Below, in pieces: positions 1 through 64,000 of a stretch of 64,000 nt of DNA. This DNA is from Alkalicoccobacillus plakortidis. GTDB taxonomy: Bacteria > Bacillota > Bacilli > Bacillales > Bacillaceae_D. The stretch is taken from the NCBI RefSeq assembly GCF_023703085.1, contig NZ_JAMQJY010000001.1, positions 2,046,001-2,110,000 of the forward strand, written 5' to 3'. Positions within the stretch are counted from its first letter, which is position 1. Each line of letters starts with the position of its first letter. The position numbers were made by a program, and so were the translations under genes. Below the pieces are notes generated by a model. That model did not search any database. It was not told where the DNA came from and saw only the letters and a program-made list of their open reading frames with translations.

Positions 1-261
1 GCCACCTTCCATCCGTTCATCATCATTATCCATAAGCTGTTCATCTGATGGTTCAGACTCAAGCTCGAATTCATCTTGGCCTTCTATCTCTTCTTCATCA
101 AGATCTTCATTTATATCTTCGTCCATCGTTGGATCTGAGATGCTTTCACGATTTTCACTATTTGAAGAAGAAGCAGGATCCTGCTCATCCTCGCCTCCAC
201 ATGCTGTTAGAATGGCTGCAGAAAGGATGGCTGTGGCTACTATACTTGTTGTTTTATTCAT
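1..261 (-). CDS. Acidic lipoprotein, 3' end cut by window edge
   Basis: The frame opens with ATG at 261 behind a GGGAGG ribosome-binding site and stays open to base 1 (87 codons), so the C-terminus lies outside the window. The N-terminus has a short Lys-containing n-region, a hydrophobic stretch and a lipobox ending in Leu-Thr-Ala-Cys followed by Gly-Gly, so it should be lipidated and anchored outside the membrane. The mature part is very rich in Asp, Glu and Ser, with no recognisable domain. Acidic surface proteins are common in alkaliphiles (known trend). Function unknown. Confidence 0.7.
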   Translation of the reverse strand, partial: MNKTTSIVATAILSAAILTACGGEDEQDPASSSNSENRESISDPTMDEDINEDLDEEEIEGQDEFELESEPSDEQLMDNDDERMEGG

Positions 262-424
262 CTGTTAACCTCCCGCAGAATTAAGACATCGATTTTTCAA
301 CATCACCATCTTAACAATGGAGACAACAAGCGTCTATTATACAAGCCGTTCTTATGCAATATTTTGCAAGATCACACGGTCTCTCATAATGTCTCTACCT
401 TATGATTCATGCATATTGGAGTGA

Positions 425-856
425 TTACGCGTTTGGCTGCAGAGCAAACGTCATATCTGCCTCAACAGCAACCTCGCCATTTACAGTAGCCACGCCATGC
501 GCTTTCGCCACTGGTCCTTTTAAGCGTGTGATCTCCACTTCAAGACGAAGCTGATCTCCAGGCTTCACCTGTCTTTTAAAACGACACTTTTCAATGCCAC
601 CAAAAAGTCCGATCTTGCCTTTGTTCTCTTCCTTCGTCAGAATCGAAACCGCTCCCGTTTGCGCAAGTGCTTCAAGAATTAACACACCCGGCATCACAGG
701 ATAATCAGGAAAATGCCCATTAAAAAACTCTTCATTTGCCGTTACATTTTTAATAGCAACCGCACGCTTCCCCTCTTCTACTTCATCCACCCGATCAATC
801 AATAAAAACGGATAACGGTGCGGAATAATCTCTTTAATTTGCTCAATCGTTAACAT
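425..856 (-). CDS. fabZ: 3-hydroxyacyl-ACP dehydratase FabZ
   Basis: Dehydrates 3-hydroxyacyl-ACP to trans-2-enoyl-ACP in the cytosolic type II fatty-acid elongation cycle. The hot-dog fold signature [13 protein letters not shown] is present, with the catalytic His in GHFP and the Glu in [18 protein letters not shown] near the N-terminus is also typical. An ATG exists three codons further upstream at 865, but it directly abuts the GAGAGG ribosome-binding site; the ATG at 856 has normal 9-nt spacing and gives the usual family N-terminus (about 143 aa). It stands alone, between the lipoprotein and a divergent esterase, as in the Bacillus ywpB region. Confidence 0.95.
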
Positions 857-965
857 ATACAACATCCTCTCAAATACTCATCATTAGTGGAATTATACCA
901 TATCTCTATATAAGAATCCGATGATGATGTAGGATAGAAGAAATAGACAAAAAGGGAGCGATCAA

Positions 966-1739
966 ATGGCAAGCTTTCACGGATACGTTGCACCAGTCTC
1001 ACTAGGAATACAGACAGGATTACAGATTATCCTTCCAGAACACACAAACCAAACCACCCAACCGAAAACTCTCTATCTACTTCACGGCATGGGGGACAAC
1101 GAAACGATCTGGACACGCCGCACGGCTATCGAACGTTACGCCGATACATATGGCTTCAGCGTTATCATGCCAAGCGTCGACACAAGCTATTACACAGACA
1201 TGGCCTACGGAAAAAACTATTGGACCTACATCTCAGAAGAACTCCCAAAAATCATCAGCACCCACTTCAACATAACAACTGATCCCGAACACACCTACGT
1301 TGCCGGACTATCCATGGGAGGCTACGGCTCCTTTAAACTCGCCCTAAACCACCCAAACCGCTTCCGCGCAGCCGCCAGCTTCTCCGGCGCACTAGACGTC
1401 AAAAGTCTGCTCGCGCACACACCAGAAGAAAACAAAGAACAACGCAAACTCAGCCTGAAAATCATCTTTGGAGACAACCCAAACCTTGACGCAATAGGAG
1501 CCGACCTATTCTCGCTCATCACCAAACACCAAGAGGCTGGCCTTGCACTACCCGATCTCTATCAATACTGCGGAACCGACGACTTCCTCTATCGCATGAA
1601 CACGAACTTCAGCAACCATCTAAAAGAACAAGGCATCAAAGCTTATTACGAAGAATCCAAAGCCGACCACACATGGGATTACTGGGATTATTGCATTGAA
1701 TCATTTTTGAAGAAGATCTGTGAGAGGGACAACGCTTAG
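966..1739 (+). CDS. Alpha/beta-hydrolase esterase (EstA / esterase D-like)
   Basis: A 257-aa cytosolic serine esterase. The nucleophile elbow is GLSMGGYGS with Ser116; an LYLLHGMGDN oxyanion-loop segment lies at about 36-45, and the C-terminal DHTWDYW supplies the likely catalytic His. The layout matches the putative-esterase family that includes lactococcal tributyrin esterase EstA and S-formylglutathione hydrolases; the substrate cannot be read from sequence. It has no signal peptide. The start is preceded by a GGGAGCG ribosome-binding site. It is monocistronic and ends inside an intrinsic terminator whose stem includes the stop codon. Confidence 0.85.
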   Translation: MASFHGYVAPVSLGIQTGLQIILPEHTNQTTQPKTLYLLHGMGDNETIWTRRTAIERYADTYGFSVIMPSVDTSYYTDMAYGKNYWTYISEELPKIISTHFNITTDPEHTYVAGLSMGGYGSFKLALNHPNRFRAAASFSGALDVKSLLAHTPEENKEQRKLSLKIIFGDNPNLDAIGADLFSLITKHQEAGLALPDLYQYCGTDDFLYRMNTNFSNHLKEQGIKAYYEESKADHTWDYWDYCIESFLKKICERDNA

Positions 1740-1755
1740 GCGTTGTCTTTTTTGT
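1727..1755 (+). terminator. Intrinsic terminator of the esterase gene
   Basis: The stem GACAACGC/GCGTTGTC is followed by a run of seven T. The stop codon of the esterase lies in the loop. A family A repeat array with its palindrome begins about 25 bp further on. Confidence 0.85.
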
Positions 1756-1777
1756 GGGGAGATGGGTCAATGCTGTG

Positions 1778-1799
1778 AATAAAAATGGTTATTTTTATT
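1778..1799. repeat. 22-bp palindrome bordering family A array, copy 1
   Basis: AATAAAAATG-N2-ATTTTTATT form; the right half has one change from the perfect copies. It is followed by TCCTTAT and then GACCTTTCTTGG, the same flank as at copy 2. Confidence 0.8.
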
Positions 1800-2177
1800 C
1801 CTTATATAATTAGACCTTTCTTGGTTTGCTGCGTGGGGGCTTGGTATTAGGTTTGCGCTCTTGGTAAGTACGGGGTAGTTCTTGGTTTTGGAGTGGAGCT
1901 CTTGCTTTGGGTCTAATCTAGCTTGGTATTGGGGTGGATTTCTTGCTTTAGTTCTGATCTAGCTTGATATTGGAGTGGAGCTCTTGCTTCAGCTCTCCTC
2001 CCGCTTGGTATGAGGGGGGCGCTCTTGGTTTTGACGCTCTGGCTCTTGCTATCTCTCGCCTTCTCTTGATGAAGCGTGTGCCTCTCTTGCTCTCCTCACC
2101 ATTCTCCTTGCTGCTCCAAGCTTCTTCTTGATAAGCAGTACTTCCTTCTTGCTTTTACCTTCAGTTCCAATGCAGTT

Positions 2178-2199
2178 AATAAAAATGGACATTTTTATT
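2178..2199. repeat. 22-bp palindrome, copy 2
   Basis: A perfect AATAAAAATG-GA-CATTTTTATT inverted repeat, preceded by CAATGCAGTT and followed by CCTTATTTC. It separates the two blocks of array locus 1. Confidence 0.85.
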
Positions 2200-2516
2200 C
2201 CTTATTTCAATTGACCTTTCTTGGTTTGGTGCGTGAGCTCTTGGTGAGTGAGGGGAGATCTTGGTATTTGAGTGGAGCTCTTGCTTTAGCTTTACTCCCG
2301 CTTGGTATTCGAGTGGAGCTCTTGCTTCGTCCCTTCTCCAAGCTTGGTATTAGGGGTGCGCTCTTGGTTTTGACGCTCTGGCTCTTGCTATCTCTTGCCT
2401 TTTCTTGATGAAACGTACGCAGCTCTGGCTGTTCTCGCCATTCTCCTTTATACTCCACGCTTCTTCTTGGTAAGCGGCACTTCCTTCTTGTTCTTACCCC
2501 AAGTTTCAATGCAGTA

Positions 2517-2538
2517 AATAAAAATGGACATTTTCATT
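2517..2538. repeat. 22-bp palindrome, copy 3
   Basis: AATAAAAATG-GA-CATTTTCATT, with one mismatch in the right arm, preceded by CAATGCAGTA. It marks the right end of array locus 1. Confidence 0.8.
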
Positions 2539-2631
2539 CCTTATGTTCATGGATTTTTCTTGCCAGGGCGCTTGGTATTGGCTCGAAGGCTTCGCTCCAC
2601 CCTGTCCATCCAATTAAATCCAATAAAATGG

Positions 2632-2672
2632 TTGCAACTGTAAATTATATAGTGTACTATGTGAGTAGTACA
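2632..2672 (+). promoter_or_regulatory. Promoter and GntR (YtrA-type) operator of the ABC exporter operon
   Basis: A sigma-A promoter reads TTGCAA (2632-2637), 17-bp spacer, TACTAT (2655-2660). The -10 is embedded in a perfect inverted repeat TGTACTA-N6-TAGTACA at 2653-2672. The operon encodes its own GntR-family regulator, so this is the likely autoregulatory operator (inference from symmetry and position). Confidence 0.65.
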
Positions 2673-2698
2673 GTATGACAATATAGGGAGTTGAGAGT

Positions 2699-3625
2699 AT
2701 GGAAAATCAGCAGGCGCGGCCTTTGGTTGTCGAGAATATCAGCAAAAGCTTAGGTGGAAAGAAGATCATTAAGGATCTATCTTTCTCAGTAGAAGCAGGG
2801 AAAATTTACGGTTTTCTTGGACCAAACGGATCGGGGAAAACAACAACGATTCGAATGATTGTTAGCTTAATTGGACTTGACGCAGGGGATGTCAAAATCG
2901 GCGGACACAGCATTCGCACAGAAAGAGAGCAAGCTCTCTCACAAATTGGTGCGATTGTTGAAAATCCAGATTTATACGAATACATGAGCGGACGAAAGAA
3001 TCTGATTCATTTTGCTCGCATGACTAATAAGAAAGTCACTACCGAGCGCATTGATGAAGTCATCAAGATGGTTGAATTAGATCATGCCATTGATAAAAAA
3101 GTCAAAACCTACTCTCTTGGCATGAAACAGCGACTTGGTATTGCCTTATCCATTTTACATGAACCCAGTGTACTCATTTTAGACGAACCTACAAACGGAT
3201 TAGATCCAAAAGGCATCCGGGAGCTGCGTTCTTATCTAAAAGATCTCGCCCACAATTCAGGAGTAGCCATTCTTGTCTCCTCACATCTTTTATCGGAAAT
3301 TGAACTGATGTGCGACCGCGCCATTGTGATAAAAGAAGGCCAAGTCATTAACGAGCTTGCAGTGAACGACAAAGAGCAAGGAGAAGAACAGGAAGTCGCT
3401 GCTGTCTTTGAAGTAAATCAGCTGGAAAAAGCCGAGGCACTGCTTCTGCAATACGGAACCGTTCGCAAAGAAGAGAACCGAATTATCCTAGAAAATACAA
3501 CGGTTGAGCAGGTCCCATCGATTGTATCTGCCCTAGTAAAACAGGAAATTGACATTTATCACGTTTCATATAAAAAGTCACTCGAAGATACGTATCATTT
3601 GTTAACAGAAAAGGAAGTGATCTAG
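2699..3625 (+). CDS. ABC transporter ATP-binding protein (BcrA/YtrB-like)
   Basis: A 308-aa ATPase subunit of an ABC-2 type exporter. Walker A is GPNGSGKTTT, the signature loop is YSLGMKQRL and Walker B is LILDEPTNGLD, followed by a switch His in SSHLLSE. A C-terminal extension of about 80 residues after the NBD is typical of bacitracin/lantibiotic-type exporters. First gene of a five-gene operon; its stop (TAG) is directly followed by the permease ATG. Start supported by GGGAG 9 nt upstream. Substrate unknown; peptide antibiotic or envelope-stress export is an inference from the YtrA-type regulator. Confidence 0.85.
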   Translation: MENQQARPLVVENISKSLGGKKIIKDLSFSVEAGKIYGFLGPNGSGKTTTIRMIVSLIGLDAGDVKIGGHSIRTEREQALSQIGAIVENPDLYEYMSGRKNLIHFARMTNKKVTTERIDEVIKMVELDHAIDKKVKTYSLGMKQRLGIALSILHEPSVLILDEPTNGLDPKGIRELRSYLKDLAHNSGVAILVSSHLLSEIELMCDRAIVIKEGQVINELAVNDKEQGEEQEVAAVFEVNQLEKAEALLLQYGTVRKEENRIILENTTVEQVPSIVSALVKQEIDIYHVSYKKSLEDTYHLLTEKEVI

Positions 3626-4423
3626 ATGTTTCTATCATTGGTGCAGAATGAGTGGATGAAGGCTTATTATCGGAATAAATTTATTGTGTTTTGCCTGGTT
3701 ATTTCGGGACTAATCGGAATTGGAGCAGTGCTCACTACTTTATTTAATAACTATGACTTTGGAGCAGAGGAACCTGTTGAATCTATATCCGCGCTTGAGT
3801 TTACTGTAAGTGCTTTGGAAGCTACTTCAATCTTTGTGCTTGTGTTTAGTGTAGTGATATTGATCTCAAGTATTGCGAGCGAATTTAAAAGTGGTACGAT
3901 GAAGCAGTTGTTGATCCGACCGGTTTCACGTACAAATATTCTTGTATCTAAATGGGTAATGACATTCCTAGCAACTATTATGATTCTGATCGGCATTGCC
4001 CTGGTTAGTTTGATTATTGGTAGCATTTTCTTCGGCTCTGATACTCCTTTCGTTGAAACGATTTCAGCACTTGGATTATGGATTTTATATAATTTACCTA
4101 TGTTTTTCTTTTTCCAGACTCTAGGTCTTTTCATAGCCGTTTTAACTAGAAGCACAGCTCTTTCTGTGGCTGCTGTCATAGTCTTAAATTTTGTCGGTGG
4201 CGTTATTACTATGTTTCTTTTACGATTCGAATGGTCTAAATATCTAATCACAGCAAACCTATCACTACAGGATTATAGTCAGAATGAGCATCTATTCTTT
4301 GGAGGTACTCCATTAATGGAGAATATGACTCTTGGATTCTCACTAACCATTATTGCTGTCTATTCCATCGTGCTCCTGCTCATCGCTCATCTTGTTTTCA
4401 GTAAAAAGGATGTATTATCATAA
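3626..4423 (+). CDS. ABC-2 type permease, first pair
   Basis: A 265-aa membrane protein with six predicted hydrophobic segments and an N-terminal cytoplasmic MFLSLVQNEWMKAY, typical of ABC-2 permeases (NatB/YtrC-like). The conserved EFKSGTMKQLLIRPVSR segment, the coupling region of this family, lies near residues 88-104. It starts immediately after the ATPase stop codon, so the two are probably translationally coupled. Confidence 0.8.
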   Translation: MFLSLVQNEWMKAYYRNKFIVFCLVISGLIGIGAVLTTLFNNYDFGAEEPVESISALEFTVSALEATSIFVLVFSVVILISSIASEFKSGTMKQLLIRPVSRTNILVSKWVMTFLATIMILIGIALVSLIIGSIFFGSDTPFVETISALGLWILYNLPMFFFFQTLGLFIAVLTRSTALSVAAVIVLNFVGGVITMFLLRFEWSKYLITANLSLQDYSQNEHLFFGGTPLMENMTLGFSLTIIAVYSIVLLLIAHLVFSKKDVLS

Positions 4424-4465
4424 CCGTTCGACTAACATTTGAACGCAGAAAGGGGTGATCTCTAG

Positions 4466-4873
4466 GTGACCATTGAGTTTGACCCATCAAAACCCATCTA
4501 CAGACAAATAGCAGATTATTATTATCAAAAAATCAGTAGCGGAGAACTCCGCCCTGGCGATAAGCTTCCTTCCGTCAGAGAAACCGCCCAGTCCCTGCGA
4601 GTGAACCCAAACACCGCTTCACGATCCTATCTAGAGATGGATCGTGAAGGTGTGACGTTCACGAAACGGGGTCATGGTACATTTGTAACTGAGGACGAAG
4701 AGGTGGTTAGAGAATTGAGAGTACAACTAGCACAATCTCATATCAAAGAATTGATTGACTATCTATATAAGCTCGGATTCTCAAACAAGCAAATTAAAGA
4801 TCAGCTTGATTCGTTATTAGAGACGGAGGATGGTGAAACCAATGCAAAAAATCGAACTAAAAAACCTCTCTAA
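4466..4873 (+). CDS. GntR-family (YtrA subfamily) transcriptional regulator
   Basis: A 135-aa repressor-type protein: an N-terminal winged HTH (about 8-75, with KLPSVRETAQSLRVNPNTASRSY as the recognition region) and the very short C-terminal helical dimerisation tail that defines the YtrA subfamily. The start is GTG at 4466 behind AAAGGGGTG. The 3' end overlaps the next ATPase gene. It probably represses the operon through the inverted repeat at 2653-2672; YtrA-type regulators typically control adjacent ABC exporters and respond to cell-wall antibiotics (known for B. subtilis ytr). Confidence 0.88.
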   Translation: MTIEFDPSKPIYRQIADYYYQKISSGELRPGDKLPSVRETAQSLRVNPNTASRSYLEMDREGVTFTKRGHGTFVTEDEEVVRELRVQLAQSHIKELIDYLYKLGFSNKQIKDQLDSLLETEDGETNAKNRTKKPL

Positions 4874-5540
4874 ATCCTATGGAAGAAACGAAGTACTAAG
4901 CAATCTCAACCTAACATTAGAAGGCAACCGAATCTATGGCATCATCGGCGAAAACGGAACAGGAAAATCAACCCTACTCCGACTCATCAGTGGACTCGCC
5001 AGACCATCACGCGGATCCGTTACCGTAAACGGTCAAACCACCGCGGAAGGTCGTAGAAATCAGGTTGCCTATCTATCCGATCAAGAGATGCTTGATAAAT
5101 TTTCAACACTAGCTTACCAAATCAAATTTCACGAAAATATGATTCCCGGTTTCCAAACAAACCGTGTCTATGAAATGCTCGACATGATAAAGCTGCCTGT
5201 TGATGGGAAAATCAAAAACCTCTCAAAAGGACATCGGAACTTGTTTAATCTCGTGCTAACACTTGCTAACCCTGCTCCTATCTTGATCATGGATGAGCCA
5301 CTTTCAGGCATCGATACAAACAAAAAAGAGGATCTCATGCAGCTCTTGTCCTCCTTTACCCTTGATGAAGAACGACTCATCCTATTCGCAACACATGAAT
5401 ATGACGAGATTGAATTCCTAATTGATGGCTTGATCGTCATCAAAGGTACCAATGTCGCATACTTCACAGAAGACCTTGAAGAAATGCGAATTGAACAAGG
5501 AAAAACCATTCAACAAATTTTCAAGGAGGTGACCCAATGA
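4842..5540 (+). CDS. ABC transporter ATP-binding protein, second pair
   Basis: A 232-aa ATPase subunit with Walker A GENGTGKST and Walker B LIMDEPLSGID. The signature loop is degenerate (LSKGHRNLFN instead of LSGGQ), as in many YtrB/YtrE-type exporters. An upstream in-frame ATG at 4830 sits on the GGAGG, so the ATG at 4842 is preferred. It overlaps gntR by 32 bp and ends in an ATGA overlap with the next gene, showing tight translational coupling. The operon thus carries two ATPase-permease pairs around one regulator. Confidence 0.82.
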   Translation: MQKIELKNLSKSYGRNEVLSNLNLTLEGNRIYGIIGENGTGKSTLLRLISGLARPSRGSVTVNGQTTAEGRRNQVAYLSDQEMLDKFSTLAYQIKFHENMIPGFQTNRVYEMLDMIKLPVDGKIKNLSKGHRNLFNLVLTLANPAPILIMDEPLSGIDTNKKEDLMQLLSSFTLDEERLILFATHEYDEIEFLIDGLIVIKGTNVAYFTEDLEEMRIEQGKTIQQIFKEVTQ

Positions 5541-6334
5541 CCTCATTTCTAACCCTACTAAAAAGAGACCTAAGGCTGCAGGTTCCGTTTATGGTGATAT
5601 ACTCAGCAGCTATGCTTTTTGTCGCAATCGTCTTTACCTTTCTGGCCATGCGCTATTCATACGAATTTTTCGGAGCTATTCTATTCATTTTTCTAGCACA
5701 ATTTTTCTTCGCCTTTATTGCCTTACCAATCAATTCAATCTGGAGAGAATGGCGAATGAAAACAGCCGGACATTGGCTCATGCTCCCAACATCCGTTCAT
5801 GCAAAAATTTGGAGCAAAATACTCTCAATAATCATCTGGATTCTATTCTTAATTGTGTTAACCCTATTATTGTGGGCTGCAACGGGATTAATAGACCATA
5901 CAGAAATACATGAAATGACCTTTATTCTCCTTAGTAAACTAGCATCAGTCGACCTATTGATTATTGGACCTTTTATGCTGTACTCTCTCATCTCCGTTTC
6001 AATTCCTGTATTCCTAGGAGTCATCATGCTCAATGGAGAAGGCGGTTTGAAAGGATTTCTGTACACCGGTTTGCTACTTGCCTTTTACCTTATTTTGATC
6101 CCATGGATCTCATCGATCGAGTTGCTCTCTTCCCTAAAATTTGGTCCAATCTTTCTTGATATAAGCTTTTTCCAAGAAAACACTACATTTGGTGACTCTT
6201 CATTTACCTTTAATATTATAGCTGACGGCTCCGCTCCTTTTACCTATGTAAGCACACTGATTTTGGAAGTTCTATTAGTTTGCTTCATGTATTGGATCTG
6301 CTGGTGGTATCTCGCAAGGAAAGTGGAAATTTAA
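5537..6334 (+). CDS. Membrane protein, ABC-2-like permease partner
   Basis: A 265-aa protein with about six hydrophobic helices, starting in an ATGA overlap with the upstream ATPase. It has no strong named motif, but its position, size and topology make it the permease for the second ATPase. The last gene of the operon; an intrinsic terminator follows 20 bp after the stop. Confidence 0.7.
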   Translation: MTSFLTLLKRDLRLQVPFMVIYSAAMLFVAIVFTFLAMRYSYEFFGAILFIFLAQFFFAFIALPINSIWREWRMKTAGHWLMLPTSVHAKIWSKILSIIIWILFLIVLTLLLWAATGLIDHTEIHEMTFILLSKLASVDLLIIGPFMLYSLISVSIPVFLGVIMLNGEGGLKGFLYTGLLLAFYLILIPWISSIELLSSLKFGPIFLDISFFQENTTFGDSSFTFNIIADGSAPFTYVSTLILEVLLVCFMYWICWWYLARKVEI

Positions 6335-6354
6335 TTTGGATTCTACTGAAAAAG

Positions 6355-6379
6355 ACTGTCCGAGGAGGGCAGTTTTTTT
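6355..6379 (+). terminator. Intrinsic terminator of the ABC operon
   Basis: Stem ACTGTCC/GGGCAGT with a five-base loop, followed by seven T. Confidence 0.85.
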
Positions 6380-6419
6380 GTATGGGTATGAGGCGTTGGA
6401 TTCGTTTCTACACGCAAGA

Positions 6420-7225
6420 TGCCCATTACCACGCGCGAGAACCCTCTTTCCACACGCGGTGGCCTTTTCCTCTTGCTTGTTGGAGGATCTAGCTTGGTCC
6501 GATACCTGTTTTTCTTGATGCAGTTCTCTTTCCTCTTGGTAAGCAGCACATCCTTCTTGCTCTTACTTCAAATTTCAATGCAGTTAATAAAAATGGATAT
6601 TTTCATTCATTATTTAAGTTGAACTTTCTTGGTTTGTCACGATGGGGCTTGGTATGTGGGGGTGGCTCTTGCTTCTTCTGGCTCTTGGTGCTGAGGGTAA
6701 CTTCTTGCTTTCCTTCTTCTGCCTCTTGGTGCTGTGGGTGGCTTCTTGCTTTCTTCTTCTGCCTCTTGTGGGTGGCTTCTTGCTTTTCTTCTTCTGCCTC
6801 TTGGTGCTGTGGGTGCTTCTTGCTTTTCTTCTTCTACCTCTTGGTGCTGAGGGGATGTTCTTGGGTTTCTTCTTCTGGCTCTTGGTGCTGAGGCTGGATT
6901 CTTGGCTTTCTTCTTCTACCTCTTGGTGCTGAGGGTGACTTCTTGCTTTCCTTCTTCTGCCTCATGGTGCCGAGGGTGACTTCTTGCTTTCCTTCTTCTA
7001 CCTCTTGGTGCCGAGGGTGACTTCTTGCTTTCCTTCTTCTACCTCTTGGTGTTGAGGGTGACTTCTTGCTTTCCTTCTTCTACCTCTTGGTGTTGAGGGT
7101 GACTTCTTGCTTTTCTTCTTCTGCCTCTTGGTGTTCTAACTATTCTTCTTGCTCCTCCGAACTTCCTCTTGGTGAACCGCATATTCTTCTGGCTCTCACC
7201 GCCGCAGCCCAAAAATTCAAATGCC
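6420..7225. repeat. Family A 41-bp dimer array, locus 2
   Basis: The most regular family A array. From about 6640 to 7130 it repeats CTTGGTGCTGAGGGTGACTT (20 bp) plus a 21-bp half starting CTTGCTTTCC about a dozen times. Palindromes lie inside (6586) and at its right end (7230). It fills the space between two convergent genes. The long Leu/Ser/Trp-rich frames across it are translations of the repeat and have no plausible starts. Confidence 0.88.
6586..6607. repeat. 22-bp palindrome, copy 4
   Basis: AATAAAAATG-GA-TATTTTCATT, preceded by CAATGCAGTT and followed by a CTTTCTTGGTTTG flank as at copies 1 and 2. Confidence 0.8.
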
Positions 7226-7229
7226 TCTT

Positions 7230-7251
7230 AATAAAAATGTCCATTTTTATT
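7230..7251. repeat. 22-bp palindrome, copy 5
   Basis: A perfect AATAAAAATG-TC-CATTTTTATT inverted repeat, then CCTTATTTCCCTTGA. Right-hand border of array locus 2. Confidence 0.85.
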
Positions 7252-7326
7252 CCTTATTTCCCTTGATCTAGACTAGTTTAATACGTGCCCATTCTCCGCC
7301 AAAAATAAAAGACCAACGCACACGCG

Positions 7327-7671
7327 TTAGTCTTCTACTCCTTTCATCAAGTCCACGATGTGGTACCAGGTTTCGAGCTTGAATACATCGAAGGGATCGC
7401 CGCCTCCGATGGTACCATAGCCGACCATCATGCCTAGGAAAAGCGAGGCTCCGATAAGTGTCAAGATGATATATAAACGCAGCCAAATAGGCAGAATTCG
7501 GATCCGGCCTTTTTTCTTACGTGGTGTCTTCTCGGGTTTTTGCTCGGCTTTTTGCTTTGCTTTTGCCTCTCGAATTTCCGCACGTGTTAGTGGTTTGGCT
7601 TTGGTTTCATTTTTTCCTTTATCAGAGGCGGGTTTTGCCTGCTTCTGATGGCTAGGTTGTTTCTTGTTCAT
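7327..7671 (-). CDS. EpuA-like small membrane protein
   Basis: 114 aa. A Lys/Arg/Ala/Gln-rich cytoplasmic N-terminus (about 65 residues) precedes one transmembrane helix (WLRLYIILTLIGASLFLGMM) and a short outer tail with GYGTIGGGDPFDVF. This matches the EpuA family, often mislabelled 'RNA polymerase subunit beta' (established family trait). The longer frame to 7740 overlaps flhP; the ATG at 7671 has GGAGAG 8 nt upstream. It directly follows flhP and is probably cotranscribed with it. Molecular function unknown. Confidence 0.75.
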   Translation of the reverse strand: MNKKQPSHQKQAKPASDKGKNETKAKPLTRAEIREAKAKQKAEQKPEKTPRKKKGRIRILPIWLRLYIILTLIGASLFLGMMVGYGTIGGGDPFDVFKLETWYHIVDLMKGVED

Positions 7672-7702
7672 GTATCTCTCTCCAGTCGAGCAACGTTTGC
7701 AA

Positions 7703-8515
7703 TTAGCGACGGATACCGTTAATGATGCCTGACATTTCATCGGCTATGGACAAAGAACGTGCGTTAAATTGATAGTGACGCTGAGTCAAAATCAGTTCAC
7801 TCATTTCTTTTGCCATATCGACATTTGAACCTTCTAGAGCTCCCTGCTGAATCAGTTGGTCAGAGGCTGCAATCATCTGCATGCGGTTGTCTCCATCTGG
7901 CATGAGAAAATCTGTGTTGCCAGCCGCTTCAAGCAACTGGGGTTTTGCCACTTCAACTAAACCAATTTGACCAACTGCTGCAACAGTTCCGTCCTGGAGC
8001 TGCGCTTCTAGTTGACCATTTGCCGTCATTTGAAGGGATTCAAAGGTATAGGGAACCGTCATTCGCTCACCATTGTCATCTAATAGGTAAAAGCCATTTT
8101 CATTTGCAATAACCAGCTCTTGATCATTGTTAGGATTCTCCGTTAAAAAGAAGGCTCCTTCACGAGTCAATCTTGTTTCCGAAGCTCCATTATCATTTCT
8201 CTCTACTTGAAAGAAATGATAGCCGTTTGTCAGCGCAAAATCAAGCATTCGTCCGGTTTGCATCGCAATGCCTGGTTCATTAGATAGACGAGTTTGGGCA
8301 ATTTTTGCTCCTGATCCAACACGTAGGCCAGGAGGGGTTAATCGGTTGCCCTCCGTTGGTTGGTTAGTGTATTCACGGTTTAGAAGGTCCGAAAACGAGA
8401 CATCTCGTTTTTTATAGCCAGCTGTTTCACTGTTTGCTACGTTATGCGAGATCGAATCAAGTTTGCTTTGAAGCTGGCCCATTGTCACTGATGCAATATT
8501 GGATGAAATATTCAT
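7703..8515 (-). CDS. flhP: Flagellar hook-basal body protein FlhP
   Basis: A rod/hook family protein of about 270 aa with the conserved N-terminal segment LDSISHNVANSETAGYKKRDVSF and the C-terminal heptad helix ANSRSLS-like block (RHYQFNARSLSIADEMSG). In Bacillus, FlhO and FlhP form the distal rod and are exported by the flagellar secretion system. A TTG two codons upstream gives a longer frame, but AAGGAG is spaced 7 nt from the ATG at 8515, which is chosen. Forms a pair with flhO, 27 bp upstream. Confidence 0.93.
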   Translation of the reverse strand: MNISSNIASVTMGQLQSKLDSISHNVANSETAGYKKRDVSFSDLLNREYTNQPTEGNRLTPPGLRVGSGAKIAQTRLSNEPGIAMQTGRMLDFALTNGYHFFQVERNDNGASETRLTREGAFFLTENPNNDQELVIANENGFYLLDDNGERMTVPYTFESLQMTANGQLEAQLQDGTVAAVGQIGLVEVAKPQLLEAAGNTDFLMPDGDNRMQMIAASDQLIQQGALEGSNVDMAKEMSELILTQRHYQFNARSLSIADEMSGIINGIRR

Positions 8516-8542
8516 GAACAATCTCCTTTATGCGGCTTGTTA

Positions 8543-9344
8543 TCAGCCAATTCTTCCTACCTCGTTCACAGCTTTGTCCAAGCTTTGATCATATGCCTGT
8601 AACACTTTTTGATTAGCTTCAAACGAACGCAGAGCGCTCATCATATCAGCCATTGTTTGGTTACTGTCCACATTTGACTGCTCCACAAAACGCTGTTGAA
8701 TCTGAAAATCAAAAGCAGAGGCTGGTAGTTCCTCTTCCGAACGAAGCAAGCCATTGCCTTCCTTTACAAGCGCTTGGGCATCCTCTGCATATGCAATGCC
8801 TAGTTGACCAAGGTTTGCACCAGCAGAACTTGTGACGACACCTGTTTCATTAATAAGAAATTCTTCGTTTTCAACCTGAATGGTTTGTCCTGCAGCATTT
8901 AATACAGGATATCCTTCTGTCGTGACGAGCTTGGCCCGAATCACTTACAGCAAATTGACCATTACGAGTGTAACGCACAGTCCCGTCATCTGCCTGAACG
9001 GAGAAAAAAAGCATTGGACGAGCGCCCGCTTCTCCTTCTGGTAAAACTCCGTCAAGTAACGCCACATCTGTTCCATTTCCAGTTTCAACAAGTGAGCCTT
9101 GTCTGAAGTTTGGTGTTGCTTCCTGCATATAGGTTCCAGTAGAGAGCGATCCGATGTTATACGATCGTCCTGTGATGGAATTTGCATTTCGTGCCTGAAG
9201 CAGCATCTCAGGAAAAGAGCGAATACTTGATTGATCGGCTTTATATCCAGGCGTATTCGCATTTGCCATATTATTTGTAAGCATTTCCTGACGCTGTTGC
9301 TGAGTCAGCATTCCTGCTGCTGCACCATATAAGCCTCGTAGCAT
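8543..9344 (-). CDS. flhO: Flagellar basal-body rod protein FlhO (frameshift in this sequence)
   Basis: Two frames together make a 266-aa FlhO: the N-terminal part (MLRGLYGAAAGMLTQQQRQE, NNMANANTPGYKADQ) runs from 9344 to about 8932, the C-terminal part from there to 8543 (SFEANQKVLQAYDQSLDKAVNEVG). The break is at 8929-8934, where the sequence reads GCTTGG on the plus strand; GCTGG restores a continuous SDSGQLVTTEGYPV. Start ATG 9344 has AGGAG upstream. Listed as a CDS because the lesion matches a systematic error, but a real null allele is possible. Confidence 0.85.
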
Positions 9345-9362
9345 GACATTTCTCCTCTCAGG

Positions 9363-10367
9363 TTACACACGTGCTCGTTTCTTAGACATTTTATCTAAGT
9401 TTTCTAGAATCAGACCCGTTCCCTTAGCTACACAATGCATCGGATCCTCAGCTACTAATACCGGTACTTTTAACTCTTCTGCAAGTAGCTCATCAATACC
9501 ATGAAGCAACGCTCCACCACCCGTTAGAATGACACCACGATCAATGATGTCTGCAGATAGTTCAGGAGGTGTTTTCTCAAGCACTTCTTTTGCTGCTTGT
9601 ACAATATACGCAGCCGATTCCGTTAGAGCACCTTGGATCTCTTCTGTTTTGACTGTTATCGTTCTTGGAAGACCACTTACTAAATCACGTCCGCGAATTT
9701 CCAGTTCTTCCTGACGTCCGCCTGGGAACACTGTCGCCACTGTCTTTTTGATATTCTCAGCTGTACGTACACCAATTAACAGCTTGTACTGTTTTTTGAT
9801 GTAAGTTAAAATCTCGGAATCAAAACGATCCCAAGCTACTTTTATGGATGAGGCGGTGACGATATCACCCATTGAAAGAACAGCAACATCTGTTGTTCCA
9901 CCGCCTATATCAATAACCATATTTCCACTCGGCTGAAAAATATCCATTCCTGCGCCAATTGCTGCTACCTTAGGCTCTTCTTCCAGATAGACATCCTTAC
10001 CACCACTTCTTTCAGCTGCTTGACGGATCGCCTTTTGCTCAACCGATGTAATGTTTGTTGGGCAACAGATTAAGATGCGAGGCTTACTAAACATGCTTCT
10101 CACCTTAATCTTATCCAGAAAATGCTTAAGCATAGACTCCGTTAAATCAAAATCAGCAATGACACCATCCTGCATCGGGCGAAGTGCAACAATATTCCCA
10201 GGAGTACGTCCCACCATCCGATATGCTTCCTCACCTACTGCTAAAACGCGTTTTGTAGATGTTTCCATAGCCACAACAGATGGCTCATCCAGGACAATTC
10301 CACTTCCTTTTACAAAAATAAGTACGTTCGCTGTTCCTAAATCAATTCCAATATCTCGACCAAACAT
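9363..10367 (-). CDS. mbl: MreB-like cell-shape protein Mbl
   Basis: A 334-aa actin homologue that forms membrane-associated filaments directing lateral wall synthesis. It shows the actin-fold ATP motifs: IGIDLGTANVLIFV (phosphate 1), VIDIGGGTTDVAVLS (phosphate 2) and VILTGGGALLHGID (adenosine). The order mbl between spoIIID and flhO identifies Mbl rather than MreB or MreBH. GGGAGGAACG precedes the ATG. The gap to flhO is 18 bp. Confidence 0.95.
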   Translation of the reverse strand: MFGRDIGIDLGTANVLIFVKGSGIVLDEPSVVAMETSTKRVLAVGEEAYRMVGRTPGNIVALRPMQDGVIADFDLTESMLKHFLDKIKVRSMFSKPRILICCPTNITSVEQKAIRQAAERSGGKDVYLEEEPKVAAIGAGMDIFQPSGNMVIDIGGGTTDVAVLSMGDIVTASSIKVAWDRFDSEILTYIKKQYKLLIGVRTAENIKKTVATVFPGGRQEELEIRGRDLVSGLPRTITVKTEEIQGALTESAAYIVQAAKEVLEKTPPELSADIIDRGVILTGGGALLHGIDELLAEELKVPVLVAEDPMHCVAKGTGLILENLDKMSKKRARV

Positions 10368-10592
10368 GATTCGTTCCTCCCTGTTATTCGAACATTATGT
10401 CATCATTTACAATTCTCTAAAGGCTATCGTCTCTTAATTACCAGCATCTGACTGAGTCACCCTTACAAAGTTGCAATCATGCATAGTGCCGGGGCGGTCC
10501 TCAAAATGTGCTCGAGTCTAGATTGACAGGCCTATATACCTAATTGTAGATTTTATCATATAATGTCCTCTCAGGGATGATTTTAGGGAAAT

Positions 10593-10880
10593 TTATTGAC
10601 GAGATTTTACAATTAGATGATCCGAAACGTCTACAGTCTTCCGATATTTTACTTTTGTCGCCTCACCACCCCGTAAATGGCGAATGGACTTGTGATACTC
10701 CAGAATGTCTTTCACTTCGTTTGCCAGCTCCGCATTAATTTCGGGCAGACGCTCCGTGAGATCTTTGTGTACAGTACTTTTTGAGACTCCAAACTCTTTC
10801 GCTATCGTTCTCACCGTTTTTCGAGTCTCAACAATGTACCTGCCTATCTTGATGGTTCGCTCTTTGATGTAATCATGCAC
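10593..10880 (-). CDS. spoIIID: Sporulation transcription factor SpoIIID
   Basis: A 95-aa mother-cell DNA-binding regulator acting with sigma-E. The HTH is TVRTIAKEFGVSKSTVHKDLTERL, followed by the basic C-terminal region HLRGGEATKVKYRK. The frame extends further upstream, but the start is GTG at 10880, giving VHDYIKERTIKIGRYIVETRKT, the family N-terminus, with GGAGGCGA as ribosome-binding site. Located upstream of mbl as in other bacilli. Confidence 0.96.
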   Translation of the reverse strand: MHDYIKERTIKIGRYIVETRKTVRTIAKEFGVSKSTVHKDLTERLPEINAELANEVKDILEYHKSIRHLRGGEATKVKYRKTVDVSDHLIVKSRQ

Positions 10881-11020
10881 ACGACTCGCCTCCCTAATTC
10901 TGTGTTGGTGATTGGTACAGTTTATTAGGGAGTGGATATAGATATACCACCTTATTATAAGGACGAGCGCGGTTTTCCGGTGCGCAAGCTTGTCTCGGCA
11001 CATTCAACCTGTATCATTTA

Positions 11021-11335
11021 TTAACTTACTGACTTAAGACCAATAACAGACACCAAAATTAATGTAATAAAAAATAACCTCTTCAAATCACGGGATTCCC
11101 CATAAAAAATCATCCCAACAATCGCACCACCAAAGGCACCAATCCCAGTCCACACAGCATATACAGTCCCCATCGGCAACGAATTCATTGCATAAGACAA
11201 TAGTATAAAACTAGAAGCAAAACCCAAAATCAAACCAATAATCGGAGCCGGACCACGCTTCGTTTTTAACTGATTCATCATCGTCACACCAAACAATTCA
11301 CAAAACCCTGCAAGAATCACACTAACCCAAACCAT
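11021..11335 (-). CDS. ykkD: SMR guanidinium exporter subunit YkkD
   Basis: A 104-aa four-helix small multidrug resistance protein. Glu13 in the GFCELFGVT segment of helix 1 is the proton/substrate-binding acid. SMR proteins under guanidine-I riboswitches export guanidinium (established), here as a heteromer with YkkC. Overlaps the ykkC end by 14 bp, so translation is coupled. Confidence 0.88.
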   Translation of the reverse strand: MVWVSVILAGFCELFGVTMMNQLKTKRGPAPIIGLILGFASSFILLSYAMNSLPMGTVYAVWTGIGAFGGAIVGMIFYGESRDLKRLFFITLILVSVIGLKSVS

Positions 11336-11673
11336 TTTCTCTCACATCCCCTGTATCGTCCTCTTTTGTTACCATCTTTAGCCCTATAACCCCAATCAAC
11401 AAAGTTAAAATAAATAGGAACTTAGCAGGAGGTAAAGCCTGACCCAGGCACCAGCGTATCCACCGCAACAGACCCCACAGTCCCAAGCCCCACAAACACC
11501 GCATACGCCGTCGCAACCGGAAGCTCCTTAGTCGCTTGTAGCAAAAGAAGAAAACTCACCACAATGGCAACACCAGTTCCTCCCCACTCAAGCACAGACG
11601 AAGCCTGATTCAACCCAATCACCCAGCACACCTCAAACACCGCCGCAACAATCAGCAAAACCCAATTTCTCAT
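11322..11673 (-). CDS. ykkC: SMR guanidinium exporter subunit YkkC (frameshift in this sequence)
   Basis: Four-helix SMR protein with Glu14 in AAVFEVCWVIGL. The first frame breaks after VAVDTLV; restoring GCTGG from GCCTGG (minus strand, about 11444-11449) yields a 116-aa protein continuing LGQALPPAKFLFILTLLIGV, the expected helix 4. Start ATG 11673 follows GAGAGAAAG. It forms the ykkCD operon with the guanidine-I riboswitch upstream. The lesion matches others in this window and is probably a sequence error. Confidence 0.83.
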
Positions 11674-11701
11674 TTCTTTCTCTCTCCTCTCTCTACACAC
11701 A

Positions 11702-11757
11702 GAAAAGCCCGGAAGACTCCCGCACATTCCCATGTGCAAAATATCTCCCGGGCTTTT
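11702..11757 (-). terminator. Riboswitch-controlled terminator of ykkCD
   Basis: Reading on the minus strand, AAAAGCCCGGGAG pairs with CTTCCGGGCTTTT around an inner GCACAT/ATGTGC hairpin. The 5' arm overlaps the last conserved aptamer segment, as expected for a riboswitch that turns transcription on when ligand-bound. Confidence 0.85.
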
Positions 11758-11842
11758 ATCCCTCCGTGTCACAGCATAACGCTGTGCGCCCCCTCTCGGA
11801 CCAGACCAACCATAATAGCGGCTGCGGAACCCTAGGAAGCTT
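11741..11842 (-). ncRNA. Guanidine-I riboswitch (ykkC-yxkD motif)
   Basis: The minus strand shows, in order, the conserved segments CTAGGGTTCCG, GGTCTGGTCCGAGAG and ACACGGAGGGATAAAAGCCC that define the ykkC-yxkD guanidine aptamer, with a CACAGC/GCTGTG hairpin between the last two. It lies between a good sigma-A promoter and the ykkCD exporter genes. Guanidinium binding is expected to prevent the terminator at 11702-11757 and allow exporter expression (family knowledge). Confidence 0.94.
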
Positions 11843-11853
11843 TATATGAGCTT

Positions 11854-11882
11854 ATTATAACGTATGTGGGTGTAGAGTTCAA
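11854..11882 (-). promoter_or_regulatory. Sigma-A promoter of riboswitch-ykkCD transcript
   Basis: Minus strand TTGAAC (11877-11882), 17-bp spacer, TATAAT (11854-11859), ending just upstream of the aptamer. Confidence 0.85.
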
Positions 11883-11889
11883 ATTGGGC

Positions 11890-12900
11890 GGATGTGGTGG
11901 GGAGCGGCTGTTAGTGAGCGTAGGGGGGGCGGGAGGGGTCTTGGTGTTTTGTGCGGCTCTCTTGGTGGGGAGTGGCGGCTCTTGGTGTTTTGGGCTTCTT
12001 TCTTGGTGGGGAGCGCCGGGGCTTGGGGTTATGTGCTTCTCTCTTGATGGGGAGTGGTGGCTCTTGGTTACTTGTGCTTCTTTGTTGATGGGGAGTGGTA
12101 GCTCTTGGTTATTTGTGCGGCTCTCTGGGTAATGAGAGGCGGAGCTTGGTTGTTTGTGCTTCCCTCTTGGTGGCGAGCGCAGGCTCTTGCTGTTTTGTGC
12201 TTCTCTCTTGGTGGCGAGCGGTGCCTCTTGGTTACTTGTGCTTCTTTCTTGATGGGGAGTGGTGGCTCTTGCTGTTTTGTACTTCTCTCTTGGTGGGGAG
12301 CGCCAACTCTTGGTGTTTTGTGCTTCTCTCTTGATGGGGAGCGGGGGTTCTTGGTTACTTGTGCTTCTCTCTTGATGGGGAGCGCCGGCTCTTGGTTACC
12401 GATCCTTCTCTCTTGGTGCCGAGCAGCGGAGCTTGGTAACGCCCCCTTCTCTCTTGCTATCAAGCAACGGCTCTTGCTTAATCTTGGCACTATCTTGGTA
12501 TGAGTAAGTCTGCTCTTGCTCTTGGCGTTCAGTTCTTGGTTTCTTCACCACTCCTCTTGCTATCTCCCACAAAATTCAATCGATTTAATAAAAATGGAAA
12601 TTTTTATTCCTTATTTCCCTTGACCTTACTCAATTCGCTATAGGTAGTAGCTTTGAAGCTCTTGGTTTGTGGTTCTACCTCTTGGTGTCGAGCGGTGCCT
12701 CTTGCTTTCACCTTCCTTGTTCTTGATATCCTGCGGTACCTCTTGCTTAATCTAACCTCCGTCTTGGTCCAAAAGCATTTGCCCTTGCTATTAGCTACCT
12801 CCTCTTGGTGGACAGAGAACTTGTCTTGATTTTTCCCCCATTTCTCTTGCTATTGCTTTCTCTTTCTTAATACAGAACTCAACTTTCTTGCTAATCTACC
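11890..12900. repeat. Family A 41-bp dimer array, locus 3 (upstream of NERD gene 1)
   Basis: Over 1 kb of family A units. The 11930-12420 part alternates CTTGGTGGGGAGTGGCGGCT (20 bp) with a 21-bp half such as CTTGGTGTTTTGGGCTTCTT plus one base. A palindrome at 12587 splits it, and looser units with CTTGGT, CTTGCT and CTTGAT continue to about 12900. It lies between the ykkCD promoter and the NERD gene. The arginine-rich minus-strand frame and the plus-strand frames here are repeat translations, not genes. Confidence 0.88.
12587..12608. repeat. 22-bp palindrome, copy 6
   Basis: AATAAAAATG-GA-AATTTTTATT, then CCTTATTTCCCTTGACCTT. It sits inside array locus 3, about 400 bp upstream of the NERD gene. 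Confidence 0.8.
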
Positions 12901-12999
12901 ATTAACTCAGTCTCTAAAAAAACTAAGAATTAATTTCTGATTTTTAGAGGATTTTGTCTCTTTTCAAAGAATAGTTAGTAATCAAAAGGAGTTGATACA

Positions 13000-14004
13000 T
13001 TGCAGGTTGTCAAAGAACGGACTAGTCCACTGCGAATTGCACAATTGGAGGCTCTATTAAGAAGACTGCCAAGTGAACACGAAAAAGTTCCGATTATAAA
13101 AAAGGAACTAATGAAACGGCGTATTGGCTATCAAGGTGAGAAATCGTTAACTTATTATTTTAATTTAATTACGGATCCGAACACTTATTTGCTCCATGAC
13201 CTTCGACTTTTAGGGCCAACCGGCTATCATTTTCAGATGGATACAGTTCTTGTTACTCCATCTTTCATTGCGATTATTGAAATAAAGAATTACTCAGGGA
13301 CCATTTATTTTGATCCAGATACACACCAAGTCTTCCGCACATCCGACACGCACGATGATGAAATTCTCACCAATCCCCTCTCACAAATTCAAATTCAGAA
13401 AATGCAGCTAAAAGATTGGCTAGTGGAACATGATTGGCCTTTGCTACCAATTGTTAAGATGGTTATTTTTAGTGATCCCTCTACTAAGATTGTTTCGACA
13501 CCTACCAATCTAAAAACGATTAATCAGGTCACAACTGCTCCCGCATTTCTTCCAAAACTAAAAGCTCTACAAACCGCGCTTCCTAAAACTCACCTCACAA
13601 CATCAAGCCTACAAAAATTAACCCAGCAGCTTGCTAGTATGCATGTCCCTACAAGTTCAAATATTCTAAATGACTTTAAAATCGATCGTTCCTCAATTAT
13701 TTCAGGTGTTTATTGCCCATCTTGTGATGAGCCGACATTGATTCGTGGCATGATCATTGGAAAGTGGTTTTGCCAGAGCTGCGAAGTGTCGTCCAAACAT
13801 GCGCACATATTTGCACTTGAAGATTATTTTCTCTTATTGGATAAACATGCATCAAGCCACGAAATTCATCAATTTCTTCGGACTTCTACTAGGCAACAAG
13901 CCTATGATTTACTGAAGAACTTCCCATTAAATCGATTCGGCGCGTTTCGCTCCAGACGTTACGAGCTTCAATATCCTCTTCCATTAACAAAATTGACGCC
14001 ATAA
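13000..14004 (+). CDS. NERD nuclease-domain protein with zinc ribbon and HTH (paralogue 1, intact)
   Basis: 334 aa. A basic N-terminal helix precedes a NERD (nuclease-related) domain at about 40-160 with a PD-(D/E)xK-type core: Glu47 region GYQGEKS, Asp81 in YHFQMDTVLV and E94-I-K96 in IIEIKNYSG. A linker leads to a zinc ribbon (Cys239, Cys242, Cys258, Cys261) and a C-terminal winged-helix-like region (ASSHEIHQFLRTSTRQQAY then a basic strand) at about 283-325. Start is TTG at 13000 with AAGGAG 8 nt upstream. It sits between two family A arrays. Two paralogues occur in this window, each beside a different array family. Function unknown; sequence-specific binding of the repeats is my inference. 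Confidence 0.85.
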   Translation: MQVVKERTSPLRIAQLEALLRRLPSEHEKVPIIKKELMKRRIGYQGEKSLTYYFNLITDPNTYLLHDLRLLGPTGYHFQMDTVLVTPSFIAIIEIKNYSGTIYFDPDTHQVFRTSDTHDDEILTNPLSQIQIQKMQLKDWLVEHDWPLLPIVKMVIFSDPSTKIVSTPTNLKTINQVTTAPAFLPKLKALQTALPKTHLTTSSLQKLTQQLASMHVPTSSNILNDFKIDRSSIISGVYCPSCDEPTLIRGMIIGKWFCQSCEVSSKHAHIFALEDYFLLLDKHASSHEIHQFLRTSTRQQAYDLLKNFPLNRFGAFRSRRYELQYPLPLTKLTP

Positions 14005-14037
14005 TCTTTCAGAGTAAACAACTTGATAACAGGGGTA

Positions 14038-14365
14038 TTTTCTTGGTGTCACGCCTCTCTCCGTGCTAATCAACCTTTCTCTCTTGTTATCCTGCCTCTC
14101 CTCTTGGTACGTGGCTCACACTTCTTGCTACCCTGCCACTGTCCTTGTTAATCAACCAATCTTTCTTGCTATCCCGCTCCTCTCCTTGGTAATCAACTCA
14201 CACTTCTTGCTATCCAGCTTCCCCCTTGGTAAACTGCCTTTCTCTCTTGCTATCACGTACCTCCCCTTGATAATCAGCTCACACTTCTTGCTATCCCGCT
14301 CCCTCACCTTGATAATTAGCTCATCTCTCTTGCTATCCATCCTCTCCCCTTGATAATCCTGCTTT
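14038..14365. repeat. Family A array, locus 4 (downstream of NERD gene 1)
   Basis: About 16 units with a 20-21 bp period, beginning 34 bp after the NERD stop codon. CTTGCTATCC and CTTGGTAATC/CTTGATAATC halves alternate almost strictly. It ends about 25 bp short of the spoIIQ terminator, between convergent genes. Confidence 0.88.
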
Positions 14366-14390
14366 AATCTCCCATCCTCCTAAAAACACA

Positions 14391-14425
14391 AAAAAACCAC
14401 CGAAACCCAATTGGATCTCGGTGGT
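14391..14425 (-). terminator. Terminator of spoIIQ
   Basis: Minus strand stem ACCACCGA/TCGGTGGT followed by seven T. Confidence 0.85.
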
Positions 14426-14439
14426 ACTTATGGAATTTA

Positions 14440-15324
14440 TTAAGTGTTCGAAGACTCGCTTGGTACTAAACCTGATTGGTCTGGTTCTGATGGGCTTTCT
14501 TCGCTGTCTTTATCAGTTTCAGGCGCTTCTTTGTCATCGCCGTCTTCTTTTTCTTTGTCTTCATCTTTTCCTTGTTCTGGTGCTTCTTTTTCAGCTTGTT
14601 CTGTTTCTTTTGCTGCTTGCTCTAGGGATTGTCCGAAGAAGTCTTCTGGATTTAGAGCTTCGCCTTCGCTATCGCGAATTTCAAAGTGAACGTGAACGCC
14701 TGCTTCTTCGTTGTAAAGGTTACGTCCAGCTTCTCCTAGCTTGTCGCCTTGATTAACTGTGTCGCCTTCTTCAACTTCAAGTGATGCTAAGCTGCTGTAA
14801 TGCGTTTTGATTCCGTCTTCATGCATGATTTCAACTACATTTCCTAAAGTTGAATCTTGTTGAGACTTTGTGACTTTACCACTTAGTGAAGCAACTACGT
14901 CAAAGGCTTCCTCGTTTGTTGATCCGAAGTCTACACCTTTGTTCATACGGTACGTGTTGCTGTAATAAACAAGAGATGCTTGCTGTTCTTCAGCAGAGGC
15001 AGATTCGTCGTAAAAGTGCCCGATGATTTCTGCTTCAGCATTTTCAAGTGTTGGTACACCAACTACTTCTGTAGAAGACTGGACTGGTACTGCTTCTTCA
15101 TCACGTGGGTCGAAACCAAGTTGGAAATCGTCAGTTGGCGCTTCTTGATTCTCCTGGTCTAATGGAGTTCCTAAATTTTGACCTTGGAAATAGAATACGG
15201 AGCTAAGAATGCCTGCTGCTGCTACTAGATAGATGGTTGGTAAAACCCAACGTTTACGTAAGAGACGTTGTGCGTTGGACCATTTGCTTTCGTTTTTAGA
15301 AGATCGATTGTTATCTTCATTCAT
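14440..15324 (-). CDS. spoIIQ: Forespore engulfment protein SpoIIQ (degenerate LytM domain)
   Basis: 294 aa made in the forespore; one transmembrane helix (about 31-47) and an outer LytM/M23 domain (about 130-230) that partners SpoIIIAH across the septum. The distal HVHFE motif is intact, but the first zinc-site His of active M23 enzymes is replaced (MNKGVDFG), so it is probably not an active endopeptidase, as for other Bacillus SpoIIQ. The last 55 residues are a highly charged Glu/Asp/Lys tail. AGGTGATG precedes ATG 15324. Convergent with NERD gene 1, monocistronic. Confidence 0.93.
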   Translation of the reverse strand: MNEDNNRSSKNESKWSNAQRLLRKRWVLPTIYLVAAAGILSSVFYFQGQNLGTPLDQENQEAPTDDFQLGFDPRDEEAVPVQSSTEVVGVPTLENAEAEIIGHFYDESASAEEQQASLVYYSNTYRMNKGVDFGSTNEEAFDVVASLSGKVTKSQQDSTLGNVVEIMHEDGIKTHYSSLASLEVEEGDTVNQGDKLGEAGRNLYNEEAGVHVHFEIRDSEGEALNPEDFFGQSLEQAAKETEQAEKEAPEQGKDEDKEKEDGDDKEAPETDKDSEESPSEPDQSGLVPSESSNT

Positions 15325-15444
15325 TTCTCATCACCTCAGCAACCATTCTGAACAGATTACTAGAAATGTATACATGCTGCGTGAAATATTTTTTTGAGAT
15401 TCTTTTCATAGCAGGTTTCTATTCGGATCTAGTAATCAACAGAC

Positions 15445-15549
15445 TTATTCACAGATCCACAGACTTATCCCCATTTTAGGTCATTTATCCACAACAAAAA
15501 AGCCTGAATGCCATTTTTCATTAGCACTCAGGCTTGAACCTGTGGATTA
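15445..15549. promoter_or_regulatory. Cluster of DnaA-box-like 9-mers between spoIIQ and spoIID
   Basis: TTATTCACA (15445), TTATCCCCA (15465), TTATCCACA (15485, perfect) and TGTGGATTA (15541, reverse orientation) in about 105 bp. Spacing of the first three is 20 bp. Only one is a consensus box, so binding is possible but unproven. Confidence 0.4.
15495..15535 (-). terminator. Terminator of spoIID
   Basis: Minus strand AAGCCTGAGTGC / GCATTCAGGCTT stem followed by TTTTTT, 12 bp after the spoIID stop codon. Confidence 0.85.
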
Positions 15550-16578
15550 TTTTAAACGCGCTGTTACTTTTTCTGCAAAGTGATCGATTCCCGCGATTTC
15601 TATGCCTTGATAGTAGTGTTCGACAATCTTATCGTAGGTCATTCCATCCTTCGCCATTCCATCTGCACCATATTGACTCATTCCAACTCCGTGGCCCCAG
15701 CCTTTTGTTTGGATAGTGACAACCCCGTTTGCACGCTGCCATGTAAAATCGGTGGAGTCTAGTTCAAGCAATTCTCTAATTTCTCGTCCTTTGAATGTTT
15801 TCTCTCCAATTGTCACAGAGGCAACACGATCGCCATCTGTTCGGCTCGCTGTGTCTGGGATTGACCCATCCGTAGGCAAGGAAACACCCAGTTTCTGCTC
15901 AACTTCAGCATCTGTCAATTCTTTTACAGCTGAAAAACGAGGTGACTCCTTATCCCAAGGACTCTCTACACTACGTAAGTAAGGGAAAGGATTTTCATAG
16001 AAATCCTCTGAGTTTTCTGTAAAACCATTACTTGTGGAAAAAAATTGAGCTGAAATTGGTTCATTATCATACGTTAAAATTTGACCTGCTGTGGCTGTTA
16101 CGGCTTCTTTGACACGATTATAGTTACTCTCATAATCTTGTCCCCATTTCTGGCGAAGCTCTTCCGCGTCTTGATAGACCTGATGTTGAATCGTATCTGT
16201 CACCATAGCGCCCTCAGGTATTTTTGTATTTCCTTCATTCAAAACCAGCTTCAAAATAAATGTACGAGCAGCTAATGCTTGTGCCTTTAATGCCTCCATT
16301 TCAAAGGATGGTGACATCTCAGAAGAAACAACACCAGCTACATAATCCTCAAGTGGGACATGTTCAAGGCTGTTTTTCTTGCTACGAAACACACTTACAT
16401 CAAATGAAGGAGGAGCTTTCTTAGACTCTTTTCCCACAACCTCATCCTCCAAACCTTGAGTATCTTTTGTCGAGGCACTAATTGATTGTTCATCTCCTGA
16501 GAAAAAAGCGACCATTACAGAAGGGATAATCAATACGGCTACAAAAAGTATAACAAATGACCAAACAAATCGCTTCAT
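15547..16578 (-). CDS. spoIID: Stage II sporulation protein D (SpoIID)
   Basis: A 343-aa membrane-anchored lytic transglycosylase that drives engulfment with SpoIIM and SpoIIP under sigma-E. An N-terminal membrane anchor (FVWSFVILFVAVLIIPSVMV) is followed by the SpoIID domain with LEDYVAGVVSSEM, containing the catalytic Glu, and a C-terminal GWGHGVGMSQYGA. The frame extends upstream to 16713, but ATG 16578 has GGAGGG upstream and gives the normal anchor. Confidence 0.95.
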   Translation of the reverse strand: MKRFVWSFVILFVAVLIIPSVMVAFFSGDEQSISASTKDTQGLEDEVVGKESKKAPPSFDVSVFRSKKNSLEHVPLEDYVAGVVSSEMSPSFEMEALKAQALAARTFILKLVLNEGNTKIPEGAMVTDTIQHQVYQDAEELRQKWGQDYESNYNRVKEAVTATAGQILTYDNEPISAQFFSTSNGFTENSEDFYENPFPYLRSVESPWDKESPRFSAVKELTDAEVEQKLGVSLPTDGSIPDTASRTDGDRVASVTIGEKTFKGREIRELLELDSTDFTWQRANGVVTIQTKGWGHGVGMSQYGADGMAKDGMTYDKIVEHYYQGIEIAGIDHFAEKVTARLK

Positions 16579-16653
16579 AGCAGCCCTCCATTGCAACCAA
16601 ACTAACACTACTCTTAACCATATGCCGACGAAAAGACAAGTAGAACAAAAAGA

Positions 16654-16686
16654 AAAGAGACATTCATCAAAATGAATGCCTCTTTC
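16654..16686 (-). terminator. Terminator of the murAA transcript
   Basis: Minus strand hairpin AAAGAGGCATTCAT/ATGAATGTCTCTTT followed by TCTTTTT, between murAA and spoIID. Confidence 0.75.
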
Positions 16687-16728
16687 GCTAAAAATGCTGT
16701 CGCCTTCTATCATTTCCTAGGCAATAAC

Positions 16729-18066
16729 CTAATTTGTAGACGTATTAAGACTTAATGAAGCAGTTTGTTCAAGTGATACTGGTTCACCTTCGACAATTTC
16801 TTCTACTTCTTTCACACGTTCTACGTCAGCACCAAGTGCAGCTAGTTTGCCTGCTAGATCAACGTATCCGCGGTCAATATGCTTTAATTCCGTTACTCGA
16901 GTAACTCCTTCTGAGACCAATCCAGCAATAACAAGCGCAGCGCCTGCACGTAAATCAGTTGATGCAACTTCTGCACCTTGTAAGTTATTAGGTCCGGTAA
17001 TAATAGCAGAACGACCTTCAATTTTAATATTGCTGTTCATACGACGGAATTCTTCAACGTGCATAAAACGATTTTCAAATACCGTTTCTGTGATAACACT
17101 TGTGCCTTCTGCTTGGAGAAGAAGTGCCATCATTTGAGCTTGCATGTCAGTTGGGAATCCAGGATGTGGCATTGTCTTTAAATCCACTGCTTTGAGCGTT
17201 TTTGGACCAATTACTCTTAATCCGTTAGGAACCTCAGTAATATCGACACCCATCTCTTCCATTTTTGCAATAAGTGGGCGCAGATGTTCTGCTACAGCAC
17301 CTTCAACGATCACATCACCTTCAGTAATTGCAGCTGCTACCATAAACGTACCTGCTTCAATTCGGTCAGGAATCACTGTGTGTCCCGCTGCTGTCAGTTT
17401 GTCGACACCTTCAATACGGATGACGCCAGTTCCAGCACCTCGAACTTTTGCCCCCATTGCATTTAAGTAATTCGCAAGGCAAACAATTTCAGGCTCTTCT
17501 GCTACGTTCTCAAGAATCGTTGTTCCTTCAGCAAGAACAGCTGCCATAATAATGTTTTCGGTTGCCCCTACACTTGGGAAATCAAGATAGATCTTTGCTC
17601 CCTGCAAGCGACCATCGATACTTGCTTCGATAAAGCCATTTCCAATTTCAACCGTTGCTCCCATTGCTTCAAAGCCTTTTAAGTGTTGGTCAATCGGACG
17701 TGATCCAATTGCACAGCCACCAGGAAGCGCAATACGAGCTTTTCCAATTCGGGCCAAAAGAGGACCCATCACTAGGAACGAGGCTCTCATTTTACGAACA
17801 TACTCAAATGGAGCTTCTGTTTTTAAAGCCTTCGTTGCATCTACAACAAATTCTCCGTTTTCGTAGGTAACGTTAGCATTTAAATTCTTTAGTACTTCTT
17901 TCATTGTATATACATCAGCTAGTGCAGGCACTTCATGAATCACACTTGTGCCCTCTTCAGCTAAGATAGATGCAGCAATCACAGGTAATACAGCGTTCTT
18001 TGCGCCTTCTACCTTGACGGATCCGTGTAGCTTGTTGCCACCTCGGACAATAATTTTTTCCAACAT
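16729..18066 (-). CDS. murAA: UDP-N-acetylglucosamine 1-carboxyvinyltransferase MurAA
   Basis: A 445-aa cytosolic enzyme transferring enolpyruvate from PEP to UDP-GlcNAc, the first committed peptidoglycan step and the fosfomycin target. The EPT fold is full-length; the active-site Cys118 is in [18 protein letters not shown]. It has a C-terminal extension of about 20 residues beyond the core. Between ywmB and spoIID, as in B. subtilis murAA. A second copy, murAB, is at 53922. Confidence 0.96.
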
Positions 18067-18104
18067 ATTCCCCTCCGCGTCAAGTTTTTGTCTCTTCTAT
18101 ATCA

Positions 18105-18866
18105 TCAATATTCAGTCGTAATAATAGGCGTTCCTATTGTCACAGTTGTCCCCTCGCCCAAAGCTTCATCGCTTCTCAGAGCAATCTGGACATTCATCGT
18201 TTTGTTCCCGGTATTAAGCTGTTGCTTCCACACAGTAGTATATGCGGATACCGAGACAAACGTTTCTTCTGTGAGAGCCTCTACTTCTTCGGCATCTAGA
18301 GCATCCATATAAGTATTGGCTAATTTCATGAGTGATTCTTTTTTGTTTATTTGTGCATCTTTTTTGCTTTGTACTTGTGTATAAAGCGATGCCGTGTCCA
18401 TTGAAAGTAGCAGCAAGCGATTTTGTAATTGATCTGCTAACTCATAACGTTTCCAATCAGAGGCACTTGTGCCAGTCATTTTGTACGTGAAAGTGAGTGT
18501 GTGAGTATTGTTATCGGGATACGCCATAAGACGCAGTGATTCCTTTACCCCACCTGCAGATTGCAATTGATATTCAGCTGTCCATTCAGTTGTACTAGTA
18601 TCTAAATACGTTTGGTCCAAGCCCTCAAGCTGACCAGAAAGCTTATGTACGTGTTCTTGGAACATATCTTGTGAATCCACTGTTCCTTGTACGTCTCGTG
18701 CAAGCACCTGCCATTCTTTCAGAGCTAAATCATCGTATTCCACTAGTTCAAGGATCGTTTCAATTGGTTGAATGATTCGTTCAGCTTGCATATTATCTGA
18801 TTTTGAATAAAACACAATTACAGAAGACATAATAAGTAAGCTCAACAGTACTTTCATCCATCCCAT
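18105..18866 (-). CDS. ywmB: YwmB family protein
   Basis: 253 aa with an N-terminal hydrophobic segment (VLLSLLIMSSVIVFYS) that should act as signal or anchor, then an extracytoplasmic domain matching YwmB by context and pattern. YwmB has a TATA-binding-protein-like fold (family knowledge); its role is unknown. Lies 38 bp upstream of murAA. Confidence 0.85.
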   Translation of the reverse strand: MGWMKVLLSLLIMSSVIVFYSKSDNMQAERIIQPIETILELVEYDDLALKEWQVLARDVQGTVDSQDMFQEHVHKLSGQLEGLDQTYLDTSTTEWTAEYQLQSAGGVKESLRLMAYPDNNTHTLTFTYKMTGTSASDWKRYELADQLQNRLLLLSMDTASLYTQVQSKKDAQINKKESLMKLANTYMDALDAEEVEALTEETFVSVSAYTTVWKQQLNTGNKTMNVQIALRSDEALGEGTTVTIGTPIITTEY

Positions 18867-18960
18867 GGAAACCGCCCCTTTTAGTAAACTGTTCTTAGTA
18901 ACAGTTTGACCGTTAGAAGGCTAAGCATACATGGAAGTTAGAGTCACCATTCGACAGCAA

Positions 18961-19194
18961 CTACCACAAATATTGGAGTAGTCTCGATGCTTGAAGGTAG
19001 TCAAGAAAAAAGCGGCTAACAAGGTATGCTAGTGCAAGAGCTGTTAATAGTCTGAGCATAATTGCTTGAGGACCCTTAGGTTCTCTAACAAACAAGTCAA
19101 ACCGAAAACTCTGCAGTGCCCACCAAGATAACCCCAGGAAGAAGAGATTCACCATGATCTGAATCAGTGCGTCCTGCCCAAAACCATCAGTCAC
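18961..19194 (-). CDS. ywzB: DUF1146 membrane protein YwzB
   Basis: 77 aa with two hydrophobic helices (IMVNLFFLGLSWWAL; IMLRLLTALALAYLVSRFFLDYL). The WALQSFRFDLFVREPKGPQA loop is the DUF1146 hallmark. Start is GTG at 19194 with AAAGGAG upstream. In B. subtilis this gene lies next to atpC; here a BCCT gene, a NERD gene and a repeat array separate them. Confidence 0.88.
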   Translation of the reverse strand: MTDGFGQDALIQIMVNLFFLGLSWWALQSFRFDLFVREPKGPQAIMLRLLTALALAYLVSRFFLDYLQASRLLQYLW

Positions 19195-19480
19195 CTATAA
19201 AAACTCCTTTTCTTACAAGAGTAACCACTGTAAGATTATTTGCCGTAAATTTAATTACGTGTAATTAATGGTGGATTATATGATGAGACAATCCACACTC
19301 AACTATAACGGAAAAACATAAAAAAAGCTACTGCTAATCTTTATTCAAATCTAAAAAAATGCTTAAAAGTTGACAAATTAAGACACACCTTTACAAAGCT
19401 TGTAAAATTGAGACTTTGTGCTCTGTATTTTAGTTACCCGGTTAGCTCTTTATTTAATCTTGAAATTTACAAATTTTAAA
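19195..19480. other. AT-rich intergenic gap
   Basis: Nearly 290 bp between ywzB and the BCCT terminator. I see no open frame, repeat or clear RNA element, only the ywzB ribosome-binding site at its left edge. Confidence 0.6.
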
Positions 19481-19514
19481 AAAAGCTTAGTGATTGCGCA
19501 TCACTAAGCTTTTC
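19481..19514 (-). terminator. Terminator of the BCCT transporter gene
   Basis: AAAAGCTTAGTGAT/ATCACTAAGCTTTT stem around a GCGC loop, directly after the stop codon; bidirectional-looking. Confidence 0.85.
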
Positions 19515-19515
19515 T

Positions 19516-21051
19516 TTATTTTATAAAACCTTGTTCACGTGCAAGAATTTTAGCTACTCTCGGTGCATGCCAGATAAGTGGCAGCATCAGAATGGAAACA
19601 GGAACTGCTGCAATCACAACAAAAGATTGTAGCGCGCCGATTCCGCCCCCACCAATATTTATTAGTAACACCGCAATAACCGCCATAATTACGGCCCAAA
19701 ACACTCGAACCGGTTTAGGTGGATTTCCAACTCCTGTTACACTCATCGATAATGAATACGACATAGAGTCTACGGTTGTGACAACAAATAAAATGGTAAG
19801 CAGCAAAAAGACAAATGGCATAATTGTTCCAAGCGGCATTTGATGGGCAATCGCAATGATCGCTGCAGGCAACCCATTTTCAAAAAGTGGTTCACTAATG
19901 GACCCAGGGTTGTTCAGCTCATAATGAATTCCACTTCCACCTAATACAGTAAACCATAAATTTGTAATGATTGGCGTCAGGATTGCAACAACTAGGAAGA
20001 TTTCACGAATGGTACGTCCGCGAGAAACCCTTGCTACCAGTAAGGCTACTAATGGACCAAATCCAATAAACCAACCAAAGAAAAATAATGTCCACGAACC
20101 AAGCCATTCATTATCTCCTCTAAACGTGCTCATCCGAATAAAATCACTTAGATATACACCGGATGAAGAGATAAAGGAATCAACTATAAAAAGTCCTGGA
20201 CCACAGATCAACAGAAACACAGCAATAATTAATACCATATTTACGTTTATACTACTAAGCCATTTAATCCCTTTATCGATTCCAGTTATGGTTGAGACCA
20301 AAACCACCGATGTTAAAGCGATGATGATAAGTACCTGCGTTATGAATGTGTTCGGCCAACCAAATAGCGCATTCACCCCATAGCTTACTTGTAGACCAAG
20401 AAAGCCGATTGGACCAATTGTACCAGCGGCTGCACCAATGATACAAACCACGTCAGCAGCTGTACCCCATGCACTGGTTTTAATTTTTTCACCCAAAATT
20501 GGATAAAGCAATGTTCTCGGCTTAAGTGGCATGCCCCTGTGATTATGGGCGTACATAATCACGATTACGCTAATTGCTCCGTATACCGACCAAGCGGTGA
20601 ATCCCCAAGATAGGAAGCTTTGAGCTAATGCTGGGCTAACAGCAGCTTCCGTTCCACTCTCAATCCCTTGGAAAACGGGCGGCATGTCGATAAAGTAATA
20701 CATCGGTTCAGCAGCAGCCCAGAAAACTCCTCCTGCTCCGAGTCCAGTTGTCACGATTATCGCTAAATATTTGAAAAAGCTCATTTCTGGGGTTTTTAAT
20801 TTCCCTAACACAACATTTCCACTTGCTGAAAAGGCGATATAAGCCCCCACAATAAAAGTGGCAATAAGAAGAACCTGCCAATAAGGCCCAAAATAACGAA
20901 TGGCATAATCAAAACCAAGATCGACATATTTCGAAGTCCACGTAACATTTAACAAAGATAATAATACAAATAAAACCAATATGCCTCCGCTTATAAGAAA
21001 AACTGGCCAATTTAATATCTCTTTGATCTTACTCCAATCCTTGCGACTCAT
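19516..21051 (-). CDS. BCCT-family transporter (betaine/choline/carnitine type)
   Basis: A 511-aa secondary transporter with 12 predicted helices, importing a quaternary amine such as glycine betaine for osmoprotection. Family hallmarks include GAGGVFWAAAEPMYYF, the Trp-rich SWGFTAWSVYGA segment in helix 8 and a PLKPRTLLYPILG loop. The Gly-X-Gly ion-site segment reads GLGAGG. Whether the coupling ion is sodium cannot be read from this, though sodium coupling is usual. Monocistronic; it interrupts the ywzB-atpC neighbourhood of other bacilli. Confidence 0.88.
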   Translation of the reverse strand: MSRKDWSKIKEILNWPVFLISGGILVLFVLLSLLNVTWTSKYVDLGFDYAIRYFGPYWQVLLIATFIVGAYIAFSASGNVVLGKLKTPEMSFFKYLAIIVTTGLGAGGVFWAAAEPMYYFIDMPPVFQGIESGTEAAVSPALAQSFLSWGFTAWSVYGAISVIVIMYAHNHRGMPLKPRTLLYPILGEKIKTSAWGTAADVVCIIGAAAGTIGPIGFLGLQVSYGVNALFGWPNTFITQVLIIIALTSVVLVSTITGIDKGIKWLSSINVNMVLIIAVFLLICGPGLFIVDSFISSSGVYLSDFIRMSTFRGDNEWLGSWTLFFFGWFIGFGPLVALLVARVSRGRTIREIFLVVAILTPIITNLWFTVLGGSGIHYELNNPGSISEPLFENGLPAAIIAIAHQMPLGTIMPFVFLLLTILFVVTTVDSMSYSLSMSVTGVGNPPKPVRVFWAVIMAVIAVLLINIGGGGIGALQSFVVIAAVPVSILMLPLIWHAPRVAKILAREQGFIK

Positions 21052-21199
21052 TCATTTCCTCCAGTTGATACATTTTATAAGCAACAATCGTACCATAGAT
21101 ACTACGAGCGAATATTGTGAATCCTTTTTTTGTCGAAAAGAGGACTTAGGTTGTACAAAAACGAATGGATATGTAGCGGTGTAAGGAGGTGATTTTATT

Positions 21200-22185
21200 A
21201 TGATGACCCTAAAAGAACGAGTTATGCCTATAAAACTTCAACAATTAAGGGCTTTAGAAAAAAGATTAGGAAGATTGTCTGGCAAGATGAAGGACGATAT
21301 TGCGCTCTATGAAGCAGGATATCGAGGTGAACAGAATCTCGATTATCACCTAGGATTTTTAGGTGTTAATGAATTTGAGATCGTACATGACGTAAGGATA
21401 AGCAATGGTCGAGGAAACTATTTTCAAATAGACACACTCGTGCTGACCACTCAATTTTTTGTGATTCTAGAAGTGAAAAATATGGTCGGCCGCTTTGAAT
21501 TTAATGACGAGCTTAAGCAAATGGTACGCATTTGGAATGGTGAGGAGGTCTTAATGCAAAACCCTTTAAACCAAGTTCGTAGGCAACAAACTCAATTATC
21601 CGATTGGTTGCTAGATCGCGGATTCCCTCTCATGCCAATTGAGCAGCTAATAGTCTTCGCAAACCCCTCCACCATCGTGCACTCAACAGAAGCAGGAAGG
21701 CATACATTATCAAAAGTTGTCTATGCAGAAGGCGTTGTGCCTCGATTAGAAAAGCTGAAATCGAATTACGGAAAAGCGAAGTCCTATTTGGATAATGTGA
21801 AACTTCGAAAAGTTGCTGAGCAGCTCAAAGCAAGTCATTCCCCCTTTTAACCTCAATTTTAAAACTCTACCATCTCAAACCATCTCAATTGCAAAAAGGA
21901 GTCTACTGTCCCAGTTGTCGTACACCAAACATGGTACGTCGAGGCAGAAGTGGAAACTGGCACTGCCAATCATGTCCCATCACCTCTAAAACTGCACACG
22001 TACAAGCTTTGGAGGATTATTATTTGTTGATCAAGCCGACGATTAGCAGCGCGGAGTTGCGGGAGTTTTTGGGGATTGAATCCAGAGTTGTTGCGTATCA
22101 CCTACTTAATAAGTTAGACATTAAACGAACGCACAAGAATCGGCATTGCTACTATCACCTAACTTTCCCACTGAAGTTGAAGTAA
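21200..22185 (+). pseudogene. NERD nuclease–zinc ribbon–HTH protein (paralogue 2, frameshifted)
   Basis: One frame (21200-21850) encodes the NERD domain with GYRGEQNL, YFQIDTLVL and LEVKNMVG (the ExK). A second, to 22185, encodes zinc ribbon CPSC/CQSC and HTH SSAELREFLGIESRVVAYHLL. Read through the junction, the second frame also gives FPLLTSILKLYHLKPSQL, matching the linker of paralogue 1, so one base is missing near the C-run at 21838-21844. The repaired protein is about 328 aa. Start ATG follows AAGGAGGTG. This lesion is not of the GCTGG type, so it may be genuine decay. An array of family B follows 60 bp downstream. Confidence 0.78.
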
Positions 22186-22245
22186 AAAGAGGGAGGACAT
22201 CGGAGTTAGTAGAGTTTATGGCCTAGTTTAGCTCGGATCGTAAGA

Positions 22246-22680
22246 CCATCGCTCCAGTTTTTTATCCTATCGTTCCAGTCGGCGGGCCATCTGCTCCAAT
22301 TTCTTACTCTATCGCTCCAGTCGGTGCTCCATCGCTCCAGTTTCTTACCCTATCGCTCCAGTCAGTGCTCCATCGCTCCAACTTCTTACTCTATCGCTCC
22401 AGTCAGTGGGCCATCGCTCCAATTTCTTACTCTATCGCTCCAGTCGGTGCTCCATCGCTCCAGTTTCTTACCCTATCGTTCCAGTCAGTGCTCCATCGCT
22501 CCAATTTCTTACCCTATCGCTCCAGTCAGTGCTCCATCGCTCCAACTTCTTACTCTATCGCTCCAGTCAGTGCTCCATCGCTCCAATTTCTTATCCTATC
22601 GCTCCAGTCAGTGCTCCATCGCTCCAATTTCTTATCCTATCGCTCCATTCGATGGCCCATCGCTCTAATTTCGTCCTCAC
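22246..22680. repeat. Family B 41-bp dimer array
   Basis: About 21 copies of core ATCGCTCCA with strict 20/21 alternation: ATCGCTCCAGTCAGTGCTCC (20 bp) and a 21-bp half beginning ATCGCTCCAATTTCTTAC. A few cores read ATCGTTCCA or ATCTGCTCCA. It begins shortly after NERD paralogue 2 and ends about 20 bp before the atpC terminator. Frames across it are repeat translations. Confidence 0.92.
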
Positions 22681-22697
22681 CCCGACACCCCCCAACC

Positions 22698-22737
22698 AAA
22701 AAAACTGCCCTCCACATGTGGAGAGCAGTCTTTTTTA
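22698..22737 (-). terminator. Terminator of the atp operon
   Basis: Minus strand GACTGCTCTCCACATGTGGA/GGGCAGT stem followed by seven T, directly after atpC. Confidence 0.88.
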
Positions 22738-23154
<417 letters not shown>

Positions 23155-23170
23155 TCAGCAGAGCTTGGTT

Positions 23171-24604
<1,434 letters not shown>

Positions 24605-24620
24605 TTAGATCGGCAACAGT

Positions 24621-25514
<894 letters not shown>

Positions 25515-25522
25515 TTATCTGC

Positions 25523-27045
<1,523 letters not shown>

Positions 27046-27092
27046 TCACCCCTTTAGTGATTGCTACCGATATTTACTACTATCGATATTTG

Positions 27093-27641
27093 CTACCGAT
27101 TTCCTGCTAACAGGTTTCGTTCCAGACGGTTCAGCTGACCTTTGATGCTGCCGTCATATATACGATCGCCAATGCGGATTTTCACTCCGCCAACTAGCTC
27201 TTTGTCTACCTTATTTGTTGCGATGAGACGGCTTTTGCCTGCTTTAGGCGCAAACACAAGCTCAACTTGCTTTAACTCTTCATCTGTTAAAGGTTTTGCA
27301 GAATACACCATTGCATCTGCGATATTTAATAAATCATGATGTAATTTTGTAAACGCCTTAGATAGGTCAGACACAATTGAAAAACGCTGACGCTCAAGTA
27401 AAAGAAGAAGTGTATGTAAAACATCTGCCCCTACTTGTCCTGAAAAGCTTTTACGAACCAGTTCCTTTTTCGTTACTAATGTAACCTTTGGGTGGTTGAT
27501 TGTCTTTACAAGTTCTGGCGTACTCTTTATAACGGATTGAATAATTTCTAGCTCTTCGCCTGTTTTTTCAAGTGTACCTTTTGACTGGGCCAATTGAAAA
27601 AGAGCAACCGCGTAACGATTTGCTACCGCTTGGTTGCTCAT
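27093..27641 (-). CDS. atpH: ATP synthase delta subunit
   Basis: 182-aa peripheral-stalk protein joining F1 to subunit b. N-terminal [14 protein letters not shown] and C-terminal [20 protein letters not shown] match the OSCP/delta family. Its start overlaps the atpF stop (ATGA). Confidence 0.95.
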
Positions 27642-28134
27642 AGCTCTTCGCCCGCTTGTTTAAGATAGTCTTGGATCAACTGTTCTTGAGCTTTTTCATC
27701 CAATTCTTTCTCAATTACTTTTTGAGCAATTAAGACAGATAAAGACGCGACCTGTTCGCGAAGAGCCACAACAGCTTGGTCTTTTTCATTTTGGATTTCA
27801 GCAATAGCTGTATCTTTCATACGCTGAGCTTCTTCTTTAGAGGTTTTAAGAATATCCTGCCCCTGTTGCTCGCCTAATTTCTTAGCATTTTCAATGATTC
27901 CTTGAGCTTCTTTTTTTGCATTGTTTAATTCTTCACGTTGTCCTGGTTAAGAAGTTCTTCCGCATCTTTACGATTACGTTCTGCAGAGTCAATTTGATCA
28001 TTTACAAGCTTTTCACGTTGCTCCATTACTCCAAGAAGTGGCTTTAGAGCAAATTTGCTAAGTAACGCTAAGAGAATGATAAAACCAAGTAATTGAAAAA
28101 TAATTGAACCCCATGGTATTACTAATCCACCCAT
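27638..28134 (-). CDS. atpF: ATP synthase subunit b (frameshift in this sequence)
   Basis: 164 aa after repair: an N-terminal membrane helix ([19 protein letters not shown]) and a long charged coiled coil forming the peripheral stalk. The frame breaks at 27937-27945, where the plus strand reads GTTGTCCTGG; GTTGCTGG (two bases fewer) restores LLNQQREELNN. Same pentamer as the other lesions, but here with two inserted bases. Confidence 0.9.
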
Positions 28135-28221
28135 GATTTTGTACTCCTTTCGTCGCTATACATAAGGAATGGCGAAGGTTCAAACATGAACACAGTCGCC
28201 ATTATTATACGATCGTACTAA

Positions 28222-28446
<225 letters not shown>

Positions 28447-28515
28447 TCATGTTCCTCCTAGTAATATAGTTTTTTATATATATAGTTTGTCCGAAAAACG
28501 GACGGTGTTAAAGAA

Positions 28516-29268
<753 letters not shown>

Positions 29269-29658
29269 TCACCTCTCTTTAAAAATAAATTTTCGAACGC
29301 TGTCAATGAATAGCATAGCGTATACCGAAGAAAAGCCTACCAAAACAAATAGTACATCTAGCCATTGTGGAAAGATAATTGCGATATAAATAATGACTAC
29401 TGGACAAACCATTCGAACGATAACGTTCAATCCTACAAGCAATGACATCGTACGGTTCTGCTTCAAGGCGACATGTCCTATGATTTTTGCATCAACAAAG
29501 TTCAACAAAAGATTCACAAGCCCTGCAACCAACCCAGCAAAAATACTTAGAAACAAGATATGAAATGGGCTAATGATAAACCCAGCCATGCAAATAGCGG
29601 CGCATACACCAAGTATCGTCGCATATCTCTTCATATTTGTTTCGAGTTCACCTGTCAT
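29269..29658 (-). CDS. atpI: ATP synthase protein I
   Basis: About 129 aa with four hydrophobic helices; a chaperone-like factor for c-ring assembly and Mg transport in alkaliphiles (family knowledge). ATG 29658 has AGGAG spaced 9 nt; its start overlaps the atpZ end. Directly upstream of atpB. Confidence 0.85.
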   Translation of the reverse strand: MTGELETNMKRYATILGVCAAICMAGFIISPFHILFLSIFAGLVAGLVNLLLNFVDAKIIGHVALKQNRTMSLLVGLNVIVRMVCPVVIIYIAIIFPQWLDVLFVLVGFSSVYAMLFIDSVRKFIFKER

Positions 29659-29881
29659 GTTCATCGTCTCCTAAAAAAGGCTGAACTACCTTATACATTC
29701 CATAACAGCCTGTTAAGAGTCCAACAAACAGGAAGATGATTAGAAACCAAGGCATTGTTCCTAGTTGACGATCTAACCATAACCCGATAAATACGCCACC
29801 TACTAATCCTCCAACCAAGCAAGAGGATATCATCGAAACTAATCCCGCTGTCTTCCAAAGGTTAGATTTTTGTTTCGGCAT
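29648..29881 (-). CDS. atpZ: AtpZ/AtpI family protein
   Basis: 77 aa with two helices (GLVSMISSCLVGGLVGGVFIG; PWFLIIFLFVGLLTGCYGMY), the first gene of the atp operon. GGAGG lies 6 nt from ATG 29881; a longer frame from a TTG at 29899 has no site. AtpZ with AtpI heads the operon in alkaliphilic Bacillus and has been linked to Mg/Ca flux (known). Confidence 0.82.
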   Translation of the reverse strand: MPKQKSNLWKTAGLVSMISSCLVGGLVGGVFIGLWLDRQLGTMPWFLIIFLFVGLLTGCYGMYKVVQPFLGDDEHDR

Positions 29882-29943
29882 GTTTGCCTCCAGACACAAA
29901 AAAACTAATGTCTATATGTAACCCTTACCATTTGTCCCTAGTT

Positions 29944-29972
29944 ATCGTACAATAGCGAAACCCTTGTGTCAA
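29944..29972 (-). promoter_or_regulatory. Sigma-A promoter of the atp operon
   Basis: Minus strand TTGACA (29967-29972), 17-bp spacer, TACGAT (29944-29949), 63 bp upstream of the atpZ start. Confidence 0.75.
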
Positions 29973-30090
29973 CGGTGTTTTGCCATGAAAAAAAGGGGGT
30001 ACAGAAGTTGGTCACGATTGTTCACACATCCGTCATAATGTCTGCAAGATTTTCCATAACGCACCTAATAAGCATACTTAATTAAATGAA

Positions 30091-30128
30091 AAAACTCAAG
30101 AGAAAACGCTTTCTCTTGAGAAGTTTTT
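30091..30128 (-). terminator. Terminator of the S8 protease gene
   Basis: Minus strand CTCAAGAGAAA/TTTCTCTTGAG stem around GCG(T), followed by TTTTTTC. Confidence 0.85.
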
Positions 30129-30130
30129 CG

Positions 30131-32374
30131 CTATTCTCCGTCAATTTGTATCATAGACTCAATAATATCCTGACGTCCTTCTTGTTTTGCAAACACTAAT
30201 GCTTTGTACGTTCCAGGTGGAAGGCTCACATCTGTTATTTCTGCTTGAACCATGCCCCGGTCTGAGTAATCTCTCGTCTCAAGGTACGTAATAAATTGAA
30301 ACGTGTCAGGATCATACAACGCAATCCCCGATTCTTCTGCTCCTCCAGGAAGATAATATTCATATCTGTAGGAATTCGGTTTATCTCCGTGCACAAATTG
30401 AAAAGCCATGACTCTTGGATAATCTGGTTCCTCCATAAATAAAATGTAGGGTAGTAAAATATCTTCCTTGCCACCTGTGATCTTAATATGGTCATAATGA
30501 ATGCCTTCACCTAAAATAGATGGCATCAAATCTAGAGAAAGTGTGACTTCTTTTTTCTCTTTAGGTTTTAGTGTCACAGCTGGTGGTGCGTGCCACTCCA
30601 TACCATCTAGCAACACAAAAGGCGGATCAATATGGTACGTATTCGTCTGATCACTTTGATTTTCGACGGTAATGGTTACCGATCGTTTCTCACGAATATC
30701 ATTTTTCGACCATTTTCCAAACGTAATTGCAGCTGGGTACACCAATGTATCTAATTCAAGCGACTTATTTACCTGCAGACGACCTGCCCCTTGCTCGTGC
30801 GGCGCATACAAATCGCCTTCCTTATTAAACAGTTGCTTCGCTGAATTCATCAAGGCAGCTTTTATTTGTTCAGGTGTCCAGTCCGGATGAGCTTGCACAA
30901 GGAGCGCCGCCGCACCTGCTACATGTGGCGCTGACATACTCGTGCCATCAAGTCCCGTATAGCCACCAGGAACCGTGCTATCAATGCTCATCCCCGGTGC
31001 AACAAGATCTGGTTTCACTTCCCATGAAAACGTCACAGGACCACGCGAACTAAACGGCGCTAAGAAATCTTGTTCTTTTCTGTACATCGTACGAAGAATC
31101 GATGAATGAGTCGAATCTAATTTTTCGAGCAGCCATTCCCCATCTTCTTGACTTAATGTTCCTGCTGGCAGTGAGTGTCGTTTCTCCACTCCACCAACAA
31201 ACGGACCTGATGTATTATTATAAATCAACACACCAACTGCGCCGGCTTTCTGCGCAATCTCCACCTTTTCTTCAAATGAAATTCGCCCACGTTTCACTAC
31301 GGCAATTTTACCTCGTGCCTCAAGCTCCTTATAGTCATCACCCATTCCAAAACCAGCTGAAACATATTCAAAATCCCTTCTCAGCGTCCAGCGATCCGTG
31401 CCTTTAAGAGCATTTAACTCTAATTCCTTACTCTCACTTGGGATCGTAATATATGGTGTTTGCATTGGGGGTGCGGATGCCCCAACGGATATCGCTTGTT
31501 GCGCAGTCCCTGGTGAACCCACCGTCCACATAGCCGGGCCACTGTTTCCGCTTGACGTCACAGCAACAACTCCCTGCTCAACTGCTTTATCCAGCGCCAA
31601 ACTCGTTGGCCAATCAGGCCCATTCACGGTATTCCCAAGTGACAAATTTAGAACATCGACTCCGTCCTCAACCGCTTTTTCAATCGCCTCAATTACCTGT
31701 TCCGTTGTGCCTTGACCACCTGGTCCAAGTGCACGATAAGCATAAATTTCTGCCTCAGGAGCCACACCCTGAACTCTGCCGTTCGCTGCAATAATGCCTG
31801 CCACATGTGTTCCATGTAACGTTGGCGGACCCTGAGAGGCCTGCGTTTCCATTGGATCTAAATCAGAATCAATGATGTCATAACCGCCCTTATAATTCCG
31901 CACCAAGTCAGGATGAGTATAGTCAATCCCCGTATCAATGACCGCTACCTTTACACCCTCACCCGTCAGCCTATGTCCCGATTCATCCAACATGCCCCGG
32001 ACAGAACCCGCCCCGATAAAAGGCACACTCTCTTCTAGTGCAGCTTGATAAGTCGCAATTTCATCCACTCGCTCCACATGTTCAATCTGCTTAATTGTAT
32101 CCAAATCTTTTTTGGAAAGACTCATGGAAAAGCCATTATATAATGTGGAAAACTTCTTACGAATGACACTGCCTGGCACTTGTGCGGACACCTCAGCTAG
32201 CGCCTCATCAAGTTTTCCCTGCTTTGCCCCTACTATAACCACCGCCTGCTCTGCCTGCTCCTGCTCTATTACAGTCGTTTGCGCAGGAAGATCAGGATAT
32301 AACACCTCTGCAACTACAGGCGAAGGACTGATTACACATAAAAAAAGTAACAGCCAAATTCGGATTTTCTTCAA
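30131..32374 (-). CDS. Secreted subtilisin-like serine protease, Vpr type
   Basis: 747-aa S8 peptidase: signal peptide (KKIRIWLLLFLCVISPSPVVA), an I9-like propeptide, then the catalytic triad in VAVIDTGIDYTHPDL (Asp), LHGTHVAGII (His) and DGTSMSAPHVAGAAALL (Ser), with oxyanion Asn in SSGNSGPA. A protease-associated (PA) insert lies between His and Ser (ARGKIAVVKRGRISFEEK…VGVLIYNN), as in Vpr. A C-terminal beta-sandwich follows. The start is TTG at 32374 with GGAGGTGA 5 nt upstream; upstream in-frame ATGs lack sites. Degrades extracellular protein. It lies between the atp operon and upp, alone. Confidence 0.9.
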   Translation of the reverse strand: MKKIRIWLLLFLCVISPSPVVAEVLYPDLPAQTTVIEQEQAEQAVVIVGAKQGKLDEALAEVSAQVPGSVIRKKFSTLYNGFSMSLSKKDLDTIKQIEHVERVDEIATYQAALEESVPFIGAGSVRGMLDESGHRLTGEGVKVAVIDTGIDYTHPDLVRNYKGGYDIIDSDLDPMETQASQGPPTLHGTHVAGIIAANGRVQGVAPEAEIYAYRALGPGGQGTTEQVIEAIEKAVEDGVDVLNLSLGNTVNGPDWPTSLALDKAVEQGVVAVTSSGNSGPAMWTVGSPGTAQQAISVGASAPPMQTPYITIPSESKELELNALKGTDRWTLRRDFEYVSAGFGMGDDYKELEARGKIAVVKRGRISFEEKVEIAQKAGAVGVLIYNNTSGPFVGGVEKRHSLPAGTLSQEDGEWLLEKLDSTHSSILRTMYRKEQDFLAPFSSRGPVTFSWEVKPDLVAPGMSIDSTVPGGYTGLDGTSMSAPHVAGAAALLVQAHPDWTPEQIKAALMNSAKQLFNKEGDLYAPHEQGAGRLQVNKSLELDTLVYPAAITFGKWSKNDIREKRSVTITVENQSDQTNTYHIDPPFVLLDGMEWHAPPAVTLKPKEKKEVTLSLDLMPSILGEGIHYDHIKITGGKEDILLPYILFMEEPDYPRVMAFQFVHGDKPNSYRYEYYLPGGAEESGIALYDPDTFQFITYLETRDYSDRGMVQAEITDVSLPPGTYKALVFAKQEGRQDIIESMIQIDGE

Positions 32375-32465
32375 TACTCTCACCTCCATTGCGTTACGTA
32401 TCCTATGTAGTATGAGGGAGTGAGCCACGCATTATACACCTTTTACTCGGGAGAAAAATGGGAAC

Positions 32466-32508
32466 AAAAAAAAGACCTCGCGCGAAACGTATCTCGCTCG
32501 AAATCTTT
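32466..32508 (-). terminator. Terminator of upp
   Basis: Minus strand imperfect GATTTCGAGCGAGA/TTCGCGCGAGGTC stem followed by eight T. Confidence 0.7.
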
Positions 32509-32520
32509 TAGTTCCATCTA

Positions 32521-33150
32521 TTATTTTGTACCAAAAAGTCGGTCGCCAGCATCGCCCAAACCAGGCACGATATAGCCATGATCATCTAACTTCTCATCCA
32601 TAGCCGCTAAATACAAATCAACATCTGGATGCGCCTCATTCAAAGCCTTAACCCCTTCAGGAGCAGCAACCAAACACATTAACTTAATACTTGTCGCTCC
32701 ACGCTTTTTAATACTCGTAATCGCATCAATCGCCGAACCACCCGTTGCAAGCATCGGATCAATGACAATAAAGTCACGCTCCTCCACATCCTTTGGCAGC
32801 TTCACATAATACTCAACCGGCTTTAATGTTTCTGGATCACGATACAAACCAACATGTCCAACCTTAGCAGCTGGAATCATGCGCAAAATACCATCCGTCA
32901 TCCCTAGACCCGCACGTAAAATCGGTACAACCCCAAGTTTTTTCCCTGCGATCCGATTCGCTTTTGCTGGCCCAACAGGTGTTTCAACCGTTGTCTCCTC
33001 AAGCGGTAAATCACGTGTAATCTCAAAAGCCATCAGCGCCGCAACTTCCTCAACCAGCTCACGAAATTCCTTCGTTCCCGTTTCCTTATCACGTATGTAT
33101 GATAACTTATGCTGAATTAGAGGGTGATCAAAAACATATACTTTACTCAT
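32521..33150 (-). CDS. upp: Uracil phosphoribosyltransferase
   Basis: A 209-aa pyrimidine salvage enzyme converting uracil and PRPP to UMP. The PRPP loop is [16 protein letters not shown]; the uracil-binding C-terminus is [17 protein letters not shown]. The frame extends to 33201, but ATG 33150 gives the family N-terminus [12 protein letters not shown] and has GGAGCGATTGCC upstream. glyA lies upstream, separated by a family A array. Confidence 0.96.
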
Positions 33151-33224
33151 GGCAATCGCTCCTTTTATTGGACTTTCCTTAAAGCATTCTAGCGGAAACA
33201 AGCTCCTTGTTCAAGTCTGAATAC

Positions 33225-33570
33225 TTTTTTGGGGCGGAGTGGAGGTGGAGAAGTTCTTGGTAATGCGCGACGGCTCTTGGTGTGGCGCGGAAACTCTTGG
33301 TAAGAGGATCTGGCTTTTGGTGTGGCGGTGCCGTTCTTAGTAAATTGCTCTTTCCTCTTAGTTAAGATACATAAGTTCTTCGTTTTAGGTCCCTGCTCTT
33401 GGTTATAAGTGCTTCTCTCTTGGTATCGCACCCTACCTCTTGCTATGTCATCCGTCCTTCTTGATCCGGTGCTCATTCCGCTTGCTATCGTCCTCCGGCT
33501 CTGGCTAAAATTCCATATTGTCTTGATCCCACCATTATTCTTCTTGCCAAATCCCCAAACCTTCAATCTG
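33225..33570. repeat. Family A array, locus 6
   Basis: About 16 loose units with cores CTTGGT, CTTGCT and variants (CTTAGT, CTTGAT) at 20-21 bp spacing, between the upp start and the glyA terminator. More degenerate than loci 2-4. A minus-strand Arg-rich frame is a repeat translation. Confidence 0.8.
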
Positions 33571-33571
33571 T

Positions 33572-33593
33572 TATAAAAATGGGCATTTTTATT
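33572..33593. repeat. 22-bp palindrome, copy 7
   Basis: TATAAAAATG-GG-CATTTTTATT followed by CCTTATTTC, at the glyA-side border of array locus 6. Confidence 0.8.
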
Positions 33594-33614
33594 CCTTATT
33601 TCTTTTACTCTTTA

Positions 33615-33657
33615 CAAAAACCTCCTGCCCCGCAACATGCGGTACAAGAGGTTTTAT
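33615..33657 (-). terminator. Terminator of glyA
   Basis: Minus strand AAAACCTCTTGTACCGCA/TGCGGGGCAGGAGGTTTT stem-loop. Confidence 0.8.
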
Positions 33658-33662
33658 CTGTT

Positions 33663-34917
33663 TTATAGGTTTGGATACATTGGGTATTTTGCTGTTAGGT
33701 TCGCGACACGTGTGCGAACTTGCTCGGCTACTTCTTCGCTATCAACATTTTTCAATGTTAATGCGATGAGTTTACCGACTTCTTCCATTGCTTCAGCATC
33801 AAAACCACGAGATGTAACAGCAGCTGTTCCTAAACGGATACCGCTTGTTACGAATGGGCTTTGAGGGTCGAATGGAATCGTGTTTTTATTTGTTGTAATA
33901 CCTACGTGGTCAAGTGCTTTTTCTGCTACTTTTCCAGTAAGTTCTAGAGATTGAAGGTCCATTAATAATAAATGGTTATCTGATCCACCTGAAACAAGAT
34001 TAATGCCTTCTGATTTCAGCGTTTCTCCAAGATGTTTTGCATTATCAATGATATTTTGTGCATATGTTTTAAATTCTGGTTTAAGTGCTTCACCAAATGC
34101 AACGGCTTTAGCGGAGATAACGTGCATGAGTGGTCCACCTTGAATACCAGGGAAGATCGACTTATTTAGTGCTTTGCCGTATTTTTCACCAATTTCTTCG
34201 TTGGTCAAAATAATTCCGCCGCGTGGTCCGCGAAGGGTTTTGTGAGTTGTTGACGTAACAAAATGGGCATGTGGAACTGGGTTTTGGTGTAATCCAGCTG
34301 CTACTAGACCTGCGATGTGCGCCATATCAACCATTAAAAATGCTCCAACTTCATCGGCGATTTCACGGAATTTTGCAAAGTCAATTTCGCGTGGGTACGC
34401 ACTTGCTCCTGCAACGATCATTTTTGGTTTGTGCTCTTTTGCTAGTTCACGAACAACATCATAATCTATAAGTTGAGTCTCTTTATCGACACCATACTCA
34501 ACAAAATTATATTGAACACCACTAAAGTTTACAGGGCTACCATGAGTTAAGTGACCACCGTGAGATAGGTTCATCCCAAGTACAGTATCTCCTTGGTCAA
34601 GCACTGTAAAATACACAGCCATATTCGCTTGGGCTCCTGAGTGGGGCTTGGACGTTTGCATAAGCGGAACCAAAAATTTCATTTACTCGTTCTTGTGCCA
34701 CTTCTTCTACGATGTCAACATATTCACAACCACCGTAATAGCGACGACCTGGGTAACCCTCTGCATATTTGTTTGTTAATACAGAACCCTGAGCCTCCAT
34801 TACCGCTTCACTAACAAAGTTTTCTGAGGCAATTAATTCAATTTTGTCGCGCTGACGACCTAACTCCAAATTAATTGCTTCTAGAATTTTCGGATCTTGC
34901 TTCTTTAGATTCTCCAT
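33663..34917 (-). CDS. glyA: Serine hydroxymethyltransferase (frameshift in this sequence)
   Basis: PLP enzyme interconverting serine and glycine with tetrahydrofolate; 417 aa after repair. The Schiff-base Lys is in [28 protein letters not shown] and GGSDNHLLL are also diagnostic. The frame breaks at 34646-34651 (plus strand GCTTGG); GCTGG restores [19 protein letters not shown]. The start is ATG 34917 with GAGGGGAATGGGTA upstream. Central one-carbon gene, so a sequence error is likely. Confidence 0.93.
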
Positions 34918-35052
34918 TACCCATTCCCCTCTCAAAAACCGCTCTCATTCGGTTTTAGACTATTTCTTTAAAGATTCAACTATATACTATCATATAATTA
35001 AGAGTATTTCCGTAACATTTGGTGAAATTCGTGAAAATCATTCTGTTTTTAC

Positions 35053-35601
35053 TTATTCGTATACAGCTCTTATTCCACCAATTAACTTAGGACGGGTAAT
35101 CGCCATTGTTACGTGGGCCGCCCCAATCTCTTTGATTTGACTTCGAACAGGCACGGCTACTTGTCTTAAGTGCATGCCTATAAATGTATCGCCAATATCA
35201 ATTCCCGCATCTGCACGTATGGATTCGACTAAAACCGGAGAGTTCATTTGTGAGAAGGCATATTCAGCCATCGCTCCTCCCGCTTTACGAATCGGAACAG
35301 CTGACACTGGTTCATACCCACGCGTTCTAGCAGAATTTGCTTCTACCACAAGTGCTCGATTAAGGTGCTCACAGCACTGAAATGCTAGTTCAACACCAGT
35401 TTTTTCTTTGTAAGCCAAAAGCGTTTGGTAAATAGCTGTAGCTACTTCCTCAGAACCATTTGTGCCGATATGCTCGCCGATGACCTCACTTGTGCTTGTG
35501 CCTATGACTAACAAATCCCCCGTAGTTAGCGACTTGGCTTGGTGTAGATCTTCAAGCAGCTTTGAGAGAGAGAATGTAATTGTCTCGGATAATTTACTCA
35601 T
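35053..35601 (-). CDS. ywlG: UPF0340 protein YwlG
   Basis: 182 aa, cytosolic, no signal peptide. Matches the UPF0340/TIGR01440 family by [17 protein letters not shown] and by position between rpiB and glyA. Biochemical role unknown. It starts 9 bp after the rpiB stop, so it is cotranscribed with rpiB. Confidence 0.88.
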
Positions 35602-35610
35602 AAGCCGCTC

Positions 35611-36048
35611 CTAACATTCGTATTTAGACACCTTTTCAATACGATTCGCATGTCGTCCACCTTCAAATTCGGTTTGTAACCAAGTACGAACAATTTCAAT
35701 CGCAATACCAGGACCAACTACTCGCTCTCCCATTGCTAACATGTTGCTATCGTTGTGCTCACGTGTCATTTTTGCCGTGAATAAGTCATGTACAAGCGCA
35801 CAGCGAATCCCTTTTACTTTATTCGCTGAAATGGACATACCAATACCTGTCCCACAAATGAGAATGCCTCGATTGAAGGTTCCATCTGCTACTTTTTCAG
35901 CAGTTGGGAAAGCATAATCGGCATAATCAACAGATGCTTTTGAATTTGGACCAAAATCCTCACACTCATGTCCGAGTTCAATGATTACTTCTTTAATACT
36001 CTCTTTTAAATCCACTCCTGCGTGATCTGAAGCAATTGCAATTTTCAT
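35611..36048 (-). CDS. rpiB: Ribose-5-phosphate isomerase B
   Basis: A 145-aa LacAB/RpiB sugar isomerase interconverting ribose-5-P and ribulose-5-P in the pentose-phosphate pathway. Hallmarks are IASDHAGVDLKE, the catalytic Cys in GILICGTGIGMSISANK and MTREHNDSNMLAMGERVVG. ATG 36048 follows AAAGGTGG with 8-nt spacing; the frame extends four codons further with no site. Confidence 0.93.
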   Translation of the reverse strand: MKIAIASDHAGVDLKESIKEVIIELGHECEDFGPNSKASVDYADYAFPTAEKVADGTFNRGILICGTGIGMSISANKVKGIRCALVHDLFTAKMTREHNDSNMLAMGERVVGPGIAIEIVRTWLQTEFEGGRHANRIEKVSKYEC

Positions 36049-36079
36049 CAAGGTTACCACCTTTATAAGATTGGTTTAT

Positions 36080-36112
36080 AAAAAAAACGCCTTCATTCAG
36101 ATAGGCGTTTTC
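36080..36112 (-). terminator. Terminator of the chemoreceptor gene
   Basis: Minus strand AAAACGCCTATCTGAAT…GGCGTTTT hairpin followed by T-run, between the MCP gene and rpiB. Confidence 0.8.
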
Positions 36113-36123
36113 TTTAGATGTAG

Positions 36124-37422
36124 TTATATTGTAAACCTTTCGATCGTTGCCTTCAATCTCTTCGCCTGAACAGATAATTCCTGCGCGGCTTTTGACGTGT
36201 CAGCAATGACACTTGTTTGCTCATTTGCAAGCTTCGTAACACTTGATGAATCGCGTGATGTTTCTTCCGCGATTGCAGCCACTTCCTGAGAGGCTTTTGC
36301 AGTTACTTGAATGGCTTTCATTTGGTTATCAACCATGCCAGTAATATCAGAAATAACAGCAGCCACTTCGTCTACGGAACGGGTCATTTCTTTCATTGCC
36401 CGGCTCGTTTCCTCACCTTGTTTGGATTGCTCATTCGCTTCAGCTACTTGATCGCTAATCTGCAGGACCACATTTTTCACTTCTGTCTGAATGGTATGTA
36501 CAAGATTTGTAATATCGGCAACAGCTTGTGCACTTTCATCGGCTAACTTACGCACCTCTTCGGCCACAACGGCAAATCCCTTACCTTGTTCTCCAGCACG
36601 AGCCGCTTCAATCGAGGCATTTAACGCCAAAAGATTTGTCTGACCAGCAATTTCACCAACAAGTGAAATAATTTGTTCCACCTCACCAGCTTGTTTCTCT
36701 AATTTTTTTACAGCCCCTAGTGATGCTTGATTATTGTTGGCTAACAGTCGAATTCCTTCAACTAGGCCTTTAATAACCGTTCTGCTTTCACTAAGGTTGT
36801 GAACCAGTTGCTTGGAGGAATTGCGAGATTGGTCTGCACGACTTTTCACTTGCTCTGCAATTTGTTTTGCCTCATTCATTGATTCAGCATTTTTACGACT
36901 GACTTCTGCTGAACCAACCGCCCCTTCGGAAATGGATTGAAGTGTTTCTCCCATTTTTTTCACTCGTGAGGAAGCCAGTTCAGAAGACTGTGTCATATCA
37001 CTCACTCGTTGCTCTGTTGCCAAAAAACTAGAATCTATATCCTGAACCATTTGTCGCAAATTAAGTAGCATTTCATTATACGCTTCGCCTAATGCTCGAA
37101 TCTCATCATCGGATCCTGTAATGATGACATCCTCCTGAATATCACCAGCCGCAGCTCTCCTTGCTGATGCTTCCAGACGATTAAGCGGTTTAGTGATATA
37201 ACCCGCCGCGAAAAAGCAGAGTATACCTGTCCACACAACACCTGCAATAAGAGTCAAAATGGTGAAGATCTCACTATTTAATCCTAACCATTCAGAAAAA
37301 TAATCAGATAGGACAAAGATAAATAAAGAACTGATTCCATAAGTAACCAGTGCTAAGCCACTAACTCCGAGTACTAGCTTCTTACGGAGACTAAAACGAT
37401 ACGAAGGTTTTTCCCTTTCCAA
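36124..37422 (-). CDS. Methyl-accepting chemotaxis protein without extracellular sensor domain
   Basis: 432 aa. Two closely spaced membrane helices (about 15-35 and 45-65) with only a short outer loop, a HAMP domain ([19 protein letters not shown]), then a long signalling coiled coil with the hairpin tip [39 protein letters not shown] region. With no ligand-binding ectodomain, it may sense membrane state or partner proteins (inference). It lies between ywlE and rpiB, an arrangement not found in B. subtilis. Confidence 0.88.
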
Positions 37423-37440
37423 CTCAACATCCCCTTACGC

Positions 37441-37875
37441 TCACATTTTCCATTTCTCAAGCAACTCATCTATACATTGCTCAAGTTCAATCCCTACTTG
37501 TTCATATTCTTCTTTTGGACCACCAATTGGATCCGCAATATCTCCGCCTGTTGCTGCATATCCCTTTAACGTGTGCACTTTTCCAGATGCATTTGGATGT
37601 TTGATGGAAAGCATCTCTTTGTGGCTAGATGTCATCGTCAAAATCACATCTGCCCAACTGACTAATTCAGCCGATACAGACTGCGAAAAATGTTGATGGC
37701 TAATTCCTCGTTGATCTAGCACATCCGCCGTACCCTGAGAGATCGGCACACCAGGCCAGGCCGTTACCCCTGCAGATTTTACAGAAAGTTGATCACCAGC
37801 TTTTTCTTTTAGTAGGTACTCCGCCAACGGAGACCGGCATGTGTTTCCCGTACAGACAAATAAGATGTTTTTCAA
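37441..37875 (-). CDS. ywlE: Protein-arginine phosphatase YwlE (LMW-PTP fold)
   Basis: 144 aa. P-loop VCTGNTCRSPLAEYL with nucleophile Cys8 and Arg14. The Thr12 in the loop is the residue that favours phospho-arginine in YwlE (known), so it should reverse McsB arginine phosphorylation. The general acid Asp is in GGDIADPIGG. Start is TTG 37875 with AGGAGCTG 9 nt upstream. Confidence 0.9.
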   Translation of the reverse strand: MKNILFVCTGNTCRSPLAEYLLKEKAGDQLSVKSAGVTAWPGVPISQGTADVLDQRGISHQHFSQSVSAELVSWADVILTMTSSHKEMLSIKHPNASGKVHTLKGYAATGGDIADPIGGPKEEYEQVGIELEQCIDELLEKWKM

Positions 37876-37931
37876 CTTAGACAGCTCCTTTTTAAATAAA
37901 GTGTTGCCCTTATTCTACCATCTCTCGTCTG

Positions 37932-38475
37932 TTAAAGTGGAAACATAATTTTCACACCGAATCCAATAAGAATACAGCCACCCAGAAGCTCTCCATAGAT
38001 GCCAATATACTGTTGAAAACGCGAGCCAATCATCAGACCTAGCCACGACAATATCATACTAACTAGTCCAATTAGACACACTGTCAAAATCGTTTTCGCT
38101 CCTAAAATCCCAAAGCTCAAACCAGCAGAAAAACTATCCAAGCTCACACTAATCGCAAAAGCAGCTAGCCCCCATCCAACCGGCTTCAAAAAAGAATTAT
38201 CCTCCGTAGAAAACGCAGACAAAATCATTTGAAGACCAATTAAAAACAACAGCCCCCCGCCAATATAAACGGCGACCATATCAAAATAGAGCGAAAGCCA
38301 TTTTCCCGCAGCCATGCCCAAAAGCGGCATCGCTACATGAAACAATCCAATGGTTAACCCAATCCGAAAAATCTGCCGACCACGCAGCCCCAAGCATTCC
38401 CATTCCAAGCGTCACCGAAAACGCATCCATGCCAAGCGCAGCTGACATAATTAATATCGTCACAAATTCACTCAT
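37932..38475 (-). CDS. mntP: Manganese exporter MntP (frameshift in this sequence)
   Basis: 180 aa after repair; six helices with the two DUF204 repeats: ALGMDAFSVTLGMGM in helix 1 and AISVSLDSFSAGLSFG in helix 4, whose Asp residues bind Mn(II). The break is at 38390-38395 (GCTTGG on the minus strand); GCTGG restores GMGMLGLRGRQIFRIG. Homologous to YwlD/YtaF-like putative Mn efflux pumps. Expected in the plasma membrane. Confidence 0.85.
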
Positions 38476-38525
38476 TGTTAACTCACTCCCCGAACATGCT
38501 ATTTGAATGTATGCATGCCCAAGCC

Positions 38526-38562
38526 AAAATAGACAACCTATGTGAGAGGTTGTCTATTTTTT
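38526..38562. terminator. Orphan terminator-like hairpin
   Basis: ATAGACAACCT/AGGTTGTCTAT stem followed by TTTTTTG on the plus strand. No plus-strand gene precedes it; it borders array C on the mntP side, just upstream of the mntP start. Confidence 0.6.
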
Positions 38563-38565
38563 GAT

Positions 38566-38997
38566 GAGGTGGGGTGGAGCACGACACTTTAGTTCCGCTC
38601 ATGGATCTCTGCTTTCCCCTCATGGCGGCCTGGTTCCGCTCATTGACCTCCGCTTTTCGCTCATGGCGGCTCGGTTCCGCTCATGGATCTCTGTTTTTCG
38701 CTCATGGCGACCTGGTTCCGCTCATACATCTCCACTTTTCGCTCATGGCGACCTGGTTCCGCTCATACATCTCCACTTTTCGCTCATGGCGACCTGGTTC
38801 CGCTCATACATCTCCACTTTTCGCTCATGGCGACCTGGTTCCGCTCATACATCTCCACTTTTCGCTCATGGCGACCTGGTTCCGCTCATTGGTCTTCGCT
38901 TTTCGCTCATGACGGCCTGACTCCGCTCATGAATCTCCACTTTCCGCTCATGGCGGCCTCGTTACGCTCATTGACCTCCACTTTCCGCTCATAGGCC
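38566..38997. repeat. Family C 41-bp dimer array
   Basis: About 20 units. The dimer is a 21-bp half starting GTTCCGCTCATACATCTCC and a 20-bp half TTTTCGCTCATGGCGACCTG; four consecutive central dimers are identical, the outer ones diverge, so expansion is recent in the middle. Lies between two terminator-like hairpins. No NERD gene is next to it. The Arg/Ser-rich frames in all registers are repeat translations. Confidence 0.92.
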
Positions 38998-39026
38998 TAT
39001 CCTCATTTCACTTAGTCTCCCCACGC

Positions 39027-39053
39027 AAAAAAACCGGCACTCGGCCGGTTTTC
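39027..39053 (-). terminator. Terminator of ywlC
   Basis: Minus strand AAAACCGGCCGAGTGCCGGTTTT hairpin, with T-run, 6 bp after the ywlC stop. Confidence 0.88.
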
Positions 39054-39058
39054 TACTT

Positions 39059-40102
39059 TCACTCTATAATTCTTCCTCCCGCCGCCTTGAGCAAGCGGTT
39101 CATGACCGCGGCTCCGACTCCACTTTCAGGGAATACTTCTGAGTAGATGACATCAATGTGATGATCATCAAATTGGCGCAGGCCATTGTATAGCAGGGCT
39201 GCGGTTTTAGCCAGGTCTCCATCGGCTCCGCAGGCAAATACAAAGTCGGCTTTGTATTTGTGCTGGCGGTTCTCTGTTGTAAGTACGCCGACACGATTAC
39301 CCTGCGCCGTCTCACTGGCAACCAACTCATGAATCCGATCTGGATCACGGACAAGCGTTAGACTTCCTTTTGGCGCGTAGTGTGTATATTTCATACCTGG
39401 AGACTTTGGAGCTTGTCCTTCTGTAACCAAGGCTTGGTCCAGTTCAACATCCGCCGCAACTTCTGCGATCTGCTCCAGTGTAATTCCACCTGGGCGAAAG
39501 ATGACCGGGTGCTGACCACTAATGTCGAGCACGGTTGATTCTAGACCTACACCGGTTGGTCCTCCGTCGATTACCCCAGCAATTCTGCCCGCTAAATCAG
39601 TCCACACGTGGTCGGCTGTTGTTGGGCTTGGTCTACCTGAAAGGTTAGCACTCGGCGCAGCAACTGGCACATCCGCTTTTAAAAGTAGTTCTCGAGCAAC
39701 CGGATGTGACGGCATTCGCACGGCTACAGTATCTAACCCGGCGGTAACATCAGATGGAACCCGATCACTTGCTTTAAAAATAAGCGTTAATGGACCCGGC
39801 CAGTAAGCCTTCATTAGCTTTTCAGCCACTTCAGGTATTTCCGTTACTAATTCATCCAACTGTGCTCGATCCGCAATATGCACAATGAGCGGATTGTCAT
39901 TCGGACGACCTTTTGCTCGGAAAATCTCTTTCACCGCATCTGAATCCAGTGCATTTCCTCCTAATCCATAAACCGTCTCGGTTGGAAACGCAACCACGTT
40001 TCCTTGCTTAATCCATTGTGCGGCTTCTTGCAGGTATTTCTCTTTATTCTGAAGATTCATTGACTTATTCACATTCCAACGTTTTGTCTGTATATAACTC
40101 AT
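39059..40102 (-). CDS. ywlC: Threonylcarbamoyl-AMP synthase (Sua5/YwlC)
   Basis: 347 aa. Makes threonylcarbamoyl-AMP from threonine, bicarbonate and ATP for t6A37 modification of ANN-decoding tRNAs. The YrdC domain has VAFPTETVYGLGG and KGRPNDNPLIVHI; the extra C-terminal Sua5 domain (about 245-345) follows the linker SPGMKYTHYAPKG, as in long-form Sua5. AGGAGCTG precedes ATG 40102. Confidence 0.94.
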   Translation of the reverse strand: MSYIQTKRWNVNKSMNLQNKEKYLQEAAQWIKQGNVVAFPTETVYGLGGNALDSDAVKEIFRAKGRPNDNPLIVHIADRAQLDELVTEIPEVAEKLMKAYWPGPLTLIFKASDRVPSDVTAGLDTVAVRMPSHPVARELLLKADVPVAAPSANLSGRPSPTTADHVWTDLAGRIAGVIDGGPTGVGLESTVLDISGQHPVIFRPGGITLEQIAEVAADVELDQALVTEGQAPKSPGMKYTHYAPKGSLTLVRDPDRIHELVASETAQGNRVGVLTTENRQHKYKADFVFACGADGDLAKTAALLYNGLRQFDDHHIDVIYSEVFPESGVGAAVMNRLLKAAGGRIIE

Positions 40103-40258
40103 ATCACAGCTCCTATCCTCCTCATTTTGAGATGTGCATTCTCTTTTGTCAACTTCCTTTAAAAAGTGACCAAATCCCTAGTAATGATAAGGGTTACAGG
40201 CTACTAATTTCGTAGCTACAATCAAATAAAAACACCCGTTCGTATACAACGAACAAGG

Positions 40259-40315
40259 TTACCCACACCTGTGGATAACCTGTAGATAAGCCGTCAGTTC
40301 TGCGATTTATTCACA
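40259..40315. promoter_or_regulatory. DnaA-box cluster between ywlC and ywlB
   Basis: Four DnaA-box-like 9-mers in 57 bp: TTACCCACA (40259), TGTGGATAA (40270, perfect consensus in reverse), TGTAGATAA (40281, reverse) and TTATTCACA (40307). B. subtilis has a chromosomal DnaA-box cluster at ywlC-ywlB, so both position and content appear conserved. Confidence 0.7.
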
Positions 40316-40762
40316 TGATTGTTCGAGTAATTCACAGGCAAAAATCGACACACCTTTATTCTCAAATTGCTGGAAATGTGATAATCGTTTTATCTCTGTT
40401 GGTACCTCATCCTGTTCAATTTCTCTAAAATGAAGCTGTTCAAAAAACGCTCCTGCCTGTTTTGTTATGAGAAATACTTCTTTCAGTTGAAGTTTTCTCC
40501 CATAAGCAAGTGCTGCTTCTAGGAAACCCATGCCTTTTGCCGGTGTAAAATAATCCGTTTCAAGCACTAGTGAGCGCAATAACCCATAGTCGCCTGCAGG
40601 TTCAAGGCCAATAATACCTACAATCTCATTATCTATGGTTTCAGCTACAAGAAAATAGCTAGTAATATTCCTAGTATCATCTTCACGAAGTCCCGCCCTT
40701 GCAAGAAGTCGTTGAATATATAGTAGATCTCGATCCTGAGCCTGTCTGAATACCATTGTCAT
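40307..40762 (-). CDS. ywlB: GNAT-family N-acetyltransferase YwlB
   Basis: 151 aa; single GNAT domain with LRSLVLETDYFTPAKGMGFLEAALAYGRK forming the acetyl-CoA loop (a weak version of Q/RxxGxG/A). Substrate unknown. The frame opens at a TTG at 40768; ATG 40762 behind GGGGCGAG is chosen. Its stop overlaps a DnaA box. Confidence 0.82.
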   Translation of the reverse strand: MTMVFRQAQDRDLLYIQRLLARAGLREDDTRNITSYFLVAETIDNEIVGIIGLEPAGDYGLLRSLVLETDYFTPAKGMGFLEAALAYGRKLQLKEVFLITKQAGAFFEQLHFREIEQDEVPTEIKRLSHFQQFENKGVSIFACELLEQSCE

Positions 40763-40820
40763 ACACAACTCGCCCCTTTTTCACTCTTTGCACCATCTTA
40801 TGCAGGGCTTGTCTATAGTA

Positions 40821-41475
40821 TTACTGCTTCTTGGCAACTGTAGTTGTCTCATCACTACCAAACAATGTATCAAACAATCCTTTGAAAAAATCGACTACAA
40901 AAAACGAAACCTCTACTTCTTCTTCAGGCTGTGTTTCAGCTTCAACATTTTCTGCTGGAACAGCTTCACTCTGATCCATATCAATAAAACATAAAGGCGG
41001 GAACAACACACACCACCAGTTTTCTCCCTTTCCTTCACCCAAGCGTAATTAATACGGCTTGATACTCTCCTGCAGGGTACACCAGGTTCCCATAAAGCTT
41101 GGTAGGAAAATCAACTTGTTCAAATCCTACTTCATAGGATTGCTTAATCCCTTGATTAGTAAGCTCAGACTCTACAATCGCTTCTACTTCATTTATCTTC
41201 GAGTTAATGATCGTCATTGCTTCTTCTTTGGATTCAATACCGGTTACCCATTCCGTAATCGACGCATTCACTTTATCACGGATCTCACGTTTAAGCTTTT
41301 GATCGCTAATCGAATCACTATTTGCTAAAATACGAAGACGTATCGCATCCTCTTGACTAACTTCTTGGTGGAATGCAGCAATTGCCTGGTTTCCTTGGTC
41401 TTCCCAGCTGATTAATAAAACAAAAAAAGAGAATAATAGATAAATAATAGCTTGTGGTTTCATGACCAGCACCAT
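40821..41475 (-). CDS. spoIIR: Stage II sporulation protein R (frameshift in this sequence)
   Basis: Signal protein secreted from the forespore to trigger SpoIIGA-mediated pro-sigma-E processing. The first frame holds the signal peptide and domain core (RLRILANSDSISDQKLKREIRDKV) and stops after VLITLG; the second continues GEGKGENWWCVLFPPLCFID. Restoring GCTGG from GCTTGG (minus strand, 41039-41044) fuses them into 217 aa, the family length. A short acidic C-terminal region follows. Confidence 0.9.
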
Positions 41476-41516
41476 CCCTTCCCCCTTATTGTGGTCGGGA
41501 TGATCTGGCGCTAAAC

Positions 41517-42395
41517 CTATAACTCTTCGACAAAATTTCCATATGCAAGCACGATGCGGTCTTTTTTATTTATATCCAATCGGACCTCGGTATCTGTATT
41601 CGGAAACGCCTCTTGTAGCATCTTTCTTACTGCTTCACCTTGCCCTGCTCCTACTTCAAATGCAACAAGCGCACGCGGTTTCACTACTTGTTTTAGCTGA
41701 TGTGTTAGCTTCCGGTAACAATCTAAACCGTCACGACCTGCAAATAACGCGAGCTCCGGTTCATGCTCTCGTACATGTATGGCGAGTGACTCTCGATCTG
41801 ATTCAGGGATGTACGGGGGGTTCGAGACAATGATGTCAAATTGCTTTCCCATTTGTATAAATGGTTCTAACAGATCACCTTGGTAAAAGGTAATGTCAGC
41901 TTGATGTTCAGTTGCATTTTGTTTTGCCATTTCCAGTGCTTTTTCGGATAGATCAGAAGCAGAAAGACGTAGCCATTTGTCCTCAAGCGAAAGAGTTGTG
42001 GCAATAATTCCACTACCAGTGCCAACATCAACCGCCTCCAGTTCTGCATGACCAAATAAGACTTTCCTGCGTTCCAACACAGCAATAATTAATTCCTCTG
42101 TCTCCGGTCTTGGGATGAGCACGTCGCCTGACACCTTAAATGGACGACCAAAAAATTCTTCATGTCCAATCAGATGCTGAACGGGATAGCCTTTTGCAAG
42201 CATGTACACATCCTGTTGGAAAGCCTCAAATAGTGTCACAGGAATCTCATCCTGAAAACGAGCAAACAAACCAGCCCGTTCGACGCCAAGATGATGGCGG
42301 AGCAGCCATTCACCAGCCATTGTCTCAAGCTTCCTCTCCTCCAAAAAAGAAGAAGCCCAACGGAGGGCTTCATGTATCGTTCGGCTTGTAGCCAT
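41517..42395 (-). CDS. prmC: Release-factor glutamine methyltransferase PrmC
   Basis: 292 aa. Methylates the Gln of the GGQ motif in RF1/RF2. Motif I is VDVGTGSGIIATTLSLE and the substrate-binding motif is SNPPYIPESDRESL. It starts 2 bp after the prfA stop at ATG 42395; the longer frame into prfA is discarded. Cotranscribed with its substrate gene prfA. Confidence 0.94.
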   Translation of the reverse strand: MATSRTIHEALRWASSFLEERKLETMAGEWLLRHHLGVERAGLFARFQDEIPVTLFEAFQQDVYMLAKGYPVQHLIGHEEFFGRPFKVSGDVLIPRPETEELIIAVLERRKVLFGHAELEAVDVGTGSGIIATTLSLEDKWLRLSASDLSEKALEMAKQNATEHQADITFYQGDLLEPFIQMGKQFDIIVSNPPYIPESDRESLAIHVREHEPELALFAGRDGLDCYRKLTHQLKQVVKPRALVAFEVGAGQGEAVRKMLQEAFPNTDTEVRLDINKKDRIVLAYGNFVEEL

Positions 42396-42396
42396 C

Positions 42397-43467
42397 TTAG
42401 TCTTCTGCCCTTTGCATAAGCTCAGACTGCTCTTCCATAATGAGTGTATCAATGATTTCATCTAGCTTACCTTGCAAAATTTGCTCCAGCTTTTGCAACG
42501 TTAAACCAATACGATGGTCCGTTACCCGACTTTGCGGGAAGTTGTAGGTACGAATTCGTTCAGAACGGTCACCTGTTCCAACCGCTGTTTTACGCGTTTC
42601 GTCATATTCAGCCTGAATTTCACGATTGATCTTATCGAATACACGAGCACGCAAGATCTTCATCGCTTTTTCCTTGTTTTTGATCTGTGATTTTTCATCC
42701 TGCATCGACACAACTGTTGATGTAGGAACATGCGTCAAACGAACGGCAGACATGGTTGTATTTACACTCTGTCCACCTGGACCACTTGAAGCAAATGTAT
42801 CCACACGAATATCCTTCTCATGAATTTCTACTTCAACCTCTTCCGCCTCTGGAAGGACCGCAACTGTTGCAGTAGACGTATGAATCCGACCACCAGACTC
42901 CGTTGAAGGAACACGCTGCACACGATGTGCCCCATTTTCATACTTCAGCTTAGAATAAGCTCCAGTCCCGTTTACCATAAAGATGATCTCTTTATATCCA
43001 CCAAGCTCTGTAGTCGTTGCTTCCATCACTTCGATCTTCCAACCTTGTGCTTCTGCAAAGCGATGATACATTTTGTACAGATCTCCAGCAAACAGCTGTG
43101 CTTCGTCTCCACCAGCCGCTCCACGGATTTCAACAATTACGTTTTTATCATCGTTTGGATCCTTAGGAAGAAGCAAAATATGCAAACGTTCTTCAATCTC
43201 TTGGCTTTGCGAGGAAAGCTCAGAAATCTCTTCCTTCACCATTGCATACATCTCATCATCCAACTTATCTTCCATCATTGCTTTTGCATCTTTTAATTGC
43301 TCAGAAACTTCCTTATATTCACGATACGCTTGAACTGTGTCCTCAAGACCAGACTGCTCCTTGGAATACTCGCGCAATCTCTTTGTGTCACTAATAATAT
43401 CCGGGTCACTTAATAATTCATTCAACCGATCATATCTGTCTTCTAAAGACTGTAAACGATCAAACAT
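42397..43467 (-). CDS. prfA: Peptide chain release factor 1
   Basis: 356-aa factor recognising UAA and UAG. The GGQ loop [20 protein letters not shown] contains the catalytic Gln methylated by PrmC. The codon-recognition region contains the PVT-equivalent segment ahead of it ([21 protein letters not shown]). AGGTGAAGG precedes ATG 43467. Confidence 0.97.
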
Positions 43468-43553
43468 GCCTTCACCTCATAGTATAATATCCGTACATAG
43501 CATAACGTTCTAAGTATAGTATATAGGCACCCCTCGGTCAACGTGACCCACAC

Positions 43554-43904
43554 TTAAGAAGACTCTCGCTCTTTTTTGAGCCAAAGGTAGGAATCAGTAA
43601 GTTCAAAGACCATCAATAGCAGAAGCATAAATGAGACTAATAGCATTTTCCAAAGTTCCAATTCAATAAATGTCCATAATAAGATACCGATTAAAAGGAT
43701 AAAAGCAGGAAAAAACTTCGCATGCTTAAACCGCTTCTCCGCCGTAATCTTGCCACCGCCTGCTTGTGTCGCCTTTCCTATCAATCTACCAACCAGAACA
43801 GCCACACTAGCAAGCAGTGCAAATAAAAGACTTCCGTTTATCAAATAAGTCGTAACAATCAACCAGAGAAACATCAAAGCATTTCCAACCTTATCACTAA
43901 ACAT
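43554..43904 (-). CDS. Small membrane protein, member 1 of tandem paralogue trio
   Basis: 116 aa, four hydrophobic helices, ending in DSYLWLKKERESS. This C-terminal (D/N)SY-WxKKE motif is shared with the two upstream genes, so the three arose by tandem duplication. ATG 43904 has AGAGGAGAATC upstream and overlaps the stop of the next gene by 8 bp. No known family recognised; function unknown. Confidence 0.72.
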   Translation of the reverse strand: MFSDKVGNALMFLWLIVTTYLINGSLLFALLASVAVLVGRLIGKATQAGGGKITAEKRFKHAKFFPAFILLIGILLWTFIELELWKMLLVSFMLLLLMVFELTDSYLWLKKERESS

Positions 43905-44274
43905 TACGATTCTCCTCTTGTAAAAGCTCCAGTTGTTCTTTTTTATACCACACATACGAATTAATAAAATTAAAAACCGCCAATATCAAAAAACAAGACG
44001 CAATTAAAATGCGGCGCCATAAGCTAAGGTCAAACCCATAAAAAAAGAATAGTGCAGCAATCCCAACCCACAGCAAGCTGTTCCATATCGAAGTGAATAA
44101 TTCCTTCTTAGCCGTCTCTCGTTCCTTTATTACTTCAACATGATAGCCAATCACAGAGGCAAGCGTTATAGCCAAACCCCAACCTACAAGCATCAACCAA
44201 CTTACCTCAACAATAAAAAGGAACATAATAAAAAGAATCGGTGAAATAATCATCAAATGCCTTTTTGCGACCAT
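43897..44274 (-). CDS. Small membrane protein, member 2 of tandem paralogue trio
   Basis: 125 aa, four helices: FLFIVEVSWLMLVGWGLAI, then after a charged loop LLWVGIAALFFFYGF and ILIASCFLILAVFNFI, ending NSYVWYKKEQLEL. Close in layout to member 3, including a WRR/WRQ turn before the last helix. RBS AGGGTG. Function unknown. Confidence 0.72.
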   Translation of the reverse strand: MVAKRHLMIISPILFIMFLFIVEVSWLMLVGWGLAITLASVIGYHVEVIKERETAKKELFTSIWNSLLWVGIAALFFFYGFDLSLWRRILIASCFLILAVFNFINSYVWYKKEQLELLQEENRNV

Positions 44275-44291
44275 ATTAAATCACACCCTAC

Positions 44292-44663
44292 TCAATCAGA
44301 TTGAAGGTCTGCCTCTTGCTCCCTCTCCTTTTTGTACCAAAAATATGAATCTAGAAAATCCAAAACAGCGGTAATAAGAAGGAGAACCGTCACTAAAACC
44401 TGACGCCAGAGCGCAAGATCTGAATCTACCCACCAAAATGCAACAATAAGTCCAATCCATACAATTGTTAACCATTTTGACATCCTGAACTGACTCTTAC
44501 CAGAAGCGCCCCACATGCCCACCTCTAGCTTATAGCCAATCATCGCAGCAATAAATATCACTATTACCATAAAAAGCGTATAAAACAAACCCGAATCTAA
44601 AATCAGAAAAAATATTCCCAACCATACCGGCGCTAAATACACCTGATACTTTTTATCTATCAC
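44292..44663 (-). CDS. Small membrane protein, member 3 of tandem paralogue trio
   Basis: About 123 aa, four helices, C-terminus DSYFWYKKEREQE. GTG 44663 is preceded by GGGAGA at 7 nt; an ATG at 44678 is the alternative start. First gene of the trio's transcript, downstream of array A5. Confidence 0.7.
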   Translation of the reverse strand: MIDKKYQVYLAPVWLGIFFLILDSGLFYTLFMVIVIFIAAMIGYKLEVGMWGASGKSQFRMSKWLTIVWIGLIVAFWWVDSDLALWRQVLVTVLLLITAVLDFLDSYFWYKKEREQEADLQSD

Positions 44664-44744
44664 ATCATCATCTCCCATAAAGCAACTACCTTACTCCGAC
44701 TATACATGATTACCTTTTATAGAACAATTAGGAACTAATTACCG

Positions 44745-45112
44745 ATCTACTTCTTGATAACTCCCCTTCTCTCTTGGTATTCCACAAACGTTCTTGCTAT
44801 CTCGGCACTGTTCTTGCTACGTGTAGTTTCCGCTTGGTATCAGGTTCTGCTTCTTGCCAAATCCCCGCTCCCCCTTGCTTACCCCCACATTTCTCTTACT
44901 AAAATTGTCTGGCTCTTGGTTTTTTCCTTTTTCCGCTTAGTATCAGAGTCCACTTCTTGCCAAGCCCCCCATCCGTCTTGCTTTCTCCCAGTTTTCTCTT
45001 GCTATCATGCTTTGGTTCTTGATGTTTCCCTTATGCCGCTTGGTAAAAGGCTCTGCTTCTTGCTAAGTCCCCGATCCGTCTTGCTTTTCTCCCGCTTTAC
45101 GCTCTTCCACCA
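44745..45112. repeat. Family A array, locus 5
   Basis: About 17 units with clean 20-21 bp spacing: CTTGATAACTCC, CTTGGTATTCC, CTTGCTATCTC, CTTGCTACGTG, CTTGGTATCAGG and so on, with variants CTTAGT, CTTACT and CTTGCC. Sits between the membrane trio and the ptsG terminator. No palindrome copy and no NERD gene here. Confidence 0.85.
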
Positions 45113-45129
45113 GCCACACCCGCAACCAC

Positions 45130-45162
45130 AAAAAAAGCCAGAGCGTCTCCACTCTGGCTTCT
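45130..45162 (-). terminator. Terminator of ptsG
   Basis: Minus strand AGCCAGAGTGG…CGCTCTGGCT stem, seven T. Confidence 0.88.
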
Positions 45163-45170
45163 CGTACTAG

Positions 45171-47211
45171 TTATTCAGCTTTTTTGATCATTAATACGTT
45201 TTCTTCACCTGCATTCGCTTCTCCTGATTGGAGCAGCTGAATGAATTCGTCTTCTGCTAAGTTCGTGAAGACAATTGGTGTGATAATGGAGGCTGCTTTT
45301 TCTGAGATAACAGCTGTATCAAAGCGCAGCAATTCTTGTCCTTGTGTCACTTTATCTCCTTGCTCAACTAATGCTTCAAAGCCTTCACCTTTTAGGTGAA
45401 CGGTATCGATTCCTACATGGATTAGAATTTCTTTTCCAGATTCATCGACGATTCCGAGTGCATGCTTTGTTGGGAAGAAGTTCACGATGGTTCCGTTTAC
45501 CGGAGAGTGAACCACTCCTTCTGTTGGTTCAATGGCAAATCCGTCACCCATCATTTTACCGGCAAATACGTTATCAGGCACGTCGGTGATTGGGAGGATT
45601 TTTCCTGTAATCGGAAGTGTAAAATTAAAGTCACCTGGTTCACCATCTGTTTCAACAACTGTTTCGACTTCTTCAATTGGTGATGGAGTTTTTCCAGAAA
45701 TGATGTCTTGAATTTGACCTTTTAATTGATCTGATTTTGGTCCAAATATCGCTTGGATGTTTTGACCTACTTGCATGACTCCTGAAGCACCTAGCTTCTT
45801 CAGTCTGTCTTTTTTCACTTGATCCACGTCTTTTACTGAGACACGCAAACGAGTGATACACGCGTCAAGATTGCTGATATTTTCTTTATTCCCTAATGCT
45901 TTTAATACTTCGTAAGGAAGATCTCCAACTGGAGCGGAACTAGATGCTTGTCCCTCTTCATCTTCTTCGTCTTCCTCACGACCTGGTGTCATTAGGTTGA
46001 ACTTGAGAATGGCAAAACGGAATAGGACATAGTAAATGACCGAGAATCCTAGACCAACGATGATGACCCACCACCAGTCCGTGCGGTTTGGTAGGACGCC
46101 ATAAAGCAAGAAGTCAATAACTCCCCCCGAGAAGCTCATACCGATTTTTACATCTAGTAGATACATCAGTAAAAACGAGAGACCCGCAATAAGAGTGTGA
46201 ATCACAAACAAAATGGGTGCAACAAACAAGAAACTAAATTCAAGTGGTTCCGTGATTCCTGTTAAAAAGGCTGTAAGAGCTGCTGATCCCATGAGTCCAG
46301 CTACGATTTTCTTGTGCTTTGGTTTTGCACAGTGATAGATAGCAAGTGCAGCAGCTGGAAGACCAAACATCATGAATGGGAACTTACCAACCATAAAGGC
46401 TCCGGCTGTTGGTTCAACACCATCACGAATTTGTGCAAAGAACATCGCCTGGTCACCTTTAATTAATTCTCCGGCTGCATTTGTATAGGTACCAAATTCA
46501 AACCAGAAAGGTGAGTAGAAAATGTGATGTAATCCAAAAGGAATTAATGCGCGTTCGATCACACCAAAGATGTACACACTTAGTGCCTGGACTTGCTTCT
46601 GTCATGAAATACGAGAAAGAATTAAGTCCTGTTTGAATAAATGGCCATACAAAATGTAAGAGAACCCCTACAAAAATCGCAAAAAATGCTGTTGCAATTG
46701 GTACAAAACGTTTCCCTGCAAAGAATCCTAAGTATTGCGGAAGATTAATATTATAATATTTGTTAAAGGTAAATGATGCTAAGAGCCCTGCTATGACACC
46801 GCCAAATACCCCTGTTGATAAGGTGGAAATCCCAAGTACATTTGCATATGCTGGGTCTTCCGCTACCATGTCTGGTGTGATACCTCCCATGGTGCCCATT
46901 GTTACGTTAATAATTAAAAATCCAATAATTGCAGCTAGTCCCGCTACACCGTCCCCGTTTGAAAGGCCGATTGCAACCCCAACGGCAAAGAGTAGTGGCA
47001 AGTTAGCAAAGACAATATCACCAGTCTCAAGCATTAAAGTTGAGATCATCGAAAAGATGTCGTTGCCTAAAAATGGCATAGCACTAAGAATATCCTGATT
47101 TTGCATTGCATCACCAAATGCTAATAAGATACCAGCAGCAGGCAAAAGTGCAACCGGAAGCATAAGAGCTCGTCCCATGCGTTGTAAGACACCAAAAGCT
47201 TGTTTAAACAT
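45171..47211 (-). CDS. ptsG: Glucose-specific PTS EIICBA (frameshift in this sequence)
   Basis: 679 aa after repair; imports and phosphorylates glucose. EIIC membrane domain (about 1-390), EIIB with phospho-Cys in [13 protein letters not shown], and EIIA with active His in [17 protein letters not shown]. The break is at 46585-46590, plus strand GCCTGG; GCTGG restores [24 protein letters not shown] 47211 has AGGGGG 7 nt upstream. Expression is controlled by the GlcT antiterminator through the leader at 47246-47353. Confidence 0.92.
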
Positions 47212-47245
47212 GATAAAACCCCCTAAAGTAGTTGTAAATCCACAT

Positions 47246-47332
47246 AAAAAAGGCATGAGGGAAAGAACGCTCGTGACCGAGTAGGATAGACTCCTCCTAC
47301 GGTACATACGAACGTTTTCTTTCTCTCATGCC
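47246..47332 (-). terminator. Antitermination-controlled terminator in the ptsG leader
   Basis: Minus strand GGCATGAGAGAAAGAAAACGTT pairs, with few gaps, to CGTTCTTTCCCTCATGCC, followed by six T. The 5' arm overlaps the RAT, so the two structures exclude each other. Confidence 0.85.
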
Positions 47333-47353
47333 TGCATCACCAGTAACACGTTC
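47324..47353 (-). promoter_or_regulatory. RAT (ribonucleic antiterminator) bound by GlcT
   Basis: Minus strand ACGTGTTACTGGTGATGCAG then GCATGAG closely matches the GlcT-RAT of B. subtilis ptsG. Binding by GlcT should melt the overlapping terminator. Confidence 0.85.
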
Positions 47354-47368
47354 AAGAAAACGATAGGT

Positions 47369-48199
47369 TTATATTTGAGTGAGACGCTGCAAATGAAGCG
47401 TGAGATACACTGCTTCACCCTCAGGAATTTGCTTCTTAAGGGACTGTTGCATCACTTTTATGAGATTCCATGACAAATTATAGCACACGGGATATTCCTT
47501 TTGCAATACTTCTTTAAGCGCTTCCATCGGATCGAGATACTTTTCTTCTTCTATTCGTTCAATTGCAAAATGCAGGTGACGTACAAGCCTTAAATAATTA
47601 AGCTCTGTCCGATCGACTTTTATCTGCAATCGCTGTTCAATGATTTCTACTAACTGAGCAATCAATCGAGTATGAGCATTTACATCTTGAAGACTTCGAT
47701 TTGTTATCCCGCTATGAATATGTAAGGCAATAAATCCAATTTCACTATCAGGTAATAAAACGTCCAGTTTATCAATTACATATTCCCTAATATCAGAAGC
47801 TACTTTAAATTCCTTTGGGTACGCGAGCTCCGTTTCTTTTAGAAAAGGATTCGTAATTGCCTGCCCCTGCTTGATTCGTTTAATTGCATAAAACAAGTGA
47901 TCGGTTAAGGCGACATGAATGTGCTCATATAGTCTTATTTGAAGTTTATCTTCAATCATCTCAATCACATCATTCATCAGATCAAGAAATGATTCATCTA
48001 TATAATGCATCAACTGTTGATATTGCTTTTGTTCTGTCTCTTCTTTTAAGACAAAAAATTTCTCAGCTTGCTCGCTCCCCACCTCGTCACCTGGTGACTT
48101 TCCAAAGCCTAAGCCTTTTCCAATCAGAACAACTTCATCGTAATCAGGATGATGAACCACTAAGACATTATTATTTAATACTTTTTTTACTATGAGCAT
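47369..48199 (-). CDS. glcT: PtsG antiterminator GlcT
   Basis: 276 aa: an N-terminal CAT RNA-binding domain (MLIVKKVLNNNVLVVHH…LIGKGLGFGK) and two PRD domains with regulatory His residues (LYEHIHVALTDHL; FIALHIHSG; LRLVRHLHFAIERI). Binds the RAT upstream of ptsG when dephosphorylated by substrate flux through PtsG. The frame runs further upstream, but ATG 48199 gives the family start; GAGAGGGG is upstream at longer spacing. Confidence 0.93.
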   Translation of the reverse strand: MLIVKKVLNNNVLVVHHPDYDEVVLIGKGLGFGKSPGDEVGSEQAEKFFVLKEETEQKQYQQLMHYIDESFLDLMNDVIEMIEDKLQIRLYEHIHVALTDHLFYAIKRIKQGQAITNPFLKETELAYPKEFKVASDIREYVIDKLDVLLPDSEIGFIALHIHSGITNRSLQDVNAHTRLIAQLVEIIEQRLQIKVDRTELNYLRLVRHLHFAIERIEEEKYLDPMEALKEVLQKEYPVCYNLSWNLIKVMQQSLKKQIPEGEAVYLTLHLQRLTQI

Positions 48200-48351
48200 G
48201 TCGCACAAGCCCCTCTCAAATCCTAAAAAGACTGCTCTCATCATACGAAAGGTTACATCTTTCGTCAATAACTTGCTTTATTAGCTGTTTCAGCAAGGAG
48301 GTGTTAGGGAATCCTTATGGAGAGTAATAGACGGACTAGTGAGGTGTTGGG

Positions 48352-49666
48352 ATGAACTATGTCATTATCGGTGGAGACGCTGCTGGTATGAGTGCGGCGA
48401 TGCAAATCGTTCGTAACGACCAGGATGCAAACATTACGGTGCTAGAAAGTGGTACGTATTATTCCTACGCTCAATGCGGCTTACCGTACTTGTTAAGCGG
48501 GGTTGTGGAAGAAGCAGATCAGCTAGTTGCACGAAATGTTGATACGTTTCGAGAAAAACATGGAATTGATGCTCGTATCAATCATACGGTGACAGGTATT
48601 GATCCAACGAACAAAACAGTGAGTGGTGATGACTTCTCAGTGAAATATGATAAGTTATTAATCGCCACAGGAGCAAGGCCGATTGAGCCAGATTGGGACG
48701 GAATAAACCTCGGCCGCATTCACACGTTAAAAACGATTCCGGATGCTTTAAGAATTATGAAAAATCTAACCGATGAGGTCAAACACGTGACGATTGTAGG
48801 CGGCGGTTATATCGGATTAGAGGTTGCTGAGAACTTGGTGTTACTCGGTAAAAAGGTCACCATTATTAACCGATCCGAGTCTAGGTGCTGGTTTTGAAAA
48901 GAGCATGTCCACACTGATCCAGGAAGAAGCTAATAAACATGGAGTCGAGCTTGAGCTTGGCGAGACCGTGCAAAGCTTTAAAGGAGATCGGAATGGTGTT
49001 GTCTCTGAGGTCGTTACAGCAAACAAAACGATACAAACCGATATGGTTATTGCGGCAGTTGGTGTCACACCAAATACAGACTTTCTTCAAGGGAGTGGCA
49101 TTCACCTCTCTGATAAGGGAGCTATTAAAGTAAATGCATATCTAGAATCCAACATGCCAGATATCTATGCAGCCGGCGATTGTGCCACCCAGTACCACAG
49201 ACTAAAGCAAAAGGATGACTTCCTTCCACTTGGTACACACGCTAATAAACAAGGAAGACTAGCAGGCTTAAATATGATTGGGGCAGCTCGTCCGTTTCAA
49301 GGTGTTGTCGGAACGGCCATTATGCAATTCTTTGATTTAACTTTAGCCAAAACCGGCTTATCGTCTGTTGAAGCACAGGAGCTTGGCTTTCCTTGTGCCA
49401 TTTCCGAGACGGAAACCTCAACAAGTGCTGCGTATCACCCCAATGCCGAGCGACTAAACAGTCTGTTAGTGTACCATGGTGATACAGAGCAAGTACTTGG
49501 CGGGCAATTCATCGGAAAAACAGGCGTCGATAAACGAGTTGATGTTCTCGCAACTGCGCTTTATTACAGAGTCACGATGGAGGAGATAGAGAATTTGGAC
49601 TTATCCTACGCTCCACCTTATAACAGTGTGTGGGATCCAATACAGCAAACGGCAAGAAGAAGGTAG
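48352..49666 (+). CDS. cdr: CoA-disulfide reductase / NAD(P)H oxidase family (frameshift in this sequence)
   Basis: About 437 aa after repair. FAD motif [16 protein letters not shown], single redox Cys42 in [14 protein letters not shown] typical of CoA-disulfide reductase, NAD(P)H motif [17 protein letters not shown] and FAD motif DIYAAGDCA. Reduces CoA disulfide, keeping the CoASH pool of thiols reduced in bacilli (family role). The break lies at about 48880-48890 (frame change between INRSE and SLGAGFEK); one extra or two missing bases. It is not a clear GCTGG case. GAGGTG upstream of the ATG. Confidence 0.83.
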
Positions 49667-49675
49667 CTGAACAAG

Positions 49676-49709
49676 TAAGGTGAGACTCATATACATAAGT
49701 CTCACCTTA
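49676..49709. terminator. Bidirectional terminator between cdr and tdk
   Basis: TAAGGTGAGACT/AGTCTCACCTTA stem with an 10-base loop; A and T runs flank it. Confidence 0.8.
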
Positions 49710-49735
49710 AAAAGTCCAGACGCAGAGTCTAGACG
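49708..49735 (-). terminator. Terminator of tdk
   Basis: Minus strand GTCTAGAC-TCTGC-GTCTGGAC followed by five T, overlapping the last tdk codons. Confidence 0.75.
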
Positions 49736-50367
49736 TTCCCTATTTCTTCTTGTTCAACCGTCTCTTCCTTTTCCGTAAAAAAACGAGATGGCTCGTCCGG
49801 CACGCTGTGGCAGTGGCGACATCGTGGTTCGTAGGATTCCGAAGCTCCAACAAGGATAATTGGATCATTGTAGGATGCAGGTTCACCGTTAATCAGTCGC
49901 TGAGTCCGACTAGCCGATGCGGAACAGCTTGCACATACCGCTTGTAGCTTTGTTACTTGTTCGGCGACAGCCATTAGTTTCATCGTTGGTCCAAATGGTT
50001 CACCGCGGAAGTCTAGGTCAAGTCCCGCACAAATCACTCGTAGGCCACGATCAGCAAGCTGACTTGCCGCTTCTATGATTTCCGCATCAAAAAATTGCAC
50101 TTCGTCTATGGCAACAACTACCGTGTCTTCATCTACTGCTGCAAGTAGGTCCGCTGCGTTCCCTACAGGCTCCGCCCACACTTTGTTCCCGTTATGAGAT
50201 ACAACTTCCTCCACGCTATATCGGTTATCCAGCAATGGTTTAAATACTTGTGCTTTTAGTTTTCCGAATCCTACCCGACGTACTCGGCGAATAAGTTCTT
50301 CTGATTTTCCTGAGAACATGCCACCACATATTACTTCTATCTGGCCTTCTTGATTATAATTACTCAT
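49729..50367 (-). CDS. tdk: Thymidine kinase
   Basis: 212-aa type II thymidine kinase for dTMP salvage. P-loop [14 protein letters not shown], Walker [13 protein letters not shown] and zinc-lasso cysteines CASC / CRHC. A longer acidic C-terminal tail (about 20 residues) is present. Follows rpmE in the rho-rpmE-tdk order of Bacillus. Confidence 0.95.
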
Positions 50368-50462
50368 TGGAACCCACCTTACTTTGGTCTTTTATCATAC
50401 GATATCGCACTTGATGATGTATGTATAGAGTTTGTCTTATGATAGATGCTATGTATAGACAG

Positions 50463-50492
50463 AAAAAAAGCAGGCAAGTGAACCTGCCCGCT
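50463..50492 (-). terminator. Terminator of rpmE
   Basis: Minus strand AGCGGGCAGGTT/AACTTGCCTGCT-type stem then seven T. Confidence 0.85.
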
Positions 50493-50499
50493 ATATTTC

Positions 50500-50742
50500 T
50501 TATAGGTTGTATTTCTTTTTGAAACGGTCAACACGGCCGCCAACATCGTTAAGCTTCTGCTTACCAGTGTAGAACGGGTGTGAATCAGAACTGATCTCAA
50601 CTTTAAGAAGTGGGTACGTGTTACCGTCTTCCCATTCAACTGTCTCAGCAGATCCTTTTGTAGAACCACTCAAAAATTTGAAGCCTGTGCTTGTGTCTAA
50701 AAAGACAACCTTTTGGTAATTAGGATGGATATCCTGTTTCAT
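50500..50742 (-). CDS. rpmE2: Ribosomal protein L31, type B (zinc-independent)
   Basis: 80 aa; [20 protein letters not shown] and [25 protein letters not shown] mark L31. The CxxC zinc-binding cysteines of type A L31 are absent (there is no Cys at all), so this is the zinc-independent form. In B. subtilis the copy next to rho is the zinc-binding RpmE. ATG 50742 has AAAGGAGATG upstream. Confidence 0.92.
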
Positions 50743-50842
50743 AATCTTTCATCTCCTTTTGCCCTGAATCTCTTCGAAACAGAGTTGTTCGCACACGGTA
50801 GAATTATATCAAGTCCGCATTATAATTGCAACAGCGTTTTTG

Positions 50843-52129
50843 TTATGATTTAGAGCTTACAGGTCTTTTTCTAACACCCTTCATATCTTGATCTAAGGCG
50901 TCAAAAAATTCATCATTTGTTTTTGTGTCTTTTACTCGCTTAATGAACTGATCCACATAATCAGGAGAATCATTCATCGTTTTGCGAATTGTCCACAGTT
51001 TATCTAGCTGTGACTTCTCAATAAGAAGCTCTTCTTTACGTGTTCCGGAACGACGAATATCAATAGATGGGAAGATACGACGTTCAGAAAGCTTACGGTC
51101 AAGATGAAGCTCCATATTCCCTGTCCCTTTAAATTCTTCATAAATGACGTCATCCATACGAGAGCCAGTTTCCACTAAGGCTGTCGCCAGAATCGTTAAG
51201 CTGCCACCTTCTTCAATGTTACGAGCAGCACCAAAGAATCGTTTTGGACGGTGGAATGCAGCCGGATCAATACCACCGGAAAGCGTTCGCCCACTTGGTG
51301 GCAGGTGTAGGTTGTAGGCTCTAGCAAGACGAGTAATACTATCCATTAGTATAACAACGTCTTTTTTATGCTCAACTAAACGCATCGCACGTTCTAAAAC
51401 TAACTCAGCTACCTTGATATGATTCTCCGGTAACTCGTCAAATGTTGAACTAATGACTTCACCTTTTACTGAACGTTCAATATCCGTTACTTCCTCAGGG
51501 CGCTCATCAATTAATAAAACCATTAATTCTACATCCGGATGATTATCTGCGATACTGTTTGCTACTTCTTTCATAAGTGAGGTTTTACCTGCTTTTGGAG
51601 GGGCAACAATTAAACCACGCTGTCCAAAACCAATGGGAGAGATGATGTCAATAATACGCGACGAAACTCTGCCTGGTTTTGACTCAAGCTCAATTTTCAC
51701 CTCAGGATATAGAGGTGTTAAGGCTGGAAAGTATGGGCGGTCTTTTGATGTTTCAGGCGCTTTACCATTAACAGCTTCAACATGTAAAAGTCCATGATAC
51801 CGTTCATTCTCTTTTGGAGGACGAACCTTGCCCGATACCTTATCTCCCTTACGTAGATCAAAACGACGAATTTGGGAAGCAGAGATATAGATATCCTCAA
51901 CGCTTTGAGTGTAGGCGATTGGTCTTAAGAAACCAAACCCTTCATTTGGCACAATATCTAACACACCTTCCATAAACATTAAGCCATCTTTCTCAGCCTG
52001 GCCTTTTAGTATGGAAAATATTAATTCTCTTTTTGTTAGTTTACTATAGTAGGAAACTTTATATTCCTTTGCAAGCTCATAGAGCTCCTTAAGTTTTAAT
52101 TTTTCAAGCTCAGCAATGTGGACACTCAT
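50843..52129 (-). CDS. rho: Transcription termination factor Rho
   Basis: 428-aa hexameric RNA helicase. N-terminal SAP-like helices, cold-shock OB fold with GFGFLRP, then the ATPase with P-loop [11 protein letters not shown], Walker [17 protein letters not shown] and Q/R-loop segments. No large insertion. Located upstream of rpmE, as in other bacilli. Confidence 0.97.
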
Positions 52130-52823
52130 TCTTACACCACGTTTCTATTAAATTTCATGAAATTCTTTGAAAGCGCTATTCAACTAGTCAATCATCATTT
52201 CTTTTTTACAGAACAACACAAAATAGACTATAGCCAATTTTTAACAACTCTTGGTACATAGATTGGAGATTCGTTATTCAGCGCTTAAGTCAACTTGGGA
52301 GTATGTGTACGTTATCCATTAATATCTAAATAGGAGAATTCGTGGAGAAATGATTTCGCGGATCATGTATGATAGCGAGTATATTATTCCATTCTACCCT
52401 AAAACACATAGAATATTCAATAGCCGTGTGAAAAATAGAGGTTTGTACACAGTTTGAAAGGGGAGTTCGTAAAGGTCAATTGAGAGAAGACGGGGATCTG
52501 CAGTCTTGCCGCTCCCTGGATGAGGGGCACGCTTTCCGTGGGCGGGCGCCCGCCTAATTTGGCTTTGCCAAATCATTTCAACACTGCCCGTAAGTCCCAC
52601 TGGAGTCGGCCTCCCCCATCCCGTCCGCTAGCTTGGAGCGTCTGGATTTCGGCAGATTATTACCTAGTTATTAATTTCATTTAGTATCTTAGTGTAACGG
52701 AAAAAATCATTACATTTAATCAACATGGAAAGAACTTAGGACATTACTAAACAAGTGAATATCAAGGCGAACATCTTGAATGAATTACTCAATCTTCGGT
52801 TGGTCAGCTTTCTTTTTTGATGA
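52130..52823. other. Gene-free gap with a GC-rich structured element
   Basis: Almost 700 bp between rho and the glpX terminator without a credible gene. AT-rich on both sides. From about 52488 to 52645 it becomes GC-rich and structured: a perfect palindrome GGCGGGCGCCCGCC (52541-52554), a hairpin ATTTGGC-TTT-GCCAAAT (52557-52573) and CCCACTGGAGTCGGCCTCCC. That block looks like an interspersed repeat element; the only frame across it (minus strand, 68 codons) has no ribosome-binding site. Confidence 0.55.
52488..52645. repeat. Candidate interspersed GC-rich palindromic repeat
   Basis: Composition and hairpins differ sharply from the flanks. Wording such as CTGGAGTC(G)GCCTCCC resembles high-copy intergenic elements seen in several alkaliphilic and marine bacilli (recollection, not checked). 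Only one copy is in this window. Confidence 0.45.
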
Positions 52824-52870
52824 ACAAAAAAACGAGCCATTATGTGAGTTAATCAACATAATGGCTCGGC
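52824..52870 (-). terminator. Terminator of glpX
   Basis: Minus strand CGAGCCATTATGT/ACATAATGGCTCG stem followed by seven T. Confidence 0.88.
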
Positions 52871-52918
52871 TCTTCAAATAGCTAAGACATTTCTGTCGCA
52901 GCTTCTTTATATTTGGTA

Positions 52919-53884
52919 TTATCTTATAACTAGATCAGGCTTCTTCTTCATACTGTGAGTACCGTCTACAAAACGGATGGTACCTGATTTGGCTCTCATG
53001 ACGATTGATTGTGTATCGGCATTTTTCCCTTTGTAACGGACACCTCTTAGAAGCTCACCGTCTGTTACGCCAGTGGCTGCAAAGATACAATCATCCCCAC
53101 CTACAAGATCATCCATCATAAATACTTTGTCAATTACTTCAATGCCCATTTTGCGACAGCGTTCAACCTCTGCATCGTTTTGAGGCAGTAGTCTTCCTTG
53201 TAGCTCTCCGCCCAAGCATTTTAATCCAGCTGCTGCAATAACACCTTCAGGAGCGCCACCAGATCCAAGCATAATATCTACGCCCGTATCTCCAAATGCG
53301 GTATTAATTGCCGCTGCGACGTCACCATCAGAAAGCAACTTAATTCTGGCTCCAGCTGCACGGATTTCCTGAATCATTTTTGTATGGCGTTCACGATTAA
53401 GAATCGTTACAACCAAGTCTTCAATATCTTTATTTTTAGCCTTAGCTACAGCACGTAGGTTATCAATAACCGGAGCGTCAATGTCAACTAAACCAACAGA
53501 TTCTGGACCAACAGCAATCTTTTCCATGTACATATCAGGGGCATTCAGAAGTTGTCCGTTATCAGCAACAGCAAGCACTGCTAAAGCATTCCACTGACCG
53601 TATGCTACGATATTTGTACCTTCTAGGGGATCAACAGCAATGTCCACACGTGGACCATAGCCATTTCCTAACTTCTCTCCAATATAGAGCATAGGAGCCT
53701 CGTCCATTTCTCCCTCACCAATGACAACCGTTCCTTTCATTGGAATCGTATCAAACACATCTCGCATCGCTTCAGTTGCTGCTCGATCCGCTTCTTCTTT
53801 ATTACCTCTTCCCATCCAACGTCCGGATGCAAGAGCTGCCGCTTCTGTTACTCGGACTAGCTCCATCGATAAACTTCTCTCCAT
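52919..53884 (-). CDS. glpX: Fructose-1,6-bisphosphatase class II
   Basis: 321 aa; gluconeogenic fructose-1,6-bisphosphate hydrolysis. GlpX signature residues [19 protein letters not shown] and VDPLEGTN coordinate metal and phosphate. The frame continues upstream over the murAB end; ATG 53884 with AAGGGG upstream is the family start. Sits between murAB and rho. Confidence 0.93.
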
Positions 53885-53921
53885 TTTAAGACCCCTTCCA
53901 GTACAAAAAGTAGTTTCTCTA

Positions 53922-55205
53922 TTAGCTTTTGACTTGCTCTCGTTCCTCTTCAGACATTTGCTCACGCCAAATACGCGCACCAAGTCCAACAAGCTTTTCT
54001 TCTAAGTTCTCATATCCTCGGTCAACATGCTCTAATCCAGAAAGCTCAGTTACTCCTTCTGCCATTAATCCAGCGATAAGTAACGCCGCTCCGGCTCGGA
54101 GGTCACTTGCTCTGACTTTTGCTCCTTGTAAAGCAGTTGCCCCATTAATAATGGCTGACCGACCCTCTACCTTTACATCTGCACCCATACGACGAATCTC
54201 ATCAATATGCTTAAACCGGGCATTATAGATGGTGTCGGTTACAATACTTGTGCCTGTTGCCTGTGTGAGTAACGTCGTAAACGGTTGTTGCAAGTCAGTT
54301 GGGAATCCTGGGTAGACAAGCGTTTTGATATCTACTCCGGTTTTGGGCTTATGATTTTCAATCAGGACCTGGTCATCTCGTTCTTCCACCGAGACTCCCA
54401 TTTCTCTTAATTTAGCTATTAGTGATTCAACGTGATAAGGAATAATATTATCTACAACTACCTTCTGCCCAATAGCTGCTGCGAGAATCATATATGTACC
54501 CGCTTCAATTCGGTCAGGAATGATCGTATGACGGCACCCATGAAGTGACTCCACTCCATCGATACGAATAACATTTGTTCCCGCCCCTTTGATCTTTGCT
54601 CCCATATTGGTTAGAAGTGTTGCAACATCAATGATTTCCGGTTCTTTTGCTGCATTTTCAATCACTGTTTGCCCTTTTGCAAGTACTGCAGCCAACATGA
54701 TATTAATTGTGGCTCCCACGCTTACTACATCTAGATAAATTCTCGCACCTCGTAATTCTTCAGCACGCAAATAGATCGCACCTTGCTCGTTGGTTACTTT
54801 GGCGCCTAGTGCTTCAAATCCTTTTATATGTTGATCAATAGGACGTGGACCTAAATTACAGCCCCCCGGAAGACCTATGACTGCTTTTTTGAATTTCCCT
54901 AACATTGCACCCATCAAATAATACGAAGCTCGTAATTGCTTCACTCGCCCATTTGGAAGTGGCATTGAGAACATATTTTCCGGATGAATTGTCATTTCAT
55001 GATCATTTAAATGAACATTTCCACCAATTTCTTTTAACAACTCTGACAAAAGCTCCACATCAGAAATGGCTGGTAGGTTATCTATTGTTACGGGGCTATC
55101 CGCCAAAATAGCTGCTGGAATCAATGCAACTGCACTATTTTTCGCACCGCCTATTTGTACGGTTCCTTCAAGAGGATACCCGCCTTCAATCATTAATTTA
55201 TCCAT
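53922..55205 (-). CDS. murAB: UDP-N-acetylglucosamine 1-carboxyvinyltransferase MurAB
   Basis: 427 aa; second EPT-fold MurA with active-site Cys116 in [18 protein letters not shown]. In the low-GC Gram-positives two MurA isozymes are common; this is the murZ/murAB type by its place between tal and glpX. Works on the same PEP + UDP-GlcNAc reaction as MurAA at 16729. Confidence 0.95.
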
Positions 55206-55357
55206 GATCGCATCCCTTCTTTCCTCGTTCCGTCCTTCTAACCAGTATAGCCAAGTTCGTCTTCATCTTAACAATTAAAATTGACATAAACTGGGCAGAA
55301 GGACGGACCAAAATCGCTTATACAAAAAGCTTAGTGGTCCGCCATCTGTACTTGGAA

Positions 55358-56002
55358 TTAGTTGTTGCGATTTTCCCAGTCTGCAAGGAACTTCTCAATA
55401 CCTTGATCAGTTAATGGATGTTTTGTCAGTTGTTTAATAACATTAAGAGGAATTGTTGCAATATGTGCCCCTCTAAGTGCCGCTTCAGTTACATGAACCG
55501 GGTGGCGAACAGATGCTGCAATAATTTCTGTTGGCAATTTATGCGTTTCGAAAATAGCTGCAATTTGATCAATAAGATCTAATCCGTCATGTCCGATATC
55601 ATCAAGTCTACCTAGGAACGGAGAAACATAAGTAGCTCCTGCACGCGCAGCCAATAATGCTTGTACTGCAGAGAAAACAAGTGTCACATTTGTTTTAATA
55701 CCAAGCTCCGAAAAAGCATGAACTGCTTTTAAACCATCTGGAGTCATTGGCACTTTAACTGTAATATTTGGAGCAATAGCAGCTAGTTCTTTTCCTTCAC
55801 TAATCATCGTTTCTGAATCTAGTGCAATAACCTCAGCACTAACTGACTCTGAAACTAGATCTGTAATTTCACGCAAACGATCGTGAAAATCTACACCTTC
55901 TTTTGCAACCAGGGAAGGGTTGGTTGTAACCCCAGAAAGAATGCCTAACTCTTTTGCTTCACGAATCTCATTTATATTCGCTGTATCAATAAAGAATTTC
56001 AT
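55358..56002 (-). CDS. tal: Transaldolase (TalC/YwjH type)
   Basis: 214 aa short-form transaldolase of the pentose-phosphate pathway. [16 protein letters not shown] and [13 protein letters not shown] at the N-terminus; the Schiff-base Lys is in [17 protein letters not shown] 56002 gives the family start although the frame is open further upstream. It lies downstream of fbaA, beyond a terminator. Confidence 0.94.
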
Positions 56003-56047
56003 CTCTAACACATCGCTTTCTAAGATAGTTTTAGTGAGTCTACTTGT

Positions 56048-56092
56048 AAAAAAAATCGATAAAAGCAGTTCAACAGAACTGCTTTTATCATT
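56048..56092 (-). terminator. Terminator of fbaA
   Basis: GATAAAAGCAGTTC/GAACTGCTTTTATC hairpin, followed on the minus strand by a T-run. Confidence 0.85.
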
Positions 56093-56100
56093 GTACACTA

Positions 56101-56965
56101 TTAACCCTTATTGGAAGAACCAAACTCTCTCATTTTGCCAATAACTGTTTCTTTAATGGCATCTCTAGCTTGGTCCAAGATATTTACGCGGATCGTACTC
56201 ATCAGGTTTTGCAGCAAGTGTCTCACGTACTGCCTTAGCTGAAGAGATTTGGCTTTCTGTATTTACATTAATTTTGGCATGACCAAACTCAATTGCTTTT
56301 TTGATATCTTTAGTTGGGATACCAGTACCACCATGAAGAACTAGTGGAATTCCTACCAAACCATCAATTGTTTTCATGTGATCAAATCCAAGATTCGGTT
56401 CACCTTTGTATGGACCATGAACAGAACCAAGTGCAGGAGCAAAGCAGTCTACATTCGTTGCTTCAACAAGCTCTTTACATTCTTCAGGAATCGCATAAGC
56501 TGCTTCAGCATCATCTACGATTAAGTCATCTTCTTGTCCACCAATACGCCCAAGCTCTGCTTCAACAGATACTCCAACAGCGTGTGCCATTTCAACAACA
56601 CGTTTAGTAATAGCAATGTTCTCTTCAAGTGGATGATGAGATCCATCAATCATTACTGAAGTAAATCCTGCACGAATTGCTTTTGCGCAGCTTTCAAGAC
56701 TTGAACCATGATCAAGATGAATAGCTACTGGAGCTTCTACTCCATACTCCTCAATAAGAGCTTCAACCAATTTTACAATGGTTTTAAATCCACCCATATA
56801 ACGAGCTGCTCCTTCAGATACACCAAGGATAACTGGAGAGTTCTCCTCTTTGGCTGCTTGAAGAATTGCTTGAGTAAACTCAAGGTTGTTTAAGTTAAAC
56901 TGTCCAACAGCATAACTTTCTGCTTTTGCTTTGTTCAGCATTTCTGTCATTGATACTAAAGGCAT
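56101..56965 (-). CDS. fbaA: Fructose-bisphosphate aldolase class II (frameshift in this sequence)
   Basis: Zinc-dependent glycolytic aldolase, 287 aa after repair. Metal/substrate motifs [25 protein letters not shown] and VLHGGTGIP are intact. The open frame ends prematurely after YLGPS; at 56168-56173 the plus strand reads GCTTGG, and GCTGG restores [20 protein letters not shown] and the stop at 56101. Essential gene, so a sequence error is likely. Confidence 0.93.
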
Positions 56966-57160
56966 AATGATGATCCTCCTACTATATATTGCAGATTTTC
57001 TTACATGAGAGCGTCAAAACTAACCGCTTGCTTAAAAGTAAGTGTCGTCCAAGCAAATTCTCTTACGTGCAGGGAGCGGCATGCATAGCCTTGTCCACTA
57101 TGTACAACTAGTTGAACCAGATACGCTTCGGTTTCATTTTGGGTTCTTTTGAACGAATCC

Positions 57161-57166
57161 ATTATA
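57161..57166 (-). promoter_or_regulatory. Extended -10 promoter upstream of fbaA
   Basis: Minus strand TGC-TATAAT with no good -35. It implies an fbaA leader of nearly 190 nt (56966-57155) containing no confirmed element. Confidence 0.5.
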
Positions 57167-57250
57167 GCATATTATGAGTCAATTACATCCTTTTTACGTT
57201 GGAGATTACACGTTTTTTTTAAAATAATCACTTCTCCAATGTACAGCTTC

Positions 57251-57604
57251 TTATAAATGGTCTCGTATTACCTGCCTTACATCATCAATATCAAAAGGTT
57301 TCGCAAAATAATTAGCGGCACCTAATTGAATGGCTTCATTAATTAAATTTAATTCACCATAAGCCGTCATCATTATAACTTTTATATCAGGATGAGTACT
57401 CTTAATCCTTCTAAGGATCTCCAAGCCATCCATCCCTGGAATTTTCATATCCAATAAAATCAAGTCTGGATTTTCATCTTTTACAATACTAAGAGCTTGA
57501 ACGCCATTAGCAGCTTGAAAAACGGTGTATCCATCTTTTTGCAAAATTTCATTGAGAAGCACACGTATGCCATATTGGTCATCAACCACCAGTAATTTTT
57601 TCAA
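57251..57604 (-). CDS. spo0F: Sporulation phosphorelay response regulator Spo0F
   Basis: 117-aa single-domain receiver that passes phosphate from sporulation kinases to Spo0B. Acid pocket Asp8-Asp9, phospho-acceptor Asp52 in [13 protein letters not shown], Thr in MMTAYGE and Lys in YFAKPFD. No output domain. Located between ywjG and fbaA as in B. subtilis. Confidence 0.96.
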
Positions 57605-57786
57605 TAGTAAACCTCCTTATGCGCTAATCATTCTTTAGATCCAATGGACTATTTTCGGTGCGCTCCATAAGGATTCCTGCTTTTGTTTGCAGATTGTTAA
57701 AATTAATCGAAACATGTAAGTAAAGCGAGAAAGAATGAAGTTTGATACAATAACAAAACAGTAAAAATACCTAAAGGAGAATCCAG

Positions 57787-58314
57787 ATGCTTAAAGTTTT
57801 TAACACCCAATTTACAGGCGCAACAAAAGCCCTACTTAACAAAGAAGAGGAACTCGAAGATGCTGCCAGACTTCTAACCCAAGCCATCACATCAAACGGC
57901 ACAGTCTATATCGCCGCATTCGGAGAAATGAAAGCAATCGAAGCAGAAGCCCTATACGGAAAAGAAGCATTCCCACAAGCTGTAGAACTAAAACCATCGG
58001 ATCTCGACTCGCTAACTGAGCGAGACCGCGTCCTAATCACGTCCCGCTTCTCAGACGATATAGACGCAATAAAACTAGCCAACATAGTATCCGAAAAAAA
58101 TGTACCTATATTCTCTATCACAACCATAACAGAAGATGGAGCAAACTCTCTAGTCCACCTTAGCGATTTCATCCTCGACTTAAACCTTCACCAAGGCTTA
58201 GTACCAGACGAAGACGGCTCACGTATCGGTTACCCAGCCTCTCTTCTAGGACTACACGCATATTTTCTTCTATCATTGACGATTAGGGAGATGTTGGGGG
58301 AGGTTGAGGGGTAG
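57787..58314 (+). CDS. ywjG: DUF2529 protein YwjG
   Basis: 175 aa; SIS-like fold suggested by VYIAAFGEMKAIEAEALYG and IPASLLGL-type helices, DUF2529 by position and size. Role unknown. Orientation is opposite to spo0F and pyrG. AAGGAGAATCC precedes ATG 57787. A family D array starts within 10 bp of its stop codon. Confidence 0.85.
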   Translation: MLKVFNTQFTGATKALLNKEEELEDAARLLTQAITSNGTVYIAAFGEMKAIEAEALYGKEAFPQAVELKPSDLDSLTERDRVLITSRFSDDIDAIKLANIVSEKNVPIFSITTITEDGANSLVHLSDFILDLNLHQGLVPDEDGSRIGYPASLLGLHAYFLLSLTIREMLGEVEG

Positions 58315-58319
58315 CGTTG

Positions 58320-58490
58320 GTGTGACTGAGGATTTTCGAGCATGAACACTCCATTTTCGCGCACATAATAAGATTTTTCGAGCATTTTCTGAAATTTTGA
58401 GCCGTCCAGCATTATTTACGCGCAGAAGGCCTCTTTTTTTGAGCATTATTGGATTTTTTGAGCATAGGTTAAGAATTTTTGAGCATTCCG
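58320..58490. repeat. Family D array, part 1 (overlaps the 3' end of NERD paralogue 3)
   Basis: About eight units with core TTTTTGAGCAT or TTTTCGCGCAC spaced about 20 bp. The last units form the terminal codons of NERD paralogue 3 (minus strand ATGCTCAAAAATTC then TAA). It fills the whole gap between ywjG and that gene. Confidence 0.85.
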
Positions 58491-59389
58491 CTCCATTCAT
58501 TAAGCATTCGATAAGCAGTATGTCTGGATTCGATGAGAAGAAATTCACGCGCCTCTTTATTCGTGAGCGATTTGTCCATTATGACGGAGAACTCTTCTAA
58601 TGCTTGGAGATGAGCTTTTTTTGAGAAACGAAAACAGTGAGCACAGTACAAGCTTCCATTTTTTTCAGTACGAGTCATAAATGGCCTGTTGCAAAATGGA
58701 CAATCCACACCTTTTCTAATATCTACGTAATTAAGCTTATAAGTTTGAAGGACAGATGGCTGATCTGGAAGATGTGACTGGCAAAGAAAATGTGCCAATT
58801 TAATTAGTTGATCGGATGTCATGGAGTTTTTATTGGAGGAAGTTTGGAAGTTTTCAAGCTTTTCCGGGAGAGCCTCAGCACGGATAACGGAGTTGGGTAA
58901 TGGATTATGATCTGTCTCGATAATAGTTGTAGGATTTGTGAAAGCTACAATCGTTTTTATGGGGATGGAGGGGAAGTTTTGATTGAGGAAAAAATGCTGC
59001 AGCTGAAGTCGTTGCCTTCGAACTTGAATCAGAGGGTTGGGCAAGCTTTCTACAACATCATTCAGTTTTCTTAACATTTGACTAGCTGAATTCTCAAAAC
59101 GAATACTACCTGCAAGGTTCTTCACCTCAATAATTCCAATAAACTGTGGGCACAAAATTAACGTATCTATTTGAAAAAAAGTCTGGTTAATCCCTCGAAG
59201 ACGCAAATCATGCATTAGAAGAAAATCATCATTCAGAAACTGATAGTAATAATCTAATGATTGCTCTCCCTGGTACCCAAGCTCTCTTTTCATGAGATCC
59301 AAATGAACCTTCTGATAAGCCCGGTGTTTTGAATCTAACCTCGCGTGTAGTGCACGAAGCTGAATTAATCTTTTAGGAATTCTCTCTTT
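58469..59389 (-). pseudogene. NERD nuclease–zinc ribbon–HTH protein (paralogue 3, probably damaged at both ends)
   Basis: The NERD core (GYQGEQSLDYY, TFFQIDTLIL, IEVKNLAG) and zinc ribbon CPFC/CAHC are intact. The C-terminus stops at MLNEWSGMLKNS, about 20 residues short of the other paralogues: array D replaces the last strand of the HTH region. At the 5' end, homology (RIPKRLIQLRALHARLDSKH) continues upstream of the first ATG (59302) to about 59389 without a start codon; a good AGGAGGTG site follows further upstream, out of frame unless one A is added to an A-run. So start and end both look lesioned. Without repair, translation could begin at 59302 (277 aa). Confidence 0.7.
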
Positions 59390-59459
59390 TTATAAATTTT
59401 TATGATGTTGCACCTCCTGTAGATAGTCAATTCATTTTCGATAAACGTATACTAATATC

Positions 59460-59757
59460 CTTCTAGAATCTATCATTTTTTGAGCCCTTCTGTTTTTTTG
59501 CGAAAATTTGGGCTTTCCGCTCACCTGATCATATTTTTGAGCACCTCTACTCGTTTTTTGAGCATTTTCATTTTTTTTGAGCATACTCGTTAGTTTTCCG
59601 AGCACGATGGTTCTATTTTTGCGCATTTTTGGGATTTTCGCGCACCTCACTCATGTTTTTGAGCATTCCTACTCGTTTTTTGAGCATTTTCATTTTTGGG
59701 GCATACGCGTTAGTTTTCCGCGCACCTCCCTCACATTTTTCTGAGCATTCACACCCT
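59460..59757. repeat. Family D array, part 2
   Basis: About 14 units: TTTTTGAGCATTCCTACTCG (21-bp half) and TTTTTGAGCATTTTCATTTT (20 bp), with variant cores TTTTCGCGCAC and TTTCCGCTCAC. Lies between NERD paralogue 3 and the pyrG terminator. The variant TTTCCGCTCAC links family D to family C. Confidence 0.9.
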
Positions 59758-59772
59758 CTCCTCCCCAAAAAA

Positions 59773-59804
59773 CAAAAAAAGCACAGGACCCACTCCTGTG
59801 CTTC
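59773..59804 (-). terminator. Terminator of pyrG
   Basis: Minus strand GCACAGGAGTGGGTCCTGTGC followed by seven T. Confidence 0.9.
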
Positions 59805-59814
59805 TTCCATATTC

Positions 59815-61437
<1,623 letters not shown>

Positions 61438-61471
61438 CTAGATGGCCGCAGATGACTGGGAAGCCGGGTAA

Positions 61472-61531
61472 AAACAAAAAAAACAAAAGCGGCGGACTCC
61501 CTCTATAACAGGGGGCACACGCTTTTGTTTC
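61472..61531 (-). terminator. Attenuator in the pyrG leader
   Basis: Minus strand ACAAAAGCG … CGCTTTTGT stem with inner GCCCCCTG/AGAGGGAG segments and a run of eight T. The C-rich 5' arm can pair with a G-extended transcript start, the B. subtilis pyrG mechanism. Confidence 0.8.
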
Positions 61532-61571
61532 CATTACATCTATATCAGTTCATTATACTATTTCTTAAGCC

Positions 61572-61608
61572 CAAGGATGATTCTACCTAGAAAGTGTGGA
61601 TAAGTCAA
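61572..61608 (-). promoter_or_regulatory. pyrG promoter with GGGC start for CTP-dependent reiterative transcription
   Basis: Minus strand TTGACT (61603-61608), 17-bp spacer, TAGAAT (61580-61585), then seven bases to GGGCTT at 61572. A GGGC start is the feature that lets low CTP cause G-stuttering in B. subtilis pyrG; here the sequence matches that design. Confidence 0.8.
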
Positions 61609-61617
61609 GTGCTTGTC

Positions 61618-62148
61618 TTATCGTTCTTCCTCATCCTCTTCAAATGAGTCTTCATCCTCATCGTCTTCACTTTCTTCGTCTTCTTCAAATCCATCAAGGT
61701 CTTTTTCGTCGAAGTCCTCTTCTGAAGAATCCTCTTCATTTGAGATCTCATCAAGCTCATCTTCAAGATCCTCAAACTCATCCTCTTCAGAGTCATCTAG
61801 CTCACTATCATCAACTAGATCTAAATCATCGTCATCAACTGCTTTTTTCTTCTTTTTCTTAGGAGTTGCCGCAGGAACTGGTTCTTCAATTTGATCGATT
61901 GGGTACCAAGCTTTTATGCCCCAACGATTCTCTCCCATTGTAATAAAACGACCATCTGTATTTAGGTCGGTATACAAAAAGGAAATACTATTTTTAACGT
62001 CCCCTTTGCTCATTCCTTTAATTTTAGCAATCTCGTCTACTAGCGCGTAGTATTCAATTGGTTGCTTTTTATTTTGCATGAGTTCATAAGCAATCTCTAT
62101 CATAGACATTTCTTGTATTTCATCAGCAGTAAGAGTATTAAAATTCAA
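61618..62148 (-). CDS. rpoE: RNA polymerase delta subunit
   Basis: About 176 aa. N-terminal HARE-HTH (EMSMIEIAYELMQNKKQP…FLYTDLNTDGRFI…RWGIKAWYP) and a long Asp/Glu-rich disordered tail, preceded by a KKKKKK patch. Delta speeds RNA polymerase recycling. TTG 62148 has AAAGGG 9 nt upstream; a GTG at 62157 sits directly on it. The pyrG promoter begins within 15 bp of its stop. Confidence 0.92.
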   Translation of the reverse strand: MNFNTLTADEIQEMSMIEIAYELMQNKKQPIEYYALVDEIAKIKGMSKGDVKNSISFLYTDLNTDGRFITMGENRWGIKAWYPIDQIEEPVPAATPKKKKKKAVDDDDLDLVDDSELDDSEEDEFEDLEDELDEISNEEDSSEEDFDEKDLDGFEEDEESEDDEDEDSFEEDEEER

Positions 62149-62270
62149 ACCGGGCACGCCCTTTCACCATTATCTATAGGATCCAATCACAATCAATTTT
62201 TAAGATCATCTTTTTCATTATAAACATATTTTCATAAAATATGCTAGAGCTTCCTTAGAACGCGTGCTGA

Positions 62271-62882
62271 TCAATTATGAATCAGGTTTTTAATTTGCAA
62301 GTTTATGTATTCCTCTAAGGTGAAATGTCTTCTAATTGCCCATCTCCGGAATGTCCACATTTGGCCAGCAACAAGGATATTATGTGTGATGAGCTTCATC
62401 TCTTTTTCTGTTAGATCAAGAGCTTCTTCTTTTTTACAGTCAGCAAGGATTTCTTCCATCATTGCTACCATTTCCGTCTCTTTTTTCAAAACGTATGGCA
62501 AGGTTTCTTTTGGTAAAGACTTTGTTTCCTGGTACATAACTAGCACTTCATCTTGCATGGAATCGATGACTAGAAAATACGCACGAATAGCCTCTTCTAA
62601 TCGATTAATTGCTGATCCCGTCGTATGCAATTGTTTTTTTAGTCGTTCTGTTACTTCATCATAAATAGCATCACAAACTAGATAAAGCACGTCTTCTTTT
62701 GTACCAATATATTCATAGAGTGTTCCAATACTAAAACCAGATTCCTTTGCGATTTCCCTTGTTGTGGTTCGATGAAATCCCTTTTCAATAAATAAACGTA
62801 CAGCTCCTTTAATAATTTGCTGACGACGTTTATTAATAAGCTGTTGATCTTTTACTAGACTTGGCACCGACTTTTTTTCCAT
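62271..62882 (-). CDS. TetR/AcrR-family transcriptional regulator
   Basis: 203 aa. N-terminal HTH (KGFHRTTTREIAKESGFSIGTLYEYIGTKEDVL) and an all-helical ligand domain rich in acidic residues. It lies where B. subtilis has the acdA-fadF genes, and may regulate fatty-acid or acyl-CoA metabolism (inference from locus only). Divergent from the cls gene. Confidence 0.85.
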   Translation of the reverse strand: MEKKSVPSLVKDQQLINKRRQQIIKGAVRLFIEKGFHRTTTREIAKESGFSIGTLYEYIGTKEDVLYLVCDAIYDEVTERLKKQLHTTGSAINRLEEAIRAYFLVIDSMQDEVLVMYQETKSLPKETLPYVLKKETEMVAMMEEILADCKKEEALDLTEKEMKLITHNILVAGQMWTFRRWAIRRHFTLEEYINLQIKNLIHN

Positions 62883-63012
62883 AAGGCAACAGACTCCCTC
62901 TCACCTATTTGAACCTATTCTATCATGAGAGTTCCTAAAATTCCAAAATCGTGTTTCATGATTTCCATAAAAATTGGGCATAGTAAAAAAAACATTGTTG
63001 AGGAGTACTCAT

Positions 63013-64000
63013 ATGAAGATCACACTCACGATTATTGCTCTACTATTAATCATCATCATCTGGCTGCGGGTCGACTACCGTATTGGTTTAACTAAACTAA
63101 GGAAAACAAGGAAACAGTCGATTCAAGAAAGCCGTTATCCGTCTCTTTCCCTGATTACTACGGGTGAGGACTTTTTTGAGCGACTTTTTGCTGATATCAC
63201 GGCAGCTCATCACCATGTACATATGATGTTTTATATTTTTAAAGAGGACCATATCGGAACACGTATGATTGAGCTATTGGAAAAAAGAGCTGCAGAAGGG
63301 ATCGACATTATACTCATGGTTGATTGGGTAGGTTCTAAGCTTTCACGCAAAAGCATTAAACGTATGCAGGAAGCTGGCATTGTTTTCACGCACAGCCAAA
63401 CTCCATCATTTCCAACGATCTTCTTCTCTCTGAACCATAGGAATCATCGAAAAATTACCATCATTGATGGGAAAATCGGTTACTTAGGTGGATTTAACGT
63501 GGGTGATGAATACCTTGGACGTAATCCCAAATTCGGATTTTGGCGTGACTTTCACCTGCGTTTTGAAGGAGATGGCGTTCAGGACTTGCAGAAACAATTT
63601 TTAACGGACCTAGATTGCACGCAAACAGATTATTTTATGAAAAAGACTTTCTATCCAAGCGCTCCCAAAAGGAGAACAAGAGGTTCGTTTGATTCCTACA
63701 GATGGAAAATATCTAGAAGCACTTTTATTAGAGACGCTAAAAAAGGCAAAAAGCTCTATCTTAATGGGTTCGCCTTATTATATACCGAGCGACATTCTGC
63801 AAGAAGAGCTCATCCAAGCAGCCCAAAATGGCATCAAGATTCAACTACTACTGCCACAAAAAGCAGACCATCCACTCGTCAAAGAAGGATCAATGCCTTA
63901 CATTCAACGATTATTGGAGTCTGGTGTATCTGTCTATCATTATGACCAGGGCTTCTACCATGCAAAAGCTCTAGTCATTGACCAGAGCTTAGGATGGGTA
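63013..64000 (+). CDS. ywjE: Cardiolipin synthase / phospholipase D-family protein, 3' end outside window (frameshift)
   Basis: N-terminal membrane helix (ITLTIIALLLIIIIWLRVDY), then PLD domain 1 with HRKITIIDGKIGYLGG (HxKx4D). The frame changes at about 63666-63672, an A/C homopolymer stretch; the other frame continues RLIPTDGKYLEALLLETL to the second HxKx4D (YHAKALVIDQ) at the window end. One extra base is likely. ATG 63013 has GAGGAG upstream. Order rpoE … ywjE is as in Bacillus. Synthesises cardiolipin in the membrane if functional. Confidence 0.82.

Follow-up and report, generated by a model that had tools for sequence, protein, structure and literature searches.

In the stretch of Alkalicoccobacillus plakortidis DNA analysed here (64,000 nucleotides, referred to as the window), an intact gene with a TTG start was observed at positions 13000..14004 of the plus strand, with arrays of a repeat, family A, on both of its sides. 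The 334-aa product was examined by means of the ORF list, Pfam, an alignment, and structure prediction. In the Pfam profile search, the NERD domain (PF08378) reached 65.1 bits against a curated cut-off of 22.1; the only further match was a sub-threshold zinc model, and a transposase model was absent. E47, D81, and K96, as well as G43, Y44, and G46, are invariant in the 49 aligned relatives, and E94 is kept in at least 90% of them. Both the E...D...ExK active site and the fold of the PD-(D/E)XK type were found in the protein. The zinc-ribbon cysteines C258 and C261 are invariant, and C239 and C242 are kept in at least 90% of the same 49 relatives. The C-terminus is a predicted winged HTH (wHTH) with three helices and a beta wing. 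The initial annotation, which had described an intact 334-aa protein with D81, E94, and K96, four cysteines, and a C-terminal HTH, thus holds in all of these analyses. No match at E ≤ 0.001 was obtained with Foldseek against the PDB, and a search of solved structures by sequence returned weak zinc-ribbon matches and nothing else. By homology and prediction, the family A protein is a NERD protein of the PD-(D/E)XK type that also carries a zinc ribbon and a putative winged helix. Database names within the family are "nuclease-related domain-containing protein," "NERD nuclease," and "hypothetical protein." NERD was reportedly named as a domain in 2004 by Grynberg and Godzik. An excerpt of one paper states that the NERD protein of pXO1 was shown to be a nuclease, citing that 2004 paper (PMC12567373), and a passage of a 2022 paper describes NERD function as being without earlier experimental study (PMC9040797).

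The upstream family A array occupies 11939..12560 of the plus strand, where CTTGNT recurs every 20/21 bp. A second motif within the A array, the box AAAAATGNNNATTTTTNTTCCTTA, was found by motif search at 12590..12613 (plus strand), and a second block beside the gene, recognised by core spacing, lies at about 12655..12900 (plus strand). Downstream of the gene, CTTGNT again recurs every 20/21 bp at 14020..14358 (plus strand). A guanidine-I riboswitch, of a class that frequently controls SMR-type exporters, is situated beside the upstream array at 11743-11846 on the minus strand, ahead of two small minus-strand ORFs. The repeat had initially been described as 41 bp long. The repeat is real, but the period is 20.5 bp per core, so that 41 bp correspond to two cores. 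Family A had also been claimed at four further loci of the window without a gene, and all four were recovered on the plus strand: 1781..2550 (cores 1805-2550, boxes at 1781, 2181, and 2520), 6475..7256 (cores about 6475-7130, boxes at 6589 and 7233), 33256..33598 (cores 33256-33560, box at 33575), and 44753..45100. In all three relatives of the genus examined (G001, G002, and G003), the first, third, and fourth of these sites also carry an A array, while the second carries a different family, with F-like arrays. This second site is an intergenic stretch at 6335-7299 of the window, corresponding to the same site in L124, L240, L242, and L243, and its left edge holds remnants resembling a further family (ACACGCAAGA). 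Together with the box at 12590, the box has seven copies in the window, where 0 were expected, and 24 copies in 1.95 Mb of partly overlapping stretches from the genus. At least nine same-strand A cores are present within 300 bp of 23 of the 24 boxes, and two such cores within 300 bp of the remaining one. The box consists of a palindrome followed by ATTCCTTA; it is located within and at the ends of A arrays, in the same orientation as the cores. Phased triples of the A core number 468 in the window's genome (G000) versus 0 for the reversed pattern. In four relatives of the genus (G001-G004), there are 170 to 1028, and the reversed control gives 0 to 3 across all five genomes. A chance origin of the phased A pattern is excluded.

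Three further families are represented in the window. A family B gene, split over two frames, is found at 21200..22176 (plus strand) from ORFs and homology, and the adjoining B array, with the core ATCGCTCCA, at 22246..22672 (plus strand). A family D gene, recognised in the same way at 58469..59392 on the minus strand, has a frame that stops in the HTH ahead of the wing, and it adjoins a D array (TGCTCAAAAA in gene sense) at 59507..59749 (minus strand). The initial annotation was correct in placing two paralogues of the window each beside a different array family; that both genes are damaged was absent from it. A gene-less family C array (TTCCGCTCATGG) is present at 38592..38992 (plus strand). 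A NERD search of the window's genome gave eight matches, of which seven belong to the array-linked family, and each of these stands beside an array that has a unit of its own. Four of the seven are damaged, namely the B and D genes of the window, one on contig C2 without the HTH, and one on C6. The damaged genes are therefore dispensable in this genome, since the arrays persist. Contig C2 also carries an inverted duplication of 3.46 kb with 98.5% identity (L120 1-3462 and L123 9928-13398); one copy ends within a NERD gene, leaving a C-terminal fragment, and one copy lies at the contig end. In the stretches examined from G000 to G004, including only one of six G004 matches, an array was found beside 25/26 NERD genes or fragments, the single miss being C2:64071 of G000.

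The array-linked NERD family is, from homology, present in many Bacillus-type bacteria. When a chain of four or more phased cores, no farther than 600 bp from the gene on one or both sides, was required, 73/80 relatives qualified; such chains were present in 31/1718 control segments lying more than 2.5 kb from the gene, and some of these 31 positives are dispersed arrays themselves. The 80 relatives, from named genomes, are the best of 96 that were confirmed; by title, almost all are Bacillales, with about six from the window's genus, and the seven counted as misses have no chain of four (L034, L045, L046, L056, L071, L073, and L085). Autocorrelation in 500-bp bins was positive in 61/158 adjacent versus 30/2396 distant bins, and at control lags in 1/158 versus 14/2396. 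Among a further 21 genes on contigs outside the first set, 19 have an array in their 800-bp flanks, the two misses being G027 C1:1989822 and G059 C1:2135274. On the other hand, phased arrays were found beside 0/20 genes (L296-L315) of a sister NERD-zinc-HTH family of the same layout, chosen among lower-scoring matches in the same genomes (E 4e-30 to 2e-22). The association is therefore limited to one clade and does not extend to NERD genes at large. A lack of neighbourhood association genome-wide had been set beforehand as refuting the link between gene and repeat; the association was found in 73/80, 25/26, and 19/21 cases. Core gaps of 20 bp (380) and 21 bp (474) predominate, with gaps of 19-22 and 40-43 allowed. 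Upstream flanks hold four to six cores per array in 46/80 cases, and in Alkalicoccobacillus there are often 10-30. In L278, L277, L075, and L063, the two arrays that flank the gene are mutually inverted, not direct.

Cores vary between loci, and related proteins carry related cores. For 93 non-redundant loci, the Mantel correlation was 0.404 (permutation standard deviation 0.033), a value reached in 0/2000 permutations, and when restricted to pairs below 50% identity it was 0.19 (1/2000 permutations). The initial annotation had asked whether each paralogue is paired with one core family across the genome and its relatives, and the core table ordered by the protein tree agrees with this. To locate the residues concerned, 285 columns of the protein alignment were scanned for shared residue versus shared core, with correction for overall identity. 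The two highest columns of the 285 were residue 298, which opens the recognition helix, and residue 317 in the wing, while 299 ranked fourth and 318 ninth. Without the window's genus, 316, 298, and 317 take ranks 1-3 and 299 drops to rank 40. The corrected scans also rank columns outside the wHTH, such as 209, 122, and 138, with 209 and several others in the top ten. In the uncorrected analysis of mutual information between residue and core, residue 298 with core position 7 formed the top pair (z 9.2). We relied on the corrected scan, because many pairs outside the wHTH score 6-7 in the uncorrected analysis and several residues, e.g., 108, exceed 298 in summed score. Moreover, gene-sense cores tend to a common orientation across the family, with alignment scores of 119.3-120.3, whereas 20 trials with randomised orientation averaged 107.0 and did not exceed 113.0 (20 random starts each for the real and the randomised sets). 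From these comparisons of sequence, we regard it as settled that proteins and arrays form matched pairs, and the winged helix is strongly indicated as the reader of the core. The earlier idea that the HTH reads the core of its own family gains from the column scans, in which residues 298 and 317 make the wHTH the likely reader. Each NERD paralogue appears to recognise its own repeat clusters, both beside its gene and across the chromosome. Taken as a whole, the interpretation given in the initial annotation is supported in part.

In G003, regular sampling of 31% of the genome, as 60 stretches of 20 kb, yielded 22 TRF rows, 13 of which were judged phased arrays; these carry the cores of that genome's NERD genes and of two families, G and H, that match none of its five genes. 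Family G lies at 1049979, 3251445, and 3432789 and family H at 398643 and 3505632 of G003, and genes with similar cores occur in sister species. A core pattern recovered 22 arrays in Neobacillus soli; under the strict pattern 15 have five cores, four have four, and three have three; a shorter seed gave five cores in 13/22. The N. soli arrays are close to a standard size. NERD genes stand beside arrays of two of the three N. soli core families in the stretches examined. For the cores searched, dispersed arrays were few in some other genomes: two places in G017, one in G020, and one match each in G063 and G066. The cores seem to be constrained. In one N. soli family, core columns 10-12, which no search pattern fixes, have the majority base in 114/117 cases versus 111/273 in spacer columns 14-20, core columns fixed by the pattern being excluded as evidence. 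Between species, orthologous arrays have identities of 487/588 in cores versus 787/1447 in spacers, the gene-less s33k array 44/45 versus 55/79, and the gene-less A3 array 126/135 versus 183/289, although alignments of low-identity arrays may favour the cores. The higher conservation of cores than of spacers looks like selection on binding sites, unlike recent copying.

The arrays of G003 are placed in gaps between genes, with 0/36 array loci inside an ORF by a simple ORF rule. In N. soli, 3/22 arrays overlap small ORF calls of 81-92 aa, which we take for spurious. The G003 contig begins at dnaA, with the turn of the GC skew at about 1.85 Mb; the A core runs against the fork at 24/29 loci. These 29 loci derive from the first 100 matches listed of 170 (complete only to 3327486) together with nine loci from other stretches, unselected for orientation; loci less than 3 kb apart were joined manually, and a cluster at 1266176 with a strict 42-bp period, maybe coding, was left out. 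Among the matches listed, which are incomplete for the left arm, the density of A arrays seems higher in the half nearer the origin than towards the terminus. As for the other families of G003, E, F, B, and H run against the fork in 10/10 cases, D runs with it in 4/4, and G is mixed, with 2/3 running with the fork. At tandem-gene sites, the array is against the fork whichever direction the genes take in 14/17 cases; of the three that deviate, two belong to family D. The arrays of G003 are thus mostly oriented by replication direction, not by gene direction. In G038, a genome belonging to another family, 7/9 loci of one core have a common orientation with respect to the fork if the terminus is assumed at mid-chromosome, and in N. 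soli the array is on the leading strand, by the sign of the local GC skew, in 14/20 stretches (4/8 in one family). The polarity of arrays relative to replication is evident within the home genus, whereas outside it there is no more than a suggestion of it.

We hypothesize that each NERD-zinc ribbon-wHTH paralogue uses its winged helix to bind a core about 8-13 bp long. Because the cores recur every two helical turns (20-21 bp), several protein molecules would be aligned on one face of the DNA. The sites would be the arrays flanking the genes and the gene-less arrays over the chromosome, whose cores selection would keep, and the PD-(D/E)XK domain, whose catalytic residues are conserved, would thereby be concentrated at intergenic array sites. 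Sequence comparison supports the pairing, the phasing, the core-reading residues, the core constraint, and, in one genus, the orientation by replication. We infer that the protein physically binds the sites, assembles there in a filament-like manner, acts on them as a nuclease, and has a maintenance role; nuclease action at the arrays is suggested because the active site is conserved. The chromosomal and intergenic location of the sites, the selection on them, and their orientation by the fork lead us to favour, as a guess, replication-linked chromosome maintenance, e.g., the handling of DNA structures or the marking of sites at fork passage. A selected chromosomal nuclease-array system in which each paralogue reads its own arrays is, in our judgement, the probable reading. 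Points that count against it are the differences between array families in direction relative to the fork, the weak sign of replication polarity outside the genus, the damaged NERD genes of the window's genome, the scarcity of dispersed arrays in some genomes, and the ranking of columns outside the wHTH. A more far-reaching version is put forward tentatively and with clearly less confidence: several orthogonal nuclease-satellite pairs per genome may constitute a new chromosome-site system, reading phased, replication-oriented arrays that would designate chosen intergenic sites where processing linked to forks or recombination takes place; protein and array would co-evolve, much as in eukaryotic centromere or hotspot-reader systems.

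The main rival, which we consider unlikely, is a selfish gene-repeat system similar to RAYT/REP, in which the nuclease would aid the copying and expansion of arrays, genes would decay, and orphan arrays would remain. The several parallel families per genome, the orphan arrays, the decayed NERD genes, and an array orientation tied to replication would all suit it. So would the occurrence of different families at one conserved site and of arrays present or absent at the same site, since the family C array of the window is missing in G001, G002, and G003 and the B array of G000 is missing in G003. However, no target-site duplication was seen at these two sites, where the alignments are diverged, and cores are retained across arrays whose spacers vary, including the constrained cores of orthologous orphan arrays. 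The compared NERD loci are also syntenic across the genus, and no relatives of the family were found in the plasmid, phage, or viral collections searched. The NERD genes diverge faster than their neighbours, with a nucleotide identity within the genus of about 66-71% for the former versus about 76-92% for the latter.

Still more doubtful is a transcription regulator with a structural nuclease fold and arrays that serve as operators of a regulon. Arrays often lie immediately upstream of the NERD gene and the wHTH fold is common among repressors, but invariant catalytic residues are not what this predicts, and the G003 arrays are enriched between convergent genes (12/34 versus 63/499 intergenic gaps, Fisher p 0.001), with 5/34 versus 125/499 between divergent ones. 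A defence function, with the nuclease directed against foreign DNA and the arrays as a store, decoy, or self-mark, seems quite improbable: the NERD part weakly matches the PglW and MAD6 models of defence proteins, yet three members gave no good model match in PADLOC (best E 0.0022), and both the synteny within the genus and the absence from the plasmids, phages, and viral contigs searched speak against it. Neutral minisatellites that lie near NERD genes by accident could be imagined from the large tandem arrays of Alkalicoccobacillus, which contain higher-order repeats, and this explanation was rejected as scarcely credible given the bin association, an enrichment confined to one gene family (73/80 versus 31/1718 in controls and 0/20 in the sister family), the residue-core covariation, and the core constraint.

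With the selected nuclease-array system as the preferred reading, one large NERD clade gains a concrete predicted DNA target, predicted base-reading residues, and chromosomal sites. It would open the study of selected satellite-like arrays in bacteria and of how reader and repeat stay matched as paralogues multiply, and the cognate protein-array pairs, five in one genome, are potential DNA-binding tools. In the open-licence literature, judged by titles and the openings of abstracts, no description of a NERD gene-array pairing was found.

In RAYT (TnpA-REP) systems, a single-copy chromosomal gene has its own dispersed family of intergenic repeats, with several families per genome; the enzyme is a Y1 (HUH) transposase, and the REP repeats are short palindromes, often paired. 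The likeness drawn in the initial annotation stands for the layout of gene, repeat, and orphan, as there is one chromosomal gene per dispersed repeat family and some families are arrays for which no gene was found. It does not extend to the enzyme, a PD-(D/E)XK-type nuclease with a wHTH, nor to the repeats, which are direct, helically phased, and in one orientation per array, with spacers unrelated between arrays; gene-less arrays, moreover, show core constraint more than recent copying. Iteron-Rep systems and centromere-binding proteins (ParR, TubR, and AspA) differ from the NERD system, which is chromosomal and has many sites and a nuclease domain. CRISPR arrays have long identical repeats with unique spacers of roughly repeat length, whereas here the core is about 8-13 bp with a period of 20-21 bp. 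In the portions concerned, one paper describes CRISPR-like repeat arrays whose spacers are hypervariable and which lie next to nuclease-type genes of other kinds; its sole mention of NERD, as one of several putative auxiliary genes of CRISPR, is in a figure legend (PMC10910872). SmdA of Staphylococcus aureus is described in an excerpt as a NERD-domain membrane protein for cell shape, which according to its authors is without several conserved NERD residues (PMC9040797). The domain (PF08378) is common to SmdA and other NERD proteins, whereas the array-linked family keeps the catalytic residues and arrays occur in one clade only. In PRDM9 and centromere-type systems, a DNA reader and its satellite co-evolve. 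The NERD system is bacterial and built from other domains, but resembles them in that, from one paralogue to another, the residues of the reader change along with the cognate repeats.
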